Origin: Brachyspira pilosicoli
GTDB lineage: Bacteria; Spirochaetota; Brachyspiria; Brachyspirales; Brachyspiraceae
Length of the DNA stretch: 64,000 nt
Assembly: GCF_036997485.1 (NCBI RefSeq)
Contig: NZ_JAWLPU010000003.1
Coordinates: 186,001-250,000 of the forward strand
Direction: 5' to 3'
This document shows, piece after piece, positions 1 through 64,000 of the stretch. How positions within the stretch are numbered: the first letter of the stretch is position 1; the number at the start of each line of letters is the position of its first letter. The position numbers and the translations under genes were made by a program. The notes beneath the pieces are model-generated. The model had not been told where the DNA came from, did no database searches, and saw only the letters and a program-made list of their open reading frames with translations.

Positions 1-1817
1 TCTTCAGGTTTTACAACTCTCGCAACAGCATCTTCTATTTTAGCTATGCTTTCTGTTGTAACTTCTTTTGTAGTACCAGTAGGCATTTCTATGTTAATTA
101 CTATTGTGTCTGCACTTGTATCATAAATAAGTACGAAGTTTTTGAAACTATTTTGTGCTAAGAATATAGAAGCTATAAACATAACTACAAAAAAACCTAT
201 TACTATGTATCTTACTTTTATTAATTTTTCTAATGCAGCACCGAAAGGTATCTTCATTTTATCAAATAAAGCATCTTTGTCGAAATCGAGAGGATTTTTA
301 AATTTGCTTTTCTTTTTAGGTTTGTATGATTTATATTTATCTTCTTTATCTTGTAATTGGTTTGGAAGGAGTAAAGTAGCTTGAAGCATACTAACAACAA
401 GAGTGAATATTACTATTCTAGGGAAAAGATTCAATATTTTACCCATTATACCGCTTATTGTAAGCATAGGGAAAAATGCTGCAACAGTTGTAAGTGTTGA
501 AGCAAGCATCGGCATAACAACATCGCTTACAGCAAGTCTTGTAGCTTCAAGTCCTTTATATCCAGCATTTTTAAAGTTAAATATATTTTCAGATACTACT
601 ATTGAGTTGTCTACTATCATACCAAGTACAGTAATAATAGCAGCTAATGACATAGTATTGAATGTAATTCCTGCCACTTGCATATATATAAAACAAGCAA
701 ACATTGTAACAACCATACCCAAACTTGTAAACATGGCACTTTTGAAATCCAAGAATATAATCAAAGTTATAAATATGATTATAAATCCTTGAATAAGGTT
801 TGAAGTTACAATACTTAAAAGTGAGTTGATAGTTCTTGATTTATCACCCATTACAGATACTTGAATGTTATCAGGTATTATATCAGCATTTTCGGCTAAA
901 TATTGGTTTACAGTTTTAATAGTTTTAAGAATATCAGCATTTTCGTTTTTAACTATATCTAAAGAATAACCAGAAGCTCTATTTACTCTCATCAAAGTAG
1001 TTTTTTCTTCAAAGCCCTCTTCTATACGAGCTATATCATTTACTCTTACTCTCTGACCATTAAATGTAGAACGTATTATAACATTGCTTGCTTCGCTCGG
1101 AGTTTGGAATTCGCCAAAAGTAACAACAGTTTGTTCTTTTCCGCCAGATTCCATATCTCCGCCTGTAGCTCTCACGTTTCTTATGCTAAGAGCATTAACT
1201 ACATCGCTTAAAGAAATATAGTTTTCCTGCATTTTTATTGGGTCTACATATACTTTAACTTCAGGGTCAGTTCTACCATTTATTCTTATCTCAGAAACAC
1301 CATCAAGCCTTACAAGCTCATTTTCAAGCCTCTGACTTACATCAAACAATTCTCTCTCATCGCCTTCCATACCCTCTTTAAAGTGCACAGCCAAAGTATA
1401 TATTGACATCTTATTAGGGTTTAAGTCATAAGTTGTAACCTCTTCTACATCTTCTGATAAATCTGGAATATTTTGCATCTGTCTGAATATTTCATCTTTA
1501 ACAGGCTGTCTGTTTGGTATAGTTTCATCTAATTTTACTATAATAATAGCAGCATTTTCAATAATTGTTGTATTATATTCATCTATACCAGATATACCTT
1601 GTAATTGTTCTTCTATAGGTATAACAGCATTTTGCTCTACGTCAAGCGGAGTAGCACCTGGATATGTTACAGCTATAAGCATCATATCTAAATCTGTAGA
1701 TGGAATTGATTCTTTTCTTAAATTAAAATAGTAATAACCTCCTACAAATAATACAGCCATTACTATTATATTAACAAGCATAGTTTTCTTCGCAAAAAAC
1801 ACTATAATTCTTTCCAT
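1..1817 (-). CDS. RND efflux pump inner-membrane subunit (C-terminus cut off by window edge)
   Basis: Reading the minus strand from an ATG at 1817 gives about 605 uninterrupted residues, still open at base 1. This is the N-terminal 55-60% of an AcrB/MexB-type (HAE1 family) proton-driven transporter. A first membrane segment (about residues 10-31) is followed by a large periplasmic porter region. A membrane bundle then carries GMIVDNSIVVSENI, the family's TM4 proton-relay motif. AcrB has two adjacent Asp there; here the second is Asn, as in many related pumps. A Shine-Dalgarno AGGAGA lies about a dozen bases upstream. The TolC-like and TetR genes upstream make this an efflux cluster. No membrane-fusion protein lies between the TolC-like gene and this one; it may lie beyond the left edge. 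Substrate unknown. Confidence 0.9.
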   Translation of the reverse strand, partial: MERIIVFFAKKTMLVNIIVMAVLFVGGYYYFNLRKESIPSTDLDMMLIAVTYPGATPLDVEQNAVIPIEEQLQGISGIDEYNTTIIENAAIIIVKLDETIPNRQPVKDEIFRQMQNIPDLSEDVEEVTTYDLNPNKMSIYTLAVHFKEGMEGDERELFDVSQRLENELVRLDGVSEIRINGRTDPEVKVYVDPIKMQENYISLSDVVNALSIRNVRATGGDMESGGKEQTVVTFGEFQTPSEASNVIIRSTFNGQRVRVNDIARIEEGFEEKTTLMRVNRASGYSLDIVKNENADILKTIKTVNQYLAENADIIPDNIQVSVMGDKSRTINSLLSIVTSNLIQGFIIIFITLIIFLDFKSAMFTSLGMVVTMFACFIYMQVAGITFNTMSLAAIITVLGMIVDNSIVVSENIFNFKNAGYKGLEATRLAVSDVVMPMLASTLTTVAAFFPMLTISGIMGKILNLFPRIVIFTLVVSMLQATLLLPNQLQDKEDKYKSYKPKKKSKFKNPLDFDKDALFDKMKIPFGAALEKLIKVRYIVIGFFVVMFIASIFLAQNSFKNFVLIYDTSADTIVINIEMPTGTTKEVTTESIAKIEDAVARVVKPE

Positions 1818-1973
1818 ATATTGCTAGTCTCCTATTATTTTTTTATATATAAATTAAAGATTTTGTTATTTAATAGATATAAGTTTTTATAACTTAGCTT
1901 TATTAAATAAATATTTATATGTTATCTAAATCCTTAAAAGTTTCTAATATAAATAAAACATTATTAAAAACAT

Positions 1974-3431
1974 TTATTCATAATCTATAGCAAGTAATGC
2001 TCTATAATCAAATATTGTTGTAATAAACTCATATTGCAAATTTAATAATTCTGTTTGCGTTGCTACTAAATCTAATCTTGAAGTAAGCAAATCATCAATT
2101 TCCAAACGTCCTTGGTCAAGTTTTTGAAGCTGTGTTGCTATTCTTGAGTTTATTGCTCTGATTTGTGTTCTTTTACTATTCATTAAATTTTTATAAGTTT
2201 CAAATTTATAAATATATCCTTGCAGCTGTGTGTTATAATCTTTTTCAAGCATATCATATTGAGCTATTATGCCATATAATGAGTTTTCAGCCATTTTGTA
2301 CTGTGCTTCATTGGCTCTGTTTCCGAGAGGGTAGGAGAATTGTACGCCGGCAAAAAAGTCAACGTTTGTCATACTTCCAAATGAATTAAAATAACCAGAA
2401 GTATTAGGACTTATTCCATTTAAGTTTACGCTTCCTACTATATCTAAATTTGGCAATGTACCATTCTTCATTGCAGATAAAGCATATTCTGCTCTAATTT
2501 TTGATTGATATGCAATCTGTCCATTAACACTATCAGCAAAAGCAACAGTTTCCATAGTCATATTGCTTCCCAAATCCAAATAAGAATCCCAAGTTGTGTG
2601 GTCTGGTTTAAGATTAGTTACAGGGAAGAAGAAACTTATAGTTGTAAGTAATGTGTCTAAAGCAATTTTATTTTGTGCATAATAATCGCTATAAACTAAA
2701 GTTTGTGTTCTTGCATTTTGATAAGAGTCATTATCTATAAGTCCATTATTGTATCTGTCTCTCATTTGGTTTTCAAATCTTCTTGCTGTAATATACATAT
2801 TTCTATAATATTCCAATAGCTTTTCATACATTATCCATTGATAATACAATTTTTGATAGGCTACTAAAACACTCGCATCATCTAATTTTCTTTGAAGCTT
2901 TGCTATATTTAATGCATATTCAGCATCTTTGATTGGGTATCTATCTAATGCTCCAAAGAAGTTTCTTAAAAGAGGCTGAGTTACTTCTAATGTTAATGAT
3001 GGCTGATAATTTTGAAACTTTGTTTTTGTACCATCAGGGGCAACTAAATCTCCTGTGAGAAAAGAGTTATGTGTTAAATTAACAGACCATTTTGTACCTG
3101 TATATGGTATTAAGCTTCCAAGTCCAATTCCCGCTTGAATGCCTGTAGCACCAATAGAAGGACTTAAAGTTGGGTCGGTATATCCTGATGATAAGTTTCC
3201 ATATTTACCAACTGCTCCAAGCTGTGCAGATAGGTTAACATCGCCGCTTGATTTTGCACTAAGTAAATTCATTTCAGCATTTGTTTCTGTTACAGCATTT
3301 ATTTTTAGTTCTGGTATTAAATCTCTAATATTTTCCATATATTGAGCGTAACTTAATGTATTAGTAGTTTGAGCGTATACCAAGTTTATATTAAAAAATA
3401 TTGATAATAACACAATAATGTTTTTTCTCAT
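1974..3431 (-). CDS. TolC-family outer-membrane efflux protein
   Basis: The 485-residue product has an N-terminal signal peptide ending near residue 21 (VYAQ). A long helical body follows, with two internally similar halves rich in Asn, Gln, Leu and Tyr, typical of the outer-membrane efflux protein family that forms a trimeric periplasm-spanning tunnel. Length fits TolC/OprM-like proteins. ATG at 3431 is preceded by AAGGAGC at good spacing. It lies 26 bases after the TetR gene and about 155 bases before the RND pump gene, all on the minus strand, so the three are probably co-transcribed and form one export machine. The family call is by overall pattern and context, not one diagnostic motif. 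Confidence 0.85.
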   Translation of the reverse strand: MRKNIIVLLSIFFNINLVYAQTTNTLSYAQYMENIRDLIPELKINAVTETNAEMNLLSAKSSGDVNLSAQLGAVGKYGNLSSGYTDPTLSPSIGATGIQAGIGLGSLIPYTGTKWSVNLTHNSFLTGDLVAPDGTKTKFQNYQPSLTLEVTQPLLRNFFGALDRYPIKDAEYALNIAKLQRKLDDASVLVAYQKLYYQWIMYEKLLEYYRNMYITARRFENQMRDRYNNGLIDNDSYQNARTQTLVYSDYYAQNKIALDTLLTTISFFFPVTNLKPDHTTWDSYLDLGSNMTMETVAFADSVNGQIAYQSKIRAEYALSAMKNGTLPNLDIVGSVNLNGISPNTSGYFNSFGSMTNVDFFAGVQFSYPLGNRANEAQYKMAENSLYGIIAQYDMLEKDYNTQLQGYIYKFETYKNLMNSKRTQIRAINSRIATQLQKLDQGRLEIDDLLTSRLDLVATQTELLNLQYEFITTIFDYRALLAIDYE

Positions 3432-3457
3432 TTATGCTCCTTTTTAATAATCAAAAC

Positions 3458-4168
3458 TTAAGTTCTAAAACCATATTTGTATACATTTTTACTTCCAAGT
3501 AAAAGTAATAATGTTTTATATAATGTATCAATTAAACCATCTAAATTAACTTCTAAATTTTTATTCTTTCTTTTTTCCTCCCTATAGTAATAAAGCTTTC
3601 TGTCTAAGTTATAATACTTGTTTAATATTAATTCATTACCAATCCCACCAACGGCAACTATCATCTGCATATAAATATCATGTGCATTAAGTACAGGAGT
3701 AAAATATTTTTCATCTATTTTTTGGTCTATAAATATTAATAATTCACCAAACCAATAATTTAATATAATGTCTTTATTGATATTCTTTTTTAATATTTGC
3801 AACCTTTCTGCATTATTGAAAAACATAGGCTGCAATTCAAACATTATTTTTCCAAATTCTTTTGCCGTTATGAAGAAAAACTTTCTAAAAGCATTGAATA
3901 ATTCAAATATAGCCTTTTCAGGGTCATTACTATATTTATCTAATAATTCTTTTGGTTTTACAGGTACAGTAATAGTATTAAGTAAAGCCACAACAATTTC
4001 ATCTATATTTGAATAATACTTGTAAACACCTCCTTGACTTAAACCCGACTCATTAACAATATCTTTCATTGTAACGCTATAAGCAGGTTTTCTTTGAAAA
4101 ACTCTCATAGCCGCATTTAATATTATTTTCCTCTTGTTTTCAAAATATTCTTCATCTACCTTTGGCAT
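3458..4168 (-). CDS. TetR/AcrR-family transcriptional regulator
   Basis: A 236-residue protein with a typical N-terminal TetR DNA-binding domain (residues about 10-57): ILNAAMRVFQ, then VTMKDIVNESGLSQGGVYKY, matching the helix-turn-helix and its Y-x-Y/F-F-x-x-K-like end. The C-terminal ligand-binding part is unassigned. It is the first gene of the efflux cluster, so it most likely represses the TolC-RND genes and itself. An inverted repeat lies in its own leader, just past a promoter (see 4214-4271). ATG at 4168 is used; the best Shine-Dalgarno (GAGGTGA) is rather far upstream, about 16 bases. Confidence 0.88.
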   Translation of the reverse strand: MPKVDEEYFENKRKIILNAAMRVFQRKPAYSVTMKDIVNESGLSQGGVYKYYSNIDEIVVALLNTITVPVKPKELLDKYSNDPEKAIFELFNAFRKFFFITAKEFGKIMFELQPMFFNNAERLQILKKNINKDIILNYWFGELLIFIDQKIDEKYFTPVLNAHDIYMQMIVAVGGIGNELILNKYYNLDRKLYYYREEKRKNKNLEVNLDGLIDTLYKTLLLLLGSKNVYKYGFRT

Positions 4169-4213
4169 TTTGATTTTTTTGTGTTCACCTCATTAAATAT
4201 AGTTAATAAAAAC

Positions 4214-4271
4214 GACATACATGTCATTTTTATTCGGAAACTAATATTAATACAATTAGAAATAATGTCAA
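4214..4271 (-). promoter_or_regulatory. Promoter and likely TetR operator of the efflux cluster
   Basis: On the minus strand TTGACA (4271-4266) is followed after 16 bases by TAATAT (4249-4244). Just downstream, near +10 to +25, lies the inverted repeat GACAT-AC-ATGTC (4214-4225). An operator there would block early transcription, as expected for autorepression by the TetR protein encoded immediately after it. The repeat and promoter are seen directly; the regulator-site link is inferred from position. Confidence 0.5.
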
Positions 4272-4512
4272 TAGTTTAGAATAAAAAAAATACAATATTT
4301 GTTTTATTATTTGTGTTTTACTATAAAAATATCTTTTTAGTACTATAGAATATTTTAATTTACTTTGTATTGATTCTTTTTTTGAATAGTTTTTTATTTT
4401 TAATAAAATATATAATATTTTATATTAGTTGTTAATGTTGTATTATATTTTAAAACTTTTCGCCTAAAAATTAGTTTATTATACTGTAAAAATTTTATTT
4501 TGCACTGAAAAT

Positions 4513-4553
4513 AAAAAAATAAGCATTATTATTTAAATAATGCTTATTTTTTT
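4513..4553 (-). terminator. Intrinsic terminator of the pheST-phosphoribosyltransferase operon
   Basis: A perfect 17-bp inverted repeat (4513-4529 with 4537-4553) has a 7-base loop. Runs of seven A and seven T at its two ends make it bidirectional. It begins 38 bases past the phosphoribosyltransferase stop codon. The stretch from about 4275 to 4510, between it and the TetR promoter, is AT-rich and shows nothing I can name. Confidence 0.85.
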
Positions 4554-4591
4554 ATTTTTATAAAGGTGTGATTTAATATCATATAAAATTT

Positions 4592-4990
4592 TTATTTACT
4601 AGATGATTTTGTCTCCCATGGAAATAATAGCCAATCATCATGATTTATGCTTCTATATATATATTTTGGTCTTATTTTGCTAGTATGCTCTCTAATAAAT
4701 AAAGTAGCTATATCAAATTTCTGGTCGTCAAAATATTTTAAAGTTTCACCTGTATCAGAGATGTCATCTACAATTAAAACAGACTTATCTTTTACCTTTA
4801 ATCTCCACACCTCTTCCATATTAAGAACCATAGGAACTTTTAATCTATGAGAAAGCATAACAGCAGGAACTAATCCTCCGCGGGCAAGTCCATAAATTAC
4901 TTCATATTTTATTTTTGAATCTTCTATCTGTTTAGCTAAAACCTCAATAGCCTCATCAATATTTTCCCAAGATATAACATCATATTTCAT
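4592..4990 (-). CDS. Phosphoribosyltransferase-family protein
   Basis: The 132-residue product carries the PRPP-binding signature VLIVDDISDTGETL (about residues 71-84), preceded by YGLARGGLVPAVMLSHRL, the start of a type I phosphoribosyltransferase fold. It is short, as in the Gpt/xanthine-guanine-like group, and resembles small purine-salvage PRTases. The C-terminal region ending in WLLFPWE matches the hood seen in Gpt-like enzymes. The base specificity cannot be read from sequence. It is the third gene of the pheS-pheT operon, starting 20 bases after pheT. Confidence 0.8.
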   Translation of the reverse strand: MKYDVISWENIDEAIEVLAKQIEDSKIKYEVIYGLARGGLVPAVMLSHRLKVPMVLNMEEVWRLKVKDKSVLIVDDISDTGETLKYFDDQKFDIATLFIREHTSKIRPKYIYRSINHDDWLLFPWETKSSSK

Positions 4991-5010
4991 AATCTATAAT
5001 CTCCCACTTT

Positions 5011-7434
5011 TTATGAACGTAATTCTATACTAAATCTTGTTTTAAGCATTTCAAGTAAAGAGCTCTCTACAGCATTAATATCTTCTTCTCTCAAAGTTTT
5101 ATTAGGGTCATAATAAGTTATAGATATTGCTATAGATTGTTTGCCTTCTTTTACCTGCTCTCCAACATATCTGTCTACCACATCCACATTTTGTATAATA
5201 TCATTAAACTTAGAAATAGATTTTATTACTTTGCTAAACTCAATATTTCTATCGCAAACTAATGCTAAGTCTCTAAATACAGCAGGGTATTTACCTATAT
5301 CTTTTAACTGCTGTTTTTTTACTCTTTTTTTGATAAGCTCAACAGCATATCTTATATTAATATCAGTAAAATAAACATCAGTATTAATATCAAATAGAGA
5401 TAATATTTTAGGGTGAATTCTGCCAATAATACCTATTTTTTCACCAAATATAACTATATCAGCAGACATAGTAGGTATAAACCAATCATGCTCTTTAGGT
5501 ATAAGGTTATAATCAGTGCTATTTAAATCTTTTGTAATAAGCTCTTCTACAACACCGCTCATATCAAAGAAGTCATAAGCCCTTGATTCTTTATTCCATA
5601 ATTTTTCTTGATAAAGCCCAAACATTACAGCAGATAAATGCTTCTCTTCTACAAACTTATCATTTTCTTTATAGAATATGTTTCCAACTTCAAATAAAGC
5701 ACCATTTTTATGTCTGTGATTTTGATTGTAAGCAATGCTATTAAGAAGAGAAACTAATGTAGTAGGTCTCAAAACGTCCATTTCACTTGTTAGAGGGTTT
5801 ACAACACTAATTAATTGTTCATCTTTAAAACCTATATTTTTAAACATTTTGCTGTCGCCAAGAGAATACTGCTTAGTTTCATAAAGTCCATAAGAAGCCA
5901 TTCTATGCTTAACAAAACTTATATCAGCATAATCTGTTTTAATAGGGTTGCATTTTATATGAGGCACATTAGAATCAAGATTATTGTATCCATAAACACG
6001 TGCTATCTCTTCTATAAGGTCTTCTGCTATTGTAAGGTCATGTCTATAAAAAGGTATATCTACTTTTAAATTATTCTCACCCAAAGCAGATGCATTAAAG
6101 CCATATCTCTTAAATATAGAAGATACTTGCATTTTATTCATATCAAGACCTAAATATCTTTTTACAAGTCCGCAGTCGAATACTATTCTTGTAGCTTCAA
6201 ATTGTTTTACATTTACTTCTTTAGCCCTTGATACTATTTTAGCATTATTATCTAATGTTACTATTAAATCTACTGCTCTGTTTAATGCTGCTAAAGTAAG
6301 AGTGTGGTCAATTTCTCTTTCAAATCTATATGAAGCATCAGTTTTTGTATTAGTAGCTATAGTAGATTTCTTTACGGCAATATGGTCAAAATATGCACTT
6401 TCTATTAAGATGTTTTTAGTAGTATCTTCTATTTTAGTGCTGTCTCCGCCCATAACACCAGCTACACCTATAGGTTTTTCACTGTCAGCAATAACCAAAA
6501 CTTCATCTGTAAGATTAATTTCTCTGCCGTCTAAAAGAGTAATTTTTTCATCGTTTTTAGCATTTCTTACTATAATTTTTCCGTCTTTTACTTTATCAAA
6601 GTCATAAGCATGAAGAGGCTGACCATATTCAAGCATAACATAATTTGTAATATCTACTATATTATTAATAGGGTTAATACCGCATTTTTTAAGTCTGTTT
6701 TGCATCCAATCTGGAGAAGGTCCAACTGTTATATTGTTTATGAGTCTTCCAACATATTTATAGCAAGATTCCTGATTTTCTACTGTAATATCAATATTTC
6801 CGCCTGTAGCATCATAAGTATTTACAGAAGGTATGCTTACTCTTTTCTCTAATACTAAAGAACATTCACGAGCAAAACCTATAATACTAACCAAATCCCC
6901 TCTGTTTGCTGTAATTTCTACATTAAATATATGATCTGTAGAACCTACAATTGTTGAAAGTGAGTTTCCTAAAATACTGTCTTTATCTTCTATATTTAAT
7001 TTGTCTATATGTTCATCTAATATCCAAATACCGTAAACGCCTTCAATTTCTTCATATCCTAACTCTGTTCTAGAACAAAGCATTCCATTGCTTTCAAAAC
7101 CTCTTATGGAAGCCTTTTTTATAGTAAGCCCATTAGGAAGTTTAGCCCCTATCATAGCAACAGGAACATATATATTTTCTCTAACATTAGGAGCACCGCA
7201 TACTATAGAAAGCACATCGTCCCCAACATTCACTTTACATACGCTTAATTTATCAGCATCTGGGTGTTTGTGTACAGTTAAAACTTTACCTATTATAACA
7301 CCAGGTATATCTCCGCCGGTAGTCTCTATAGAAGAAATCTCGCTTCCAGAAAGAGTAATATTTCTTGCAATCTCTTCTACCTCTAAACCATCTAAATTAA
7401 CAAATTCTTTTAACCAACTCAAAGGAATTCTCAT
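5011..7434 (-). CDS. pheT: Phenylalanine--tRNA ligase beta subunit
   Basis: At 807 residues this is the usual length for bacterial PheT. The N-terminus (MRIPLSWLKEFV) and the tRNA-binding EMAP-like OB domain (about 40-150, with HPDADKLSVCKVNVG and VCGAPNVREN) are followed by the B3/B4 editing region, the B5 domain (VFDCGLVKRYLG onward) and the catalytic-like core. The C-terminal ferredoxin-fold anticodon-binding domain includes KYPAVFRDLALVCD. With PheS it forms the alpha2-beta2 enzyme that charges tRNA-Phe in the cytoplasm. It starts 25 bases after pheS and is clearly co-transcribed. Confidence 0.98.
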   Translation of the reverse strand: MRIPLSWLKEFVNLDGLEVEEIARNITLSGSEISSIETTGGDIPGVIIGKVLTVHKHPDADKLSVCKVNVGDDVLSIVCGAPNVRENIYVPVAMIGAKLPNGLTIKKASIRGFESNGMLCSRTELGYEEIEGVYGIWILDEHIDKLNIEDKDSILGNSLSTIVGSTDHIFNVEITANRGDLVSIIGFARECSLVLEKRVSIPSVNTYDATGGNIDITVENQESCYKYVGRLINNITVGPSPDWMQNRLKKCGINPINNIVDITNYVMLEYGQPLHAYDFDKVKDGKIIVRNAKNDEKITLLDGREINLTDEVLVIADSEKPIGVAGVMGGDSTKIEDTTKNILIESAYFDHIAVKKSTIATNTKTDASYRFEREIDHTLTLAALNRAVDLIVTLDNNAKIVSRAKEVNVKQFEATRIVFDCGLVKRYLGLDMNKMQVSSIFKRYGFNASALGENNLKVDIPFYRHDLTIAEDLIEEIARVYGYNNLDSNVPHIKCNPIKTDYADISFVKHRMASYGLYETKQYSLGDSKMFKNIGFKDEQLISVVNPLTSEMDVLRPTTLVSLLNSIAYNQNHRHKNGALFEVGNIFYKENDKFVEEKHLSAVMFGLYQEKLWNKESRAYDFFDMSGVVEELITKDLNSTDYNLIPKEHDWFIPTMSADIVIFGEKIGIIGRIHPKILSLFDINTDVYFTDINIRYAVELIKKRVKKQQLKDIGKYPAVFRDLALVCDRNIEFSKVIKSISKFNDIIQNVDVVDRYVGEQVKEGKQSIAISITYYDPNKTLREEDINAVESSLLEMLKTRFSIELRS

Positions 7435-7459
7435 AATTATAATAACCTCAATTAATAAT

Positions 7460-8479
7460 TTACCATTGTTTTAAGAAATCTATATCATTATCATAAAACA
7501 TTCTAATATCTGTAATGCCGTATTTAATCATAGCAACTCTTTCAATACCCATTCCAAAAGCAAAGCCAGTATATTTGTTAGCATCATAACCAACATGCTT
7601 AAATACATTAGGGTGAATCATACCAGCACCCATAAGTTCAAGCCAACCCTCGCCTCCGCAAGTTTTACATCCTTTACCTCCGCATATAACACAAGTAGCA
7701 CTCAAATCAGCACCAGGCTCAACAAAAGGAAAGAAATCAGGTCTTAATCTAATCTGAGTCTTATCTCCAAACATCTTTTTACAGAATAATTCCAATATTC
7801 CTTTTAAATCATTAAAACTTACATTTTTATCAACTAAAAGTCCCTCTATTTGATGGAATATAGGTGAGTGTTTTGAATCTATAGCATCTCTTCTAGCACA
7901 TTTACCAGGAGAAACAACCGCTATAGGAGGCTCAGTTTCCATCATAGTTCTTATTTGCATACCAGAAGTGTGAGTTCTTAATACATGCTCTTTAGAAACA
8001 AAAAATGAATCATGACTATCTCTTGCAGGGTGATAAGATGGTATATTTAAAGCCTCAAAATTGTGAAAATCATCTTCTATTTCATTACCCTCTACTACTC
8101 TAAAGCCTATTTCTGTTAATATACCTACAATTTCTTCTTCTACTTTAGTAAGTAGGTTTACGCTTGCAGATTTAGGTCTTCTTCCAGGCATTGTTATATC
8201 TATTTTATTTTTTTCTAAAGATTCTAAAAATTCTTTGTCTGCTAATAATTTTTTCTTTTCTGTTAAAGTGTTTTCACAGTAGAATTTAAGTTCATTTATT
8301 TTTTTACCGAATTCTTTTTTCTCTTCAATACTCTCTATAGAAGACATGTTTTTTAGAAGTTCTGTAATTTTACCTTTTCTGCCTAAAAAATTAATTCTTA
8401 TCTCATCTATTTCTAATTGATTTTTTGCATTTGATATATTTTGCTCGAAAAGCTCTCGAATTGAATCTAAATTATCCAT
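7460..8479 (-). CDS. pheS: Phenylalanine--tRNA ligase alpha subunit
   Basis: This 339-residue protein has an N-terminal coiled coil (about 1-90) and a class II catalytic domain. Recognisable segments are PGRRPKSASVNLLTKVEEEI, FDALNIP-like FEALNIPSYHPARDSHDSFF, the motif 2 region RLRPDFFPFVEPGAD, and motif 3 GMGIERVAMIKYGITDIR. A four-cysteine knuckle (CVICGGKGCKTCGG) sits before motif 3, as in many bacterial PheS proteins. It makes Phe-tRNA with PheT. First gene of the operon; promoter at 8519-8546. Confidence 0.98.
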   Translation of the reverse strand: MDNLDSIRELFEQNISNAKNQLEIDEIRINFLGRKGKITELLKNMSSIESIEEKKEFGKKINELKFYCENTLTEKKKLLADKEFLESLEKNKIDITMPGRRPKSASVNLLTKVEEEIVGILTEIGFRVVEGNEIEDDFHNFEALNIPSYHPARDSHDSFFVSKEHVLRTHTSGMQIRTMMETEPPIAVVSPGKCARRDAIDSKHSPIFHQIEGLLVDKNVSFNDLKGILELFCKKMFGDKTQIRLRPDFFPFVEPGADLSATCVICGGKGCKTCGGEGWLELMGAGMIHPNVFKHVGYDANKYTGFAFGMGIERVAMIKYGITDIRMFYDNDIDFLKQW

Positions 8480-8518
8480 CGTACCGTTCCTAACTAAAAA
8501 ATAAAATTATAGTTTGCT

Positions 8519-8546
8519 ATTATAATACATATAAAAATATTTTCAA
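8519..8546 (-). promoter_or_regulatory. Promoter of the pheST operon
   Basis: On the minus strand TTGAAA (8546-8541), a 16-base spacer and a perfect TATAAT (8524-8519) lie about 40 bases before the pheS ATG. The leader is too short for a T-box or an attenuator, so expression looks unregulated at this level. Confidence 0.65.
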
Positions 8547-8659
8547 GGAAAAAAATTTATATATAATAAGTTGAAAGATGTTTTCTATATGTATTTAGCT
8601 ATTTACTTATAGTATATTATATATTAAAATAAAGTAATCTGTTAAGGTATTATTTATAT

Positions 8660-10405
8660 ATGAGAAAAGATATTTTGAATGATATATTTAATAACAAAAA
8701 GAAGTCTATACTTCAATCATTAGATGAAATTTTAAGAAGGCTTTCTAATTTAATTGCAATAGCAGGTTCTATATTTGCAATATTTATTCTTTTAATGCAA
8801 GTAAGACAGATTACTGTTTATAATTTTTATATACATTATTATGACAAAATAATAAATATTATAACAGTTTGTTTTATTATTATTTTAATAGACCAAATAA
8901 GAATAGCGCCAAGAAAATTATATATAATAGTTCCTATAATACAAATTATAGGGCTTTTGCTTCTTAATTTCTTCAGCAGAAAATATTATGGCATATATGC
9001 TAATAGAGTTATATGGACTATAGCAGGTTCTATACTATTCTTTTTAATAATAGTAATAAATTGGCTTAGATTATCATATTCAAAGTTTACTCTCTATCAG
9101 ATGATTATAGCGTCATTTATTTTTATAATAACATTAGGGGCATTACTTTTATATTTGCCGTTAAGTACAATCAGCGGAAGGCTTCCTTTTATTGATGCTT
9201 TATTTACTGCAACAAGTGCCGTTTGCGTTACGGGCTTAAGCGTAATAGATATTTCTAAAGAGTTTACTTTTTTTGGACAGATTGTTGTTTTAATATTAAT
9301 ACAAATTGGCGGGCTTGGAATAATGTCCATATCTGCAATAGTGATTTTATTTTCTATTAATAAAGGAAGTGTGCAAGACAGAATAAGAACGCTTGAAATG
9401 TTTAACACAAAAAATAAAGATATTATACGCTCTACTGTAAAGGCTATATTTTTGGCTACTTTTTTAGTTGAGTTAATTGGGGCGATATTGCTTTTTACTG
9501 TTATGGATAATAATAGAATAGGGGAGAGGATATTTTATTCTTTGTTTCACTCTATAAGTGCCTTTTGTAATGCTGGATTTGCCTTATATACTGACAGTTT
9601 ACACAGGTTTTCTGATAATGCTGTTTTGAGTATTACTGTAAGTTTATTGATAGTGCTTGGGGGAATAGGTTATCCTGTATTTGTAAGCGTATACACTGCT
9701 ATTATTAGTAAGATTAAAGGCAAAAGATATGTTATTGATGTGCAAACAATAATTATTTTACTTACAACTGCTTTTCTTTTATTGTTTGGAACTTTATTTA
9801 TATTTTTCAATGAATATTCTAATGCTTTAGAGGGAATGCCATTAAAAGAAAAGATTTTAACTTCAATATTTCAAAGTGTAAGTACTAGAACGGCAGGTTT
9901 TGAGACTATTGCTTACAATTCTATGAATAGCGTTACGATAGGTGTTGTAATATTTCTTATGTTTATAGGTGCTTCTCCGAGCAGTACAGGAGGCGGTGTT
10001 AAAACTACAACCTTTTTTGTATTTATAGCTTCAATCATTACAGCTATTACTAACAGACCTTTTATTATTGTAAAGGGAAGAAAGATTAAAGATGATGCTG
10101 TTAATAAATCCATTGCCATATTTACTTTGGCTATTGCTATATCTGTTTTTGGGGCATTGCTTATATTTTATATTGATGGGCATAAGGCTATGATGCCTGT
10201 AATATTTGAAACGGTTTCTGCTATATCTACCGTTGGGCTTTCGCTTGGTATTACTGCTGGACTTTCTGTGTGGAGCAAAATTATAGTGATAGCATTAATG
10301 TTTATTGGACGTGTTGGATATTTAACATTATTTATGAGTATTGGTTCTGTTGACAGCAGATACGGTTTAATAGATTTACCTACTGCGGAAGTTAATATTG
10401 GTTAA
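8660..10405 (+). CDS. Trk/Ktr-type potassium uptake membrane subunit
   Basis: The 581-residue membrane protein has the four pore repeats of the TrkH/KtrB family. Their filter segments are SAVCVTGL, SAFCNAGF, STRTAGFET and SAISTVGLS. ASPSSTGGGVKTTT, the conserved loop region, lies between repeats 3 and 4. About 160 residues of extra N-terminal membrane segments precede the first pore repeat, longer than minimal KtrB. It moves K+ across the inner membrane and normally needs a cytoplasmic TrkA/KtrA nucleotide-binding partner, which is not in this window. The ATG has only a weak upstream Shine-Dalgarno. Confidence 0.9.
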   Translation: MRKDILNDIFNNKKKSILQSLDEILRRLSNLIAIAGSIFAIFILLMQVRQITVYNFYIHYYDKIINIITVCFIIILIDQIRIAPRKLYIIVPIIQIIGLLLLNFFSRKYYGIYANRVIWTIAGSILFFLIIVINWLRLSYSKFTLYQMIIASFIFIITLGALLLYLPLSTISGRLPFIDALFTATSAVCVTGLSVIDISKEFTFFGQIVVLILIQIGGLGIMSISAIVILFSINKGSVQDRIRTLEMFNTKNKDIIRSTVKAIFLATFLVELIGAILLFTVMDNNRIGERIFYSLFHSISAFCNAGFALYTDSLHRFSDNAVLSITVSLLIVLGGIGYPVFVSVYTAIISKIKGKRYVIDVQTIIILLTTAFLLLFGTLFIFFNEYSNALEGMPLKEKILTSIFQSVSTRTAGFETIAYNSMNSVTIGVVIFLMFIGASPSSTGGGVKTTTFFVFIASIITAITNRPFIIVKGRKIKDDAVNKSIAIFTLAIAISVFGALLIFYIDGHKAMMPVIFETVSAISTVGLSLGITAGLSVWSKIIVIALMFIGRVGYLTLFMSIGSVDSRYGLIDLPTAEVNIG

Positions 10406-10441
10406 TTTGCAATAATTATATTTTTTAATTTTTTTATTTGT

Positions 10442-10548
10442 GGTGGCTTTGCCCCTGCGGAGCGTGCCCTTAGGGTACACACCCCCATTTCTTTTGCGAC
10501 CGAAGAAAGTGCCCTCGGTATTGGCACAAAGAAGCAAAAAGCCTGCAT
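10442..10548 (+). repeat. Dispersed intergenic repeat, module A (copy 1)
   Basis: A GC-richer block lies between the converging ends of the Trk and ThpR genes. It contains GGCTTTGCCCC near its left end and TTCTTTTG ... GGCACAAAGAAGCAAAAAG towards its right end. The same words recur at 11289-11347 and, inverted, at 15588-15669 and 26452-26533. No coding sequence is evident. Confidence 0.7.
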
Positions 10549-10599
10549 TTTTTAGATAAAAAATATTATATTTAATACGTTCTAATATACAAGCCTAAA

Positions 10600-10643
10600 A
10601 ACACTTGCACTTTTTGGTTCTTTTTGCTGCGGGAAAAAGAACA
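10600..10643 (+). repeat. Dispersed intergenic repeat, module B (copy 1) with hairpin
   Basis: The block contains CTTGCACTTTTTG and GCTGCGGGAAAAAG, words shared with 48632-48691 and, inverted, 26616-26675. A perfect 9-bp inverted repeat (10617-10625 with 10634-10642, loop 8) could fold. It may act as a bidirectional transcription stop between two converging genes. Confidence 0.6.
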
Positions 10644-10679
10644 ATAAAAAATAGACAAACTTTAAAATATTTATTATAT

Positions 10680-11210
10680 TCAAAACGTTACTGTGAATAT
10701 TTCTCTGTAATTAACAAAGTCGCTTTCATAAAGTGTGATAGAGTTTGCTAAAAAACTGCTCTTTTCAAAACTAATATTATTTATTATCTCTTTTAATTTA
10801 TCATTGTCATAAACCTTTTTTACTCTTGCCAATGTGAGATGCGATTTAAAATCTTTTTTGTCATATTTTATATTAATATTATCTCTTAAATGCTTTACAT
10901 ATTCATCTAATTCTTTGCAATTTGCTTTTACAAACAAAACATTTATATCATTAAACTTATTTGTGAAATATGATAGTTTTTCAAATGATATATTAAAAGG
11001 CTTTATTATATTGTTTGTTTTTTCTAATGATGATTTTATTTTTTCTATATCAGTTTCTTTTATATTTTCAAAAAAAACTAATGTGATATGCATTTTATTT
11101 TTATTTACAAATTTTACTTCTGCTATATTATCATCTATCTTTTTTAGTAAAAGGTTATGGTATTTATTTTTTATATTTTCATTAATATTTAATGCTAAGA
11201 ACGCTCTCAT
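10680..11210 (-). CDS. thpR: RNA 2',3'-cyclic phosphodiesterase (2H family)
   Basis: The product carries the two HxT motifs of the 2H phosphoesterase superfamily, HITLVFF (about residue 44) and HLTLARV (about residue 124). It has the N-terminal MRAFLALNI typical of the ThpR/LigT family, and the length (176 residues) fits. These enzymes open 2',3'-cyclic phosphate ends of RNA in the cytoplasm. I place the start at the ATG at 11210, where family similarity begins, rather than at a TTG four codons upstream. It is a single gene flanked by dispersed repeats on both sides. Confidence 0.85.
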   Translation of the reverse strand: MRAFLALNINENIKNKYHNLLLKKIDDNIAEVKFVNKNKMHITLVFFENIKETDIEKIKSSLEKTNNIIKPFNISFEKLSYFTNKFNDINVLFVKANCKELDEYVKHLRDNINIKYDKKDFKSHLTLARVKKVYDNDKLKEIINNISFEKSSFLANSITLYESDFVNYREIFTVTF

Positions 11211-11288
11211 AATTTCTATCAAAATAATAAACTTATTTCAAAAACATTAATAAATATTAAAGATATTTTTAGTTTTTTAATTAATAAT

Positions 11289-11347
11289 TGGGGCTTTGCC
11301 CCAAGCCCCACTTCTTTTGTTGGCACAAAGAAGCAAAAAGACTGCAA
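11289..11347 (+). repeat. Dispersed intergenic repeat, module A (copy 2)
   Basis: A short version of module A begins with the palindrome GGGGCTTTGCCCC, then CTTCTTTTG-TTGGCA-CAAAGAAG, which is itself an inverted repeat, then CAAAAAGACTGCA. It lies in the gap between thpR and the glycosylase gene. Confidence 0.7.
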
Positions 11348-11450
11348 TTTTTATACACTAAAATTGCAATTTATATACAATATATAATACATTATTTTAT
11401 ATTTTATAAAATAGTTTTAAAATATATATAAATATAATTAATAAAAAATA

Positions 11451-12128
11451 TTACTTAAATATATCGTTAGTGGCGTCATACCAGAATACAAAATCTAAAT
11501 ATTCCATTGGTATTTTTTCTTTTTTTGAGTACTCTACTAAATTCGATTCACAGCTCATATAATTATTTTTAGTTAAGCTTGTTTTTGGAGTCATAGATTC
11601 TGGAAGTATATCTAATTTGCTCATTACTCTCATTATATGCCTGTCAAGTATAGCAATTTTTTGTCCGAAACCAATATTCCTTAAAAAATGGCTAGCTTCT
11701 TTAAGTCCATATCCTTTAACTTCTTTTGCTAATTCATTTCTCAAACTCACAATAGAATCGTTTTTTATAGCATCATCAATTCTCTCTCTCAATATAAATT
11801 TTTCTTTTGGAAAATATAACTTTCTTGCAAGAACTATATTTCTTGCCTTCATGTTGTGAAAACGTACATGCTTTATTAATATATTAGCAATGCTCTCCTC
11901 AGAACCCTTAAAAAGTAAATTATGATTATAAAGGTCTATTATAGCAGCAGCCCCGCTTCTTGCTTTTGTCTGAGGAGTACATATACAAAAGGCCAATTCT
12001 GCAAATAACCTCTTATCATTTTCTCTTTTGTAAACTCTCTCGAAATATTCAAGTCTTCTTTTCATTCTCTCATGAAGTATTTTATCTTTGTATATACCCA
12101 TTAAATGTTTAGCGTATTCTTTGTCCAT
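11451..12128 (-). CDS. ogg: 8-oxoguanine DNA glycosylase/AP lyase, Ogg2 type
   Basis: A 225-residue HhH-GPD glycosylase. The helix-hairpin-helix and catalytic region is VKGYGLKEASHFLRNIGFG, containing the Schiff-base Lys, followed by AILDRHI with the catalytic Asp. Length and the motif GLKEASHFLRNIG fit the Ogg2 (archaeal-type) subfamily, which excises 8-oxoguanine and nicks the abasic site. This type is unusual in bacteria outside a few anaerobes. Start ATG at 12128. It lies back to back with the SbcD-like gene, so this small region groups DNA-repair functions. Confidence 0.85.
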   Translation of the reverse strand: MDKEYAKHLMGIYKDKILHERMKRRLEYFERVYKRENDKRLFAELAFCICTPQTKARSGAAAIIDLYNHNLLFKGSEESIANILIKHVRFHNMKARNIVLARKLYFPKEKFILRERIDDAIKNDSIVSLRNELAKEVKGYGLKEASHFLRNIGFGQKIAILDRHIMRVMSKLDILPESMTPKTSLTKNNYMSCESNLVEYSKKEKIPMEYLDFVFWYDATNDIFK

Positions 12129-12261
12129 TCTTTAAGCCTTTATTGTAAATTTAGCCTTTCTATAATACTACCATAATAATTAAATTTCAATTCTTGATTA
12201 ATTAATATATATAATCTATAATACAAAAAATAATATATATACTTCAGAGAAAATAAAAATT

Positions 12262-13317
12262 ATGCCAAAATTATTAATAGCTTCAGATTTGCACTTAAGC
12301 GTTTCAGAGAGAGAATATTCTTTTAATGTGCTTAGAGAAATAATAGAAATATCAAAAGATTATGATGCTTTAGTTTTACTTGGAGATACTTTTGATACAT
12401 TTGAAGATTTGAAAGAGCTTAAAGAAGAGTTTATAAGTATAATAGAAGAAAATAAAATATATCTTCTTAAAGGCAATCATGAAAACTTAAAATCTAAAGG
12501 AATCAGTTTAAGTCAATTAAATTTCCCTAGCAATATTACAGTATTGGAAGATATAAGTGCTTTTAGTATAGATAATTTAGACATAATTGCATTGCCTTAT
12601 AATGATAAATATTCTGTAAACAATGAGTTTTTAGAATTGGTTGATAGTCTTAAAAATGAAAAGAGAATACTTTTAGCACATGGCATAGTAGAGGGTACTT
12701 TATGGGCTATAGAAGAAAATGAGGCTTCTGCAAGTATACCTATTGATATAATAAAAAAGTCTAATGTTGATTTAGCAATAGTTGGGCATATTCATAAACA
12801 GATGGATGCAAGAATAGAAAATATTGAAATAGTTTATCCTGGTTCTTCAAGGGTTTGGAGAAGAAGCAAGGCAGAAATTGGTATTAGAAGATGTTTAGGT
12901 TTAGAGATAAAAAATAACAAAATAAAAAAAGAGTATATTAATATAGAATCTGCTGGAGAGTATAGAGTTTATGAATGCAATAGTTATGATATTGAAACAA
13001 AGATAGAGAGTTTATCTGTTAATTGGAAAAAAAATGATATTATAAGTATTAATATTTATGGAATAATAGAAGATGAAAATGAGCTTGAAAAAACTAAGAA
13101 GTCTATAATAAATAAATATTCAAAAAATGTAAGAGATATTAATTTGAAAAATAGTCAATTATATTTTTTAGAAAATGCCTACAATGAAAGGATAATTAAA
13201 GAGTTTTTGGATGTTGTAAATAGTTATGAGTTTGATATTAACAATAAAGATAATTTAGAAATATTAGAACTTGCTAAACGATTAGGAATAGAGAAAATAT
13301 ATAATGCTTTACAATAA
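12262..13317 (+). CDS. SbcD/YhaO-like DNA-repair metallophosphoesterase
   Basis: This 351-residue protein shows all calcineurin-type metal motifs in order: SDLHLS (about 8), LLGDTFDTFED (about 39), LKGNHEN (about 72), LAHGIVEG (about 137) and VGHIHKQ (about 172). YPGSSRVWRRSKAE is typical of the SbcD/Mre11/YhaO group. These proteins are Mn-dependent nucleases that work with an SMC-like ATPase. That partner is encoded 19 bases downstream. The C-terminal third is lineage-specific and probably contacts the ATPase. Confidence 0.85.
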   Translation: MPKLLIASDLHLSVSEREYSFNVLREIIEISKDYDALVLLGDTFDTFEDLKELKEEFISIIEENKIYLLKGNHENLKSKGISLSQLNFPSNITVLEDISAFSIDNLDIIALPYNDKYSVNNEFLELVDSLKNEKRILLAHGIVEGTLWAIEENEASASIPIDIIKKSNVDLAIVGHIHKQMDARIENIEIVYPGSSRVWRRSKAEIGIRRCLGLEIKNNKIKKEYINIESAGEYRVYECNSYDIETKIESLSVNWKKNDIISINIYGIIEDENELEKTKKSIINKYSKNVRDINLKNSQLYFLENAYNERIIKEFLDVVNSYEFDINNKDNLEILELAKRLGIEKIYNALQ

Positions 13318-13336
13318 AAAATAATGGGTTTTGTTT

Positions 13337-15490
13337 ATGCTTTTGAAACTAAATAATTTTGGAAAGTTTAAGAATAAAAGTTTTGAGATATCAGATTTTA
13401 TTACTTTATTTTATGGGGCAAATGAATCTGGAAAGACTACTATATTTGATTCACTTATGTATTTATTTTCTGAGAATAAAAAGAGTTTAGGTTTTTCAAA
13501 GATGATAAAAAATAGGTATGGTGATGAGATTGATGTAGAGAGTGTGCCTGCAATTGATGATAGCATCAAACTTCACCCGGATTCTTATAACAATTTGTAT
13601 GCCATAAGACAAAGCGAAATAATATTTAATATGTCTGATAATAAAAAAGATTCAAAAGAGTGGGAGAGTGAAATAAAGAAAAAATTATTCTCTTCTGATA
13701 TTGATATAGGAAAGATGATTTCAGAAATTAGGGCAGAATATAGCGGAAGGGCTCAGTCGTCTATCCCGTATCAAATTAATTTAATGGAAAATAAAAAAAA
13801 TAGTATAAAAGAAGAATTAAATATTTTGTATGATAAAATAAATAATGAAAGCTCTAAAAAAGAAAAGATAAAAGAATTAAATGATAAGCTTAATTTTAAT
13901 GCCAATCTTATGAGAGATAAAATTAAAGAACATGATGAAATATTTAAGACATTTGATTTAAAAAAGAAGGCACAATTAAAAAATTATAAATTGGATTTAC
14001 TTTCTCTAATAAATAATTTTTATAAAAAGAATAATTTTTTAAGTGAAAATAAAATACTTCAAAATGATTATTCTAATGAAATAAAATCTATTACAAATAG
14101 TATTGATGAATTAAAAAATAAAGAGTCTTATTTGAATGGTAAAATAGAAAGTCTTAAAAAAAATATAGAAGAGAGAAAATCTATTGATTATAACAGCATA
14201 AAAATAAGAATAGAAAATGCAATAAAAAAGATAGACGATGTAGTAAACAAAAATAAAAAAGTTCCTAAATTTGTTTTTATATTAGTTGTTGCATTTATAT
14301 CTATTCTTCTTAGCGTTTATTTTAAGAATGCATTTTGGCTTGTTATAATACTTCCTTCTCTGCCATTTTTGTTTATAAAAGAAAATACAAATACAAAAAT
14401 TATAAAAGATATTTTGGATACTTTGCCTGAATTAAATATAAACAATGATGTTAATGATTATAATTATTTGAGAGATTTATTAAACAAAGAACTAGCAAAA
14501 ATAGAATTAATAATTAACAGTAAAGATAATGAAGAGATTGATAAATATTTAGAAGAATTAGAAATAGTTAAAAAAAGTTCTGAAGAAGAAAATACAAAAT
14601 TAGAAAATCTTTTAAATAAACTAAATGCAAAAAATATAGAGCATTATTATTCTATAAAAAGAGATTATGATGCTTTATATAAAGAAACAAGCGAGCTTTA
14701 TAATAAACTTATGCAGGAAGCTAAAAAGAACTCTCTAAAAGATATTAATATGCTTGAAGCTGATTGTAATAGGATTATAAAAGAATTAGAAACTATAGGT
14801 TATGATGATTTTAATGAGGCTGAGTTTAGAGGATTAGAAAATCAATTAAAAGGCTTAGAAAAAGAAATTGAATTAATAAAAGAAAATATAAACAAAATAG
14901 AAAAAGAAATATCCTATACAAGCGGAGAGCTTAATAATTTTGATAATATACATAATACTATAGTTAATCTTGAAAGTGATTTATCTAAATTAGACGATGA
15001 AATTATAAACATAAATAAAAGAAAAAAAGCATTACAATTACTTGAAGATATTTTATCCAATATAAATCAGAAAAATGACAATGTGTTTGAATCATTATCT
15101 AATGAAGCTAAAGTTTTATATAATCATATTACAGGTAAAAATCTGCATGATGACGGAATAACAATGTCTGGTTTTGATAAAAATAAAATAATAGTTTTAG
15201 ATAAGCAAAACGAAAAAAGAAATATAGAGTTTTTATCATCTGCTACGAGAGATGCTGTTTATATAGCAATGCGTCTTTCAATACTTACTAAAATACATAA
15301 GCAAGGCAGATTAATTTTACTCGATGATCCTTTTATCACTTTTGACAATAACAGAATATTAGAGGCATTAAAATTTATAGTGGAGTATTCTAAAGATTAT
15401 AATATACCTATAGTTATTTTTACGAAAGATGTTTTTATAAGAGATGTATTAAAAGAGTTTGAGGCAGTTAATATTCATGAGCTTTCTTAA
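13337..15490 (+). CDS. SbcC/YhaN-like AAA ATPase with central membrane hairpin
   Basis: The N-terminus has the Walker A loop GANESGKTTIFD (about residues 28-39). A long Lys/Glu/Asn-rich coiled coil fills most of the protein. The C-terminus has a degenerate ABC signature LSSATRDAVYIAMRL and Walker B LILLDDPFITFDN. About residues 310-350 form two hydrophobic stretches (FVFILVVAFISILLSVYF and FWLVIILPSLPFLFI) in the middle of the coiled coil, as in YhaN-type ATPases but not in classical SbcC. It likely forms a membrane-linked DNA-end-processing complex with the upstream phosphoesterase. I chose the ATG at 13337 over a TTG two codons upstream. Confidence 0.82.
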   Translation: MLLKLNNFGKFKNKSFEISDFITLFYGANESGKTTIFDSLMYLFSENKKSLGFSKMIKNRYGDEIDVESVPAIDDSIKLHPDSYNNLYAIRQSEIIFNMSDNKKDSKEWESEIKKKLFSSDIDIGKMISEIRAEYSGRAQSSIPYQINLMENKKNSIKEELNILYDKINNESSKKEKIKELNDKLNFNANLMRDKIKEHDEIFKTFDLKKKAQLKNYKLDLLSLINNFYKKNNFLSENKILQNDYSNEIKSITNSIDELKNKESYLNGKIESLKKNIEERKSIDYNSIKIRIENAIKKIDDVVNKNKKVPKFVFILVVAFISILLSVYFKNAFWLVIILPSLPFLFIKENTNTKIIKDILDTLPELNINNDVNDYNYLRDLLNKELAKIELIINSKDNEEIDKYLEELEIVKKSSEEENTKLENLLNKLNAKNIEHYYSIKRDYDALYKETSELYNKLMQEAKKNSLKDINMLEADCNRIIKELETIGYDDFNEAEFRGLENQLKGLEKEIELIKENINKIEKEISYTSGELNNFDNIHNTIVNLESDLSKLDDEIININKRKKALQLLEDILSNINQKNDNVFESLSNEAKVLYNHITGKNLHDDGITMSGFDKNKIIVLDKQNEKRNIEFLSSATRDAVYIAMRLSILTKIHKQGRLILLDDPFITFDNNRILEALKFIVEYSKDYNIPIVIFTKDVFIRDVLKEFEAVNIHELS

Positions 15491-15587
15491 AAGTTATTTA
15501 TGAATTAATTTAAAAATAAAAAATATATATAGTTTTATTAAATATTTTAAGAATATATATATCAAATATAAGGTAATAATATAAAAA

Positions 15588-15669
15588 TGCAGTCTTTTTG
15601 GTTCTTTGTGTCAACAAAAGAACTGGGGTCTTACCCTACGAGTACGCTTCGCAGGGGGCAAAGCCCCAG
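15588..15669 (-). repeat. Dispersed intergenic repeat, module A (copy 3, inverted)
   Basis: Read on the minus strand this gives GGGGCTTTGCCCCCTGCG, then a variable middle, then GTTCTTTTG...CAAAGAACCAAAAAGACTGCA, the same order as copies 1 and 2. GTTCTTT (15601-15607) and AAAGAAC (15617-15623) can pair. It sits between the converging ends of the YhaN-like and thioredoxin-like genes. Confidence 0.7.
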
Positions 15670-15693
15670 AAACACAAAATTTTTAATATATTA

Positions 15694-16521
15694 TCAATTT
15701 TCGTTTATATATGATAATAATGTGTTGTATTGTACTTTCATCTCTTCCGGTATTTTAGGGTCGTCTAATAGTTTTTCTAAATATTTTTTAGGCTCTTCCT
15801 TTTCGCCTGCCAATACCATTGTTACTGCTTTATAATAATGTGCTATATAAACTTCCTGAGAATTTGGATATTCTTTTATAATTCTGTCAAAATAAGAATT
15901 AGCTGTATCATAATCATTTTTTTGTGCTCTCATCAAACCAAAGCCTAATATATATTTAGACATAGCTTCTTTTGATATAGCTTTTTTTTCTAATAAAGCA
16001 TTGAATATTTTTGAAGATTCTTCCTCGTTGCCTGATTCCATATATAAATCTAATTTTTCTAAACTAGGCTCTTTACTTTGAAGAACAATTCTTATTTTTT
16101 TTAGTTTTTCCTGAGCATTTTTCATGTATGGTACAAACTTTTCACCTTCTACATATCCGCCAACATTCTCTAAAACAAAACCGTCATGGCTAATAAAAAG
16201 TATAGTAGGAAAACCTTGAACTCCATATTTTTGAGCTATATCAGCCCCCTCCTTTGATGTTTCTGGATTAAGTTTAACAGATACCATTCTTTTAGCAGCA
16301 TCAATTACTTCTTTATTAGCATAAGTATTTTTATCTAATTCCTTACACCAACTGCACCAATCAGTATATACATCTATCATTATAGGCAAGTCTTTATCTT
16401 TTGCTTTTTTTACAGCAGAAGCTAAATCTTTTTCCCATTTTATAGCAGCATAAGAATCATTACAAGAAATAGTAAAAGCTATTACAATCAATGAAAAAAT
16501 CATCATTATATTTTTATTCAT
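15694..16521 (-). CDS. Exported thioredoxin-fold protein with TPR-like C-terminus
   Basis: A 275-residue protein has an N-terminal export signal. The end is ambiguous: either Cys20 is lipid-modified (TISC) or cleavage follows NDSYA. The thioredoxin domain (about 28-140) has the redox pair CSWC at 56-59 in DVYTDWCSWCKELD and a cis-Pro region GVQGFPTILFI. The C-terminal half is helical and TPR-like (YDTANSYFDRIIKEYPNSQE). It probably acts in the periplasm in disulfide reduction or as a protein scaffold; the substrate is unknown. AAGGA precedes the ATG. Confidence 0.8.
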   Translation of the reverse strand: MNKNIMMIFSLIVIAFTISCNDSYAAIKWEKDLASAVKKAKDKDLPIMIDVYTDWCSWCKELDKNTYANKEVIDAAKRMVSVKLNPETSKEGADIAQKYGVQGFPTILFISHDGFVLENVGGYVEGEKFVPYMKNAQEKLKKIRIVLQSKEPSLEKLDLYMESGNEEESSKIFNALLEKKAISKEAMSKYILGFGLMRAQKNDYDTANSYFDRIIKEYPNSQEVYIAHYYKAVTMVLAGEKEEPKKYLEKLLDDPKIPEEMKVQYNTLLSYINEN

Positions 16522-16604
16522 AATTCTTTATTCCTTTTATTAAGATATTTAATGTTTATCATATATTATTCTGTATAAAAAACAAGAAGGGTATAGCGGG
16601 TATA

Positions 16605-17237
16605 TTACTCTTTATTTTTGTCTTCATTTAAAGATTTTAATTTCTCTCTTATATCTGATGTAGTTTTTAGAGCATCTTCTTTTTTCATTTTCGGTTGTTT
16701 GAAAATTGTTAGAGTTTGGTCTAATATGTTTTTAAAACTATCTTCCACAGTATTTTCTTTAGAATTAACATACATCATTTTTATTTGGTCTTTCATTTCT
16801 TTATCTTCTATTTTTGAAAGCAAATTTATATTATGGTCAGATACTGATATTAAATACATTTCATTTGCTATTTCTATAATAGAAACATATCTGTTTGATG
16901 CGATGGCAGTGGTAGCTAATACTTTTATAATTTCATTAGAACCAGATACCTTTTTAGTTTTATTTTTTAAATATATAAATACAATATATATTCCAACTAA
17001 TGTTATTATAAAACCAATAATAGCCCTTATAAACATAGAAGTAGTGCTTACATTTGCTCTGTTTTCTATATTTCTAATGTCTTGAAGTATAGCTGGTTCA
17101 TTGTTTGTATTATTTATTGTGTTTTCCTGAATATTAAAATAATTTGATTGAATAGTATCATTTGTTATGTTATTAGTATCTTGTGAATATAGAAGAGATA
17201 GAGTGAGTATAGTAAATAATAATATTTTTTTTATCAC
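16605..17237 (-). CDS. fliO: Flagellar biosynthesis protein FliO-like
   Basis: The 210-residue product has a signal-like hydrophobic N-terminus (1-18), an Asn/Thr-rich linker, one membrane segment (about 68-90, FIRAIIGFIITLVGIYIVFI) and then a cytoplasmic part. The last begins IIKVLATTAIASNRYVSIIEIANEMYLISVSDHNINLLSKI, the conserved FliO core. FliO assists assembly of FliP in the flagellar export gate. The usual partners fliPQR are not next to it. The start is a GTG at 17237, only 13 bases after the tRNA-Ser 3' end, with no clear Shine-Dalgarno. Confidence 0.75.
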   Translation of the reverse strand: MIKKILLFTILTLSLLYSQDTNNITNDTIQSNYFNIQENTINNTNNEPAILQDIRNIENRANVSTTSMFIRAIIGFIITLVGIYIVFIYLKNKTKKVSGSNEIIKVLATTAIASNRYVSIIEIANEMYLISVSDHNINLLSKIEDKEMKDQIKMMYVNSKENTVEDSFKNILDQTLTIFKQPKMKKEDALKTTSDIREKLKSLNEDKNKE

Positions 17238-17250
17238 AGATATTCCAATG

Positions 17251-17336
17251 CGGAGAGAGCGGGATTCGAACCCGCGGTAGGGGTTGCCTACGACAGTTTA
17301 GCAAACTGCTCCCTTCGGCCTCTCGGGCATCTCTCC
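17251..17336 (-). tRNA. tRNA-Ser (GCU anticodon)
   Basis: The minus strand from 17336 folds as a class II tRNA of 86 bases. Acceptor strands are GGAGAGA and TCTCTCC with discriminator G. The D arm has CCC/GGG stems. The anticodon stem is GCAGT/ACTGT (one G-U pair) with loop TTGCTAA, giving anticodon GCT. A long variable arm follows, then a T arm GCGGG-TTCGAAT-CCCGC. The long variable arm and anticodon identify serine, reading AGC and AGU codons. The 3' CCA is not encoded. Confidence 0.95.
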
Positions 17337-17362
17337 AAATATTATCAATTATTAGTTTATCT

Positions 17363-17391
17363 ATATTAACATAAATAAGTTTTTTAGTCAA
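17363..17391 (-). promoter_or_regulatory. Promoter of the tRNA-Ser / fliO unit
   Basis: On the minus strand TTGACT (17391-17386), a 17-base spacer and TAATAT (17368-17363) lie about 27 bases before the mature tRNA 5' end. No terminator separates the tRNA from fliO. Confidence 0.5.
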
Positions 17392-17510
17392 TACAGTTTA
17401 TCAGTTTTATTTTTTAATAATTATATAAATTAATATAATCATCAAAAAATAATTTCACAGTAATAACAATATAAATTATAATAAAAAATGCATATTAGTT
17501 AATAAAATAA

Positions 17511-18911
17511 TTATCTGCTTTTTAGTTTCGGGTGAAGTATCTTATCTAAAGCAAAGCCCAAAAATGCAAAAGACATTCCCAAAATAGCAATCAATATTCC
17601 AGGAGGTATTATCCACCACCAAAGCCCAGAAAGCACTGCAGAACCCTTCATAGCATCATGCAAAATCTGCCCCCATGTAACAATAGTGGCATCTCCAAGA
17701 CCAAGCAAAGATAATGAAGACTCATAAACTATAGCAGAAGGCACAGCCAAAGCCATAGAAGCAAATGAAAAAGGCAAAAGCAGTGGAGCTAAATGATTAA
17801 ATATTATTCTAAAATGCGAAGCCCCTATTGTGCGTGCTGCCTCAATGTAGGTTTCTTCTTTAAGCTGCATAGCCATAGAGCGAACCGTCATAACAGAGCC
17901 TGTCCAAGAGAAAAATATCATCATCGTAATCATAGTCCATATTGTAGGCTTAAATATTGCACTCATTACTATCATTACAGGCAAAACAGGTATACCTATA
18001 AATATCTGATACACAAACTGCATAAAGCTATCAACAAACCCTCCGAAATATGCAGAGACTATTCCATACATCACGCCGATTATAACCGATATAAAACTCG
18101 TAGCTATACCGATAAATAATGCCCATTTAAGACCTGATATAAGCCCAGAAAATATATCTCTCTTCATATTGTCAGTGCCCATTATTCCAGACATTGAGCC
18201 TACTAATACCATATAAGGATTTTCAAAACTTGAATTAATGTCAGAAAAATTAGCAGTTATTTCAAATTTATAAACACCTTTTAATGCCAAGAAATTTTTT
18301 GCCATATCATCTTTTTTTGTATTAAAAAGTATTTTCATAGGGTTTGTTGTGAGGGTGTCAATTTGTCTTGCAAGCATTCTTGGAACTGACTCTCTGTAAA
18401 ACCTAAATATTCTATTTTTTGAATCATTAAATGCAGATATTCTTAAATCTCCTTTTATATTATGTAAACTATCTGAAAGTGTGATTACTGCTCCGTCTGG
18501 TCTTGTTACATTCCATACTAAGACGGAAGAATTATCTACATTAGCATGAAAGATTAAGTCCACTGGAGATTTATCGAATTGATAATCATATTCAAACATT
18601 GCTTTGTATACTGCTTGATTATCTATATAATTAGTTTTTACGCTTATAGGTTTTATATCTGTTGTAATTGCCGATTTTTCTCTGCTGAAGAAATTAAGCC
18701 ACTCTGGTGGGGCTGATGCTGGGTTATCCTGCCAATAGGTTATATCTCTCCATCGTTTTGGAGCCTCTTTGTATGTGAGTATTATAGGCTCAAACAGTGA
18801 AACAAATATTGCCAAAAGAAGTATGCATAAGCCTACAACGCCTGTTTTATCTTTTTTAAACTCATTAAAAAATTCTATTAGAGGTGCAAGTTTTTTATTA
18901 ACATTATTCAT
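17511..18911 (-). CDS. Oligopeptide/dipeptide ABC transporter permease, OppC/DppC type
   Basis: This 466-residue permease has one N-terminal membrane segment (about 20-40) followed by an unusually long soluble stretch of about 200 residues. The five-helix BPD_transp_1 core starts near SGLKWALFIGIATSF and includes the ATPase-contact loop EAARTIGASHFRIIF. Typical OppC/DppC proteins are about 300 residues, so the insert after TM1, placed outside the cytoplasm, is the odd feature. It forms a heterodimer with the OppB-like protein encoded upstream; the genes overlap by one base (TAATG). No binding protein or ATPase gene is adjacent. Confidence 0.88.
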   Translation of the reverse strand: MNNVNKKLAPLIEFFNEFKKDKTGVVGLCILLLAIFVSLFEPIILTYKEAPKRWRDITYWQDNPASAPPEWLNFFSREKSAITTDIKPISVKTNYIDNQAVYKAMFEYDYQFDKSPVDLIFHANVDNSSVLVWNVTRPDGAVITLSDSLHNIKGDLRISAFNDSKNRIFRFYRESVPRMLARQIDTLTTNPMKILFNTKKDDMAKNFLALKGVYKFEITANFSDINSSFENPYMVLVGSMSGIMGTDNMKRDIFSGLISGLKWALFIGIATSFISVIIGVMYGIVSAYFGGFVDSFMQFVYQIFIGIPVLPVMIVMSAIFKPTIWTMITMMIFFSWTGSVMTVRSMAMQLKEETYIEAARTIGASHFRIIFNHLAPLLLPFSFASMALAVPSAIVYESSLSLLGLGDATIVTWGQILHDAMKGSAVLSGLWWWIIPPGILIAILGMSFAFLGFALDKILHPKLKSR

Positions 18912-19951
18912 TACATCTTGCCTCCAACTTTTATTCTCGGGTCTAAAAATCCGTAAGATATATCAAGCACAACCAAACCAAATTGATAAAGAGCAGTAGT
19001 AATAGCTAAATTGCCCATTAATACAGGTATATCATTTTGCTGAACAGATATCCAATAAAGATTGCCCAAACCCGGCCAAGAGAATATTCCTTCAAATATG
19101 ATAGAGCCTGCAATTGAGCCAAGCAGTCCTAACAAAGTTATTGTAACTATGGGAGGTGCAGAGCTTCTTAAAGTATGCCCTAAAAGAACAGACTTTTCTG
19201 ATATGCCTCTAGCACGTGCTGCCATAATATAATCTTCCTGAAGGGTAGACAACACTATATTTCTCACCACAAAAGAAAGCCCCCAGAATCCTATTAATGT
19301 TAATGTGAGCATAGGTAAGGCCATATGCCATAACATATCCAAATAATACATTATGCCTTCAGGTGTTGGTATGGAATGAACTCCTCCAGATGGAAACAAA
19401 TTAAACTTATAAACAAATATCATTATTAGTATCATAGAAAGCCACCAAGTAGGCATGCCGTAAACTATCATAGTGATAATGCTTGTTGTTCTGTCGAATA
19501 GTTTTCCTGCTTTTCTTGCCTTTACGAGTCCTATTATTAAGCCTATTATCATTTGTATGATTGATGCTGTTGTAAAAAGTATTATAGAGCGGGGCAGTGC
19601 TTCTCCTATTATTTTTATAACATCTCTGTTGCCGTTAGAATCCATCATTATAGTAGATTTGCCGAATTGAAATGTAATAGTATTGATTGCTCTTATAAAT
19701 ATTCTCTCACCAATGCTTCTGTTAAGCCAATATATATCATAATAGTATGCTCTTCTCTCTTTAATAAAATTAGCAACATCTTCTGTACGCATATTGCTAA
19801 GTCCTCGTACTTCGGCATTAATATTTTCTTCTATCTGTGCCTTAAGAGTTTTTTCGCTTACAGTGTTAAATATAGCAGAAGACATAAACATAAGTATCAC
19901 AAACATGATTATGCCTTTTAGTATTCTTTTGATTACAAAATAAGTAAACAT
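18911..19951 (-). CDS. Oligopeptide/dipeptide ABC transporter permease, OppB/DppB type
   Basis: The 346-residue inner-membrane protein has an N-terminal membrane segment, a periplasmic loop of about 85 residues and the six-helix permease core. The core contains IGEALPRSIILFT, YGMPTWWLSMILIMIFVY and the EAA-like loop AARARGISEKSVLLGHTLRS. The end LDISYGFLDPRIK is characteristic of DppB/OppB. It pairs with the downstream OppC-like protein for uptake of a peptide-like or nickel-like ligand; the substrate is not readable. ATG at 19951 follows AAGGA. Confidence 0.9.
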   Translation of the reverse strand: MFTYFVIKRILKGIIMFVILMFMSSAIFNTVSEKTLKAQIEENINAEVRGLSNMRTEDVANFIKERRAYYYDIYWLNRSIGERIFIRAINTITFQFGKSTIMMDSNGNRDVIKIIGEALPRSIILFTTASIIQMIIGLIIGLVKARKAGKLFDRTTSIITMIVYGMPTWWLSMILIMIFVYKFNLFPSGGVHSIPTPEGIMYYLDMLWHMALPMLTLTLIGFWGLSFVVRNIVLSTLQEDYIMAARARGISEKSVLLGHTLRSSAPPIVTITLLGLLGSIAGSIIFEGIFSWPGLGNLYWISVQQNDIPVLMGNLAITTALYQFGLVVLDISYGFLDPRIKVGGKM

Positions 19952-20152
19952 AATATTATCCTTATTTAAGATTATACTAAAAAGAATTAAAATTGTAAAG
20001 CATCATAGCTTAAATTATTTATTATAGTTTTTATTTATGATTTTTTTATAAAGTTATAAATATTTTATAATATCTTATATAGAATGTTTGTGTAAAAGTA
20101 TAATATAGACTTTATTTTACCGAAAATATTAATATACTATATAGTATTATAC

Positions 20153-20180
20153 TTGAGTATTGGTTTATTAATGATATAAT
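20153..20180 (+). promoter_or_regulatory. Promoter of the 20229 gene (possibly also dnaA)
   Basis: TTGAGT (20153-20158), a 16-base spacer and a perfect TATAAT (20175-20180) lie about 50 bases before the ATG at 20229. A 14-bp palindrome, ATACTATATAGTAT, lies immediately upstream at 20134-20147 and might be an operator. The remaining part of the gap from 19952 is AT-rich without other features. Confidence 0.55.
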
Positions 20181-20228
20181 GATACTCTTAAAGGTATAAA
20201 ATAAATACTACTATATAAGCGGAGTATT

Positions 20229-21248
20229 ATGTCGGACAATAATTTAATATTAGATGAAACAGAAGTTCTTGCCGTGAGATTTATAGCAGAATATCCAGAT
20301 TTAGACCAGTATATATATTTTGTATTTTTTATAGATAAACTAACAATTAATCTTATTACTAAAACAGTATTAATTTCAGATAATTATGAGTTATTTAAAG
20401 TATTAAATAGCTATGATAATTATTTGGAGCTTTATAAATATATAGAAGTTTATAATAATCTAAATTATAAAGTTAATATAGTTTTAGATAAATTAAATAG
20501 CGATTTGGATTCCATTTTAGCCAACAGAACCAATGTAGTTCATACAACTATGGCTGCTATTAATAATGATATTATTTCTATAATAGATATATTTTCAGAT
20601 ACGCTAAATGTTTCTATGGATTATAATATAGGAATATATGATGTAAGCTGTAAGGGGCTTTATATTGATGATGTTAATGCTTTTTTACAAGATTTTAAAA
20701 AAGAGTTTGAAGGCAGCAGTATTGATATAAGTCAATATACTTTAGAGTCAAATAATGAGGATGTAAATAATGAAGATAGTATTACATCAAAATATAAAAT
20801 AGTAGATGGAGATTTTGTTGTAGCTCCTATTATTGGCAGGGCTATAGCAGATATAAAGATAGGCGATAAGATTATAGTAAAAGTAGATTACAGTTCTTTC
20901 TATCCAAGCATGACATATTTGGATATTAATTCTAAAAAAAATAATAATAAATATTTAGTTGTTGGCGAGGTTATAGATAAAACAGTTAATGAAAATTCTA
21001 CTAAGATATCACTTGCTTTAAGCGATGAGCATTGTGTTATTATAGAAGAAACAGAACCTATTAGAGTTAAAGTATTTAACCCTCAAAAAGATAATTATAT
21101 AACACCAAACTATTATCAAGAAAATAGTAAAGAAGAACAAATATATAGAATGTTATCTCATTTTAATGTTTTAAAGTTTTTATTATATGGATTAGGTTTT
21201 ATTTCGTTGTTTGTTTTAGTTTATATTTTATATGTTATTATATTATAA
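20229..21248 (+). CDS. Hypothetical protein with C-terminal membrane anchor
   Basis: I do not recognise this 339-residue family. The protein is acidic and soluble over residues 1-310 with alternating strand-like and helical stretches. One membrane segment sits at the very C-terminus (FLLYGLGFISLFVLVYILYVIIL), so it would be tail-anchored with the body in the cytoplasm. Residues about 200-285 (VAPIIGRAIADIKIGDKIIV onward) look like a small beta domain. Seen features: good Shine-Dalgarno GCGGAG, its own promoter, and dnaA 70 bases downstream on the same strand without an obvious terminator between. A link to replication control is only a possibility from location. Confidence 0.7.
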   Translation: MSDNNLILDETEVLAVRFIAEYPDLDQYIYFVFFIDKLTINLITKTVLISDNYELFKVLNSYDNYLELYKYIEVYNNLNYKVNIVLDKLNSDLDSILANRTNVVHTTMAAINNDIISIIDIFSDTLNVSMDYNIGIYDVSCKGLYIDDVNAFLQDFKKEFEGSSIDISQYTLESNNEDVNNEDSITSKYKIVDGDFVVAPIIGRAIADIKIGDKIIVKVDYSSFYPSMTYLDINSKKNNNKYLVVGEVIDKTVNENSTKISLALSDEHCVIIEETEPIRVKVFNPQKDNYITPNYYQENSKEEQIYRMLSHFNVLKFLLYGLGFISLFVLVYILYVIIL

Positions 21249-21318
21249 TTAATTTCGATTAAAGTTTATTATGATTTGATACCGATAAAAGAGCAACTAA
21301 TTTTTTAAAGATAGATAA

Positions 21319-22674
21319 ATGGAAAAGATAAAAGAATATTTCAATGATTTTTTGGAGATAATATCAGAAAATGGAGAATATGCTGGGGTTGCTTTACTCA
21401 AAGGCAGTGTTTTTAGGGTTGATGATGAGCATAATGTAAGTATTATTTGTTCGGGTGATTTTGCTGCTAACCATATAAAGAAAGATTTTTTAGAGCGTAT
21501 AAAAAACTATTTAAAAGACAAGTGTTCGTATGATATAAACATTCAAGTATTAGTTGATGTAAATATTGTAAATAATGAAGAAGATAGTTTTAATAATGAT
21601 ATTGTAGAAATAGAATCAACAGAAGAAAACAATACAAAAAATAAATATAAATCTAATTTAAATGAATATTTCAAGTTTGACAATTTTATAGAGGGGAGTA
21701 ATAATAAATTTGTTTTTGCTGCTGCCAAATTGGTTGCAGAAAAACCAGGAAGAGAATACAATCCTCTTTATATATATGGAAGTGTGGGTATAGGTAAAAC
21801 TCATTTGCTTCAGGCTATTGGAAATTATTATTTAGAAAATAATCCAGATGCAAAAGTTCATTATATAGATGGAAGCGGATTTAGAGATGAATATATATAT
21901 GGCCTTCAAACTAAAAGACCTGATAATTTTAAAAAGAAATATAAATCTTTAGACATGTTTTTGCTTGATGATTTGCAATTGTTAGAAAGTGCTCAGGAGA
22001 CTTCTAAAGAGTTATTTGAGATATTTCAAGCTTTAGATAATGCTTGTAAACAGATGGTATTTGTTAGTGATAAACCTCCGAAAGAACTTAGAAATATAGA
22101 GGCGAGATTAAAAAACAGATTCGAAAAGAGTTTGATATTATCTATTGAGCCTCCGCAATATGAAACAAGGCTTGCTATAATAGAGAGAAAGTTGATTGAT
22201 TTAAATACAAACATTGATGAAGAAGTAATTAAATATATGGCAGAAAATATTACAACTGATGTTCGTAAGATTGAAGGTGCTATTAGGGCTTATTTGTCTG
22301 TGAGGGATTTGATGAAAATAACTCCTAATGTTGAAGAATGTGATAAGTTAAATATATTTAAAGATTATTTTACTAACAAACCAAAATTAAAAAATGCTAC
22401 TATAAAAGAAATAAAAAAAATGGTGGCTGATTATTATGGTATAGAAATGAATGCTTTTGACAGCAAAGACAGAACCAAATTTATAGCTAAAGTTAGACAT
22501 GTTGCTGTATACTTAGCTTGCGAATATTCTAAAAAATCGGTTACAGAAATAGGATTGGAGTTTAATAGAGATCATGCTTCTATTATACATGCAAGAGAAA
22601 AAATAAAAGAAGAGCTTAAAACAGATTCTCATATAGCAAGAGAAATTAATGATATAATATCTTCTATATCATAA
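21319..22674 (+). CDS. dnaA: Chromosomal replication initiator DnaA
   Basis: The 451-residue protein has DnaA domain I (1-85), a short acidic linker, and the AAA+ domain. Walker A is GSVGIGKTHLLQA (about 153) and Walker B is DMFLLDDLQLL (about 211), followed by sensor and arginine-finger regions (RLKNRFEKSL). The C-terminal DnaA-box-binding helix-turn-helix has VTEIGLEFNRDHASIIHARE (about 408-427). It binds oriC and opens it for replication. Its usual companions dnaN, recF and gyrase are not adjacent; a tail-anchored unknown lies upstream and the heat-shock operon downstream. No DnaA-box cluster is visible here. Confidence 0.93.
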   Translation: MEKIKEYFNDFLEIISENGEYAGVALLKGSVFRVDDEHNVSIICSGDFAANHIKKDFLERIKNYLKDKCSYDINIQVLVDVNIVNNEEDSFNNDIVEIESTEENNTKNKYKSNLNEYFKFDNFIEGSNNKFVFAAAKLVAEKPGREYNPLYIYGSVGIGKTHLLQAIGNYYLENNPDAKVHYIDGSGFRDEYIYGLQTKRPDNFKKKYKSLDMFLLDDLQLLESAQETSKELFEIFQALDNACKQMVFVSDKPPKELRNIEARLKNRFEKSLILSIEPPQYETRLAIIERKLIDLNTNIDEEVIKYMAENITTDVRKIEGAIRAYLSVRDLMKITPNVEECDKLNIFKDYFTNKPKLKNATIKEIKKMVADYYGIEMNAFDSKDRTKFIAKVRHVAVYLACEYSKKSVTEIGLEFNRDHASIIHAREKIKEELKTDSHIAREINDIISSIS

Positions 22675-22746
22675 TTTACTATAATTTATGATAATTTCAT
22701 AGAATTAATAATAAAATTAAAATGTATGATATTTTGATATTTTTTC

Positions 22747-22774
22747 TTGACATTTGTTTAAATTCTTATATAAT
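22747..22774 (+). promoter_or_regulatory. Perfect-consensus sigma-70 promoter of a candidate small RNA
   Basis: TTGACA (22747-22752) and TATAAT (22769-22774) are both perfect, with a 16-base spacer. The predicted start is near 22780, just ahead of the short transcript described at 22780-22856. It is the strongest housekeeping promoter I see in the window. Confidence 0.75.
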
Positions 22775-22779
22775 ACTAT

Positions 22780-22856
22780 TTGTATTGTTAAATAATACAA
22801 TTTTTCATAAACCTCCTTATCACCCTGCAGATCCTTTCTGGGGGTGATACTTTTTT
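22780..22856 (+). ncRNA. Candidate small RNA with exposed anti-Shine-Dalgarno stretch
   Basis: A compact transcript of about 77 bases is defined by the perfect promoter upstream and an intrinsic terminator. Stem 1 is TTGTATT/AATACAA (22780-22786 with 22794-22800, 7-base loop). An unpaired pyrimidine-rich linker follows with ACCTCCTTA (22811-22819), complementary to the Shine-Dalgarno TAAGGAGGT. Stem 2 is TATCACCC/GGGTGATA (22818-22825 with 22842-22849) with an inner CAGA/TCTG helix, followed by six T. I do not recognise a named RNA family. It could instead be a terminated leader of the grpE operon, whose ATG is 325 bases further on. Confidence 0.6.
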
Positions 22857-23098
22857 AAACACCTTTTTATAATTGAATGTATAATTATTAAACATATATT
22901 ATTTGTATAAATGTCTTATTATTAAACATAATAAATTATTAATGTTTTCTATATTTAATAAGTTTTAATATTTGTGTAATTTTAATAGCTCGTAAGTATC
23001 TTATAATAAAAAAAATTAATAATATAAAGCTATATTAATATTTTATAGCATTATTTTTCTATTTTTTAACTAAATGTAATAATGAAAATATAACTATT
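22857..23098. other. AT-rich gap between candidate small RNA and grpE promoter
   Basis: The whole dnaA-grpE gap is 22675-23180. This part holds no open frame, no DnaA-box cluster, and no CIRCE heat-shock element that I can see. It contains many TAATTATTAA-like words, typical of the local composition. Confidence 0.5.
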
Positions 23099-23114
23099 TG
23101 GCACGATTATTGCA
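23099..23114 (+). promoter_or_regulatory. Sigma-54-type promoter before grpE
   Basis: TGGCACG-ATTA-TTGCA matches the RpoN -24/-12 consensus at every defined position. The GG (23100-23101) and GC (23112-23113) doublets are separated by exactly 10 bases. Transcription would start near 23125, 55 bases before the grpE ATG. An alternative sigma-70 reading is TTGGCA (23098) and TATAGG with 16 bases between, a weaker match. No gene for RpoN or an enhancer-binding protein is in the window. Confidence 0.5.
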
Positions 23115-23180
23115 TATATTATAGGTGTAACTTCTGTAAATAATTAAAAGGAAATAAGAAGGAAACAAAAAGGAGATTAA

Positions 23181-23819
23181 ATGCAAGAAGAAGAAATGAA
23201 AGAAGGCAATGAAGCTGCTAGTAAGGGTAGTGAGGACATTGCAGAAAACAATTCTAATGCAGAAGCTAATGAAACTAATGAAGTTAATGAAGAACAAAAA
23301 GAGGCTTGTGAATGTTCTGAAAATAATGAAGATGAAATTAGCATTCTAAAAAAGAGAGTAGAAGAGTTAGAAAATGAAGTTTCTGATATGAAAGATAAAT
23401 ATATGCGTGCTATGGCAGAATCAGAAAATATTAGAAAGAGAACTGCCAAAGAAAAAGCTGACGGCATAAAGAGGGCTAATAAAGGTTTATTATTATCTCT
23501 TATCAATTTTATGGATAATTTTGAGAGAGCATTAAAATCTTTTGATAATGATGAAACTATAAAGGGAAGTGAATATTATAAGGGCGTAGAATTAATACAT
23601 AAACAGTTTATAGATTTTTTAACTGATAATGGTGTGAGCGAAATAGAGGCATTAGGAGAGGAGTTTGACCCTAATTTGCATGAGGCATTAACTATGATAG
23701 AAGTTCCTGATATTGATAAAGAGCAGGTTGTAGAAGTTTATGCTAAGGGCTACAAATTAAATGATGAACTTTTGAGAACAGCTAAGGTTGTGGTTGGAAA
23801 ACCAAAGACGGCTGAATAA
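23181..23819 (+). CDS. grpE: Nucleotide exchange factor GrpE
   Basis: The 212-residue protein begins with an acidic, disordered N-terminus (1-55), continues with a long coiled coil (about 55-110) and ends in the GrpE beta domain. Recognisable conserved stretches are YMRAMAESENIRKRTAKEK, LINFMDNFERAL and FDPNLHEALTMIE, with VVEVYAKGYKLNDELLRTAKVVV at the end. It releases ADP from DnaK. AAAGGAGATT precedes the ATG. It is the first gene of a grpE - small ORF - dnaK operon; dnaJ is not included. Confidence 0.97.
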   Translation: MQEEEMKEGNEAASKGSEDIAENNSNAEANETNEVNEEQKEACECSENNEDEISILKKRVEELENEVSDMKDKYMRAMAESENIRKRTAKEKADGIKRANKGLLLSLINFMDNFERALKSFDNDETIKGSEYYKGVELIHKQFIDFLTDNGVSEIEALGEEFDPNLHEALTMIEVPDIDKEQVVEVYAKGYKLNDELLRTAKVVVGKPKTAE

Positions 23820-23859
23820 TAAATTTTTATTTACTTTATATTTATAAGGAGATTTTTTT

Positions 23860-24069
23860 ATGGCACATATTCAACTTTTTAGAGCTTATTTTGAACCTAA
23901 AGATTCAAAAAAAGAAAGCATAAATCATATTAATAAGGTTTTGCAAGATTTAACAGATGAGATTAACAGACATATAGAAAACAGAGAAGTTATAAATGTT
24001 GATCTTAATACATCACATTTAGGCAATGGGCATACTGAATATATTGTAAGCGTTCTAACGAAGAATTAG
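23860..24069 (+). CDS. Small hypothetical protein between grpE and dnaK
   Basis: A 69-residue open frame has a strong Shine-Dalgarno (AAGGAGA, 8 bases before the ATG), 40 bases after grpE and 57 before dnaK, so it is very probably translated. The protein is soluble and charged: an N-terminal strand MAHIQLFRAYFEP, a helix (about 16-40, KESINHINKVLQDLTDEINR), then DVNTSHLG-like VDLNTSHLGNGHTEYIVSVL. I do not recognise the family. Its place inside a chaperone operon suggests a stress or DnaK-linked role. Confidence 0.75.
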   Translation: MAHIQLFRAYFEPKDSKKESINHINKVLQDLTDEINRHIENREVINVDLNTSHLGNGHTEYIVSVLTKN

Positions 24070-24126
24070 ACTTACAGACTTTAAACGTACATAAACATTT
24101 AATTAACATTTAAGGAGAAATTTATA

Positions 24127-26052
24127 ATGAGCAAAATTATTGGAATAGATTTAGGAACTACAAATTCATGCGTATCAGTAATGGAAGGCGGAAAACCTGT
24201 AGTAATAACAAACAGCGAAGGAAACAGAACAACACCTTCTATAGTAGCCTTTACAAATAAAGGGGAAGTATTAGTAGGTCAGCCTGCTAAAAACCAAATG
24301 GTAACTAACCCAGAAAATACAATATTCTCTATAAAAAGATTTATGGGTAACACTTATTCTGAAGTATCAGAAGAGCGTTCAAGAATGCCTTATACTGTTA
24401 TAGAGGAAGACGGAAAAGTAAAAATTAAAACACTTGAAGGAAACTTTACTCCTCAAGAGATAAGTGCAAGAACACTTCAAAAGATGAAACAAACAGCTGA
24501 AGAGTATTTAGGAGAAACTGTAACAGATGCAATCATCACAGTACCTGCATACTTTAATGACAGCCAAAGACAGGCAACTAAAGATGCTGGAAGAATTGCT
24601 GGGCTTAATGTATTAAGAATAATAAACGAGCCTACAGCTGCTGCTTTAGCTTATGGTATGGAGAAAAAGAAAGATGAGAAAATAGCAGTTTATGACTTGG
24701 GCGGCGGTACATTTGATATATCTATACTTGAATTAGCTGACGGAGTATTTGAAGTAAAAAGTACAAACGGTGATACACATTTAGGCGGTGATGACTTTGA
24801 CCAAGCTATAATTAACTGGCTAATAGAAGAGTTTAAGAAAGATACAGGCGTTGATTTAAATAGCGACAAAATGGCTTTACAGAGATTAAAAGAAGCTGCT
24901 GAAAAAGCTAAAAAAGAACTTTCTAGCTCACTTCAAACAGATATCAACTTGCCATACTTGACAGCAGATGCATCAGGTCCTAAACACTTGAATGTATCTT
25001 TATCAAGAGCAAAATTTGAGGATTTAGTAAGAGACTTAGTAGAAAAAACTCGTATCCCATGTGAAAAAGCATTGAAAGATGCAGGACTTTCTACTAGCGA
25101 TATAGATGAAGTTATACTTGTTGGAGGTTCTACAAGAATACCTTTAGTACAAGAGACAGTTAAAAACATATTTGGAAAAGACCCAAATAAAAGCGTAAAC
25201 CCAGACGAAGCAGTAGCAATGGGTGCTGCAGTACAGGGCGGTATTATTAAAGGTGATGTTAAAGACGTTCTTCTTCTTGACGTTACTCCGCTTTCACTTG
25301 GTATTGAAACAGAAGGTTCAGTAATGACTGTTTTAATTAACAGAAACACTACTATACCTACAAACAAAAAACAAGTGTTCTCAACAGCAGCAGACAATCA
25401 ATCATCTGTAACTATTAGAGTATTACAAGGTGAGAGAAAAATGGCTAATGACAACAGAGAGCTTGGAAGATTTGATTTAGTAGGAATACCACCTGCACCA
25501 AGAGGCGTACCTCAAATTGAAGTTTCATTCGACATAGACGCTAACGGTATAGTACATGTTACAGCTAAAGATTTGGGTACTGGTAAAGAGCAGAAAATAA
25601 CAATAGCTTCTTCAAGCGGACTTAGCGAGGAAGAAATAAACAAAATGGTTCAGGATGCAGAAAAACATGCTGAAGAAGATAAAAAGAAAAAAGAGGAAGT
25701 TGAGGCTAAAAACAATGCTGACCATATGATTTATCAAACAGAAAAATTGTTAAAAGAAAACGGCGATAAATTACAGCCTTCAGATAAATCAGAGATTGAG
25801 TCAAAAATGAGTGCTTTAAAATCAGCAGTAGAATCTAACAATACAGACAGCATTAAAAGAGCTACAGATGATTTACAAGCAGCATGGAGCAAAGCTTCAG
25901 AGGCTCTTTACAAACAAGCAGGAGCACAGCAAGGACAAGCTGATGCAGGACAGCAGCAAGCACAGCAAAACACTAACCAAGATTCAAGCAGAAAAGATGA
26001 CGGTGTAGTTGATGCTGATTATGAGGTTGTTGATGACAATGACAAAAAATAA
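24127..26052 (+). CDS. dnaK: Chaperone DnaK (Hsp70)
   Basis: A full-length Hsp70 of 641 residues. The ATPase domain has [18 protein letters not shown], the phosphate loop region [14 protein letters not shown] and [11 protein letters not shown]. The linker is [18 protein letters not shown]. The substrate domain contains [19 protein letters not shown], and the lid ends in a Gln/Ala-rich tail and an acidic EVVDDN-like end. It folds and protects proteins with GrpE and DnaJ. Its codon usage is richer in C-ending codons than its neighbours, as expected for a highly expressed gene. Confidence 0.99.
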
Positions 26053-26091
26053 TTATAGATAAAAAGTAAAAGTTGAATATATAAAGTCTAG

Positions 26092-26146
26092 TAGGCGGTT
26101 GGAAGTTAATTTTTAAGGTTTGATTTTCAGCCGCCTATGTTTTTAA
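26092..26146 (+). terminator. Intrinsic terminator after dnaK
   Basis: TAGGCGGTTG (26092-26101) pairs with CAGCCGCCTA (26128-26137), ten pairs with one G-T, around a 26-base loop, followed by TGTTTTTAA. It starts 40 bases past the dnaK stop and closes the grpE operon. Confidence 0.75.
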
Positions 26147-26181
26147 TTATTGAAATGTACAAAAAATGGAGATAAATAAAA

Positions 26182-26415
26182 ATGAGTTCAGATGTAAAAA
26201 TTGATAAAGTCCAAGTATGTCGTATCAATTTACCGACAAAATATGAATTTTTTTTTGGTGATGAATGTAAAGAATTAAATGAAATTCTTTCTAATAACCA
26301 CTTTTATGATGCAAAAAACTTAGAATATATTTTAAATAAATATGGATATGAATTATGTCATTTTGCTTATAACCATTTAGATAATATAGTTATGTTATGG
26401 TTTAAAAAAATATAA
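26182..26415 (+). CDS. Small hypothetical protein
   Basis: A 77-residue open frame with a good Shine-Dalgarno (TGGAGATAA) about 9 bases before the ATG. The protein is mixed and soluble (EFFFGDECKELNEIL, YILNKYGYELCHFAYNHLD, ending VMLWFKKI). It resembles no family I can name; the YILNKYGYELCHF pattern suggests a small alpha-beta fold. It lies alone between the dnaK terminator and a repeat-rich gap. Confidence 0.6.
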   Translation: MSSDVKIDKVQVCRINLPTKYEFFFGDECKELNEILSNNHFYDAKNLEYILNKYGYELCHFAYNHLDNIVMLWFKKI

Positions 26416-26451
26416 TAAACAAAATTTATTGTTTTCTATATTAAATTAAAT

Positions 26452-26533
26452 AAAGTCTTTTTGGTTCTTTGGGTCACGCCTCCGGCACTCCCTACGGTCG
26501 CAAAAGAACTGGGGTGCGGGGCAAAGTCCTGCA
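26452..26533 (-). repeat. Dispersed intergenic repeat, module A (copy 4, inverted)
   Basis: On the minus strand the order is GCAGGACTTTGCCCCGC, CAGTTCTTTTGCGACCG, a variable GC-rich middle and CCAAAGAACCAAAAAGACTT. It keeps the outer words of copies 1-3 while the middle differs. Confidence 0.7.
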
Positions 26534-26615
26534 AAATAAAAAAACTTTTAAGAAGCTTAAAAATTTTTAGTATGTAGTTAAATAACTATATTTTGTTATA
26601 TAGGTTTTTGTTTTG

Positions 26616-26675
26616 TTCAACTTTTTCCCGCAGCAAAAAGTTTTCGCCCTTCGGGCACGCTTCGCAGGGGGCTAG
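26616..26675 (-). repeat. Dispersed intergenic repeat, module B (copy 2, inverted)
   Basis: The plus strand reads CAACTTTTTCCCGCAGCAAAAAG, whose complement shares GCGGGAAAAAGTTG with 48632-48691. It then carries GCCCTTCGGGC, a short perfect palindrome, and CGCTTCGCAGGGGGC, which also occurs in module A copy 3. Confidence 0.65.
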
Positions 26676-26771
26676 TTCACACAAATAAAAAATATATTTT
26701 CAACTCATAAGCCTAAATAATCAAATGAATCACTCTTTGACAATTTTCTCCAACATTAGTATAATATATAT

Positions 26772-27656
26772 ATGAACAAGATTAATCTATTAAATGACTT
26801 TTTTATTAGGTATCTTTTAGCTTCTAAAGGTGATGAGGATATACTTGAAAATATAGTGAATGCTGTACTTACTAATATTGGTTTTGAGACGGTTCATAAT
26901 TTAGAGATAATTAATCCTTATAATCTTAAAGATAATCAATATTTAAAAGAATCTATTTTAGATGTTAAAGCTAAAACTAATGATAATAAAAAAATCATAA
27001 TAGAGTTTCAGCTCTTTGGAAATATAGATTTTTTAAAAAGAATTTATTACTATATATCAAAAAATATAGCCTTAGAATTAAAGACTAATGAGGCTTACAG
27101 AGATATAAGTCAAATAATTAGTATAAATTTTTTGGATTTTAATTTAAACTTTAATGATAGCGGAAAAGAGCATAGATGTTTTAAGCTCATAGATACAGAT
27201 AATCATGATATAAGTTTAGATATGATTCAAATACATTTAATAGAGATAAAAAGATTTAAGAAAATATTAGAAACTTCAACTATTGAAGAAATAAAGAAAA
27301 ATAAATTGCTTTCTTGGATAGAGTTTTTTACATCTAATGATTTAAATAAAATTATAGATAAGCTAAAGGAGGAAAACATTATTATGAGTAAAGTTATAGA
27401 AAAATATAAAATATTTACCTCTGATGAAGAGAGTATGCAAGTTTATAATGCTCGTGAGGCTTTTCTATATGGACAGGAAGTCATGTTAAAGAGAGAAAGA
27501 GAAGAAGGTATAAAAGAGGGTATAAAAGAGGGTATTGAAAAAGGTGTAGAAAAAGAAAAATATGCATTAGCTAAAAATATGAAAAGAGAAAATATAGATA
27601 TTAATTTAATAAGCAAAATAACAGGTTTAAGCAAAGAAGAAATTGATAATTTATAA
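26772..27656 (+). CDS. Rpn-family PD-(D/E)XK nuclease / putative transposase-like protein
   Basis: The 294-residue protein matches the Rpn (YhgA-like) family. The N-terminus is NDFFIRYLLASKGDEDIL. The nuclease core is ESILDVKAKTNDNKKIIIEFQ (about 57-77), giving the D...ExQ-type PD-(D/E)XK signature. FLKRIYYYISKNIALELK follows. The C-terminus has a tandem charged repeat, EGIKEGIKEGIEKGVEKEK, and a small helical tail. Rpn proteins promote RecA-independent recombination and are often multicopy and mobile. No terminal inverted repeats flank it here, but its upstream gap is full of dispersed repeats. Start ATG has no clear Shine-Dalgarno. Confidence 0.82.
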   Translation: MNKINLLNDFFIRYLLASKGDEDILENIVNAVLTNIGFETVHNLEIINPYNLKDNQYLKESILDVKAKTNDNKKIIIEFQLFGNIDFLKRIYYYISKNIALELKTNEAYRDISQIISINFLDFNLNFNDSGKEHRCFKLIDTDNHDISLDMIQIHLIEIKRFKKILETSTIEEIKKNKLLSWIEFFTSNDLNKIIDKLKEENIIMSKVIEKYKIFTSDEESMQVYNAREAFLYGQEVMLKREREEGIKEGIKEGIEKGVEKEKYALAKNMKRENIDINLISKITGLSKEEIDNL

Positions 27657-27683
27657 TTCAATTATTTGCAAACGGATTTATTT

Positions 27684-28034
27684 ATGGAAAATAATATTAA
27701 AAATGAAACTACTTTTGATAATTTCCTTTCGCTCGATATTAGAGTAGGTACAATCATAGAGGCAGAGGATTTTCCAAAGGCTAAAAGACCAGCATACAAA
27801 TTAAAAATTGATTTTGGAGAATTGGGCATAAAGGTATCATCTGCTCAAATCACTAAACTATACAAAAAAGAAGATTTAATTGGAAGAAAAATTATTGCTG
27901 TTGTGAATTTCCCAAAAAAACAAATTGCTAACTTTTTTTCTGAATGTCTTGTTCTTGGTGCTGTAAAAGAAAATAATGAAGTTGTTTTGCTTAGCATTAA
28001 TGAAGAAGCAGAAAATGGCACTCCTATAGGATAA
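27684..28034 (+). CDS. csaA: CsaA-type tRNA-binding-domain protein
   Basis: The product (116 residues from the ATG at 27684) is a single EMAP/Arc1-like OB fold: FLSLDIRVGTIIEAEDFPKA, then YKLKIDFGELGIKVSSAQIT and KKQIANFFSECLVLGA. This matches CsaA, a dimeric tRNA-binding protein proposed to be an export chaperone. Typical length is about 110 residues, so I prefer this ATG to a TTG six codons upstream. It lies 28 bases after the Rpn gene. Confidence 0.85.
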   Translation: MENNIKNETTFDNFLSLDIRVGTIIEAEDFPKAKRPAYKLKIDFGELGIKVSSAQITKLYKKEDLIGRKIIAVVNFPKKQIANFFSECLVLGAVKENNEVVLLSINEEAENGTPIG

Positions 28035-28091
28035 TTTTTTATGGTACTAAAATAACATATAACTATTCATTGATATTTTATTTATGCATAA

Positions 28092-28120
28092 TTGACTTTA
28101 TACTTTAGAAACATGATAAT
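28092..28120 (+). promoter_or_regulatory. Promoter of cbiK
   Basis: TTGACT (28092-28097), a 17-base spacer and GATAAT (28115-28120) lie about 75 bases before the cbiK ATG. I see no GTGA-N6-TCAC palindrome here, unlike the asr and moeA promoters. Confidence 0.5.
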
Positions 28121-28196
28121 GTTTAATATATGTAGTTCTATTAATTGAAATTTGATTATAAATTGATTATAATATTATTATTATGGAGTAGGATTT

Positions 28197-28955
28197 ATGT
28201 CAGATAAAAGTATAATATTATTATTTCATGGCGCAAATAATTATAAAGAAACAGATAAAATGTATTCTGATATAATAAAAAGATTTGAAAATGAGTTTAA
28301 AGATTTTTATATAACGGATGCTTATAGTTCAAGCGCTATAAGAAAAATGATGAAAGAAGCTTCTGATTTTCCAGCAGTTAAAGATAGATTAAATGAGCTA
28401 AAAGATAAGAATATAAAAGAAGTATATATTGCTCCTATAGTTTTACTGCAAAATAAAGACTATATGCGTATATTCCACACTACAGTACCTTTTAAAGAGG
28501 AATATTCTGTATTAAAATACGGTGAATCATTATTATCCATTCCAAGTGATTATGATAATATGGTATCTATAATAAAAGAAAAATTTAATGATTATAATAA
28601 TTATACATATTTATTTGTAGGCCACGGAGGAAAGCATCATTCTAATTCTGCTTATGGAATGCTCGCTTATAAATTAAGTCTTCAAAATGACTCGTATTTG
28701 TCTATGACTTTCTCTGAAGGTATAAGCTTAGATGAAATAAAAGATAAACTTTTAAAATTAAATAAAAAAGTATTAATAATCCCAATATTAATATCAAAAT
28801 CATTTCATTATAAGAATGATATATTAGATGGTATATTTAATGCTATAAAAGAATTAGGCATTGAAGCTGAAGTATTCGATAAAACTTTAGGAGAATGGGA
28901 CTCTTTTATAAATTTATGTATAAATAAAACCAAGAAACTTATAAATAAAAATTAA
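28197..28955 (+). CDS. cbiK: CbiK-type sirohydrochlorin chelatase
   Basis: The 252-residue protein begins SIILLFHGAN and has FVGHGGKHHSNSAYGML near residue 142, the class II chelatase metal-binding His. LSMTFSEG follows, then ILISKSFHYKND, which supplies the second His region. Length and motifs fit CbiK, which inserts cobalt into sirohydrochlorin in anaerobic cobalamin synthesis. No other cobalamin genes are here. Its neighbours make sirohydrochlorin and need siroheme for AsrC, so iron insertion is the likelier role. GGAGTAGGA precedes the ATG. It converges on asrC with only 14 bases between and no terminator. Confidence 0.85.
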   Translation: MSDKSIILLFHGANNYKETDKMYSDIIKRFENEFKDFYITDAYSSSAIRKMMKEASDFPAVKDRLNELKDKNIKEVYIAPIVLLQNKDYMRIFHTTVPFKEEYSVLKYGESLLSIPSDYDNMVSIIKEKFNDYNNYTYLFVGHGGKHHSNSAYGMLAYKLSLQNDSYLSMTFSEGISLDEIKDKLLKLNKKVLIIPILISKSFHYKNDILDGIFNAIKELGIEAEVFDKTLGEWDSFINLCINKTKKLINKN

Positions 28956-28969
28956 AATATTAGTCTTAT

Positions 28970-29938
28970 TTAAACATAATGTATACCTTTCCAATAAATA
29001 GGAGTATAAACTTCAGCTATATCAGGCAACTGTACATCTTTTAAAGCCCACTTTTTAAACTCTTCAAATCCTGTTCTATCAACTATATATCCTATATGTT
29101 CTTTTTCGCCAGGAGCAGTTAAATCTATATATTGTTTTACATATTCATAAGTATTTAATATGATTTTTACTATGCTATCCTCATCAACCCATTTTATAAA
29201 GTCTTCACCAAGTCTCGGATTTTTCTTGCCGGTTCTTCCCATTATTGTAAGTCTGTAATATTTTTTTTCGCTTCTCGTCCAAGCTCTCATAGGGCATTGA
29301 ATAACACATTCACCGCAGCCTATGCACCCTTTATGGTTTCTTTCTATTTTATAATTAACCATACTAAGAACATCGGCAGATTTTCTTTTGCATGATTTTA
29401 TGCAAGCTTTACAGCTTATGCATCTATCTTTTTCGTATTGGGGATGAGTCATTCCAATAATTCCAAAGTCATGCATTCTCACTTTAGCACAATCATTAGG
29501 ACACCCTGTTAAAGCCACTTTAAAATGTAAGTCATTAGGAAATATTGCTTTCTCTATTTTCTGAGCAAATGCTGTAGTATCATAGCATGCAAAAGGGCAA
29601 ACCCTATTTCCAATGCACGCAGATATATTTCTTGTTCCAGATGAAGTATAACCTTTTCCTTTTTCATCTTGATTAATATTAAGTCCTTCTATTATAGGCT
29701 GTAAAAGTTCATTAACTTTTGGCATATCTTCCATTTTTATATCAGGAATTTCTAACCCCTGACGTACAGTCATATGAATTGTGCCATTACCATAATTGTC
29801 TGCTATATGTTTTATAATATCCAAATATTTAACATTTAAATGCCCGCCGGGAACTCTTATTCTTGAAGCAGTTAATCCTCTTTTTTTAGTAATACGGAAT
29901 GCATTTTTTTTAAGTTTTTTTACATTTATATCTAACAT
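28970..29938 (-). CDS. asrC: Anaerobic sulfite reductase subunit C (siroheme/Fe-S)
   Basis: The 322-residue protein belongs to the nitrite/sulfite reductase family. The siroheme-linked [4Fe-4S] site is built from NISACIGNRVCPFACYD (Cys-x5-Cys) and ALTGCPNDCAKVRMHDFGI (Cys-x3-Cys). An inserted ferredoxin domain carries CISCKACIKSCKRK and CIGCGECVIQCP. GHLNVKYLDIIKHIADNYG-like N-terminal segments fit AsrC. It reduces sulfite to sulfide with electrons from AsrA and AsrB. The start is preceded by GGAG, 11 bases after asrB. Confidence 0.93.
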   Translation of the reverse strand: MLDINVKKLKKNAFRITKKRGLTASRIRVPGGHLNVKYLDIIKHIADNYGNGTIHMTVRQGLEIPDIKMEDMPKVNELLQPIIEGLNINQDEKGKGYTSSGTRNISACIGNRVCPFACYDTTAFAQKIEKAIFPNDLHFKVALTGCPNDCAKVRMHDFGIIGMTHPQYEKDRCISCKACIKSCKRKSADVLSMVNYKIERNHKGCIGCGECVIQCPMRAWTRSEKKYYRLTIMGRTGKKNPRLGEDFIKWVDEDSIVKIILNTYEYVKQYIDLTAPGEKEHIGYIVDRTGFEEFKKWALKDVQLPDIAEVYTPIYWKGIHYV

Positions 29939-29949
29939 ACAATAAACTC

Positions 29950-30738
29950 CTAATCTACTAAAGTTTTACCTTTAACATAATTAAACACAGGGCCATCTAA
30001 ACAAATATAAACATCGTCTATCTTGCAATGCCCACATTTGCCTATACCGCAGCACATCTTCCTTTCGTAAGATACCCAAATATTCTTTTCTTTAAGTCCA
30101 ATTTTTTCTAATTCCATTATAGAAAATTTCATCATGGCAGGAGGACCAACTACTATTGCTATAGTATTGTCAGTGATTTTTAATTCTGGTATATATTTTG
30201 TTACAAGTCCTATATTTTTATTATAACCATCAGGAGCAGCATCAACTGTTAATATAAGATTCATATTTTTTTCCCATCTTTCAATATCTTCTCTAAATAA
30301 AATATCATCAGGGCTTTTGAACCCTATAATAGTGGTCATATCTTTTCTTTCATTCTTATTAGCACTAAAATAATCTATTACACCTCTTACAGGAGAAACG
30401 CCCGTACCTCCTGCAATTATTATAATATCTTTGTCTTTATATAAATTAACATCAAATCCATTTCCATAAGGTCCTCTCATAAAAAGCTTGCTTCCAATGT
30501 ACTTTTCAAATATTTCATTAGTAACTTTTCCTACTTTTCTTATGGTTAAATCAACGCTTCCTTTTTCTATGCCGCTTATTGATATAGGTGCTTCTCCAAA
30601 CTTTGGAATTGATACTTCAAAAAATTGTCCTGGTTTTGATTCCCCGTTATATGACATTTTAAAAGTATATTCAATTTCTGTATGCTTTTTGATATCTAAA
30701 ATCTCTGATAAAAAAGGCACATATTCATTGTTACTCAT
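29950..30738 (-). CDS. asrB: Anaerobic sulfite reductase subunit B (FAD/NAD(P)H)
   Basis: This 262-residue protein has a ferredoxin-reductase-like layout: a beta barrel with MRGPYGNGFDV for FAD, and a nucleotide domain with IIIAGGTGVSPVRGVIDYF. A C-terminal cysteine cluster, CCGIGKCGHCKIDDVYICLDG, binds Fe-S. It feeds NADH electrons to the Asr complex. Its ATG overlaps the asrA stop by four bases (ATGA), so translation is coupled. Confidence 0.93.
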   Translation of the reverse strand: MSNNEYVPFLSEILDIKKHTEIEYTFKMSYNGESKPGQFFEVSIPKFGEAPISISGIEKGSVDLTIRKVGKVTNEIFEKYIGSKLFMRGPYGNGFDVNLYKDKDIIIIAGGTGVSPVRGVIDYFSANKNERKDMTTIIGFKSPDDILFREDIERWEKNMNLILTVDAAPDGYNKNIGLVTKYIPELKITDNTIAIVVGPPAMMKFSIMELEKIGLKEKNIWVSYERKMCCGIGKCGHCKIDDVYICLDGPVFNYVKGKTLVD

Positions 30739-31742
30739 TTAGATACCTCCTTCATAGCATCTTCCAATTTATTGATGCAGTTAGAGTATGATATATATTC
30801 AGGACAAGCATCATCACATCTTCCGCATCCCACACACATAGTATATCCATTTCTTTTTTTATAATCAAAAACCTTATGCATAACCTTAAAACGCATACGC
30901 TCTCCATTTTTCTTCCTGTAAGCTCCTCCTCCAGCAACATCAGTATACTCATCTACCATACAAGAAGCATGCACCCTTCTTCTCTCCCCAACCTTTCCAT
31001 TATCAGTATAAAAAATGTCTTGCATAGTAAAGCATGTACAAGTAGGGCATACAAAATTACATCTTCCGCAGTTAATACATCTTGTGTCATATTCATCCCA
31101 CATCTTTGATTTATAAACATCTAAACTTAAATTTTTTGCTACTTCTACTTTAATATCATTCTCTCTTACATAATCTATCTCTATATCTGATTCTTTATAC
31201 TCTTTAAATAAACTCCTAAACTCTTCACTCTTGCAATCTATTTCAAAATAATTATCTCTAACGTTTAGAGCAAAATCATATTCATCACATTTATTGCTAT
31301 CCATACTCACACAAAAGCAATTATCAAAAGATTTTGAACAGCCTATTAGAGCGAATTTTATATTATCTCTCAAACGCTTATAATAATAATCTTCAAAACC
31401 ATTTTTAAGATATATTTGATCTAATCTTTTTATAGCATGCAAATCACAGCTTCTTAAAAATATTAATGCTGTTTTTTCTCTTTCAATATTAGCCTCTTTT
31501 ACTTCATCTTCTGTAAAATAAAATAATGTTTGAGTGATTGGCAAAATAGATTCTTTAAATGAATAATTAGATTTTTTATTAAATTCTATATCATCAATAT
31601 TTGAAATATAATCATATCTTACTATATCCGTATCAGAAAATGTTCCTGTACCTTTAAAATTTTTAGGAGCATAAATCAAATAGTGCTTTTTTAGATTGTC
31701 AATCAGATTTTGAAAATCCGATTTATCTAATTTATATCCCAT
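30735..31742 (-). CDS. asrA: Anaerobic sulfite reductase subunit A (ferredoxin-like)
   Basis: The 335-residue protein ends in two ferredoxin motifs: CINCGRCNFVCPTCTC and CVGCGRCDDACPEY. The N-terminal region, with FLRSCDLHAIKRLDQIYL, is typical of AsrA and the related hydrogenase beta-type subunits. It passes electrons from AsrB to AsrC. It is the first gene of the operon, with a strong Shine-Dalgarno AAAGGAGG and a regulated promoter (31772-31813). Confidence 0.92.
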   Translation of the reverse strand: MGYKLDKSDFQNLIDNLKKHYLIYAPKNFKGTGTFSDTDIVRYDYISNIDDIEFNKKSNYSFKESILPITQTLFYFTEDEVKEANIEREKTALIFLRSCDLHAIKRLDQIYLKNGFEDYYYKRLRDNIKFALIGCSKSFDNCFCVSMDSNKCDEYDFALNVRDNYFEIDCKSEEFRSLFKEYKESDIEIDYVRENDIKVEVAKNLSLDVYKSKMWDEYDTRCINCGRCNFVCPTCTCFTMQDIFYTDNGKVGERRRVHASCMVDEYTDVAGGGAYRKKNGERMRFKVMHKVFDYKKRNGYTMCVGCGRCDDACPEYISYSNCINKLEDAMKEVSK

Positions 31743-31771
31743 GCTGCAAACCTCCTTTTAATTATGTATTT

Positions 31772-31813
31772 ATTATAGACATTATTAAAAATAAGTATGT
31801 GATATATATCACA
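31772..31813 (-). promoter_or_regulatory. asrABC promoter with CRP/HcpR-like operator
   Basis: A perfect 16-bp palindrome, TGTGATATATATCACA (31798-31813), lies upstream of a perfect minus-strand TATAAT (31777-31772). The site centre is about 41 bases upstream of the predicted start, the class II activator position. No good -35 box is present, as expected for an activator-dependent promoter. The palindrome fits GTGA-N6-TCAC as read by CRP- and HcpR-like regulators; such a regulator is encoded immediately upstream. Confidence 0.75.
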
Positions 31814-31857
31814 CTGCAATATTAAAATTTTATTAAGAAGTTATTTTATTAAATAAA

Positions 31858-32547
31858 CTATATATCATAAAAGTAATTTCTTAACTTTTCTATATCTTTT
31901 ATAAATATAAAATTGTCTTTGAATTCTATAAAACCTAATTCTGATAATTTTTTTATTTGTCTTGAAACTGTTTCTCGTCTTGAGCCTATTAATTCAGATA
32001 TATATGTTATAGTTAATGGTACATTTATTTTTACTATGTTTTCACAGTATATGCCATTATCTTTTACTAATTTTAATAATTTTGAAGCTAATTTTTTTTC
32101 GCATTCTAAATTGTTTGTAGTGTTTTGAAGCTGTCTATATAGCCTTCTTATATTCAGAGACATTAAATCCAATATTGCTTTAGATAATGCAAAATCTTTT
32201 TCCATAGCTTTTATGAAAATATTTGATGGTATAAGCATAACAATAGAATATTCTAAAACCTCGCAGTTTATAGAAACTTTTATATCTTGTATGCTATGTT
32301 CATTTAATATTTGTCCTTCTCCAAATATAAAAATTATTTTCTTATCTCCGAAATTATTTAATTTATATAATGCTGATTTGCCTGACACTATTATATATAT
32401 AGTATCAATTTTATCTTTATCCATGAATATATGTTCTTTTTCCTTGTATACTTTTAGATTGGAGAATTTTTTTATATATTCTATAGTTTGAGAATTAATA
32501 TTTTGGAATATTTTTATTTTATTGAATGCTTCATCTAATGTAATCAT
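31858..32547 (-). CDS. CRP/FNR-family regulator, HcpR-like
   Basis: The 229-residue protein has an N-terminal cyclic-nucleotide-like sensor domain (1-120), a dimer helix and a winged helix-turn-helix: ITYISELIGSRRETVSRQIKKL (about 180-201). In CRP the recognition residues are Arg-Glu-x-x-x-Arg; here RETVSR keeps all three, predicting GTGA half-sites rather than the TTGAT sites of FNR. It lacks FNR's N-terminal four-cysteine cluster. It lies 115 bases before asrA, separated by a matching palindrome, so it probably controls asr and the moeA-narA operon. The signal (for example nitrosative or redox) is unknown. Confidence 0.82.
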   Translation of the reverse strand: MITLDEAFNKIKIFQNINSQTIEYIKKFSNLKVYKEKEHIFMDKDKIDTIYIIVSGKSALYKLNNFGDKKIIFIFGEGQILNEHSIQDIKVSINCEVLEYSIVMLIPSNIFIKAMEKDFALSKAILDLMSLNIRRLYRQLQNTTNNLECEKKLASKLLKLVKDNGIYCENIVKINVPLTITYISELIGSRRETVSRQIKKLSELGFIEFKDNFIFIKDIEKLRNYFYDI

Positions 32548-32594
32548 AATTTCTTATTAAACAATATAATTATATAAAAAAAAGTCAATAAGTA

Positions 32595-32623
32595 TTGATA
32601 AAAAAATAATAACTTGCTAAAAT
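32595..32623 (+). promoter_or_regulatory. Promoter of hemC
   Basis: TTGATA (32595-32600), a 17-base spacer and TAAAAT (32618-32623). Transcription would begin near 32630, which rules out the TTG at 32632 as a practical start codon and supports the ATG at 32665. Confidence 0.6.
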
Positions 32624-32664
32624 GAACAAAATTGTTTTTAGTAAGATGGAATTATATTTTTATT

Positions 32665-33579
32665 ATGATGAGAAAAAAGATTATTGTAGGAAGCAGAAAC
32701 AGCAAATTAGCATTGGTTCAAACAAATATAGTAATAGAAAAATTAAAAAAGATAGATAAATTTAAAGAAATAAATATAGAAATAAAAGAGATAACAACAA
32801 GCGGGGATAAGCATTTAATAGAAAACCCAAACAGTACAGAAAAATCTTTAAAGGGTGCTTTTACAAAAGAAATAGAAGAGGCTTTATTAGATAAAAAAAT
32901 TGACTTTGCTGTGCATTCTATGAAGGATATGCCTATAATTAATACAAAGGGATTGGTATATGCTTCTGTGCCGGAGAGAGATGATGCAAGAGATGTATTA
33001 ATTTCAAAGAATAATATTAAATTCAATGATTTGAAAAAAGGTTCTGTAATAGGAACTACATCTTTAAGGCGTTCAAGTTCTGTTATGATGCTTAGAGATG
33101 ATTTAATTATAAAACCTATACGCGGGAATATTAATACAAGATTAAAAAAGCTTGAAACAGAAGATTATGATGCTTTAATATTGGCTGCTGCTGCTATGAA
33201 GAGATTAAATCTTGAGAGTATGATAACTGAATATTTTTCTATAGATGATATTCTTCCTGCACCGGGGCAGGGTGCATTATGTGTGCAGTGTCGAGAAAAT
33301 GATTATGAGATGATAGAAGTGTTGAAATTGATAGAAGATAAAAATGTAAGAAGATTAGTTGATATTGAAAGAGAGTTTGCATGTCTTTTTGATAGCGGAT
33401 GTAATTCCCCGGTGGGGGGCTATGCAGAAGTTAGTTATGATAATAATATTATACTTCATGGAAATTTCTTTTATAACAATAAAAACTATAGAGATAAGAT
33501 TTCTATTAATGAATTAAAAGATAAAAATAATTTAGCTTTAGAACTTTATAAAAGAATAAGTAAAAAAATGAATATGTGA
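32665..33579 (+). CDS. hemC: Hydroxymethylbilane synthase (porphobilinogen deaminase)
   Basis: The product (304 residues from ATG 32665) starts with RKKIIVGSRNSKLALVQT, the conserved HemC N-terminus. It continues with AVHSMKDMP, TSLRRSS, PIRGNINTRL and APGQGALCVQC. The cofactor-binding loop is FDSGCNSPVGGYAE, whose Cys holds the dipyrromethane cofactor. It joins four porphobilinogen units. It is the only tetrapyrrole gene besides cbiK on the plus strand and lies back to back with the regulator gene. Confidence 0.95.
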   Translation: MMRKKIIVGSRNSKLALVQTNIVIEKLKKIDKFKEINIEIKEITTSGDKHLIENPNSTEKSLKGAFTKEIEEALLDKKIDFAVHSMKDMPIINTKGLVYASVPERDDARDVLISKNNIKFNDLKKGSVIGTTSLRRSSSVMMLRDDLIIKPIRGNINTRLKKLETEDYDALILAAAAMKRLNLESMITEYFSIDDILPAPGQGALCVQCRENDYEMIEVLKLIEDKNVRRLVDIEREFACLFDSGCNSPVGGYAEVSYDNNIILHGNFFYNNKNYRDKISINELKDKNNLALELYKRISKKMNM

Positions 33580-33621
33580 AAAATAGGTTATCTATAAATA
33601 ATATATAAATAACCTATTTTT
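33579..33621. terminator. Bidirectional terminator between hemC and the TDT transporter gene
   Basis: AAAAATAGGTTAT (33579-33591) and ATAACCTATTTTT (33609-33621) form a perfect 13-bp stem with A and T runs at either end. It serves both converging genes and overlaps the last base of the hemC stop codon. Confidence 0.75.
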
Positions 33622-33626
33622 TCTAT

Positions 33627-34577
33627 TTATTCTTTATTAGGGGTTAAATACATTTTTACAAAATTAAAAAATACTAAACACATAAAAGTAGATGATATTA
33701 GCAATTGAAAACCTGTAACATTTGTTGCCAAAACTCCTAAAGTTTTATAAGTTTCAATAGAAGTGAAAAATGCTCCTGCTCTGTATCCTGCTAAAGTACC
33801 TATAGCCATAGGGAATGTTAAAGCTCCAAATAATGGAGTAAATCCGTTTTCAAAAAATTTAAATATATTAAATAATATATATATAAATGTTAATAATACA
33901 CAAATATATAATATTAGTGCTACAGTAGGATTAAAATACATTTTTAGGCTTTCTACATTATTGAAGTTTAAATAACTTACAAGACATAAAGAACAAGGAG
34001 CTAACAATACTGTTTTTGTTTGAACAAAGTTAGCAGGTATAGGTTTTGTGATTATTCTTGGTATTAAAAATATTAATATAAGAACATAAACGCCTATTCC
34101 ATAAAAAGTTATTCCCATAGCAAGTTGAGGAGGAAGCATATTTATTCCAGCAACTGTAGAAACTAAAAGTCCGTTATAAGTAACAAAATATGAAGGGAGT
34201 AAAAAATCTACTTTAAAATTCATAATTATATGGTATATAGTGTAGCATAATATCATAGCCATATGCACAAATACACCTGTTAAAAATATAGCTTTTCCTA
34301 AAGCAGTGTTATACCCAGCAATATAAGTACCAAATAGCATAGTGTTCATCGTTATTGTGGTATACATAGCTGCCAAAACTCCGCTTTTATATTCTTCTTG
34401 TACTTTAGGAAAAAAGAATATAACTTTCAATATGCCTAATATAGCTGCAAATCCAGCTAAACACATGCATAAATGTCTTACCCAACTGAAACCTAATAGA
34501 TTATAGACATTTGATAATGTAGCTAATCCTACGCAGGTTCCAACAAAACCAATAGGTAATCCTTTTAATTTAGTCAT
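33627..34577 (-). CDS. TDT-family membrane transporter (TehA/SSU1-like)
   Basis: This 316-residue protein has about ten membrane segments and little else. The start LKGLPIGFVGTCVGLATLSN, the middle ALGKAIFLTGVFVHMAMILCY and the end GALTFPMAIGTLAGYRAG fit the tellurite-resistance/dicarboxylate transporter family. That family includes TehA-type anion channels and the yeast sulfite exporter SSU1. It is the last gene of the moeA-narA operon and next to the asr genes, so an anion such as sulfite, nitrite or nitrate is the plausible substrate. AAGGAG precedes the ATG. Confidence 0.75.
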   Translation of the reverse strand: MTKLKGLPIGFVGTCVGLATLSNVYNLLGFSWVRHLCMCLAGFAAILGILKVIFFFPKVQEEYKSGVLAAMYTTITMNTMLFGTYIAGYNTALGKAIFLTGVFVHMAMILCYTIYHIIMNFKVDFLLPSYFVTYNGLLVSTVAGINMLPPQLAMGITFYGIGVYVLILIFLIPRIITKPIPANFVQTKTVLLAPCSLCLVSYLNFNNVESLKMYFNPTVALILYICVLLTFIYILFNIFKFFENGFTPLFGALTFPMAIGTLAGYRAGAFFTSIETYKTLGVLATNVTGFQLLISSTFMCLVFFNFVKMYLTPNKE

Positions 34578-34597
34578 ACTTAAAACTCCTTTTATTG

Positions 34598-35722
34598 TTA
34601 AATTATTATAAGATTTTGTGTTATAAAATCTATTATTGAAGAAATATTATTAATATCAAAAACAGGGACTTCGCTTTTATAATTAATATCATTTGTAATT
34701 AAGGCTTTTAAAGAAGAGATTTCACATAAAGGTTTATTAGTTACATCTGTTCTAAACACTTCAATTTTTGGTATATTATCAAGATGTTTAAAACCCTCTA
34801 ATATAATTATGTCATACTCATTTAAGCTTTTTATAAACTTTATTAAATCATCTTTTTCATCTTCACTTTTTATATAGTCTTTTACAAGCATATATTTTAA
34901 TGGGGAATATATTAAAGTAGCAGAAGCTCCATTATTTTTAAAATCATAAGTATCTTTTCCATCTGTATCAAAAGAATGGTCATGAGATGTATGTTTTATC
35001 ACAGCAACACTTTTACCCATATTAACAAACTCTTTTATTAATTTGCATATTAGAGTTGTTTTCCCAGAGTTTCTTTTGCCACAAACGGCAAAATATTGAG
35101 GTATAGTTTTTTGAAATAATAAATAATCATCTGAAGTATTTATATTGTGTAATTTAAAAATTGTATATTTTAAATCTATATATTTAACTTTAATTTTTTC
35201 TATTAATTTTTTTATTCTATACTCTTTATTTTGTATATTTTTATTTACAGCATTAATTATATTTTTTGAATATATACCGCATAAAAAATAAGCCTTGTTA
35301 TTATAAACAGGTATAAAAGCATCATGATATTCATCTACCATACTTTGCATATAGTAAAGAAAATCTCTGCTAATATTAGGGGTATCACAGCTTAAAAATT
35401 GTATATAATCAGTATTAATATTAACAAATGCACTATGAATACCTCCTAAAGCACCTATGTTTTTATTAATATCTTCTATTGTATATATTTTTTTATTATA
35501 TTTTTCTTTATAATCAGAAATCAAGGAATTATATTTATCAGAATTATTCACAGATAAATATAATTCTTGATTACTGCATTCTGAAATAATATGTTCTAAA
35601 AACGTGCTGTTGTTATCATACTTAAGCAAGGCTTTATCTTTAAAATCAAATCTTTTGCTATTTCCACCGCATAAAACAACAGCAGCTATATTTTCATTAA
35701 AAAGCAAATTTAAAGTTTTCAT
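34598..35722 (-). CDS. MobA-MobB fusion, molybdenum cofactor guanylylation
   Basis: The 374-residue protein joins two enzymes. Residues 10-195 are MobA (AAVVLCGGNSKRFDFKDKAL; LSCDTPNISRDFL), which adds GMP to molybdopterin. Residues 208-370 are MobB (FAVCGKRNSGKTTLICKLI, a P-loop; VAVIKHTSHDHSFDTDGKDT), a GTP-binding helper. Together they make the bis-MGD cofactor needed by the molybdoenzyme of this operon. It starts inside the upstream oxidoreductase gene (26-base overlap). Confidence 0.9.
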   Translation of the reverse strand: MKTLNLLFNENIAAVVLCGGNSKRFDFKDKALLKYDNNSTFLEHIISECSNQELYLSVNNSDKYNSLISDYKEKYNKKIYTIEDINKNIGALGGIHSAFVNINTDYIQFLSCDTPNISRDFLYYMQSMVDEYHDAFIPVYNNKAYFLCGIYSKNIINAVNKNIQNKEYRIKKLIEKIKVKYIDLKYTIFKLHNINTSDDYLLFQKTIPQYFAVCGKRNSGKTTLICKLIKEFVNMGKSVAVIKHTSHDHSFDTDGKDTYDFKNNGASATLIYSPLKYMLVKDYIKSEDEKDDLIKFIKSLNEYDIIILEGFKHLDNIPKIEVFRTDVTNKPLCEISSLKALITNDINYKSEVPVFDINNISSIIDFITQNLIII

Positions 35723-36929
35723 CTATATTAAAAAAGTCTGAATAATCTATATTAAATAATGGTTTTTTTACTTTACTTACATCAATATTTTCTTTTATTA
35801 ATTGAGTAAGTATTCCAGCATAACGCAAATCACCTTGAAGCAAAGCACCATATATTTTACCGTTTTTATGAACTATCTTTCTGTAATTTCCTTTTTTATC
35901 ATCAAATATCTCTACCGAATATGAATCATCAGGAGGTATAACATTTCCTATAGACATTGAAGGAATATTAAAGAAATTCATTGTAGACTTAAAATTAAAT
36001 AGAGTATCTATATCAATATTATTTCCTGTCATATTATTAGCAGCTATTATTGCCTGTTTAACAGCAGCAGACCATATAGCAGTAGTTGCAGTAATATCTC
36101 CGGCAGCATATATATCATCAATATTTGTTTTACCAAATTTATCTATAACAACTCCTCCCATTTTATTTAACTCTATTTTGCTGTCTTTTAAATAATCAGT
36201 ATTAGGAGTAACTCCCATAGCAACAACTATAAAATCAGCATCAATCTTTCTTCCATCTTCAAGCTCAACAAATTTAGGATTTTTATTACTATCAATATCT
36301 ATTCTTTTTACTTTAACACTATAATACTGAGAAACATTATTTTCTTTTAATTTATCCTGATAAACATTAGCAGAATACTCATCTAATTGTTTGCTTATAA
36401 TGAAAGGAGCTATATCAATAACAGAAAGCTTTTCTAATCTATAAGGCAAAAGCCCGCTTACAACATCAACACCAATAAGCCCCGCACCAATAACTACAGC
36501 ATTTTTATATTTTTTAGCTAATTCCATTATTTTTTTACAATCATCAAGAGTTCTAACTCCCACAACATTATTAGCCTCTCTTAAATTTTCAATAGGAGGT
36601 ATAGCACTTGAGCCTCCTGTAGCTAAAAGAAGTTTATCATAACTCTCTTCATTTCCATTTGAAAGCTTTACAGTTTTTTTATCTGTGTCTATAGATATAG
36701 CTTTAGTATTGCTAATCCATTTTACATTATACTTATTAAAAAAATCTTCAGGCATAAAATTAAGAGATTCTTCTGTTCTTTTTCCGCTTATATAATAATG
36801 AAGCATGCATCTTGAATATATTTTATCATCTATAGATACTAAAGTGATATCAGCATCTTTATCTAACATTCTAAGTTCTCTCGCCCCATTTAATCCTGAA
36901 GCAGAAGCACCTAATACAAGATATTTCAT
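35697..36929 (-). CDS. NAD(P)/FAD-dependent oxidoreductase, nitrate-reductase partner
   Basis: The 410-residue flavoprotein has an FAD-binding Rossmann motif at the N-terminus (YLVLGASASGLNGAREL), an NAD motif GAGLIGVDVVSGLLPY (about 150) and a second FAD motif IYAAGDITATTAI (about 270). It resembles the N-terminal part of NirB and NADH-dependent rubredoxin/nitrite oxidoreductases. It likely carries NADH electrons to the neighbouring ferredoxin and molybdoenzyme, as in clostridial nar clusters. One base separates it from the ferredoxin gene. Confidence 0.85.
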   Translation of the reverse strand: MKYLVLGASASGLNGARELRMLDKDADITLVSIDDKIYSRCMLHYYISGKRTEESLNFMPEDFFNKYNVKWISNTKAISIDTDKKTVKLSNGNEESYDKLLLATGGSSAIPPIENLREANNVVGVRTLDDCKKIMELAKKYKNAVVIGAGLIGVDVVSGLLPYRLEKLSVIDIAPFIISKQLDEYSANVYQDKLKENNVSQYYSVKVKRIDIDSNKNPKFVELEDGRKIDADFIVVAMGVTPNTDYLKDSKIELNKMGGVVIDKFGKTNIDDIYAAGDITATTAIWSAAVKQAIIAANNMTGNNIDIDTLFNFKSTMNFFNIPSMSIGNVIPPDDSYSVEIFDDKKGNYRKIVHKNGKIYGALLQGDLRYAGILTQLIKENIDVSKVKKPLFNIDYSDFFNIDENFKFAF

Positions 36930-36930
36930 A

Positions 36931-37347
36931 TTATTTTACCTCCTCTAAAGTAATAGCTTTCATAGGACATTTTTTTACGCATTGAGAGCCTTCTTCATAA
37001 TGCTCACACATATCGCATTTTAATATTTGTTTTTTTGTTAAGCTATCTTCTTTTAATACTCCATAAGGACAAGCCATTATGCACATATAACAGCTTGCAC
37101 ACTGTTCTTTATCATAAGTTACATATCCTGTTTTTGGGTCTTTTTTCATAGCCCCAGACATGCAGGTATATACGCATTCTGGTAAATCGCAGTTTCTGCA
37201 AAATATAGGGGAGTTTTTATAATTACTGCTTATAACAACTCTGTTTCTTGGCTCTTCTCCGTCATGTGCAACTATACATGCACTTACGCAAGTTAAGCAG
37301 CCTATGCATTTATTTCTATCTATTGCTATTCTTTTTATAGGTTTCAT
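36931..37347 (-). CDS. Four-cluster ferredoxin, electron-transfer subunit
   Basis: This 138-residue protein carries four cysteine groups in the DmsB/NrfC-like pattern: CIGCLTCVSAC, CRNCDLPECVYTC, CASCYMCIMACP and CDMCEHYEEGSQCVKKCP. It therefore should bind four [4Fe-4S] clusters. It lacks a signal peptide, so it acts in the cytoplasm. It lies between the molybdoenzyme and the flavoprotein and is the obvious electron wire between them. Confidence 0.9.
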   Translation of the reverse strand: MKPIKRIAIDRNKCIGCLTCVSACIVAHDGEEPRNRVVISSNYKNSPIFCRNCDLPECVYTCMSGAMKKDPKTGYVTYDKEQCASCYMCIMACPYGVLKEDSLTKKQILKCDMCEHYEEGSQCVKKCPMKAITLEEVK

Positions 37348-37366
37348 ATTTACTCCTTTTTTATTT

Positions 37367-39451
37367 TTATATAGCCTTTTTTATATTAACAGGTGTTGAT
37401 TTATATGAAGGCTCTTTTGAATAAGTATCATATACACTAGGAGTTAGGGCATTAGTTTCTATATAGTGTATAGGAGCATATAATTGATTATCAGAAAGAG
37501 AATCTGTGATAAAAGCAATAAATTTTCTTGTCTGACCATTTATAGATTCCACTTCAACGGCATCAAAATTATTGATTCCTTTATTTTTTGCCATAGCTTC
37601 ACTTATGTAAATATAAGCATTCTTCACAGATACATCATTAACAACATCTAATTCTCTTGTTCTTGTTTGAGTATGCCATTGACCTACAGTTCCTCTTCCT
37701 GTATTTAATATATAAGGATATTTTTCGCTGCATTGAACAGGGTTTTCTATAGGCATTTCAAACATAAACTTAGCTTTTTTAGTTGGAGTATAATATTGAT
37801 TGTTTTCAAAAAGTCTTCTTTCATTATCAGTGAGAGGTGCACTTCCTTCAGGATAAGGCCATTGTATGCCAGGTGAATCATTTAAAGCATCATAGTCAAC
37901 ACCTGTAATATCACAAGGCATACCCTTACTGCATTTTTTCATTAATTCAAAAGCATCTTTAGGAGTTTCCCAGCCTTTTAATAAATCACCCATTCCTAAA
38001 GCTTCACCCATTTTGTAAAATACTTCATAATCTGTTAATTTGCCGTTTTTTTCTGTGAGTACAGGGCGTAATTTTGATAATCTTCTTTCTGTATTAATTA
38101 TTACACCTTCTTTATAAAGTCCTGAAGTAACAGGGAAATAAACATCGCAAAGCTTAGAGCTGTCTGTATCATCATAAATATCTTGTACTATGAATAATTC
38201 TAAATTTTCAATAGCTTTTTTGAAAGTTTCATTATTAGTCCAAGAATGTCTAGGATTAGTACAGCATATCCAAAGTGCTTTAATTTCTCCAGCGATAGCT
38301 TTTTCTATAATTGCATTATATGTAATAGTAGGGGCATTTGGAAGCCATTTTTCTTCTATGCCTAATGCTTTTGATACAGCTTCTCTTCTTTTAGGGTTAT
38401 CGAAATCTCCGCCTCCGTATAATCCTGCAGTATTACTGAAGGCTCTTGAGCCCATAGCGTTGCATTGTCCTGTTATAGAATTAGCACCTGTTCCAGGTCT
38501 TCCTATATTTCCTGTCATAAGTGCCAAGTTAATTATTGACTGAGCAGTGCGTACTGCCTGATAACCTTGATTAACTCCCATAGTCCACCAGAATGAAACA
38601 TTTTTTCCTTCATGTATCATAGTAGCTATTTCCATAACTTGTTCTTCTGATAAGCCTGTGTTTTCTTTTGCTTTGCTTAATGGAAAGTTTTTTACATGTT
38701 CTTTGTAAGCTTCAAAGTTTTCTGTATAATTTTCTATATATTCTTTATTAATCCAATCTTTTTCAATTAAAACATTAGCCAAAGTATAGAATAAATAAAT
38801 ATCTGTTTTACTTTTTAATCCGTACCAATAATCTGCTTCTTTAGCAGTTTCTGATTTTCTAGGGTCTATTACTATAACTTTTTTATTAGGAATTTTATTT
38901 AACCTTATTCTGTCCCATATAATAGGGTGTGCCACTATAGGGTTAGCACCAATTAAAAATATAGTGTCTGATAATTCAAAGTCATTTAAAGTATATGGAG
39001 GAGCATCAAAACCAAAACTTTGTTTATGAGCAACAACAGAAGTAGCCATGCATAATCTTGTATTTCCGTCTAAATTTCCGCCCAAAAAATTTCTAACAAC
39101 ATGTCCAAATATAGCCATACCCTCTGTTTCTAATTGACCTGTACTTATTCCAGCTATAGCCTGAGGTCCGTATTTTTCTTTTATTTCTTTTAATTTGGAA
39201 GCAGTATAATTAAAAGCCTCTTCCCAAGAAACATGCTTAACATTACCTTGTTTGTCTTTAATTCTTGGCTTAGAGTCAGGGCTATTCATAAGACCTTGCT
39301 TATTTAAATTAAGTCCTTTAATACAAGAGAACCCTTTATTAACAGGATAGTTTTTAGATGGTATAACTTTTGTGATTGTTTTACCATCTGATGTAACATC
39401 AAAATTGCATGCTAATGAGCAGTAATTACATGTTGTTTGCATAGTATTCAT
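37367..39451 (-). CDS. Molybdopterin oxidoreductase, NarA/NapA-like nitrate reductase
   Basis: A 694-residue bis-MGD enzyme. The N-terminal [4Fe-4S] motif is CNYCSLAC plus GFSCIKG. The Mo-ligand region is GNTRLCMATSVV (Cys near residue 133), which corresponds to the NARHCM segment of NapA and points to nitrate reductase rather than formate dehydrogenase (selenocysteine or Cys in another context) or DMSO reductase (Ser). There is no Tat signal, so it is cytoplasmic, like clostridial NarA and assimilatory NasA. Neighbouring ferredoxin, flavoprotein and Mo-cofactor genes support this. Substrate not proven. Confidence 0.85.
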   Translation of the reverse strand: MNTMQTTCNYCSLACNFDVTSDGKTITKVIPSKNYPVNKGFSCIKGLNLNKQGLMNSPDSKPRIKDKQGNVKHVSWEEAFNYTASKLKEIKEKYGPQAIAGISTGQLETEGMAIFGHVVRNFLGGNLDGNTRLCMATSVVAHKQSFGFDAPPYTLNDFELSDTIFLIGANPIVAHPIIWDRIRLNKIPNKKVIVIDPRKSETAKEADYWYGLKSKTDIYLFYTLANVLIEKDWINKEYIENYTENFEAYKEHVKNFPLSKAKENTGLSEEQVMEIATMIHEGKNVSFWWTMGVNQGYQAVRTAQSIINLALMTGNIGRPGTGANSITGQCNAMGSRAFSNTAGLYGGGDFDNPKRREAVSKALGIEEKWLPNAPTITYNAIIEKAIAGEIKALWICCTNPRHSWTNNETFKKAIENLELFIVQDIYDDTDSSKLCDVYFPVTSGLYKEGVIINTERRLSKLRPVLTEKNGKLTDYEVFYKMGEALGMGDLLKGWETPKDAFELMKKCSKGMPCDITGVDYDALNDSPGIQWPYPEGSAPLTDNERRLFENNQYYTPTKKAKFMFEMPIENPVQCSEKYPYILNTGRGTVGQWHTQTRTRELDVVNDVSVKNAYIYISEAMAKNKGINNFDAVEVESINGQTRKFIAFITDSLSDNQLYAPIHYIETNALTPSVYDTYSKEPSYKSTPVNIKKAI

Positions 39452-39482
39452 ATTTTTTTATACTCCTTCATTTAATTATTTT

Positions 39483-40676
39483 TTATATAAACTTTATATT
39501 AACTTTCTCTAAAGCTTTAATTTCATTAACCCCAACATCTATTTTTACAAGTGCTTTTATATTTGAAGGCAAATAGAAAGAGCCTTTATAATCAATTAGT
39601 TTAACAAGCGTTGCATCTTCATTAAAAACAAACTCAGCAGGCAAATATTCTTCAGTATCGCTTTTTTTCCTTTTGTATTCTTCAAGTAAAGGCAATTTAA
39701 AAAATTGATTATTATATTTACAGCCCATAGAATTATATATATAAGGTTTAACGAAGTTTTCAAAAGCAACTAATACAGCAAAAGGATTGCCAGGAAGTCC
39801 GAATATCGCTTTATTATCTTTTTTGCCAAAATAGAATGGTTTTCCAGGTTTTATTTTTACTCCATGACAAAGTTCTTTTATATTAAGTGCATTAAAAACT
39901 TCTTTTGTAAAGTCCATATCTCCAAATGATATGCCGCCGCTAACTATTATAATATCATTTTCATCTAATGCTTTATATACAACATTATAAAGACTATCAT
40001 AATCATCTTTTACTATGCCATAGAATTGGCATTCTATATTCATTGCTTTTAATTTATTTTTTATTAAAAAGCTGTTTGAATCGTATATCTTTCCTTCTTC
40101 AAGTTCTTTTGTAATATCTGTAAGTTCATTTCCTGTACTTATAAAAGCAATTTTAGGATTTTTTACTACCTCAATTTCTGAGTATCCGTTAGATGCTAAT
40201 TTTGATATGTCTTCAGCTTCTAATATTTTTACATTTAATAATAAATCACCTTTTTTATATCCGCTTCCTTTATATATGATGTTATCAGACTTTTCATCTT
40301 CTTTTATATAAACATATTTTTTTTCATTTTCATCAATAATTTCTGCAGCTTCAAATTTAGATATTTTATTTATATTGTTTGGAACAACCGCACCTGTCAT
40401 TATTTTTATGCAGCAATTTTCAGGAATGTTTATGTTTTTGCTTGAATTTCCTGCTATGATACTTTCTTTAAGCAGCAAAAATTTTTTATTACCATTATTA
40501 AAATATCCGTACCCATCCATTGCAGATTTATTAAAAGGAGGGTCATCTATTTTGTAATAAAGTTCTTTTTTAAGTACTCTTTTATATGCATCTTTTATAT
40601 TTATAACTTCGCTTTGTAAAGATATACTATTATTAAATATAATATTATAAACTTCATTTACTAATAATTTATGCAT
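39483..40676 (-). CDS. moeA: Molybdopterin molybdenumtransferase MoeA
   Basis: The 397-residue protein shows the MoeA layout: DDPPFNKSAMDGYGY at the N-terminus, IMTGAVVP, then the MoCF-binding domain with ISTGNEL, YDSNSFLIKNKL and IVSGGISFGDMDF. PGNPFAVLVAFENFV follows and domain IV comes at the end. It inserts molybdate into adenylated molybdopterin. It heads the operon for the nitrate-reductase-like enzyme, directly behind a CRP/HcpR-like operator. Confidence 0.93.
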   Translation of the reverse strand: MHKLLVNEVYNIIFNNSISLQSEVINIKDAYKRVLKKELYYKIDDPPFNKSAMDGYGYFNNGNKKFLLLKESIIAGNSSKNINIPENCCIKIMTGAVVPNNINKISKFEAAEIIDENEKKYVYIKEDEKSDNIIYKGSGYKKGDLLLNVKILEAEDISKLASNGYSEIEVVKNPKIAFISTGNELTDITKELEEGKIYDSNSFLIKNKLKAMNIECQFYGIVKDDYDSLYNVVYKALDENDIIIVSGGISFGDMDFTKEVFNALNIKELCHGVKIKPGKPFYFGKKDNKAIFGLPGNPFAVLVAFENFVKPYIYNSMGCKYNNQFFKLPLLEEYKRKKSDTEEYLPAEFVFNEDATLVKLIDYKGSFYLPSNIKALVKIDVGVNEIKALEKVNIKFI

Positions 40677-40699
40677 ACAATATACCTATATAACCCTTT

Positions 40700-40746
40700 A
40701 TTATAGAATATCATGTATGCTTATAAATGCCGTGATTTAAATCACA
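40700..40746 (-). promoter_or_regulatory. moeA-narA operon promoter with CRP/HcpR-like operator
   Basis: The palindrome CGTGATTTAAATCACA (40731-40746) contains GTGA-N6-TCAC. On the minus strand TATTCT (40710-40705) lies at exactly the same distance from the site centre as TATAAT does at asrA. A better TATAAT (40705-40700) is five bases further away. The site is in the 86-base gap between the Met8-like gene and moeA. Confidence 0.65.
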
Positions 40747-40762
40747 AATTATAATAAATTTA

Positions 40763-41221
40763 TTATATGTTTTTATCTAAATATTTTTTGATTTTCTCTT
40801 TTAATTCTAAAGCTTTTTTGGGATTACCATCTGCTGATATTGCTATAGAATATTCTTCATTTTCTATGCTTGTGCAAAAACGTATATTCATATTTTCTTT
40901 GGAAGAAACATTATTAACTAATATATTTTCTTTAATGCATAAATTAGATATTTCATTATTTATTTTCTCATCATCAGTAGCTGCAATAACTAAAAAATAT
41001 TTTTTTAATGTTTCTCTATCTATTTCAAATTTATTATTTATTATTTTTATTTTTTTATTATCTGCTAATTTTTTTATATCATCTAATATTTTATCAGAAA
41101 TAACTGTAACATCTTTACATTCATATTTTATAAGCTTATTAATTTTTCTTAAAGCAATATTCCCTCCGCCTATGATGAGGCACTCTTTATTTTTTATATC
41201 TAAAAATACTGGGAAAAACAT
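40763..41221 (-). CDS. Precorrin-2 dehydrogenase (Met8/CysG N-terminal type)
   Basis: The 152-residue protein starts FFPVFLDIKNKECLIIGGGN, the NAD-binding Rossmann motif of the CysG-N/Met8 family, and continues with FLVIAATDDEKINNEIS. It has the dehydrogenase part only; the chelatase dimer domain typical of Met8p is minimal. It would oxidise precorrin-2 to sirohydrochlorin with NAD, leaving metal insertion to CbiK. It starts four bases after the hemB stop. Confidence 0.88.
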   Translation of the reverse strand: MFFPVFLDIKNKECLIIGGGNIALRKINKLIKYECKDVTVISDKILDDIKKLADNKKIKIINNKFEIDRETLKKYFLVIAATDDEKINNEISNLCIKENILVNNVSSKENMNIRFCTSIENEEYSIAISADGNPKKALELKEKIKKYLDKNI

Positions 41222-41225
41222 TTTA

Positions 41226-42194
41226 TTATAGCTCTTTTAAATATTTGCTTAAATCCTTTGCATGATAAGTTATGATTATATCAGCACCCGCTCTTTTTAA
41301 TGCATACATATTTTCTAAAACAGCTCTTTTCTCATCTATAAATCCAAGCTTTGATGCTGCCTTAATCATAGAATATTCTCCGCTTACATTATAGGCTGCT
41401 ATTGGAATATTGAAATTATTTGATACATCTTTTATAACATCTAAATAAGACAAAGCAGGTTTTATTATAAAAATATCTGCTCCTTCATCTATATCATTTT
41501 CTATCTTTTTTATGTATTCTTTGCTGTTTCTAAAATCCATTTGATAACTTTTTCTATCTCCGAAACTTGGGGCAGAATCAGCAGCCATTCTAAAAGGTGA
41601 ATAATAGCAAGAAGCATATTTTACACTATAAGACATTATAGGAGTATTATAATATCTATTTTTATCTAAAATATTTCTAATAGCATAAACATGACCGTCC
41701 ATGCAATCTGAAGGAGCTACTATATCGCTTCCAGCTTGAACATGTGATAATGCTATTTTTGATATATATTCAAGTGTAGAATCATTATCAACATTATTTT
41801 CGCATAATATTCCGCAATGTCCATGTGAAGTATATTCGCACATACATACATCTGTTACAACTAAAAGATTAGGAAAATTTGATTTTATATATTTTACAGC
41901 ATTTTGTATTATTCCATTTTCATCAAAAGAAGAGCTTCCTATTTCATCTTTATTTTTAGGTATTCCAAATAATAATACACCTCTTATACCTAAACTAACT
42001 ATATCTTCTAACTCTTCTTTTAATTTGTCTATAGAAAGTCTAAACTGATTAGGCATAGCTTCTATTTCTTTTTTTACATTATTTCCTTCTTCTATGAATA
42101 TTGGATATAAAAAATCGTTCATAGTTAAATTTACATTGGATATTAAATCTCTTATAATAGCATTATTTCTTGTTCTTCTGGTTCTTTTAAACAT
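41226..42194 (-). CDS. hemB: Delta-aminolevulinic acid dehydratase (porphobilinogen synthase)
   Basis: This 322-residue enzyme shows RRTRNNAIIRDLI at the start, the zinc-type cysteine set DVCMCEYTSHGHCGIL, the active-site segment APSDCMDGHVYAI, MDFRNSKEYI and IIKPALSYLDVI with the Schiff-base Lys. YNVSGEYSMIKAA completes the family pattern. It condenses two aminolevulinate molecules to porphobilinogen. The cysteines indicate zinc dependence. It starts after AGGAG, 24 bases past cobA-hemD. Confidence 0.95.
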   Translation of the reverse strand: MFKRTRRTRNNAIIRDLISNVNLTMNDFLYPIFIEEGNNVKKEIEAMPNQFRLSIDKLKEELEDIVSLGIRGVLLFGIPKNKDEIGSSSFDENGIIQNAVKYIKSNFPNLLVVTDVCMCEYTSHGHCGILCENNVDNDSTLEYISKIALSHVQAGSDIVAPSDCMDGHVYAIRNILDKNRYYNTPIMSYSVKYASCYYSPFRMAADSAPSFGDRKSYQMDFRNSKEYIKKIENDIDEGADIFIIKPALSYLDVIKDVSNNFNIPIAAYNVSGEYSMIKAASKLGFIDEKRAVLENMYALKRAGADIIITYHAKDLSKYLKEL

Positions 42195-42218
42195 GTTTTT
42201 TTATTAATCTCCTAATAA

Positions 42219-43679
42219 TTATTTATCTTCCAATAAAGATTTTATAACACCTTCAGTATAAAATTCTTCAGCTTCTAAATATACACTTAAATTATTATCT
42301 CTTATTTTTTTGCTTGTTACAGGTCCTATAGATGCTATTTTTTTATTTTTAATTAAAGATACGTTATAATTAATTGATTCCAAAAATGATTCAACTGTAG
42401 ATGGGCTAAAAAATATTATATAATCTATCATATTAATATTTTCTATCATTACTTTCTCTTCATATTTTATTTTTTTAGTATTATATAATTCTAATTTTGT
42501 GAAGTTTCTATTATATTTGCTGCTTATTTCATCTGCATTTATAGGAGATATATTTGATGTGATTATTAATATATTATCATTTTCTTTAGTATGGTTTAGA
42601 GATTCTTTTATTAATTCATTAACTAAAAATTTATTAGGGTAAAAGTCTGCTTTAATTTTATATTTTTCTAAAGCATTTAAAGTTGCTTTTCCTACAACGC
42701 CTATTTTTATATTATTTAATATTCTCAAATCATCTATTTTTTCAATAAATGCATTAGCTCCATTTGATGAACATAATAATATAGCTTTATATTTATTTAA
42801 ATCATTTATTTGTTTATTATTATATTCTATATCTATCATAGGCAGCAGATAACATTGTGCTCCTAAGCTTATTAATCTATTGTATAAAATATTGCCTCTT
42901 TTTTTATCTCTTGTTATTAAAATAGACTTTCCGCTTAAAGGCATTTTATCATACCAAGAAAATTTATTTTGAAATTGAACCACTTCCCCAACAATAATAG
43001 CAGCGGGGGACTTTATGTTTTTTTCTTTAGATAAACTAACAATATTTTCTAAAGTGCCTACTATTACTCTTTGATTTGGACGGCATGCATTTTCTACTAT
43101 TGAAGCTTGAGAAGATTTTGATTTGCCGTTTTCTAAAAGTCCATTAACTATCTTTTCAAGGTTTGCTATTCCCATCAAAAATACTAAAGTCCCTTCCAAT
43201 TTTGAGATTATAGTAAAATCTAAATGATTATATTCACCCATAGCATGGGCTGTAAATACATGAAAACTTCTTGATATATTTCTATAAGTTAAAGGAATGC
43301 CTGCATATTCGCATGAGGCTATTGATGAACTTATGCCTGGCACTATTTCAAATTTAATGTTGTTGTCATATAAGAAATCTAATTCCTCTCCGCCTCTTCC
43401 AAATACTAAAGGGTCTCCGCCTTTGAGTCTTACAACTGTTTTATTTTGCAAGGCATATTTTAGAATTGTTTTATGTATAGTATTTTGAAGTTCAGGATTT
43501 CCGTGCTCCTTTCCTAAATATACTAACTCTGCTTTTTCATTGCAAAATTGAAGTATACTATTATCAACAAGCCTATCATATATAACACAATCGCATATAG
43601 ATAAAACTTCTTTTGCTTTTAATGTTAAAAGCTCATAAGAACCGCAGCCGCCTCCAACAATATATACTTTGCCAGACAT
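42219..43679 (-). CDS. Uroporphyrinogen-III methyltransferase / uroporphyrinogen-III synthase fusion
   Basis: The 486-residue protein fuses two enzymes. Residues 1-240 are the SAM-dependent methyltransferase CobA/SUMT: VYIVGGGCGSYELLTLKAKE, VVRLKGGDPLVFGRGGEE, GISSSIASCEYAGIPLTYR. Residues about 250-486 are HemD (KMPLSGKSILITRDKKRGN; CSSNGANAFIE; FFSPSTVESF). It closes the ring and methylates it twice to precorrin-2, committing the product to the siroheme or cobalamin branch. Such fusions are common in clostridia and spirochaetes. First gene of its operon. Confidence 0.93.
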   Translation of the reverse strand: MSGKVYIVGGGCGSYELLTLKAKEVLSICDCVIYDRLVDNSILQFCNEKAELVYLGKEHGNPELQNTIHKTILKYALQNKTVVRLKGGDPLVFGRGGEELDFLYDNNIKFEIVPGISSSIASCEYAGIPLTYRNISRSFHVFTAHAMGEYNHLDFTIISKLEGTLVFLMGIANLEKIVNGLLENGKSKSSQASIVENACRPNQRVIVGTLENIVSLSKEKNIKSPAAIIVGEVVQFQNKFSWYDKMPLSGKSILITRDKKRGNILYNRLISLGAQCYLLPMIDIEYNNKQINDLNKYKAILLCSSNGANAFIEKIDDLRILNNIKIGVVGKATLNALEKYKIKADFYPNKFLVNELIKESLNHTKENDNILIITSNISPINADEISSKYNRNFTKLELYNTKKIKYEEKVMIENINMIDYIIFFSPSTVESFLESINYNVSLIKNKKIASIGPVTSKKIRDNNLSVYLEAEEFYTEGVIKSLLEDK

Positions 43680-43717
43680 TTTTATAACCTTTACTTAATT
43701 ATAGAATTCGAAAAAAT

Positions 43718-43744
43718 ACTATAATAAAAATATTGTTTTGTCAA
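43718..43744 (-). promoter_or_regulatory. Promoter of the cobA-hemD / hemB / dehydrogenase operon
   Basis: On the minus strand TTGACA (43744-43739) and TATAGT (43723-43718) are separated by 15 bases, or TAGTAT by 17. No GTGA palindrome is nearby, so this operon may be constitutive. Confidence 0.45.
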
Positions 43745-43840
43745 ACAGATGATGTTTTTATAATTGATTAAATGATAATATAATATATTATTAAATTGTG
43801 AAATATTATAATGTATATTTTTTAATAAGGAGGACTTTTT

Positions 43841-44395
43841 ATGAAAAAACTTTTTATTATAATATTTATGATTTTTGCTGTATCTTATATTAATGAAAAT
43901 TATGCTCAAAATAGCACTAAAAAAGTTAATATAAGTTTCGATTATACAAAAAGAGAGGGTTATTCAAGTAATCAAATAGCTGTTTGGGCTGAGGATAGTA
44001 ACGGCAATTATATAGCCACAATATATATTACAGATTTTACAGGAAGAAGAGAAGGCTGGACATACAGAAAACAATCTCTAAATAATTGGCAAAAAAAAGC
44101 TAATGCTCAAAGTATTGATAAAAAAATAATTGATGCTGTATCAAAACCTACACCGAAACAAGGAAAAGTTAATATAGTTTGGGATTGCAAAGATAATCAA
44201 GGCAATATAGTAAAAGACGGTACTTACAAAATAGTTGTTGAAGCTACTATATATCAAGATAATAATGTGCTTTATACTTCTGTTATAAATATAGGAAATC
44301 AGGCTAATTCACAAAAAGCATCAGCTAAATATTCAAAGCCTGAAGCTCAAAAAATAGATATAATAAAAAATGTAAATGTAAGTTTTATGCCTTAA
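43841..44395 (+). CDS. Secreted protein, DUF2271-like
   Basis: A 184-residue exported protein with a signal peptide cut near residue 22 (ENYAQN). The body reads NQIAVWAEDSNGNYIATIYI-TDFTGRREGWTYRKQSLNNW (two adjacent segments), then GKVNIVWDCKDNQGNIVKDGTYKIVVEA, similar to DUF2271-type periplasmic proteins and to FlgD-like beta domains. Function is not known. It has a strong Shine-Dalgarno (AAGGAGGA). It lies just after the siroheme operon in the opposite direction and could bind a redox cofactor, but nothing in the sequence proves that. Confidence 0.65.
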   Translation: MKKLFIIIFMIFAVSYINENYAQNSTKKVNISFDYTKREGYSSNQIAVWAEDSNGNYIATIYITDFTGRREGWTYRKQSLNNWQKKANAQSIDKKIIDAVSKPTPKQGKVNIVWDCKDNQGNIVKDGTYKIVVEATIYQDNNVLYTSVINIGNQANSQKASAKYSKPEAQKIDIIKNVNVSFMP

Positions 44396-44413
44396 TGCAT
44401 TTATTATTTTATA

Positions 44414-44442
44414 TTGACATATACATTCCTATAGTATAGGAT
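44414..44442 (+). promoter_or_regulatory. Promoter of the ankyrin-repeat protein gene
   Basis: TTGACA (44414-44419), a 17-base spacer and TAGGAT (44437-44442) lie about 30 bases before the ATG at 44473. Confidence 0.5.
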
Positions 44443-44472
44443 AAAATCCTTATAATCTTTATGAGGTAAAAT

Positions 44473-46344
44473 ATGTTAAAAAATAAAAATATTTTTAGGA
44501 TAATTATATCTTTTATTTTATTAATCACAACTTCTTTCTTTTTGTACTCAGAGGAATATGATACTAATTACTATAAAAATCTTTTTGATAAAATGTTTGC
44601 AAATGAAGATGAATTAAAAGAAATGGCAAAAGACCCTCAAGGATATATAGAAAACTTTCTTAAAAAGGAAGCAGAAAAAGCATTAAAAGAGAAAATAGAA
44701 CTTTATAAAAAATATAATGTTATAGAAATAAATACTTTAGAATATGAATATCAAAATACTGCAGAAGGTTTTGGTGATTTAGAAGCTGTTAAGAAGTTTA
44801 TACAGAAATATGATATAAATGGAGTATATGACGGCTACACTTTGCTTTATACTTATTCAAAATATAATAGCAAAACAGATATAGTAGAGTTCTTGCTTAA
44901 AAATAATGCTGATGTTTATAAAAAATCTATTAATGGTAAAACAGCCCTTTACAGTGCTGTATATGATTATTCTTATGATGTTGTTGAAATTATTTTGAAA
45001 CATTATAAAAACAATGATGATATAAACGATGAGTTTTTGTTGGCAGTTAATCAAGAAAATGAACCTATGTTAAAAAGGCTATTAAAAAAGAAATTTTTAT
45101 TCTTTGGAAATAAATTCAAAATGAATTTAGACAAAGGGCTTGAAATAGCACTTGATAAAGGTAATGAAGATATAGCAGCTACATTGGTTTTAAACGGAGC
45201 TAAAACTGATAATTTTTTATATTATTTGAAATTGGTATTTGGTAAATATTTAATTCTTATAGTTATTATAATTATTTTATTTTCTTCTCTTATTTATGTA
45301 TATAAAAGAAGATATATTCCTAGTATTTATCAAGAGAGCTCAATATTTATAACTTTTAAAGACAAAGCAAATAATATATATATTTACTGTTATGCTTATT
45401 ATGGCGGAGTAGTATCTGTAATGCGTGGTTTTTTTGGAAATATATTTATAAATAATGATAAGCTAAAAGGATATTATAATATAGTCAGTAATTTTATGGA
45501 TAATTATATTGTTATTTATGATTCTAATGATAATAAAAAAAATGATAAAGAATATTTTAGCTGGTATGATTTTCTTATAGAAAGAAATGAAAAAGCTATC
45601 ATAAAATTTGATTGTTCTCTTAATGATTTTTTTAATAGTGATAAAACGGAAATTAACTATATTATGGAAATATCTGATTCTAAAATTATAAACGGAGTTT
45701 TTGAAGTAAATACAAATCCTGATATTAATATAGAATATTTTAAATTAATATTTAGTAAGTCTGCAAAACATAATCGTTTTATGGATATTCTTAATTATTT
45801 ATTTGATTTCTATCATTTCAATATAAAAAACAATGATAAAATTAATTCATATATAAACGGAGATAATAAATCGTATTCTGAGAAAAAAAATGAGTTGAAG
45901 GTAAATATCGAAAAGATTTTAAAGAAACATGAGAGTATGTCATTTAATGATATCAAAACTAAATACTATGATAAACTAAAAGATTTTTATAATGCTGATA
46001 ATATAGTTTATTTTGATGATAAAACAATATGCGTATACAAGAGATTTGCTAAGATAGAAGCTAATAATAATCTCATAGTAAATAATATATCGCTCATAAT
46101 TGATTTAGAGAATGAGAAATTAATAACGCCTTATTTTAAAAATTTTGTTAATAATGCTGATGAGATATTAAAAAGATATGATAGTAATTTTTATAAGAAT
46201 ATAGATAATTTGATTTTTCTTATAACAGAAGCAGGTATTATATTGATGAGAGAAAGCGGAGAGAAAAAACTATTTATTGCTTTAGATGATATAAAGAATT
46301 ATATAAATAAAGAGCATTATTTATATTATTTATTTAATCAATAA
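44473..46344 (+). CDS. Ankyrin-repeat membrane protein, member 1 of a three-paralogue family
   Basis: The 623-residue protein has a signal or anchor helix (7-25) and a lysine-rich helical segment. An ankyrin region of about four degenerate repeats (92-245) includes GYTLLYTYSKYNSKTDIVEF and GKTALYSAVYDYSYDVVEII. A membrane segment (258-277) and a C-terminal domain (290-623) follow. That domain is shared with the proteins at 47058 and 48848: FKDKANNIYIYCYAY, INGVFEV, KINSYINGDN, VYFDDKTICVYKRFAK, NIDNLIFLITEAGIILM and NKEHYLYYLFN. The ankyrin part would face the periplasm if the first helix is a cleaved signal. Function unknown. Confidence 0.72.
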   Translation: MLKNKNIFRIIISFILLITTSFFLYSEEYDTNYYKNLFDKMFANEDELKEMAKDPQGYIENFLKKEAEKALKEKIELYKKYNVIEINTLEYEYQNTAEGFGDLEAVKKFIQKYDINGVYDGYTLLYTYSKYNSKTDIVEFLLKNNADVYKKSINGKTALYSAVYDYSYDVVEIILKHYKNNDDINDEFLLAVNQENEPMLKRLLKKKFLFFGNKFKMNLDKGLEIALDKGNEDIAATLVLNGAKTDNFLYYLKLVFGKYLILIVIIIILFSSLIYVYKRRYIPSIYQESSIFITFKDKANNIYIYCYAYYGGVVSVMRGFFGNIFINNDKLKGYYNIVSNFMDNYIVIYDSNDNKKNDKEYFSWYDFLIERNEKAIIKFDCSLNDFFNSDKTEINYIMEISDSKIINGVFEVNTNPDINIEYFKLIFSKSAKHNRFMDILNYLFDFYHFNIKNNDKINSYINGDNKSYSEKKNELKVNIEKILKKHESMSFNDIKTKYYDKLKDFYNADNIVYFDDKTICVYKRFAKIEANNNLIVNNISLIIDLENEKLITPYFKNFVNNADEILKRYDSNFYKNIDNLIFLITEAGIILMRESGEKKLFIALDDIKNYINKEHYLYYLFNQ

Positions 46345-46351
46345 ATTATTA

Positions 46352-46378
46352 TTGACATAGTAAAAATATTTTTATAAT
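46352..46378 (+). promoter_or_regulatory. Promoter of the 46400 lipoprotein gene
   Basis: TTGACA (46352-46357) and a perfect TATAAT (46373-46378) with a 15-base spacer, starting 7 bases after the stop codon of the ankyrin gene. Confidence 0.55.
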
Positions 46379-46399
46379 AAAATAATATATGGAGGTTAT

Positions 46400-46852
46400 A
46401 TGATGAAAAATATTTTAAAATTTTTATTCTTTTTATTAATTTCAAGTTTTTTAGTAACAAATATTGCATGCTCTCAAAAAACAGAAAAAAACACAAATAT
46501 ACCTGAAGAGCTATACGGTCAATATTTTATGTCAGCTGATGAAACATATATGAAATCGCTTCTTATAATTGTAGGTTATAATGGTATAGAAATTAACTAT
46601 CCTAATGATGAATCTACAATAGAAGTTGTAAAAAAGTGCGTAGATGTTGTTATGGAAAGCGACAGAGCTATAAAAGGAAATATAGCAAATAATAAATTAT
46701 CTAAAGTATCAGAGAATCATTATAAAACTATATCCAAAAATGATGCCTACATAGAGTTTAAATTTAGTAATGAAGGACTTGAAATGTCTGTTTATGAAGG
46801 AACACAGCAAGTTTCATCAATTAATTTGCGTAAATTAAAAAAATTATATTGA
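46400..46852 (+). CDS. Small hypothetical lipoprotein
   Basis: A 150-residue protein with an N-terminal signal and lipobox NIAC at residues 21-24, so it is probably lipid-anchored. The rest (PEELYGQYFMSADETYMKSL; KTISKNDAYIEFKFSNEGLE; ending SSINLRKLKKLY) looks like a small beta-rich domain. I do not recognise the family. It lies between two members of the membrane paralogue family and has a strong Shine-Dalgarno (GGAGG). The second Met, at 46403, is an equally possible start. Confidence 0.7.
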   Translation: MMKNILKFLFFLLISSFLVTNIACSQKTEKNTNIPEELYGQYFMSADETYMKSLLIIVGYNGIEINYPNDESTIEVVKKCVDVVMESDRAIKGNIANNKLSKVSENHYKTISKNDAYIEFKFSNEGLEMSVYEGTQQVSSINLRKLKKLY

Positions 46853-46887
46853 AGAATATATTAAAAAATTGTAATTAGATACAATAA

Positions 46888-46925
46888 AGTGAATAAAAAT
46901 ATTTTTACATTTTTATTCACTTTCT
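46888..46925 (+). terminator. Likely terminator after the 46400 lipoprotein gene
   Basis: AGTGAATAAAAAT (46888-46900) and ATTTTTATTCACT (46909-46921) form a perfect 13-bp stem with an 8-base loop, followed by a short T-rich tract (TTCTT). It lies 36 bases past the stop. Confidence 0.6.
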
Positions 46926-47001
46926 TAGTTACAGCTTTTTGTTTTTAGCAATAAGGTTTATTAACAACTATAAAACATAAACATTAAAACAAAAAATAAT
47001 T

Positions 47002-47040
47002 TTTTAAGCTATAAACTCGCTGCTCATTTATAGCTTAAAA
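47002..47040 (+). promoter_or_regulatory. Stable hairpin immediately before the ribosome-binding site of the 47058 gene
   Basis: TTTTAAGCTATAAA (47002-47015) pairs perfectly with TTTATAGCTTAAAA (47027-47040), 14 bp with an 11-base loop. It ends four bases before the Shine-Dalgarno AGGAG (47045-47049). No T tract follows on this strand, so it is not a plain terminator here. It could be an operator or an mRNA 5' structure. Confidence 0.5.
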
Positions 47041-47057
47041 CAATAGGAGTTTTTATA

Positions 47058-48479
47058 ATGGAAAATATATTTGAGTTTCTATTAAATCAAGATGATAATA
47101 CTAAGTTTATTGTAGGTTTAGTTTTTATTATTATTTTTTATATTATTTTTATGTATATAAAGAAGCGTTCAAAGGAATGGTATTCTCAAAATAAAATAAT
47201 AGTAGATGGAAAAGATTTTTTTATGCTTAAAGATAAAGTAAATAATATATATATTTATTGCTATATATATAAAGATAAAGCCTATGCAAAATGGTTTAAC
47301 GATCACCATTCTAAAATGGAGGATATACTATCATTAAACAACAATTGGGCAGAAGATGAACGAAAAAGACAATTTGACGGTTTTGCAAATGAATATTTTG
47401 ACAGTTTCCCAAGTCAAATATTTATAAATAACGGTGATGAATTAATTATTCGTGAAACTAGTAAATTATACGTAGATGAAATGGCGGTTTACCATGATTA
47501 TGACAAAAAATATTTTAAGGATTTATATTACAGACAATACAAAATAGAAACCCCTTTTCAATATTATGAATTTAATCCAAATGATAAACCTAAATTTGAG
47601 GGCTGGTATTCAAAAAAAGAAGTAAGAGACAAATTAGCAAGTATAACATTTAAAAAAGATTTAGATTATGAAAAAGCATCTGAAATTGAATATACTATGA
47701 ATATTGAAAATAAAATAATAGAAGGAGTTTTTGAAGTTATTAGAAAACCTGAAATAGAAATAAAGCAATTTTATATTCCAATTGAACAGATGAGCTTTCC
47801 TGATAAATTATCTTACAAATATGAAGGTTTGGGAGTTGATGAAACAAAGAAAATGCTTACTAATTATTTATTTAATTTCAATTATCCTTTTATTAGAGGA
47901 AAAGAAAAAATAAATATGGCTATCAGCGGAGCTTATAATTTTGATGAAAGATTCAAACAAGAAAAAGGAAAAGAGCTTGAAGAGAAATTGAACCATAAAA
48001 ATGCTCTTTTTGATATATTCTGTCCTTTAGATTATATTGGTCTTATATATTATAGGAAATTTAAAGACTTTAGATGCCTTGATATATCATACTATGATGA
48101 TGAAGTAATATGCGTATACAAAAGAACTGTAGAAACAAATGCAGAAACTAAAAAAGCTATTGTAAAGAATCATTCTCTTATATTTGAATTAGATAGTGAA
48201 AAAAGTATAAGTTCCTATTTAAAAGATTTAGTTGTTGATAGTAAAGAGTTATTGTCTAATTATAAACTTACTGAAAATTTTTATAATAATATGGATAAGT
48301 TAATATTTCTTTTAACAGATACAGGAATTATAGTAATGCCTGAATATTCTGATTTAGCTATTAATGACTCTGCAGATGAATATGAAGAAATTGCAGAAAG
48401 AATATTTATTTCATCAAATGATTTAAAAAATTATTTAAATGAAAGTCATTATTTATTTAATTTTTTTAATGGGAAATAA
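47058..48479 (+). CDS. Membrane-anchored hypothetical protein, paralogue family member 2
   Basis: The 473-residue protein has one membrane segment (about 16-34, KFIVGLVFIIIFYIIFMYI) and then a large domain sharing its whole length with the C-terminal part of the ankyrin protein and with the next gene. Shared landmarks are FFMLKDKVNNIYIYCYIY, IIEGVFEVIRKPEIEI, IRGKEKINMAISGAYNF, ISYYDDEVICVYKRTVE, YNNMDKLIFLLTDTGIIVM and LNESHYLFNFF. With a short N-terminus the domain may face either side. No known fold is recognisable. Good Shine-Dalgarno AGGAG. Confidence 0.7.
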   Translation: MENIFEFLLNQDDNTKFIVGLVFIIIFYIIFMYIKKRSKEWYSQNKIIVDGKDFFMLKDKVNNIYIYCYIYKDKAYAKWFNDHHSKMEDILSLNNNWAEDERKRQFDGFANEYFDSFPSQIFINNGDELIIRETSKLYVDEMAVYHDYDKKYFKDLYYRQYKIETPFQYYEFNPNDKPKFEGWYSKKEVRDKLASITFKKDLDYEKASEIEYTMNIENKIIEGVFEVIRKPEIEIKQFYIPIEQMSFPDKLSYKYEGLGVDETKKMLTNYLFNFNYPFIRGKEKINMAISGAYNFDERFKQEKGKELEEKLNHKNALFDIFCPLDYIGLIYYRKFKDFRCLDISYYDDEVICVYKRTVETNAETKKAIVKNHSLIFELDSEKSISSYLKDLVVDSKELLSNYKLTENFYNNMDKLIFLLTDTGIIVMPEYSDLAINDSADEYEEIAERIFISSNDLKNYLNESHYLFNFFNGK

Positions 48480-48847
48480 TTGATTTAATGATTAATTTTT
48501 ACATATTGGATTTTGTAAAAAATAATAATTTGTTATTAATAATATTAAGATTTTAAGGATATATTTTGATTAAATTTAATAATTTATATTATAGGTAAAA
48601 CAAAATGAGTATTATTTAGCACTAATTTCATACTTGCACTTTTTGCAACTTTGACGAAGTCCACAAAGCGTGTGCAGCGGGAAAAAGTTGAGAAAATATA
48701 AAAATTGACAAACTTAAAAATTTTTAATATATATTAAGCAGTTTATTGTTATGAGCATAAGAACTAAAACAAGTGAGCTTAAGTCGCCAAGCAGGTTATT
48801 ATAGACTGACCAATGGCAAGAATAACAACAATAAGGATAACACAACA
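48480..48847. other. Gene-free gap with a module B repeat
   Basis: The 368-base gap holds one dispersed repeat (48632-48691). The rest is AT-rich without recognisable promoter boxes of good quality. A longer upstream reading of the next gene (from 48773) is possible but has no ribosome-binding site and an atypical leader. Confidence 0.5.
48632..48691 (+). repeat. Dispersed intergenic repeat, module B (copy 3)
   Basis: The block contains ACTTGCACTTTTTG at its left end and GCAGCGGGAAAAAGTTGA at its right, matching 10600-10643 and the inverse of 26616-26675. CTTTGACGAAGTCCACAAAG in the middle is itself a small inverted repeat. Confidence 0.65.
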
Positions 48848-50122
48848 ATGAAAAATTTAATAACTAAATTTATGGATAAGGATATAATAATTTTGTTAGC
48901 AGTAGTGATTTTAGTAGCTGCTGTGATAATAATTATTAATATACCGAAAAATAATGCTAAGAAAAACCCTGTAAGATTTTATAAGAATAATTTTTTTATG
49001 CTTAAAGATAAAGTAAACAATATATATGTTTATGTTTATGAGCATAGAACAAATGATAATTATAATGATTTATATTTATCTAAAAATGATGTTTTTCCAT
49101 ATATAGGAAGAATATATATAAATAATGATAATGGTTTTATTATAAATGATGTTTATTTTTCACCTGAAAGAATATCTGTTAAAAAATATTATGATAAAGC
49201 AATTTTGACTGCTAAGCATTCATCAGATAGTAAGAGAAATTATAGATATGAGCCAGAAACTTTTGCTGAAATCAAATTCAAAACAAAATTGGATGATATA
49301 TCAAAATCACAAATTGAATATGTTATTGAGTTTAAGCCTTATGACAGTATTGTTGACTATGTTGGTGATAATATTAAAAAAAGTTTAAGAGAGCCTGTAA
49401 AAATAGAAGGTGTTTTTGAAATTATAAGGAAAGATGAAGCAGAAATAATAAGGATGCATAATGTAGAAATATTTAATTTAATTAATTACAAAGGTATTTT
49501 ATTCAGTTCTGAGAGAATATTCTCTCAGAATGTATTCAATTTTGATTATCTTTTCATCAATGGAAAAGAAAAAATAAATTCTTCTATTAATGGAGTTAGA
49601 GAGTTTTCAGATGAGTTTTTGAAAAATAAAATAGAAGAAAATAAAGACATGGTTGCACTTTATGTAAAAGAATCTCAAAAAAGACATTGGAAATCATTGA
49701 TTGATGATAGCATATTAAATTATATTGATAATTATGCTGATTATTATAATGAACTTAAAGAGTTTAAAAGCTTTAATATATTATACTATGATGATAAAAC
49801 AATATCTTTATATAAAAGAGCTTCAAAGATGGAAGATTTGCAGCTTGATGAAATAGATAATATGTTTATAACATTTGAGTTAGGAAGTCAGAAATTAATA
49901 AGCCCTTATCTTAAAGATTTAGTAAATGAGCCTGAAGCATTATTAAAAAAATACAATGCCCCTAGCGATTTTTATTCTAATATAGATAATTTAGTTTTCG
50001 GAGTAACAGATTCATTTATTATAATAATGAAAGAAAAAGGCTATGGAAAAATATTTATTAATAATAAGAATATAAAAGAGTATGTAAATAAAGAACATTA
50101 TTTGGCTTATTTGTTTAATTGA
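48848..50122 (+). CDS. Membrane-anchored hypothetical protein, paralogue family member 3
   Basis: I start this gene at the ATG at 48848, which follows AAGGAT at proper spacing, giving 424 residues; an upstream frame extension to 48773 lacks such a signal. An N-terminal membrane segment (about 12-33, IIILLAVVILVAAVIIIINI) precedes the shared domain: FFMLKDKVNNIYVYVYEH, IEGVFEIIRKDEAEI, INGKEKINSSINGVREF, ILYYDDKTISLYKRASK, SNIDNLVFGVTDSFIIIM and NKEHYLAYLFN. Closely similar to the 47058 protein in layout. Function unknown. Confidence 0.7.
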   Translation: MKNLITKFMDKDIIILLAVVILVAAVIIIINIPKNNAKKNPVRFYKNNFFMLKDKVNNIYVYVYEHRTNDNYNDLYLSKNDVFPYIGRIYINNDNGFIINDVYFSPERISVKKYYDKAILTAKHSSDSKRNYRYEPETFAEIKFKTKLDDISKSQIEYVIEFKPYDSIVDYVGDNIKKSLREPVKIEGVFEIIRKDEAEIIRMHNVEIFNLINYKGILFSSERIFSQNVFNFDYLFINGKEKINSSINGVREFSDEFLKNKIEENKDMVALYVKESQKRHWKSLIDDSILNYIDNYADYYNELKEFKSFNILYYDDKTISLYKRASKMEDLQLDEIDNMFITFELGSQKLISPYLKDLVNEPEALLKKYNAPSDFYSNIDNLVFGVTDSFIIIMKEKGYGKIFINNKNIKEYVNKEHYLAYLFN

Positions 50123-50172
50123 TTGCTATAAAAAATATTATATAAAAAAATTCTGTTGTAAGTTATTTTAAA

Positions 50173-51312
50173 ATGAATTATTATAATCAAATGAAGATAA
50201 AAAAGATTGCTATAATGCATCCTACTTTTGGATATAATGGCGGGGCAGAAAATGTTATACTTGCTACAGTTAAGCATTTTTATGAGAAGTATGATATTGA
50301 ATGTACTATTTATACTTACAAGTTAAGAGAAAATGTTCCAAGCTATATTAAACAAATAAAAACGGATATAACTTTAAATCCATTTATTTTTAGAAAAACT
50401 GCGAAATTTTTGGCTTATCAATTAAAAGATTATGATGCAATATTAATTCATAATTTTCCAGCTACTATATTTTTTGGTTTAGCTTATAAATATGCTAAAA
50501 AAAAATCTATAAAGTTCCCAAAGAGTTTTTGGTATTGTCATGAACCGAGTGTGAGACTTTATGGCGAAGATGATGAAAGCTATAAAATCAAACAAAAAAC
50601 TTTAGATTTTATTGCTCGTTATACTATGAAATTAGATAGGTTAGGGGTTGGATTTATAGATTATATAATGGCTAATAGTGAGAGAACTTCAAATTCTGTA
50701 AGACGTGTTTATGGTAGAGATAGCAAAGTTATATATCCTTGCGTGACTGGTTTTGATGATATTATGAATATAAAAGATGCAGAGCATTTTTTTTATGTGG
50801 GGAGATTAGAAAAAGTTAAGAATATAGAAAATGCTATTATTGCCTTTAAGAGTTTTTTAGAGAGAATTGATAATAAAGATTTAAAGTTTATAATAGCTGG
50901 AAAGGGTAGGTATGAAGATAAATTGAAAAAATTAGTTTACACTATTGGAATGGAAAATAATATTATATTTGCTGGTTTTATTAGTGATGAAGAGAAGAAG
51001 GCTTTACTTAACAAAAGCTACTGTCTTGTTATGCCAGCTATAAATGAACCTTTTGGACTTACAGTTATAGAGGCTCTTTACTGTTCTTGTATTTCTATTA
51101 TTTCAAAACATTCTGGTGTTTATGAGGTTGCTAAAGATTGCAGTATAGCTTGTGATATGAGCAGTGTTAATGATACAGCTAATTCTATGTATGAAGTATA
51201 TATTAATAATGACAGCATAAAAAGAAAATTACTGTCTAATAATATTTTATCAATATTCAGAGTGGAAAATTATTGTTCAAGCGTTTTAGAGTATATTGAA
51301 AACAACTTGTAA
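50173..51312 (+). CDS. GT4-family glycosyltransferase
   Basis: The 379-residue protein has an N-terminal IAIMHPTFGYNGGAENVILA (glycine-rich acceptor side) and a C-terminal nucleotide-sugar domain. The latter has FFYVGRLEKVKNIENAIIAF, FIIAGKGRYEDKLKKL and the E-x7-E motif in NEPFGLTVIEAL. This is a retaining GT-B enzyme of family GT4, probably adding a sugar to a surface glycolipid or polysaccharide at the inner membrane. Donor and acceptor are unknown. Either the first ATG or the one six codons later (KIKKIAIM) could be the start. Confidence 0.85.
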   Translation: MNYYNQMKIKKIAIMHPTFGYNGGAENVILATVKHFYEKYDIECTIYTYKLRENVPSYIKQIKTDITLNPFIFRKTAKFLAYQLKDYDAILIHNFPATIFFGLAYKYAKKKSIKFPKSFWYCHEPSVRLYGEDDESYKIKQKTLDFIARYTMKLDRLGVGFIDYIMANSERTSNSVRRVYGRDSKVIYPCVTGFDDIMNIKDAEHFFYVGRLEKVKNIENAIIAFKSFLERIDNKDLKFIIAGKGRYEDKLKKLVYTIGMENNIIFAGFISDEEKKALLNKSYCLVMPAINEPFGLTVIEALYCSCISIISKHSGVYEVAKDCSIACDMSSVNDTANSMYEVYINNDSIKRKLLSNNILSIFRVENYCSSVLEYIENNL

Positions 51313-51402
51313 TATTTTTTTATATATATTATTATAGTTAGAAGTAATTACTTTTATGATATAGTAATAATTAACTATAAAAAAATCATGATTGGGGGAT
51401 TT

Positions 51403-53274
51403 ATGAAAGAATATAATTCTATAGCTAGTGCATTTTTTGAAACAGTAAAGGAAATGCCTCAAAGTCCTGCTTATAGATATAGAAACAATAATGGTGAAAA
51501 AGTAACTATAGTATATAAAAAATTATATGAAAAAGTAAATGCTATTGCTAAGGCTTTTGATGCAAAGGGGTTAGCAGGAAAAAATGTTGCAATATTTTCA
51601 GAGAATCGTATAGAGTGGTTTATATGTGATATGGCACTTTTGGCTATAGGCTCAGCAGATGTTCCTAGGGGGAATGATTCTACATCTGAAGAATTAAATT
51701 ACATAATAGATCATAGTGATTCATTGGCTGTAATAGTAGAAAATCAGTATGTATTAAATAAAATAGATAGATCTTCCAAAAAAATACAGCTTATACTTGT
51801 TTTAGATAATTCTATTCATGATCCTAAAAATAATATTTATTCATTTAGTAAGTTTTTAGAGTTTGGAGAAGAGGCTTTAAATGGAGATGAAGAGTTTGCT
51901 GTAAAAAAAGCTTCAAAGATAAATAATGATGATACGGCCACTATAATATATACATCAGGTACAACAGGCAAACCTAAAGGCGTAATTCTTACTCATGGTA
52001 ACATTTTGCATAATGTTAGGGTGCTGCCTGATATAATAAAACTTCAAAAGGGAGAGAAACTTTTAACTATTCTTCCAATATGGCATATATATGAAAGAAC
52101 AATTTCTTATGTTACTGCTATTTGTGGATGTTTTACTGCTATTACTAATAAAAGAGATTTGAAGAATGATTTTGTTGAGGAGAAGCCTGATATATTTATA
52201 TCAGTGCCAGCTATTTGGGTTAATATATATAATGGTGTGATGAAAAATATAGACAAAAAGCCTATGGCAGTAAAAATGATGGTTAAATCTTTTATACAAG
52301 GCTCTATTAGATATATAAGAAATTTAAGATACCAAAATAATATGATTTATCTTCTTGGAGATGAAAAGAAAGAAAGCAAAAAGATAGAATATGATATATT
52401 GCCATTAGACCCTATGTGTCATAAGATGGCGCAAAAATTAGTTTATAAAAAGATTAAAGAACTTACAGGAGGCAGACTTCGCTTAACTATATCTGGAGGC
52501 GGAGCTTTGCCTATGTATATAGAAGATTTTATAGAAGCTACTGGAATCAATTTAGTTGTTGGTTGGGGTATTACGGAAACAGCACCTGTAGTAACTTTAA
52601 GGTCTCCTTTTAAAAACTATAGAGGAACTTGCGGAGCACCTGTACCGGAAGTACAAATAGAGGTTAGGGACAAAAATGGAAATATTTGTAAAGACGGGGA
52701 GATGGGAGTATGCTATATTAAAGGTCCTAATATTTTTAAAGAGTATTATAAAGATAAAGAATTAACAGTACAGGCCAAAAAAGATGGTTTCTTTAATTCT
52801 GGAGATTTGGGAGCTTATACACAACAAGGTGAAATAGTGCTTACAGGAAGGGCAAAAGAAACTATAGTTCTTCTAACAGGTGAAAATGTTGAGCCTCAGC
52901 CTATAGAAAATAAGGCTATGGAATCTAAATATATTTCTCAGATAATGCTTGTAGGTCAGGATAAGGCGTCTACTGGTGCTATAGTTGTAATAGATAAAGA
53001 GAATGTTAAAGAGTTCTTGAATAAACATAAAATACATTACAATGAAGATGACATGGAAAACTCTAAAGAGGTTGTTAAACTTATTAAGCATGAATTAAAT
53101 AGATTGGTTAATAGTAAAAATGGTTTTAGACCTTATGAAATTATTTCTAAGCTTATCATAACGAGCAAAGATTTTACTATAGAAAATGGACTTCTCACTC
53201 AATCATTAAAAATAAAGAGACATAAAATAATGGAAGCATATAAAGACCAAATAGAAGAGCTTTACAAAAAATAA
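51403..53274 (+). CDS. Long-chain acyl-CoA synthetase (AMP-forming)
   Basis: The 623-residue protein has the adenylate-forming motif TIIYTSGTTGKPKGVILTHG (about 180), ILPIWHIYERTISYV, GGGALPMYIEDFIEATGI and VGWGITETAPV. FFNSGDLGAYTQQGEIVLTGR and a C-terminal lysine region, NGLLTQSLKIKRHKI, complete it. It activates fatty acids to acyl-CoA or acyl-AMP for membrane lipid use. I place the start at ATG 51403, which has GGGGGAT directly upstream, rather than at the ATG five codons earlier. Single gene closed by the terminator at 53334-53370. Confidence 0.92.
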   Translation: MKEYNSIASAFFETVKEMPQSPAYRYRNNNGEKVTIVYKKLYEKVNAIAKAFDAKGLAGKNVAIFSENRIEWFICDMALLAIGSADVPRGNDSTSEELNYIIDHSDSLAVIVENQYVLNKIDRSSKKIQLILVLDNSIHDPKNNIYSFSKFLEFGEEALNGDEEFAVKKASKINNDDTATIIYTSGTTGKPKGVILTHGNILHNVRVLPDIIKLQKGEKLLTILPIWHIYERTISYVTAICGCFTAITNKRDLKNDFVEEKPDIFISVPAIWVNIYNGVMKNIDKKPMAVKMMVKSFIQGSIRYIRNLRYQNNMIYLLGDEKKESKKIEYDILPLDPMCHKMAQKLVYKKIKELTGGRLRLTISGGGALPMYIEDFIEATGINLVVGWGITETAPVVTLRSPFKNYRGTCGAPVPEVQIEVRDKNGNICKDGEMGVCYIKGPNIFKEYYKDKELTVQAKKDGFFNSGDLGAYTQQGEIVLTGRAKETIVLLTGENVEPQPIENKAMESKYISQIMLVGQDKASTGAIVVIDKENVKEFLNKHKIHYNEDDMENSKEVVKLIKHELNRLVNSKNGFRPYEIISKLIITSKDFTIENGLLTQSLKIKRHKIMEAYKDQIEELYKK

Positions 53275-53333
53275 TATTTTTAAATTGTTAAAACTTGGGT
53301 TATATTTTGTTATATAAAAATACTTGTTAAAAT

Positions 53334-53370
53334 AAAAAGCGAAAGGTTAACTAAACCCCTTCGCTTTTTT
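53334..53370. terminator. Bidirectional terminator between acyl-CoA synthetase and 5'-nucleotidase genes
   Basis: AAAAAGCGAAAGGTT (53334-53348) pairs with AACCCCTTCGCTTTTT (53354-53369) with one unpaired base, flanked by A and T tracts. It separates two converging genes. Confidence 0.8.
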
Positions 53371-53383
53371 TATTATAATAGTT

Positions 53384-55225
53384 TTAATTATTAGGGTATA
53401 TTAATTTATAATCTTTTTTCTTTCCTGCCTCAACATAATCTTCTGGAACAACTTTCCAATTATTAAGCTTTTCAACAGTGATAGCACCGTTTTGTTTTTC
53501 AAACCAATCTATAATATAATATCTCAAATCTTTATCTGTAGCTTTTAATACCAAATCCATGTTCTGCAAAGTTTTTAAATCTATTTTAGCACCTTGTGAT
53601 AAATGACCGCCGCCGCCGCTTCCTCTATAAGAGTTAATAGCTACTTTATATTCTTTATCCAATTCAAAAGGTCTTCCGTCAGTAAAAGATTCTATTGTAA
53701 CTTTTTCACCTTTAGGTTTAGTAACATCAACAGTATAATTAATGCCTCCAACACTTTCATAATTATAAGTAGGTGTAACTGTGTCATAAGAATTATATCT
53801 ATTATTAAATATTAACTCTCCATTTGCATCCTTTTTAAATGCTATTAAGTGGTCATTAATATTAGTCATAGTGTTAAACCATCTGTCATAAGAATATTCC
53901 ATAACATCTTTTATTTGTTTTCCTGTTAATTTCATCACATAGAAGAAATTCTCATAAGGATAAAGACTAAACATATCCCTAACCCTTACAACACCATTAT
54001 TTAAAATAGCATCTTTACTCAAAGGAGCAGCAAAACTAACATCGACATTCTCTCCCAACTCTTCTTTAGCTATAGTAAACTCTAACTTGTGTATAAAACT
54101 TAAAAAATAGCTATCCCCAAACATAGCTTCATCAGAAGTAAGCTTAGTGTTCAAATTACCAATATCACGGCTCACCCAAGTTTGTATAGCTTTTTTAGAA
54201 GAATCAAAATTATCTAAAAACTCTTTATCTGCCTCATACTTTGAAACATCAATTAATTCACCTTTAAATTTAATATCCCAAGCATTGTTAGTGTAAATCA
54301 TGCTCACATCAATAGAAGGTATGAATCTTGCAGCATTAACCCCTCCAAATATAGGTACAACTTTACCGCTTGGACTTTTTACTTCTTTAGTTTTTTGCTT
54401 TGTAGATTCATCGTATCCTAAACCAGACCAACCCTGATGGTCATGACCTACAAGTATAATGTCAAACCCATCAACTTGCTCTGCCACTAATTGACTAGCA
54501 TTCTCATTTTTGAAAGTTTCCTTATCTTCTGTATAATTGGCACCAGCATGGAAAAGCCCTATAACAATATCAGGACTTTCTTTTTCTTTTATGGTTTTTA
54601 TCCATTTTTTTGCCGACTCAACCATATCTTCTACAGCTAATCCTTCGTATAATACTTTTGGAAGTTGTCTATCTATTGCAGGCTCTATCAAACTAAGTAT
54701 TGCTATTTTTACTCCATTTTTCTCTATTATAGTATAAGGTTTAAAATATGGATTTTTTGTTTTTTCATCTACCAAGTTAGCACAAATTAAAGGAGCTTTT
54801 ATCTCTTTAACTATTTTATCATAAACATTATGCCCAGCCTCAACATCATGATTGCCCACTCCCACAGCATCATAATTCATATAGTTAAGCACTTCAGCCC
54901 ATATATGAGGCTCATTAGTGGCAACAAAGTTATAATAATAAACCGTAGGCTGCCCTTGAAGAGAATCTCCATTATCTAACAGTAATATAGTTTTACCTTC
55001 ATCTTTTAATTTTTTAATATATGTGCTTACCTGTGCCATAGAAGTATTTTCTTCTTTATCTGTAATAAAGTTATAAGGAAAAATCATTCCATGTATATCT
55101 GTAGTTTGAACTATTGTAAAATTAATTTCTCCTTCAGGATAAAGTCTTTTAGAATTATTAGAATTATTGCAAGATGTTAAGATTAATAATGAAATAATTG
55201 CCATTATAATATATTCTTTTTTCAT
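53384..55225 (-). CDS. 5'-nucleotidase / 2',3'-cyclic-nucleotide phosphodiesterase lipoprotein
   Basis: From the ATG at 55225 (GGAG six bases upstream) the protein has 613 residues. It has a lipoprotein signal with LTSC at about 16-19. The metallophosphatase domain has TTDIHGMIFPYNF, LLDNGDSLQGQPTVYYY, VGNHDVEAGHNVY, FHAGANY and LVGHDHQGW. The C-terminal nucleotidase domain includes YPYENFFYVMKLTGKQIKDV and NSYRGSGGGGHLSQGA. It hydrolyses nucleotides at the cell surface or in the periplasm for salvage. Signal and family length fit well. Confidence 0.93.
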   Translation of the reverse strand: MKKEYIIMAIISLLILTSCNNSNNSKRLYPEGEINFTIVQTTDIHGMIFPYNFITDKEENTSMAQVSTYIKKLKDEGKTILLLDNGDSLQGQPTVYYYNFVATNEPHIWAEVLNYMNYDAVGVGNHDVEAGHNVYDKIVKEIKAPLICANLVDEKTKNPYFKPYTIIEKNGVKIAILSLIEPAIDRQLPKVLYEGLAVEDMVESAKKWIKTIKEKESPDIVIGLFHAGANYTEDKETFKNENASQLVAEQVDGFDIILVGHDHQGWSGLGYDESTKQKTKEVKSPSGKVVPIFGGVNAARFIPSIDVSMIYTNNAWDIKFKGELIDVSKYEADKEFLDNFDSSKKAIQTWVSRDIGNLNTKLTSDEAMFGDSYFLSFIHKLEFTIAKEELGENVDVSFAAPLSKDAILNNGVVRVRDMFSLYPYENFFYVMKLTGKQIKDVMEYSYDRWFNTMTNINDHLIAFKKDANGELIFNNRYNSYDTVTPTYNYESVGGINYTVDVTKPKGEKVTIESFTDGRPFELDKEYKVAINSYRGSGGGGHLSQGAKIDLKTLQNMDLVLKATDKDLRYYIIDWFEKQNGAITVEKLNNWKVVPEDYVEAGKKKDYKLIYPNN

Positions 55226-55306
55226 TGAAAGCTCCATGTTGTTATTCTAATATATAAGTATAGTGAAAAAAAAGAATATATCTATTTTATTTTTAACAAA
55301 TTATAA

Positions 55307-56239
55307 TTATTTTGTAAAACCTTTGGTGTCATCATAAAGCTCTATATATTTTTTTATGCCTTTTGCTGCGGCTTTTACCATTTTTAGCCTTGTTTCTTTA
55401 TTTTTCAAAAATTTAGCATCATCGGCATTTGTGATAAATCCAACTTCTATAAGCGTAGATGGCATTATTGCACCTTTCAAAACATAAAATAATGCATTTT
55501 GCACAGGCTTGGTTCTTTTTGCTACACCGGATACCTTATGTACTTCATCAGTAATAGACTCTGCTAACATTCTGCTTTCTTTTTGATACTGTTCTATTAA
55601 CATGTAATTATGAGTAACTTGTGATGAATAGTCTTCGTATTTAGCAGAATCTATTTTATCAAATTTCACCAAAGCATCATTTTCAAACATAGATACAGCT
55701 CTCGCATACTCGCTTGATTCCTGAGCACTTACAAAATATGCCTCAAACCCCTTAGCACTAGAACTTAATGAAGCATTGGCATGCACACTTATCAATAATG
55801 CATTATTTGCTTTTTCTGTGTTTATTTTTGCTGCAGTATTTGCTATTTCAAAACGCTCTGCAAGAGTAGGGTAGGAATCATTTGTTCTTGTTAATACTAT
55901 CTTTACATTTGGCAGTATACTTTCCAATTCTTTTTTAAGCTCTAAAGAAAATGATAAAACTATATCTTTTTCATATATTTTTCCAACACCAATAGAACCG
56001 GGATCTCTTCCGCCATGCCCTGGGTCTATTATAATTGTTGTAATGCCTTTAGAATCAAATTTGCTCTTTGCTGGATTAAAAGCATTTTTTAATTCCTCTG
56101 CTGTAATATTTAAATTGTTTAATTTTATTTTATCATTATTCTGAGAATATAAAAAGCAAGTATTAAATAGAGCTAATACCAAAAATAATATTATTCTTCT
56201 TTTATTTCCTCTGAATGACCACAATCTTCCTTGATACAA
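55307..56239 (-). CDS. N-acetylmuramoyl-L-alanine amidase (AmiC-like)
   Basis: The 310-residue protein has a signal sequence (RRIILFLVLALFNTCFLYSQ). Its Amidase_3 domain has TTIIIDPGHGGRDPGSIG (metal His), the metal-binding region SFSLELKKEL, LLISVHANASLSSSAKGFE and PSTLIEVGFITNADDAKFL (catalytic Glu). It cuts the peptide from muramic acid, as needed for cell separation. The first ATG (56239) lies inside topA, overlapping it by 49 bases, so it may be translated by coupling. An internal TTG at codon 6 with AAGGA upstream is another candidate. Confidence 0.88.
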   Translation of the reverse strand: MYQGRLWSFRGNKRRIILFLVLALFNTCFLYSQNNDKIKLNNLNITAEELKNAFNPAKSKFDSKGITTIIIDPGHGGRDPGSIGVGKIYEKDIVLSFSLELKKELESILPNVKIVLTRTNDSYPTLAERFEIANTAAKINTEKANNALLISVHANASLSSSAKGFEAYFVSAQESSEYARAVSMFENDALVKFDKIDSAKYEDYSSQVTHNYMLIEQYQKESRMLAESITDEVHKVSGVAKRTKPVQNALFYVLKGAIMPSTLIEVGFITNADDAKFLKNKETRLKMVKAAAKGIKKYIELYDDTKGFTK

Positions 56240-58296
56240 ACTTTAAACAATCCTTTGTTTTTAATATTCTTCTCTACCATAAGCCCATTACATTTAGGAC
56301 AAGGCTCAAGCAAAGGTTTATCCCAACTTACAAAATCGCATTTAGGATAATTGGAACAACCATAAAACTCTCTTCCTCTCTTAGAACGCTTTAATGTAAT
56401 ATCGCCTCCGCATTTAGGACAAATACCAAAAGATATACCCTTAGTATTCTTACATTCAGGAAAACCAGAACAAGCAATAAAATATCCGTATCTTCCCAAG
56501 CGTTTAATCATCTTCTTGCCGCATTTCTCACATACAAAATCAGTTTCTTCATTAAAGAAATCTTTCATATTGTGAATATTTTCTGTGGCAGTTTTGAGCG
56601 TATCCAAAAAATGAGGATAGAACTCTTTTAATATATTATTCCATTCAACATTATCGTCTTCTATTTTATCAAGTTTACTTTCCATATCGGCAGTAAAATT
56701 AATATTGACAAGTTCTGGGAAATTTTCACTTATAAGTTCATTGACAAGTTTTCCAAGTTCTGTAGGTACAAGCTGTTTACCTTTTCTCTGTACATAATGC
56801 CTTGATATAATTGTTTTTATTGTAGGAGCATAAGTAGAAGGTCTTCCTATACCGGATTCTTCAAGTATTTTTACTAATGAAGCATCTGTGTATCTTGGAG
56901 GAGGTGTTGTAAAGTGCTGCTGAGGATTATGCTCTACAAAATCACATACTTCACCATTAGATAAACTTGGCATTTTTGAAGCTTTTTCTTTATCTTCTTT
57001 GTCTATAGTAAGCACTTTCATAAATCCGTCAAACTCTATTTTTGATGAGGAAACAGCAAACTCGCAATCGCCTGCCACAATTACTGCTCTTGTATTTTTC
57101 ATTTTTGCAGGAAGCATTTGTGAAGAAACAAATCTCTCCCATATAAGTTTATAAAGTTTATACTGTTCAGGTTTTAAATATTCTTTAATGCTATCTGGTG
57201 TTAAAAACACATTAGTAGGTCTTATAGCTTCGTGAGCATCTTGTGCATTCTTTTTAACAGAATAATTTGGAGGCTCTGGAGGTAAGTAATTGCTTCCATA
57301 TTCCTTTTGTATAAAATCTCTCGCCTGCTCTTGTGCTACTGGAGATATTCTCACACTATCAGTACGCATATATGTTATAAGTCCTGTAGCCTCTCCTGCT
57401 ATAGATACTCCTTCATAGAGTGTTTGTGCTATTTGCATTGTCTTTGATGAGTTGTAGCCTAAAGATGTGCTTGCTGCCTGCTGCAATTTACTTGTAGTGT
57501 ATGGAGCTGTTGGGTTTCTTAATCTGTCTTTTATCTCTATACTTGATACTGTGTAGGTTTTATCTTTTAAATGCTCCATTATAGCATCAACATCTTCTTT
57601 TGTTTTTAAATCAGGTTTTTCACCTTTATATTTTTGAAGTTCTGCTAAAAACTCTTTATTTTTATGTTTTAAAAATACTCCGAAAGTCCAATATTCTACA
57701 GGAACAAATGTTTCTATTTCATCTTCTCTGTTACAAATTATAAGCAAAGCAACATTTTGAACCCTTCCAGCAGAAAGACCTCTTTTTATCTTCTCCCAAA
57801 GCAGAGGACTTAAATTATAACCAATAAGTCTGTCTAATACTCTTCTTGCTTTTTGGGCATTTACTTTTGCTATGTCTATGTCTCTTGGTTTATCAATGGC
57901 TTCTTTAAGTGCATCTTTTGTAATTTCGTGAAAAACTATTCTCTTTATAGGTACAGCAGAATTGACACTTCTTATTTTGTTTCCTATGTGCCAAGCTATA
58001 CTTTCTCCTTCCCTATCATCATCGGCTGCTAATAACACCTCTTCAGATTTCTTTGCCTCTTTTTTAAGCTCATTTAATATTTTAGCTCTTCCTCTTATTG
58101 TTATATATTCCGGCTCAAAACCATTGTCTACATCTATAGCTAATCTGCTTCTTGGCAAATCTATTAAATGCCCCATTGATGATAATACTACATAATCTGA
58201 CCCTAAATATCTATTTATAGTCTTTGCCTTAGCTGGAGACTCAACTATTACTAATTTCTTTTTAGTAGTTTTCTTTTCTTTAGTTTTTGTAGCCAT
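56191..58296 (-). CDS. topA: DNA topoisomerase I (type IA)
   Basis: This 701-residue enzyme starts with a Lys-rich tail and the Toprim domain (KLVIVESPAKAKTINRYLG; ADDDREGESIAWHI). The active-site Tyr lies in GLITYMRTDSVRIS. It also has HEAIRPTNV and SGIGRPSTYAPTIKTI. Three C-terminal zinc-finger domains follow: CEKCGKKM, CPKCGGDITL and CPKCNGLMVEKN, each closed by a second Cys pair. It relaxes negative supercoils. It starts 19 bases after dprA and overlaps the amidase gene. Confidence 0.98.
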   Translation of the reverse strand: MATKTKEKKTTKKKLVIVESPAKAKTINRYLGSDYVVLSSMGHLIDLPRSRLAIDVDNGFEPEYITIRGRAKILNELKKEAKKSEEVLLAADDDREGESIAWHIGNKIRSVNSAVPIKRIVFHEITKDALKEAIDKPRDIDIAKVNAQKARRVLDRLIGYNLSPLLWEKIKRGLSAGRVQNVALLIICNREDEIETFVPVEYWTFGVFLKHKNKEFLAELQKYKGEKPDLKTKEDVDAIMEHLKDKTYTVSSIEIKDRLRNPTAPYTTSKLQQAASTSLGYNSSKTMQIAQTLYEGVSIAGEATGLITYMRTDSVRISPVAQEQARDFIQKEYGSNYLPPEPPNYSVKKNAQDAHEAIRPTNVFLTPDSIKEYLKPEQYKLYKLIWERFVSSQMLPAKMKNTRAVIVAGDCEFAVSSSKIEFDGFMKVLTIDKEDKEKASKMPSLSNGEVCDFVEHNPQQHFTTPPPRYTDASLVKILEESGIGRPSTYAPTIKTIISRHYVQRKGKQLVPTELGKLVNELISENFPELVNINFTADMESKLDKIEDDNVEWNNILKEFYPHFLDTLKTATENIHNMKDFFNEETDFVCEKCGKKMIKRLGRYGYFIACSGFPECKNTKGISFGICPKCGGDITLKRSKRGREFYGCSNYPKCDFVSWDKPLLEPCPKCNGLMVEKNIKNKGLFKVCIKEDCGHSEEIKEE

Positions 58297-58314
58297 TTTT
58301 TATATCCTTAATTT

Positions 58315-59553
58315 TTATTTCTCTATACTATAATATTTTCCAGATAATTGCTTTATAAAACCATTAATCTCTAATTGCATAAGTAAAGATGTAACACTTT
58401 GAGTCTTCATATTGGTTTTTTCTATTATATCGTCTATATGTATTTTTTCAACTTTACTTATTATATCATAAATAAAAGCTTCGTCATCTTGTAAGTTTTG
58501 TTTTATAACAACATCTTTTACTTTATTATTATTTTGCTTTTTATTTTGTTTCTCTTTTTTATTATCTTGAACTTTATTATTTTTTTTAATGTCATTAACT
58601 TCTGTATTTTTATTAATATTGCCGCCTTCAAAATATTTAAGCTTCATTTTAACATAATTTTCATCATTAGAAAATATATCATCAAAATCTTCTAATATGT
58701 CTAATATATTATATGCTATTTTAGCACCGTCTTTATAAAGTTTATGATTACCGTAATATTCTTTTAATTTTTCATCGTACGGAGCTATATAAACATCTCT
58801 TCCTTGATTGAGTGCAAAGTCTACTGTTATTAAAGCCCCCGATTTGCTGGATGCCTCAACCATAACAACAGCATAAGAAAGCCCTGATATTATTCTGTTT
58901 CTTCTTGGGAAGTTTGTTTTATCTGGTTTTCTTCCTACTTCAAACTCACTTATTATAAGCCCTTTTTCTATTAATTTGTTATAAACTTTTAAATTCTCAG
59001 AAGGATAAACATTGTCTATTCCGCACCCTAAAACTGCCACAGTGTTTGCCCCAGAACTTATAGCTCCAATATGTGCTTCTTTGTCCACTCCCTTAGCCAT
59101 ACCGGATACCACAGAAATATTTAATGCAGATAATTTTGAAGATATATCAAAAGCATATTTAGAGCTTTTATCTGTTGGAAATCTTGTGCCTACCACTGCT
59201 ATAGAGTTTCTTCTTAACTTTTTTAAATCTCCTTTATAATAAAGTATATACGGAGGATTATCTATTTGCTTTAAGTTAAATGGATAATCTTCATCAAATA
59301 AACTTAATATGCCAATGCCATGAGTTTTTGATTTTTCTATTATGTCGTTGGCTTTGTCTAATATTTCATTTTTATTAAAATTGCCTATTTGTGATTTGAA
59401 CTTTTTTTCTAATAGAGATTTTATATTTTCTTCTTTATCTTCAAAAATATTTTCTACAGAGTCATAATGATTAATAAGCTCGGATATTCTTTTGTCGCCT
59501 ACTTTGTCAATCTGATTTAAGGCTATTAGATATGTATTTTTATCACTATGCAT
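58315..59553 (-). CDS. dprA: DNA-processing protein DprA
   Basis: The 412-residue protein has an N-terminal SAM-like region (IALNQIDKVGDKRISELINH). The Rossmann core has AVVGTRFPTDKSSKYAFDIS, VSGMAKGVDKEAHIGAISS, AVLGCGIDNVYPSENL and FPRRNRIISGLSYAVVMVEA. A Lys/Asn-rich low-complexity linker (about 310-345) leads to a C-terminal winged helix (DIISKVEKIHIDDIIEKT). DprA loads RecA onto incoming single-stranded DNA. It is the first enzyme gene in a dprA-topA-amidase run. Confidence 0.95.
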   Translation of the reverse strand: MHSDKNTYLIALNQIDKVGDKRISELINHYDSVENIFEDKEENIKSLLEKKFKSQIGNFNKNEILDKANDIIEKSKTHGIGILSLFDEDYPFNLKQIDNPPYILYYKGDLKKLRRNSIAVVGTRFPTDKSSKYAFDISSKLSALNISVVSGMAKGVDKEAHIGAISSGANTVAVLGCGIDNVYPSENLKVYNKLIEKGLIISEFEVGRKPDKTNFPRRNRIISGLSYAVVMVEASSKSGALITVDFALNQGRDVYIAPYDEKLKEYYGNHKLYKDGAKIAYNILDILEDFDDIFSNDENYVKMKLKYFEGGNINKNTEVNDIKKNNKVQDNKKEKQNKKQNNNKVKDVVIKQNLQDDEAFIYDIISKVEKIHIDDIIEKTNMKTQSVTSLLMQLEINGFIKQLSGKYYSIEK

Positions 59554-59579
59554 TTTAACTTGTTCTCCGTAAACCTACT

Positions 59580-60290
59580 CTAATTCATTTGATTAATTAT
59601 TTGATTTATGTTGTTTAAGGCCGTTTGTTTTACGTTGTTTTCTTTTGCTAAAGACACTATTTTTCTATAGGCTTCAATAGACTCTTTGCCGTTTCCCAAA
59701 CTGTATTGTATGCGTGCGAGTATGAACAAATAATCTATATTATTAGGGTCAGTTTCAAGAGATTTATTTATTAACTCTAATGCTTCTTCATAGTAGTTTT
59801 GCTGTATGCCTCTAAGCGATGATAGTGCTGCGTAGTAGTTAGGGTTGTTTGGGTCTTTATTTATGGCGAACTGTATATTATTTTCGGCACGGGCTAAAAA
59901 GTTAGTTTTTTGTGTTTCTGTGTCGGCACTTTCTGCGAGGTTAGCATAAGATAAGCCTAAACCATAACGCAAGTATGGGCTGTTTGGGAGAATTTTTAGA
60001 GCTTCTATAAAATATTTTGCAGAGTAGGCATATTGTTTTTTTGCGAGGCTTCTTTCTGCTAACACTCTATATACTGCCCCTAATCTGTCTTGGGCATAAA
60101 TTTTTTGATTGATGATGTCGTTGTAAGTGTCTGTAACATCGAGAAGGGCTTTATCATCATCAGCATTTTTCCCTTTCTCGTAGAGATTGTATGCACGGTT
60201 TAGATTAAATCTGTTTTTAAATACTTGATTGCAAGACATCAAAAAAAAGCAAGCGAAAATAAGCAATGATATTTTAAAAAATTTTTTCAT
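59580..60290 (-). CDS. TPR-repeat lipoprotein
   Basis: From ATG 60290 (GAGGG about 8 bases before it) the protein has 236 residues. A lipoprotein signal ends in LMSC at about 16-19. TPR helices follow across the body, for example AKYFIEALKILPNSPYLRYG, NNIQFAINKDPNNPNYYAAL, EALELINKSLETDPNNIDYL and SIEAYRKIVSLAKEN. It likely acts as a protein-assembly scaffold in the envelope. An in-frame GTG at 60305 is a less likely start. It lies 26 bases before dprA, so the two may be co-transcribed. Confidence 0.8.
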   Translation of the reverse strand: MKKFFKISLLIFACFFLMSCNQVFKNRFNLNRAYNLYEKGKNADDDKALLDVTDTYNDIINQKIYAQDRLGAVYRVLAERSLAKKQYAYSAKYFIEALKILPNSPYLRYGLGLSYANLAESADTETQKTNFLARAENNIQFAINKDPNNPNYYAALSSLRGIQQNYYEEALELINKSLETDPNNIDYLFILARIQYSLGNGKESIEAYRKIVSLAKENNVKQTALNNINQIINQMN

Positions 60291-60735
60291 ACTAAAAACC
60301 CTCACATAAGGAAATATACTATATTATATAAAAAAGTAAAGAATTAATTAGGAAAAGGGTTGCCAAAAAAAGCGAAAGATTTATAATTATGTTACTTATA
60401 CAATAAACTAAAAATCTTCTTAATTAGATAATATTGTTTATGATATAAAATAATATGCTAAAGAAATGAATAAAACTATGTAATTTTAATTTTTATTTAA
60501 GTTTTATCCGAAATTTAAGGAAATTCAAAAAAATTCAAGTAAATAAATTGTAAATTCTACTTGACTTTGATTGTTTATTTAATATATTGTATATATAGAG
60601 TGCAAAAAAGTTCTCTATAATATGTTCTTTTGGAAATAATAAATTGCTTTAAAAAAACTTTGCTGGAAGAAAAGTTGAAGGCAATTTTTATTTTAAATAA
60701 ATAAGCAAAAAAAAATTTTATATAAGGAGATTTAT
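60291..60735. other. Promoter and long leader region before the first sialidase-like gene
   Basis: The 445-base gap separates divergent genes. Its left part (60306-60530) is AT-rich with no clear features. Its right part holds the promoter at 60561-60588, then a leader of about 140 bases. In the leader AAATTGC (60641-60647) can pair with GCAATTT (60681-60687), and AACTTT (60656-60661) with AAAGTT (60671-60676), giving a nested hairpin. Confidence 0.5.
60535..60588 (+). promoter_or_regulatory. Promoter of the first sialidase-like gene with overlapping inverted repeat
   Basis: TTGACT (60561-60566), a 16-base spacer and TATATT (60583-60588). The inverted repeat TCAAGTA (60535-60541) / TACTTGA (60558-60564) overlaps the -35 box and could be a regulator site. 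Confidence 0.5.
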
Positions 60736-62205
60736 ATGAGTAAAAAGATTATTTATTTATTATCTTTACTTATGGCTTTAAGCTTAGTGTTTGCAAGCTG
60801 TAAGAAAAATTCTGTTACCGATGCTCTTGGTGGATTAACAGCTCCTCCAGATAGTGGTCAAGGTCAAGATCAAGCAGGATCTGATGGTTTATTTAATAGT
60901 TATGCTGATATACCAGACGGTGAAATTGCTAATACAGGTGTATATGTAACTACAGATGGTGACTATTATCGTAACCCAGTTGTTGTTGCAAGACCAAATG
61001 GTACAATATTTGTTTTCGCTGAAAAAAGATATCAATCATCAGGTTCTGGAAACGACGTAGGTATTGATGGTATACATAGTGCAGATGTTATTTATAAAGT
61101 AAGTCAAGACAGCGGTTATAACTTTAATAATCAAGAAAATATAGTTGGTGGAAAAGCAGCTACTGGACCTGATGACTCACATGGTGCTCCTGTAGTTTTT
61201 GTAAATAATACTGATATAGTAGTAGTAGCTACTTCTGGTTCTGGTATAGGTAGAACAACTCAAGCAACTGTTACTCAAAAACCATCAAAAATAGAATATA
61301 TTAAAGGTACTATCGATGATAAACAAGGAACAATTACTTGGAGTGGTAATTGGACAGAAATACAGATAGATGGTAAAACAATAGTAAAGTATGTTGAAAA
61401 TGTTTCTGCTGGTGGTCAGCAAAATGTAAATTTTAATCAGGCTGCTACTCCTCCTTCAAGAGGTTATGTTGATAATTCTGGTAATATGTATTTAGATGTT
61501 GTATTAGCTTATCAAGGTGATGAAAGTACAGTTTACGAGTTAATGGGAAGAATAACAATAAAAGGTGTAAGTATATCTCAAAATCAGGGTTCTGTAACAT
61601 GGACAAAACTTGAAGATGCAGTTGCTTATACTACTGATAGTGCAAAATTGGGACCTTGGAAAGAGACAAAATTAGTTTCTTCTACTGGTGAAACTACAGA
61701 AAGCTCTTATCAACATATAGTTGTTCCTAGCCCTTGGGCAGTACCAACTAGCTTAAGACCAGGAGTTTTAGGACAGATTGCTAAAGATGGTACTGCAACT
61801 ATTAATAGAAAAGATATAAAAGCTTCTGAGGGTTCAGTTGGTTATTTTATCACTCAAAATAAATGGTTCGGTGATAAAGAATATACAATAAATGCTGGTA
61901 CTACTGAAGGCGATGGAAGTACTACAATTTCAGCTGGAACTTCTGGAGATGGTACTCAAATGGGAATATTAGTACATGTTCAAGAGACTGCTAAGAATTT
62001 GCATTTATATTGTGTTGATCAAAATTTAACAGTTCAAGGAAAAGGTTGGTTCTTAGATTCTGTTGGTAAGTCTTCATCTGTAGATATGTTGGCAGATGGT
62101 ACTATAGTTGTTGCTGCTGAAAAAGGTGGTGCTGAGAAAAACTACTTTATAAGATTGTTAAGATATTCTCAAAAAGAGATAGTAAAACAAACTACTGCTA
62201 ACTAA
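60736..62205 (+). CDS. Sialidase-like (BNR/Asp-box) lipoprotein
   Basis: The 489-residue protein has a signal with lipobox FASC (about 19-22) and a short Gly/Gln-rich linker. The sialidase-type beta-propeller starts YYRNPVVVARPNGTIFVFAE, equivalent to the RIP region of sialidases with its Arg kept. GNDVGIDGIHSADVIYKVSQ-DSGYNFN contains an Asp box. RGYVDNSGNMYLDVVLAY may supply another active-site Arg. It may bind or cleave host sialylated mucin at the cell surface; catalysis is not proven. AAGGAG precedes the ATG. Own promoter and terminator. Confidence 0.8.
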   Translation: MSKKIIYLLSLLMALSLVFASCKKNSVTDALGGLTAPPDSGQGQDQAGSDGLFNSYADIPDGEIANTGVYVTTDGDYYRNPVVVARPNGTIFVFAEKRYQSSGSGNDVGIDGIHSADVIYKVSQDSGYNFNNQENIVGGKAATGPDDSHGAPVVFVNNTDIVVVATSGSGIGRTTQATVTQKPSKIEYIKGTIDDKQGTITWSGNWTEIQIDGKTIVKYVENVSAGGQQNVNFNQAATPPSRGYVDNSGNMYLDVVLAYQGDESTVYELMGRITIKGVSISQNQGSVTWTKLEDAVAYTTDSAKLGPWKETKLVSSTGETTESSYQHIVVPSPWAVPTSLRPGVLGQIAKDGTATINRKDIKASEGSVGYFITQNKWFGDKEYTINAGTTEGDGSTTISAGTSGDGTQMGILVHVQETAKNLHLYCVDQNLTVQGKGWFLDSVGKSSSVDMLADGTIVVAAEKGGAEKNYFIRLLRYSQKEIVKQTTAN

Positions 62206-62217
62206 ATTATAGTTTAG

Positions 62218-62251
62218 AAAAAAGAGGGGGGGATATCCCCCCTCTTTTTTT
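62218..62251 (+). terminator. Strong intrinsic terminator after the first sialidase-like gene
   Basis: A run AAAAAAGAGGGGGG pairs with CCCCCCTCTTTTTT (14 bp, five-base loop around 62232-62236), ending in seven T. It starts 13 bases past the stop. Confidence 0.9.
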
Positions 62252-62260
62252 AATAATTGC

Positions 62261-62289
62261 TTGACTTTACTGTGTAATTTATATATATT
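62261..62289 (+). promoter_or_regulatory. Promoter of the second sialidase-like gene
   Basis: TTGACT (62261-62266), a 17-base spacer and TATATT (62284-62289). The -35 and -10 words are identical to those of the first sialidase-like gene. Confidence 0.55.
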
Positions 62290-62322
62290 TTATATATAAA
62301 TTATGTTTTTATAGGATTTGTT

Positions 62323-63642
62323 ATGTTAAAAAAATATATACTGTTTTTTGTTTTAATATATATTCTCACAGGATGCGGAACAGATTATATGCTTTCAAGC
62401 TTTTATTTACGTCAAGATTTTGCATGGCCCACTTCGCCGTCTCAGCAGAAAACTCTTGATTATTACAAGAATATAGCAGGCGATTTACTAGAATTTAATC
62501 TTTATACATCACCATCTATACTTGCTACCCCAGAAAATTATCTATTGGTATTTTATGAAATTAGAGATAAGCCAGCAGATCCTAAAGTATATGGCGTAGA
62601 TGGAATAAAAGATATGGGTGTATATGTTGCTATTTCTAAAAATGCTGAAACATTTAGTGCATCTCCTATAAGAGTTGGAAATACTTCTGATACTTATGGT
62701 TCTCCTGTCTCTTTTGTTAAAGGTAATCGTGTTGTAGTATTGGCTACAGGAGGGATTGGGTTTGGAGATGGACAAGCTGACGAAGTTACAAAAATATCTG
62801 TTAGTATAAGTACTAACAACGGATATAATTGGACAGCATGGACTAATGTAATAGATACAGATATTTTTAAGCCTCTTTTAAAAGACTATAATAGATTTTA
62901 TACTAATCCTGGTAATGGCGTAGTATTGGCTAACGGTGCTTTGGTTTGTATGATAGATTATAAAGTTAAAGGAACTGATACTACTCCAGCAGGTGCTGCA
63001 ATAATTTATTCAACAGATAATGGTATTACTTGGCAATTAGGTTCAACTATTACATATTCAGGTCATAGATGGGCAAGAGTAATAGCAGAGAGAACCGATG
63101 GAAAATTGTTAATAGCAGCTGTGCCAAATACTACAGGAGATGTTACTGCTGTATATAATAATAATGGAGCTTTAGCTTGGTATATGGCATCTTCTTTAGA
63201 AGGTAATATATCTTCATTTCAGCCTTCTGGGTTGCCTAATAATAGTGGCGGCAGTATTTCTGGTGATAGAATTCAATATACTGAAAATGGTATATCTAAA
63301 TCTGGTATATTATTGTTGCATTCATCCCCAGATAGAGATTATACAAACCCTGGAGACACTAGTCCAACAGGTCAAGTAAAAAATGCTATGTCTATGTCAA
63401 TAAGTGAAGATGAAGGACAAACTTGGACACTTATTACTAATGCTATTGGTACATCTCCATTTAGAAAAACAAGCTTTAGACAAAGCATGAAAGTATTAAA
63501 AGATGGAAGTATTGCAACTTGTATAGAAGAGGGTGAAAGAGAAGAAATACAAAATGCAGCTGGAAAAACTTTTTATATTGTTTATAAAAGAATGGGGTTA
63601 TATGTATTGTCAGGAGGAAAATATTCTTACGAAGGTATATAA
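62323..63642 (+). CDS. Sialidase-like (BNR/Asp-box) lipoprotein with altered RIP motif
   Basis: This 439-residue lipoprotein (lipobox LTGC at about 15-18) has three clear Asp boxes, SISTNNGYNWTAW, IYSTDNGITWQLG and SISEDEGQTWTLI, typical of sialidase-like propellers. The position equivalent to the RIP arginine reads LYTSPSILATPENYLLVFYE, with Thr instead of Arg. A classical sialidase would be impaired by that. It may be a carbohydrate-binding relative of the upstream protein. AGGAT precedes the ATG. Confidence 0.78.
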   Translation: MLKKYILFFVLIYILTGCGTDYMLSSFYLRQDFAWPTSPSQQKTLDYYKNIAGDLLEFNLYTSPSILATPENYLLVFYEIRDKPADPKVYGVDGIKDMGVYVAISKNAETFSASPIRVGNTSDTYGSPVSFVKGNRVVVLATGGIGFGDGQADEVTKISVSISTNNGYNWTAWTNVIDTDIFKPLLKDYNRFYTNPGNGVVLANGALVCMIDYKVKGTDTTPAGAAIIYSTDNGITWQLGSTITYSGHRWARVIAERTDGKLLIAAVPNTTGDVTAVYNNNGALAWYMASSLEGNISSFQPSGLPNNSGGSISGDRIQYTENGISKSGILLLHSSPDRDYTNPGDTSPTGQVKNAMSMSISEDEGQTWTLITNAIGTSPFRKTSFRQSMKVLKDGSIATCIEEGEREEIQNAAGKTFYIVYKRMGLYVLSGGKYSYEGI

Positions 63643-63665
63643 TCCATAATAATTAATATATAAAT

Positions 63666-63694
63666 AAAAGAGGGTGTTTTTGCCCTCTTTTTTT
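63666..63694 (+). terminator. Intrinsic terminator after the second sialidase-like gene
   Basis: AAAAGAGGG (63666-63674) and CCCTCTTTT (63683-63691) form a 9-bp stem with an 8-base loop, followed by more T. Confidence 0.85.
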
Positions 63695-63791
63695 ATTTTT
63701 ATAATTTTTTATATTATTAAGTTTAAATTATTTACTAAAAATTAATTTTATTGTATAATAATCGCAACAAATTTTTTAAGGAGTATAATTA

Positions 63792-64000
63792 ATGAGGCTT
63801 GAAGATTTAAAACATGAAAAGCTTAAAGCTTGGATTAAAGAAGTAGCTGATATGTGCGAACCTAAAGATATATATGTTTGCGATGGTACTAAAGAAGAAT
63901 ACGATAGATGTATGCAAGGACTTGTTGATTTAGGTTTGGCTCATCCATTAACTAAAAGACCGCATAGCCACTCTTTTAGAAGCGACCCTTCTGACGTGGC
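63792..64000 (+). CDS. pckG: Phosphoenolpyruvate carboxykinase (GTP), N-terminal fragment
   Basis: The gene begins at ATG 63792 with AAGGAG upstream and is still open at the right edge (69 full codons). The start LKAWIKEVADMCEPKDIYVC-DGTKEEYDRCMQGLVDLGLA, then HSHSFRSDPSDVA, matches the GTP-dependent PEP carboxykinase N-terminus, which has W, CDG and SDP-DVA in the same order. The enzyme links oxaloacetate and phosphoenolpyruvate in central carbon metabolism. Only about the first tenth of the protein is seen. Confidence 0.85.
   Translation, partial: MRLEDLKHEKLKAWIKEVADMCEPKDIYVCDGTKEEYDRCMQGLVDLGLAHPLTKRPHSHSFRSDPSDV

Follow-up and report, generated by a model that had tools for sequence, protein, structure and literature searches.

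The roles usually associated with sigma-54 are in nitrogen, motility and the cell exterior. In Myxococcus xanthus, HsfA is an NtrC-like regulator and lonD has been linked to sigma-54; there a single lon gene is concerned in a species with many activators, whereas each Brachyspira genome has one activator and the gene set in question comprises grpE-dnaK, clpB, hsp20 and lon. HsfA-HsfB is named as a two-component system activating the heat-shock protease gene lonD in the title of Ueki and Inouye 2002 (among the references of PMC9548883), and the arrangement proposed here is similar in placing such a gene under two-component control. The small heat-shock gene ibpB of E. coli has a sigma-54 promoter (PMC4316790), as does hsp20 in Brachyspira; however, the main control in E. 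coli is through sigma-32, whilst in Brachyspira no HrcA was found among the genus genomes listed. In a different phylum, the Bacteroidota, sigma-54 control of GrpE and GroES is stated by a 2025 comparative study, in which Bacteroides and Flavobacterium are given as having a sigma-54-dependent GrpE (PMC12316311); the main text of that study contains no occurrence of Brachyspira, and the passages concerned describe no enhancer pairs.

The average spirochete has one or two sigma-54 activators, and Borrelia, with its Rrp2-RpoN-RpoS pathway, has one sigma-54 and one activator (PMC3162934). Borrelia and the gut-dwelling Brachyspira are both spirochetes with a single activator, but that of Borrelia, as that source describes it, controls RpoS and lipoproteins rather than chaperones. 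The B. hyodysenteriae genome paper, in the passage concerned, merely counts three alternative sigma factors (PMC2650404), and in the open-access literature we found no paper tying Brachyspira sigma-54 to chaperones, nor anything on the role of RpoN in the genus. On the basis of sequence elements, their conservation, their co-occurrence and gene content, we consider it highly probable (approximately 0.88) that a sigma-54 promoter drives the grpE-(69 aa ORF)-dnaK operon of Brachyspira pilosicoli, and that RpoN and one NtrC-type activator constitute a dedicated proteostasis circuit, which also serves clpB, hsp20 and, mostly, lon.

The grpE promoter element and its locus

The window (the whole 64,000 nt stretch analysed) has TGGCACGATTATTGCA at 23099-23114 on the forward strand, preceded by a T, with 10 bases separating the GG (23100-23101) from the GC (23112-23113); hence the arrangement that identifies a sigma-54 promoter, GG-N10-GC within a TGGCAY...TTGCW context, is present at grpE. 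The initial annotation had reported an exact consensus with this spacing 66 bases before grpE, and both the match and the distance were confirmed by checking positions, with the ATG at 23181; its grpE assignment is likewise supported by the Pfam match (Table 1). TGGCACGATTATTGCA occurs once in the window, with none expected from 100 shuffles, and across the genome (2,718,741 bases) TTGGCACRNNNATTGCA is matched without mismatch at one place only, by TTGGCACGATTATTGCA before grpE. The nearest named relatives of the encoded GrpE are from B. pilosicoli (98% and 93% identity over the best segments), followed by other Brachyspira.

Table 1. Features of the grpE-dnaK region in the window
Feature	Position	Strand	Basis
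Dyad 1, ATGTATAATTATTAAACAT, proposed activator site	22877..22895		Dyad matrix
Dyad 2, ATGTCTTATTATTAAACAT, begins 34 bp past dyad 1	22911..22929		Dyad matrix
Sigma-54 -24/-12 element of grpE, TTGGCACGATTATTGCA	23098..23114	+	Pattern match; GG/GC invariant in genus
TATA just 3' of -12 element	23115..23118	+	Nearly invariant in genus alignment
Predicted grpE transcription start	23125	+	Inferred from sigma-54 geometry, ~12 nt past the -12 GC
grpE	23181..23819	+	Pfam PF01025, 1.8e-49
69 aa ORF, grpE/dnaK interval	23860..24069	+	Open reading frame
dnaK, 641 aa	24127..26052	+	Named from sequence by recall

The locus runs from an ORF at 21319-22674, which we take to be dnaA, through a 500-base AT-rich gap to grpE, the 69 aa ORF and what is presumably dnaK. 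The 69 aa ORF is apparently found in relatives as well, judging from their upstream sequences, and has a sub-threshold profile match to CRS1_YhbY alone (E 0.078). The gap also contains a candidate small RNA (22747-22856), having a TTGACA...TATAAT promoter, a 5' hairpin, a terminator hairpin and a single-stranded CATAAACCTCCTTA with the anti-Shine-Dalgarno motif CCTCCTT; its core is kept in 22 of the 25 genus grpE loci. This candidate had no Rfam match at E values up to 5, and the Rfam search of the examined sequences likewise returned none.

Twenty-five of the 26 Brachyspira genomes in the genus set had a grpE match, and TTGGCA[CT][AG][AT]TT.TTGC[AT] is found upstream of the gene in all 25, although these come from related species and are hence not independent events. 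The element lies 30-88 bases 5' of the start codon, as chosen by script and in some cases picked mechanically. Offsets 0-5, 9-10 and 12-15 are invariant, and followed by a nearly invariant TATA, whilst the flanking sequence has diverged; the GG and GC doublets, proposed for alignment across related species, do not vary in any of the 25. Across the 80 grpE loci from named genomes, TGGCAYN5TTGCW was found within 1.8 kb upstream of grpE in 6/6 Brachyspira and 0/74 others. The genome without a grpE match (G017), rated as 99% complete, nevertheless has the clpB and hsp20 sigma-54 sites, and the missing gene may reflect an assembly gap.

Other genes carrying the promoter

Exact sites matching TTGGCAYN5TTGCW number 93 across the 26 genomes, against six for a reversed-pattern control. 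When sorted by downstream gene, 59 of these precede grpE (25), clpB (17), hsp20 (12) or lon (5); the clpB and hsp20 loci were gathered through the promoter pattern itself, such that these counts represent pattern-bearing genes only. Both genes are presumptively named from recognisable sequence, whilst the identity of lon is based on sequence and Pfam PF02190. A further 12 sites fall within a repeat hairpin and 22 elsewhere, most of them inside coding frames. The three exact sites in the genome studied here precede grpE, clpB and hsp20. None of its 67 one-mismatch sites represents a credible additional member, the sole intergenic example lacking the GC. Of 27 sites listed with up to two mismatches, 26 were placed (L050 was left out), and amongst these only L057 was not called as coding, besides grpE, clpB and hsp20; it was rejected as a further sigma-54 site, since a gene seems to begin within its sequence.

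A sigma-54 site is found at lon in 18 of the 25 genomes with a lon match, often as TTGGTAY, and in many genomes a sigma-70-like promoter follows it. The site is missing at lon in the five pilosicoli-group genomes, G001 and G019. By comparison with L333 and L335-L346, lon lacks the sigma-54 promoter and associated dyads in the pilosicoli group (L329-L332 and L334); having lost, or never gained, these elements, the pilosicoli-group gene is a natural experiment in regulon turnover.

By contrast, groES was rejected as a member: its start was placed at 21 of 24 loci (all but L224, L242 and L244), and in none of these 21 does a sigma-54 site lie 200 bp or less from it. The seven groES upstreams inspected have a TTGACT...TATAAT-like promoter, and the three-mismatch strings at -239 to -246 in seven loci look to be inside the preceding coding frame.

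The repeat hairpin is an intergenic element with TTGGCAC(A/G)TTT(C/T/A)TTGCA inside a long inverted repeat, the arms of which vary between genomes (L075, L083, L090, L093, L095, L101, L108, L120, L133 and L134). Tyrosine-recombinase-like ORFs and tandem repeats lie close to some copies. The TTGGCAC...TTGCA sites in these repeats have no dyads upstream, and the class was set apart.

RpoN, its activator and the paired upstream dyads

Whether rpoN and enhancer-binding proteins are encoded in the genome had been named as a check on the sigma-54 reading, and both are present: a search of this genome found a single rpoN gene (421 aa, with AID, CBD and DBD domains) and one true sigma-54 activator, composed of a receiver, an AAA+ and a Fis-type HTH domain. 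Four other weak matches in the genome have the appearance of AAA+ ATPases, of the Clp type or otherwise. Exactly one true activator was found in each of the 26 Brachyspira genomes (E below 1e-30), all with a G[SA]FTGA loop (GSFTGA in 22, GAFTGA in four), and its closest solved relatives are the NtrC-family proteins 4l4u and 1ny5. The activator gene lies directly downstream of that for a kinase, itself divergent from a gene that we take to encode peptide deformylase.

As the genes behind the promoter are those of the heat-shock response, the signal entering this circuit is probably protein damage; induction by heat would follow from this reading, and the signal could differ. A real circuit that instead responds to a metabolic or envelope signal is unlikely, yet deserves some weight: the profile matches of the kinase are to PAS, HisKA and HATPase only, with no known damage sensor amongst them, and sigma-54 serves other purposes in Borrelia and Leptospira, according to the sections of the literature concerned (PMC3162934, PMC12655853). 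However, the gene-proximal intergenic sites found precede chaperone or protease genes, and no other pathway stands out among them.

A second element, the 17 bp dyad TGTAT-N7-ATACA, usually found as a pair 32-34 bp apart, lies upstream of essentially all the sigma-54 promoters of grpE, clpB, hsp20 and lon. In a blind search for inverted repeats within 200 bases upstream, conducted per gene class, GTAT-N7-ATAC ranked top in clpB (15/17, against 0.10 expected) and hsp20 (10/12, against 0.27), and an equal geometry ranked first in lon (TGTT-N9-AACA) and grpE (ATGT-N11-ACAT). A palindromic matrix constructed from these dyads, applied to 300-base upstreams with a cut-off of 11 bits, detected them in 24/25 grpE, 17/17 clpB, 12/12 hsp20 and 17/18 lon sequences in-sample; leaving out one gene class at a time gave identical counts, with shuffle means of 0.14-0.34. 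The two upstreams missed at 300 bases carry pairs further out, at -345/-311 and -454/-422. Spacing is 34 at grpE and 32-33 in the other three gene classes (clpB, hsp20, lon); at hsp20 a spacing of 41 occurs in addition.

The only dyads exceeding 11 bits in the window are the two before grpE, and 218,468 bp of other loci from the same genome had one. None exceeded this score at the seven lon genes without a sigma-54 site (one reached 10.4 bits) or in the 24 groES upstreams. One hsp20 dyad in this genome is weak, at 5.0 bits, and the paired pattern matched 15 times genome-wide against 11 for the control; dyads and a sigma-54 element occur together in this genome at the three known promoters only. 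Elsewhere, one strong intergenic dyad lies near a putative lipoprotein gene (L354/L355).

Sites for NtrC-type activators lie far upstream at variable distances, paired around three helical turns apart. The pairs described here, found from -96 to -454, fit an enhancer, and their presence tracks that of the sigma-54 site at lon; furthermore, each genome in the genus has but one activator, equipped with a Fis-type HTH domain. It therefore seems improbable that the promoter is real but the dyads belong to a separate repressor or DNA-bending protein, with the activator working elsewhere or without them, even though the pairing of dyad and activator rests on co-occurrence, and one dyad adjoins the promoter, at -33/-34, in most clpB and hsp20 upstreams.

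Sigma-70, HrcA and the control of proteostasis in Brachyspira

A weaker overlapping sigma-70 reading of the grpE site, with TTGGCA as the -35 and a -10 box around 16-17 bases further on, gains from the similarity of TTGGCA to TTGACA and from the TATA-rich stretch downstream, but fails because no -10 box is conserved at the proper spacing (offsets 22-27 from the first T being conserved no better than the flanks across the 25 genus grpE upstreams), whilst bases not read by sigma-70, TTGC among them, are invariant, the sigma-70-like promoters of groES and lon in the genus differ in having TTGAC(A/T) and TATAAT-like boxes, and the upstream dyads are absent from groES and from lon genes without a sigma-54 site; we regard it as very improbable. 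A heat-shock operon under HrcA and CIRCE is rejected, both being absent: as noted in the initial annotation, there is no CIRCE near grpE, nor anywhere in the window with up to three mismatches allowed, and no hrcA was found in this genome. HrcA is present in 90 of the 247 genomes of the phylum, but all of these matches fall outside Brachyspira, with none among the 20 genus genomes listed.

The sigma-54 reading of the grpE promoter is strong because the promoter belongs to a set, with clpB, hsp20 and lon, having common dyads, a point missing from the initial annotation. In the circuit that we propose, RpoN-bearing RNA polymerase would form a closed complex on the grpE -24/-12 element, and the single NtrC-type activator, bound to the paired dyads upstream and phosphorylated by the PAS/HisKA/HATPase kinase encoded just before it, would open this complex via ATP hydrolysis. 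The same module would drive clpB and hsp20, plus lon in most species, such that transcription of these genes would depend on RpoN and on a phosphorelay responding to heat or misfolded protein.

RpoN is not the sole control of proteostasis, as many genomes have a sigma-70-like promoter at lon as well, and groES apparently relies on one. With groES and, in part, lon remaining on promoters of this type, basal and stress control seem to be split. The broader proposal, that sigma-54 is the genus-wide heat-shock sigma factor, with one activator and one kinase serving protein quality control only and replacing HrcA/CIRCE, and with lon gained or lost between species, is one that we only somewhat favour.

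Single heat-shock genes under sigma-54 are already known; a full RpoN circuit for dnaK, clpB, hsp20 and lon would be new. If correct, the heat-shock response would be wired in a new way, with enhancer control tying chaperone output to a kinase signal. The module shared by grpE, clpB, hsp20 and lon therefore points to RpoN as a regulator of proteostasis, which would give this sigma factor a clear job in Brachyspira.

Follow-up and report, generated by a model that had tools for sequence, protein, structure and literature searches.

The window analysed here, a stretch of 64,000 nt from Brachyspira pilosicoli, carries an asrABC operon and a nitrate reductase-type (nar) operon, each preceded by a GTGA-N6-TCAC palindrome (Table 1). 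The best overall explanation, to which we assign a probability of about 0.85, is that asrABC has a dedicated regulator of the Crp/Fnr family, the product of the gene at 31858-32547. This protein would bind a TGTGA-N6-TCACA operator whose centre lies ~41 bases ahead of the transcription start, and it would most likely be a class II activator that recruits RNA polymerase. Where a nar operon is also present (moeA-narA-FeS-FAD-mobAB-TDT in this genome, narA-FeS-FAD-TDT in Cetobacterium), the same operator would place it under this regulator as well. A common anaerobic signal would then jointly induce the reduction of nitrate to nitrite by Nar and the reduction of nitrite and/or sulfite by AsrABC. 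The association of operator, regulator and operon and the two-operon regulon are strongly supported by comparison across genomes, and the asr and nar operons are very probably switched together by one regulator, which presumably contacts both operators directly. The signal would be nitrite or nitric oxide, or else sulfite.

Table 1. Features of the asr and nar region, in window coordinates.
Feature	Position	Strand	Evidence
asrC, siroheme sulfite reductase subunit	28970..29938	-	TIGR02912, 561 bits (cut-off 324)
asrB	29950..30738	-	TIGR02911, 436 bits (cut-off 289)
asrA, anaerobic sulfite reductase subunit A	30735..31742	-	TIGR02910, 523 bits (cut-off 323)
TATAAT, -10 of asrA	31772..31777	-	begins 29 bases from operator centre; same or +1 in relatives
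Operator TGTGATATATATCACA upstream of asrA	31798..31813		exact pattern match; kept in 8/8 Brachyspira with asr and in outgroups
Crp/Fnr-family regulator linked to asrABC, 229 aa, helix RRETVSR	31858..32547	-	Pfam cNMP_binding and HTH_Crp_2; orthologues upstream of asrA in 3 phyla; one clade (97/97)
TDT-family anion channel/transporter, last nar-operon gene	33627..34577	-	weak TIGR00816 match; 38% identical to final TDT gene of the Cetobacterium nar operon
mobA-mobB fusion	34598..35722	-	Pfam NTP_transf_3 and MobB
NAD(P)H/FAD oxidoreductase, NirB N-terminal-like	35697..36929	-	TIGR02374, 218 bits, below cut-off; same order in Cetobacterium
4Fe-4S ferredoxin-like subunit	36931..37347	-	model match; same gene order in Cetobacterium
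narA-like molybdopterin oxidoreductase	37367..39451	-	domain/model matches; Cys-Met vs Sec-His of formate dehydrogenases
moeA, second copy	39483..40676	-	Pfam MoeA_N and MoCF_biosynth
TATAAT, alternative -10 of moeA	40700..40705	-	offset 34; TATAAT or TACAAT in relatives
TATTCT, candidate -10 of moeA	40705..40710	-	offset 29; TATTAT at same offset in relatives
Operator CGTGATTTAAATCACA upstream of moeA	40731..40746		exact match; kept in 6/6 Brachyspira with nar cassette

Both palindromes lie before asrA and moeA-narA exactly as the initial annotation had described, and they are the only two exact matches in the window, in agreement with its statement that no other such palindrome precedes a start codon here. 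The moeA site is given in Table 1 as read on the forward strand; toward moeA it reads TGTGATTTAAATCACG. The whole-genome scan proposed in that annotation returned six GTGA-N6-TCAC sites in 2.72 Mb (ten contigs) against ten for the reversed control pattern, so that the bare genome count is in no excess over the control. The four sites other than those at asrA and moeA fall inside ORF frames of 442-879 codons and have non-palindromic centres, which leaves the asrA and moeA sites as the only intergenic ones, and the longer TGTGA-N6-TCACA form occurs once in the genome, at asrA. The computed chance of a site is ~2.5e-4 in the 115-bp spacer between the regulator and asrA and 1.9e-4 in the 86-bp spacer of moeA. 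A search allowing two mismatches gave 124 sites versus 147 for the control pattern, and with fewer sites than the control, weak operators cannot be called. An extension of the regulon to the regulator gene itself or to the flanking siroheme genes was rejected, as the window holds no further exact site.

The location and conservation of the two sites are not due to chance. The genome-wide count, being no higher than the control, is what would be expected if the palindromes were fortuitous or belonged to some other conserved DNA, such as terminators, and had no regulatory role; this reading is strongly disfavoured and retains next to no probability, given that the sites are conserved and recur across phyla at the same place, with a low expectation in each of six outgroup spacers (see below).

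The regulator falls in the Crp/Fnr family with 42 bits for PF00027 and 52 bits for PF13545 (cut-offs 27-27.5), while its 34.8 bits against the CRP equivalog model are far from the cut-off of 266. Its recognition residues RETVSR and its lack of the Fe-S cysteines of FNR, both pointed out in the initial annotation, stand: the first cysteine is C95, which means that there is no FNR-type N-terminal cluster. The helix RRETVSR together with the operator follows the CRP pattern, in which RE..SR/GR reads TGTGA-N6-TCACA. In a published analysis of the family, R180 and E181 correlate with operator positions G3 and A6 (PMC1274295); R180 and E181 of the regulator thus predict GTGA and fit the TGTGA half-site. 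Among the three Crp-type proteins of the genome, the R-E-x-x-S-R helix is found only in the asr-linked one, the helices of the other two (SSDRSALSR and GININDVQK) having no R-E pair. The gene for the protein with helix SSDRSALSR is convergent with an Rrf2-type regulator gene (L151:82-1168, contig C2 of this genome). The regulator shares with E. coli CRP the residues R180/E181/R185, the TGTGA-N6-TCACA operator and a class II-like position, but differs in lacking the cAMP pocket motif, as judged by inspection of the sequence, and in having a local instead of a global regulon.

Class II activators classically bind at about -41. The asrA palindrome had been placed at this position relative to a perfect TATAAT without a good -35, and the layout was borne out: no -35 is recognisable, and the -10 begins at offset 29 or 30 from the operator centre in the relatives. 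Since a promoter lacking a -35 should need an activator, the regulator likely acts as a class II activator at asrA, as predicted from the promoter layout. For moeA, the TATTCT that the initial annotation had put at the identical spacing is indeed present at offset 29, but a perfect TATAAT five bases further down had been overlooked. Both moeA candidates, at offsets 29 and 34, are conserved in the relatives, and the class II case is weaker at moeA because the better -10 is five bases off that spacing. In most lineages, outgroups included, a -10-like hexamer occurs at offset 28-31; outside Brachyspira the spacing varies by 1-2 bases, and no exact offset common to all lineages was found within this range. 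As the operator covers the -35 region, it could block RNA polymerase as well as recruit it, and the regulator might then repress asr and nar or be dual; we consider this unlikely for a promoter that should need an activator and has its site at the classical activating position. For HcpR of Desulfovibrio, repression of some targets has been proposed, but the predicted repressor sites there overlap the -10 instead (PMC545781).

Conservation was followed in 26 Brachyspira genomes, several of the relatives being draft MAGs. The asrA gene is present in eight of them, all of which also carry the regulator (protein search recovered it in five, and a strong PF13545 match at the asr locus in all eight); none of the 18 genomes without asrA has a strong PF13545 match. 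The chance of this co-occurrence of regulator, asr and operator is 6e-7 with shared ancestry ignored; because the genomes do share ancestry, 8/26 does not stand for eight independent events. The asrA operator was found in all eight asr-bearing genomes, six of which also have the nar operon, each with the moeA operator. In the relatives, the operator cores are invariant at 13/14 positions for asrA versus 23/57 in the rest of the leader (p=4e-4) and at 14/14 positions for moeA versus 31/55 (p=1e-3). The initial annotation had called for this alignment and named a lack of conservation in related genomes as evidence against its proposal; the palindromes are conserved. In G108, which has no nar cassette, everything from moeA through the TDT gene is gone together with the operator, so that only 7 bases separate the ends of the met8-like gene and hemC, and the regulator, asr and its operator are kept. 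The asr operon and its operator are also present in G147, an 88% complete genome in which nar was not found.

Brachyspira genomes free of the regulator have GTGAW6TCAC at about the control rate. A third site identical to the moeA operator core, GTGATTTAAATCAC, lies in G152 (C217:49864, L062) on a contig of short ORFs; having no asr, nar or regulator nearby and phage-like ORFs by inspection, it was set aside and may be a chance occurrence. The regulator gene of the MAG G153 (L013:10001-10686) has a one-base frameshift near codon 96, which is either an assembly error or decay. At several loci (L011:10687, L012:10687, L013:10686, L066:1294 and L142:10619-10632), the operator overlaps the stop codon of the regulator, the TGA being that of TGTGA/GTGA.

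Outside Brachyspira, the asr-linked regulator occurs in one other spirochaete family, three lineages of Fusobacteriota and two of Clostridia. G211, from that other spirochaete family, has a regulator of 41% identity ahead of asrA, with CGTGATAAATCTCACG overlapping the stop codon of the regulator. The best matches of a search of plasmid records were regulators encoded directly upstream of asrA or its operon in Paraclostridium, F. vincentii, Ilyobacter, Cetobacterium and Acetoanaerobium, with one small gene in between in Cetobacterium and one divergent gene in Acetoanaerobium. The operator between regulator and asr is TGTGATAATTATCACA in F. vincentii and Acetoanaerobium, TGTGACCTAGGTCACA in Ilyobacter, TGTGACTAGAGTCACA in Cetobacterium and, with one mismatch, TGTTATATATATCACA in Paraclostridium; it is thus exact in five of the six outgroup lineages and one base off in the sixth, the expectation of an exact site being ~1e-3 to 3e-3 per spacer. 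Four asr operons without a linked regulator (Peptoclostridium, an Escherichia marmotae plasmid, L128 and L129) had no operator, their best matches deviating by two mismatches (L128) or three.

In Cetobacterium, the narA-FeS-FAD-TDT operon carries TGTGACTAAAGTCACA, which is nearly identical to TGTGACTAGAGTCACA at its asrA, and lies unlinked to asr, ~250 kb away on the same replicon. This recurrence of the asr and nar pairing in another phylum, seen in one species (two strains), is the strongest evidence for the predicted regulon. Taken with the link to asr across phyla, it points to a conserved regulon built on asr, in which the nar operon is accessory. The comparison hence supports the proposal of the initial annotation that an adjacent regulator would read a CRP-type operator at asrABC and at a nar-type operon, together forming a small regulon.

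The affiliation with HcpR suggested in that annotation did not hold up. HcpR is defined by its control of hcp (PMC1274295, PMC545781), and a reading in which the regulator is an NO-responsive HcpR that added asr and nar to its regulon draws on the HcpR1 of Desulfovibrio, which likewise belongs to Crp/Fnr, lacks the FNR cysteines, recognises the same motif (wTGTGAnnnnnnTCACAw) and has a small regulon made up of redox enzymes, among them a putative sulfite/nitrite reductase (Rodionov 2004/2005; PMC545781). The core target of HcpR1 is, however, hcp and not asrABC, and the gene neighbour of the present regulator is asrA, not hcp. No hcp was found in this genome; it occurs in 14/26 Brachyspira with a distribution that does not track the regulator, and no operator was seen at hcp in the regulator-positive Brachyspira loci examined. 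HcpR2 of Clostridia, Bacteroidota, Fusobacterium and Treponema is also a Crp/Fnr protein of anaerobes from the same phyla, but it controls hcp and reads GTAACN4GTTAC with an R-P helix, as opposed to the RE helix and GTGA operator here. Exact GTAACN4GTTAC boxes are carried by the hcp loci of Paraclostridium, Haliovirga, Parabacteroides, Acetoanaerobium and F. vincentii (L158, L159, L160, L162, L163). F. vincentii and Acetoanaerobium each have, at another place on the record, a gene for a distinct HcpR2-type protein, which coexists with the asr-linked regulator. In the trees, which did not include Desulfovibrio HcpR1, the asr-linked proteins group in a single clade (97/97 and 98/93), and HcpR2 makes up another supported clade; an hcp-linked protein of Acidithiobacillus falls outside the asr-linked clade, its precise position having low support (73/34). 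An HcpR identity is, on these grounds, unlikely.

All three AsrABC subunits exceed the cut-offs of their curated models. The genes of siroheme biosynthesis (cbiK, hemC, met8-like, hemB, cobA-hemD) flank asr and nar at 28197-28955, 32632-33579 and 40763-43679; they fit the siroheme need of AsrC, and none of those in the window has an exact operator. The nar operon runs from moeA through the narA-like gene, the 4Fe-4S protein, the FAD oxidoreductase and the mobA-mobB fusion to the TDT channel. In the NarA alignment, 'trlCMat' of the query stands opposite 'arlXHsa' of formate dehydrogenase, and Cys-Met at the Mo-ligand position is what we take to be the Nap/Nas nitrate reductase pattern. The protein stays below the cut-off of every curated nitrate reductase model, with 363 bits against NasC (cut-off 1100), and below that of Fdh-alpha as well (465 bits, cut-off 666); residue signature and gene context together suggest nitrate as its likely substrate. 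By its published description, the cytoplasmic nitrate reductase operon of C. ljungdahlii (CLJU_c23710-30) has the same three-gene cluster (PMC9124969), to which the B. pilosicoli operon adds moeA, mobAB, the TDT channel and the operator in common with asrABC.

The other moeA of this genome sits elsewhere, with moaA-moaC. A lack of MoaA for the cofactor was considered and rejected: the protein behind a weak PF06463 match is MoaA-like, though short, and is encoded next to MoaC, both near that moeA on contig C2 at ~349.8-352.2 kb (L113, L154). MoaC is present in 19/26 Brachyspira, mostly without a nar operon, and G108, which has no nar, also lacks it. Since MoaC occurs mostly without nar, another molybdoenzyme probably uses the cofactor made with it in Brachyspira.

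Signal and purpose might also be purely sulfur-based, with sulfite inducing asr and the molybdoenzyme reducing a sulfur oxyanion or some other oxyanion instead of nitrate. AsrABC of Salmonella reduces sulfite, the asr operons of Ilyobacter and Paraclostridium contain or adjoin an FNT channel gene, and the FNT family includes hydrosulfide channels, as the TDT family does sulfite exporters; furthermore, F. vincentii and Acetoanaerobium have asr but gave no NarA match. This is a real possibility, somewhat short of even odds, against which stand the Cys-Met signature of NarA and the induction of Asr during nitrate reduction in another anaerobe: AsrABC protein rose 195-fold in Acididesulfobacillus, whose authors propose that it reduces nitrite (PMC10949509). 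Nitrite or nitric oxide as the signal fits a regulon of nitrate reductase and Asr, and sulfite fits the lineages with asr alone. Control of an asr operon by a transcription factor has been predicted for nirC-asrABC of C. acetobutylicum, where Rex, from an unrelated NAD(H)-sensing family and not from Crp/Fnr, would fill this role (PMC3828012). No described regulator of the present kind was found in the literature searched, which lacked RegPrecise and most subscription journals.

Asr, which produces sulfide, is widespread among anaerobes, gut bacteria included, and its physiological role and versatility have been called enigmatic (PMC10949509). The regulator and its operator, being conserved across Spirochaetota, Fusobacteriota and Clostridia, offer a way to approach this role, since genes preceded by the operator reveal the partners of Asr, and as one such partner is a nitrate reductase-type operon, nitrite reduction by Asr in vivo becomes a directly testable question. 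Tentatively, the regulator may represent a previously undescribed cross-phylum Crp/Fnr subfamily dedicated to asrABC, and the pairing of asr with nar, with nitrite or nitric oxide as the signal, may mean that, in host-associated anaerobes, AsrABC serves as the nitrite reductase in a pathway from nitrate to ammonium.
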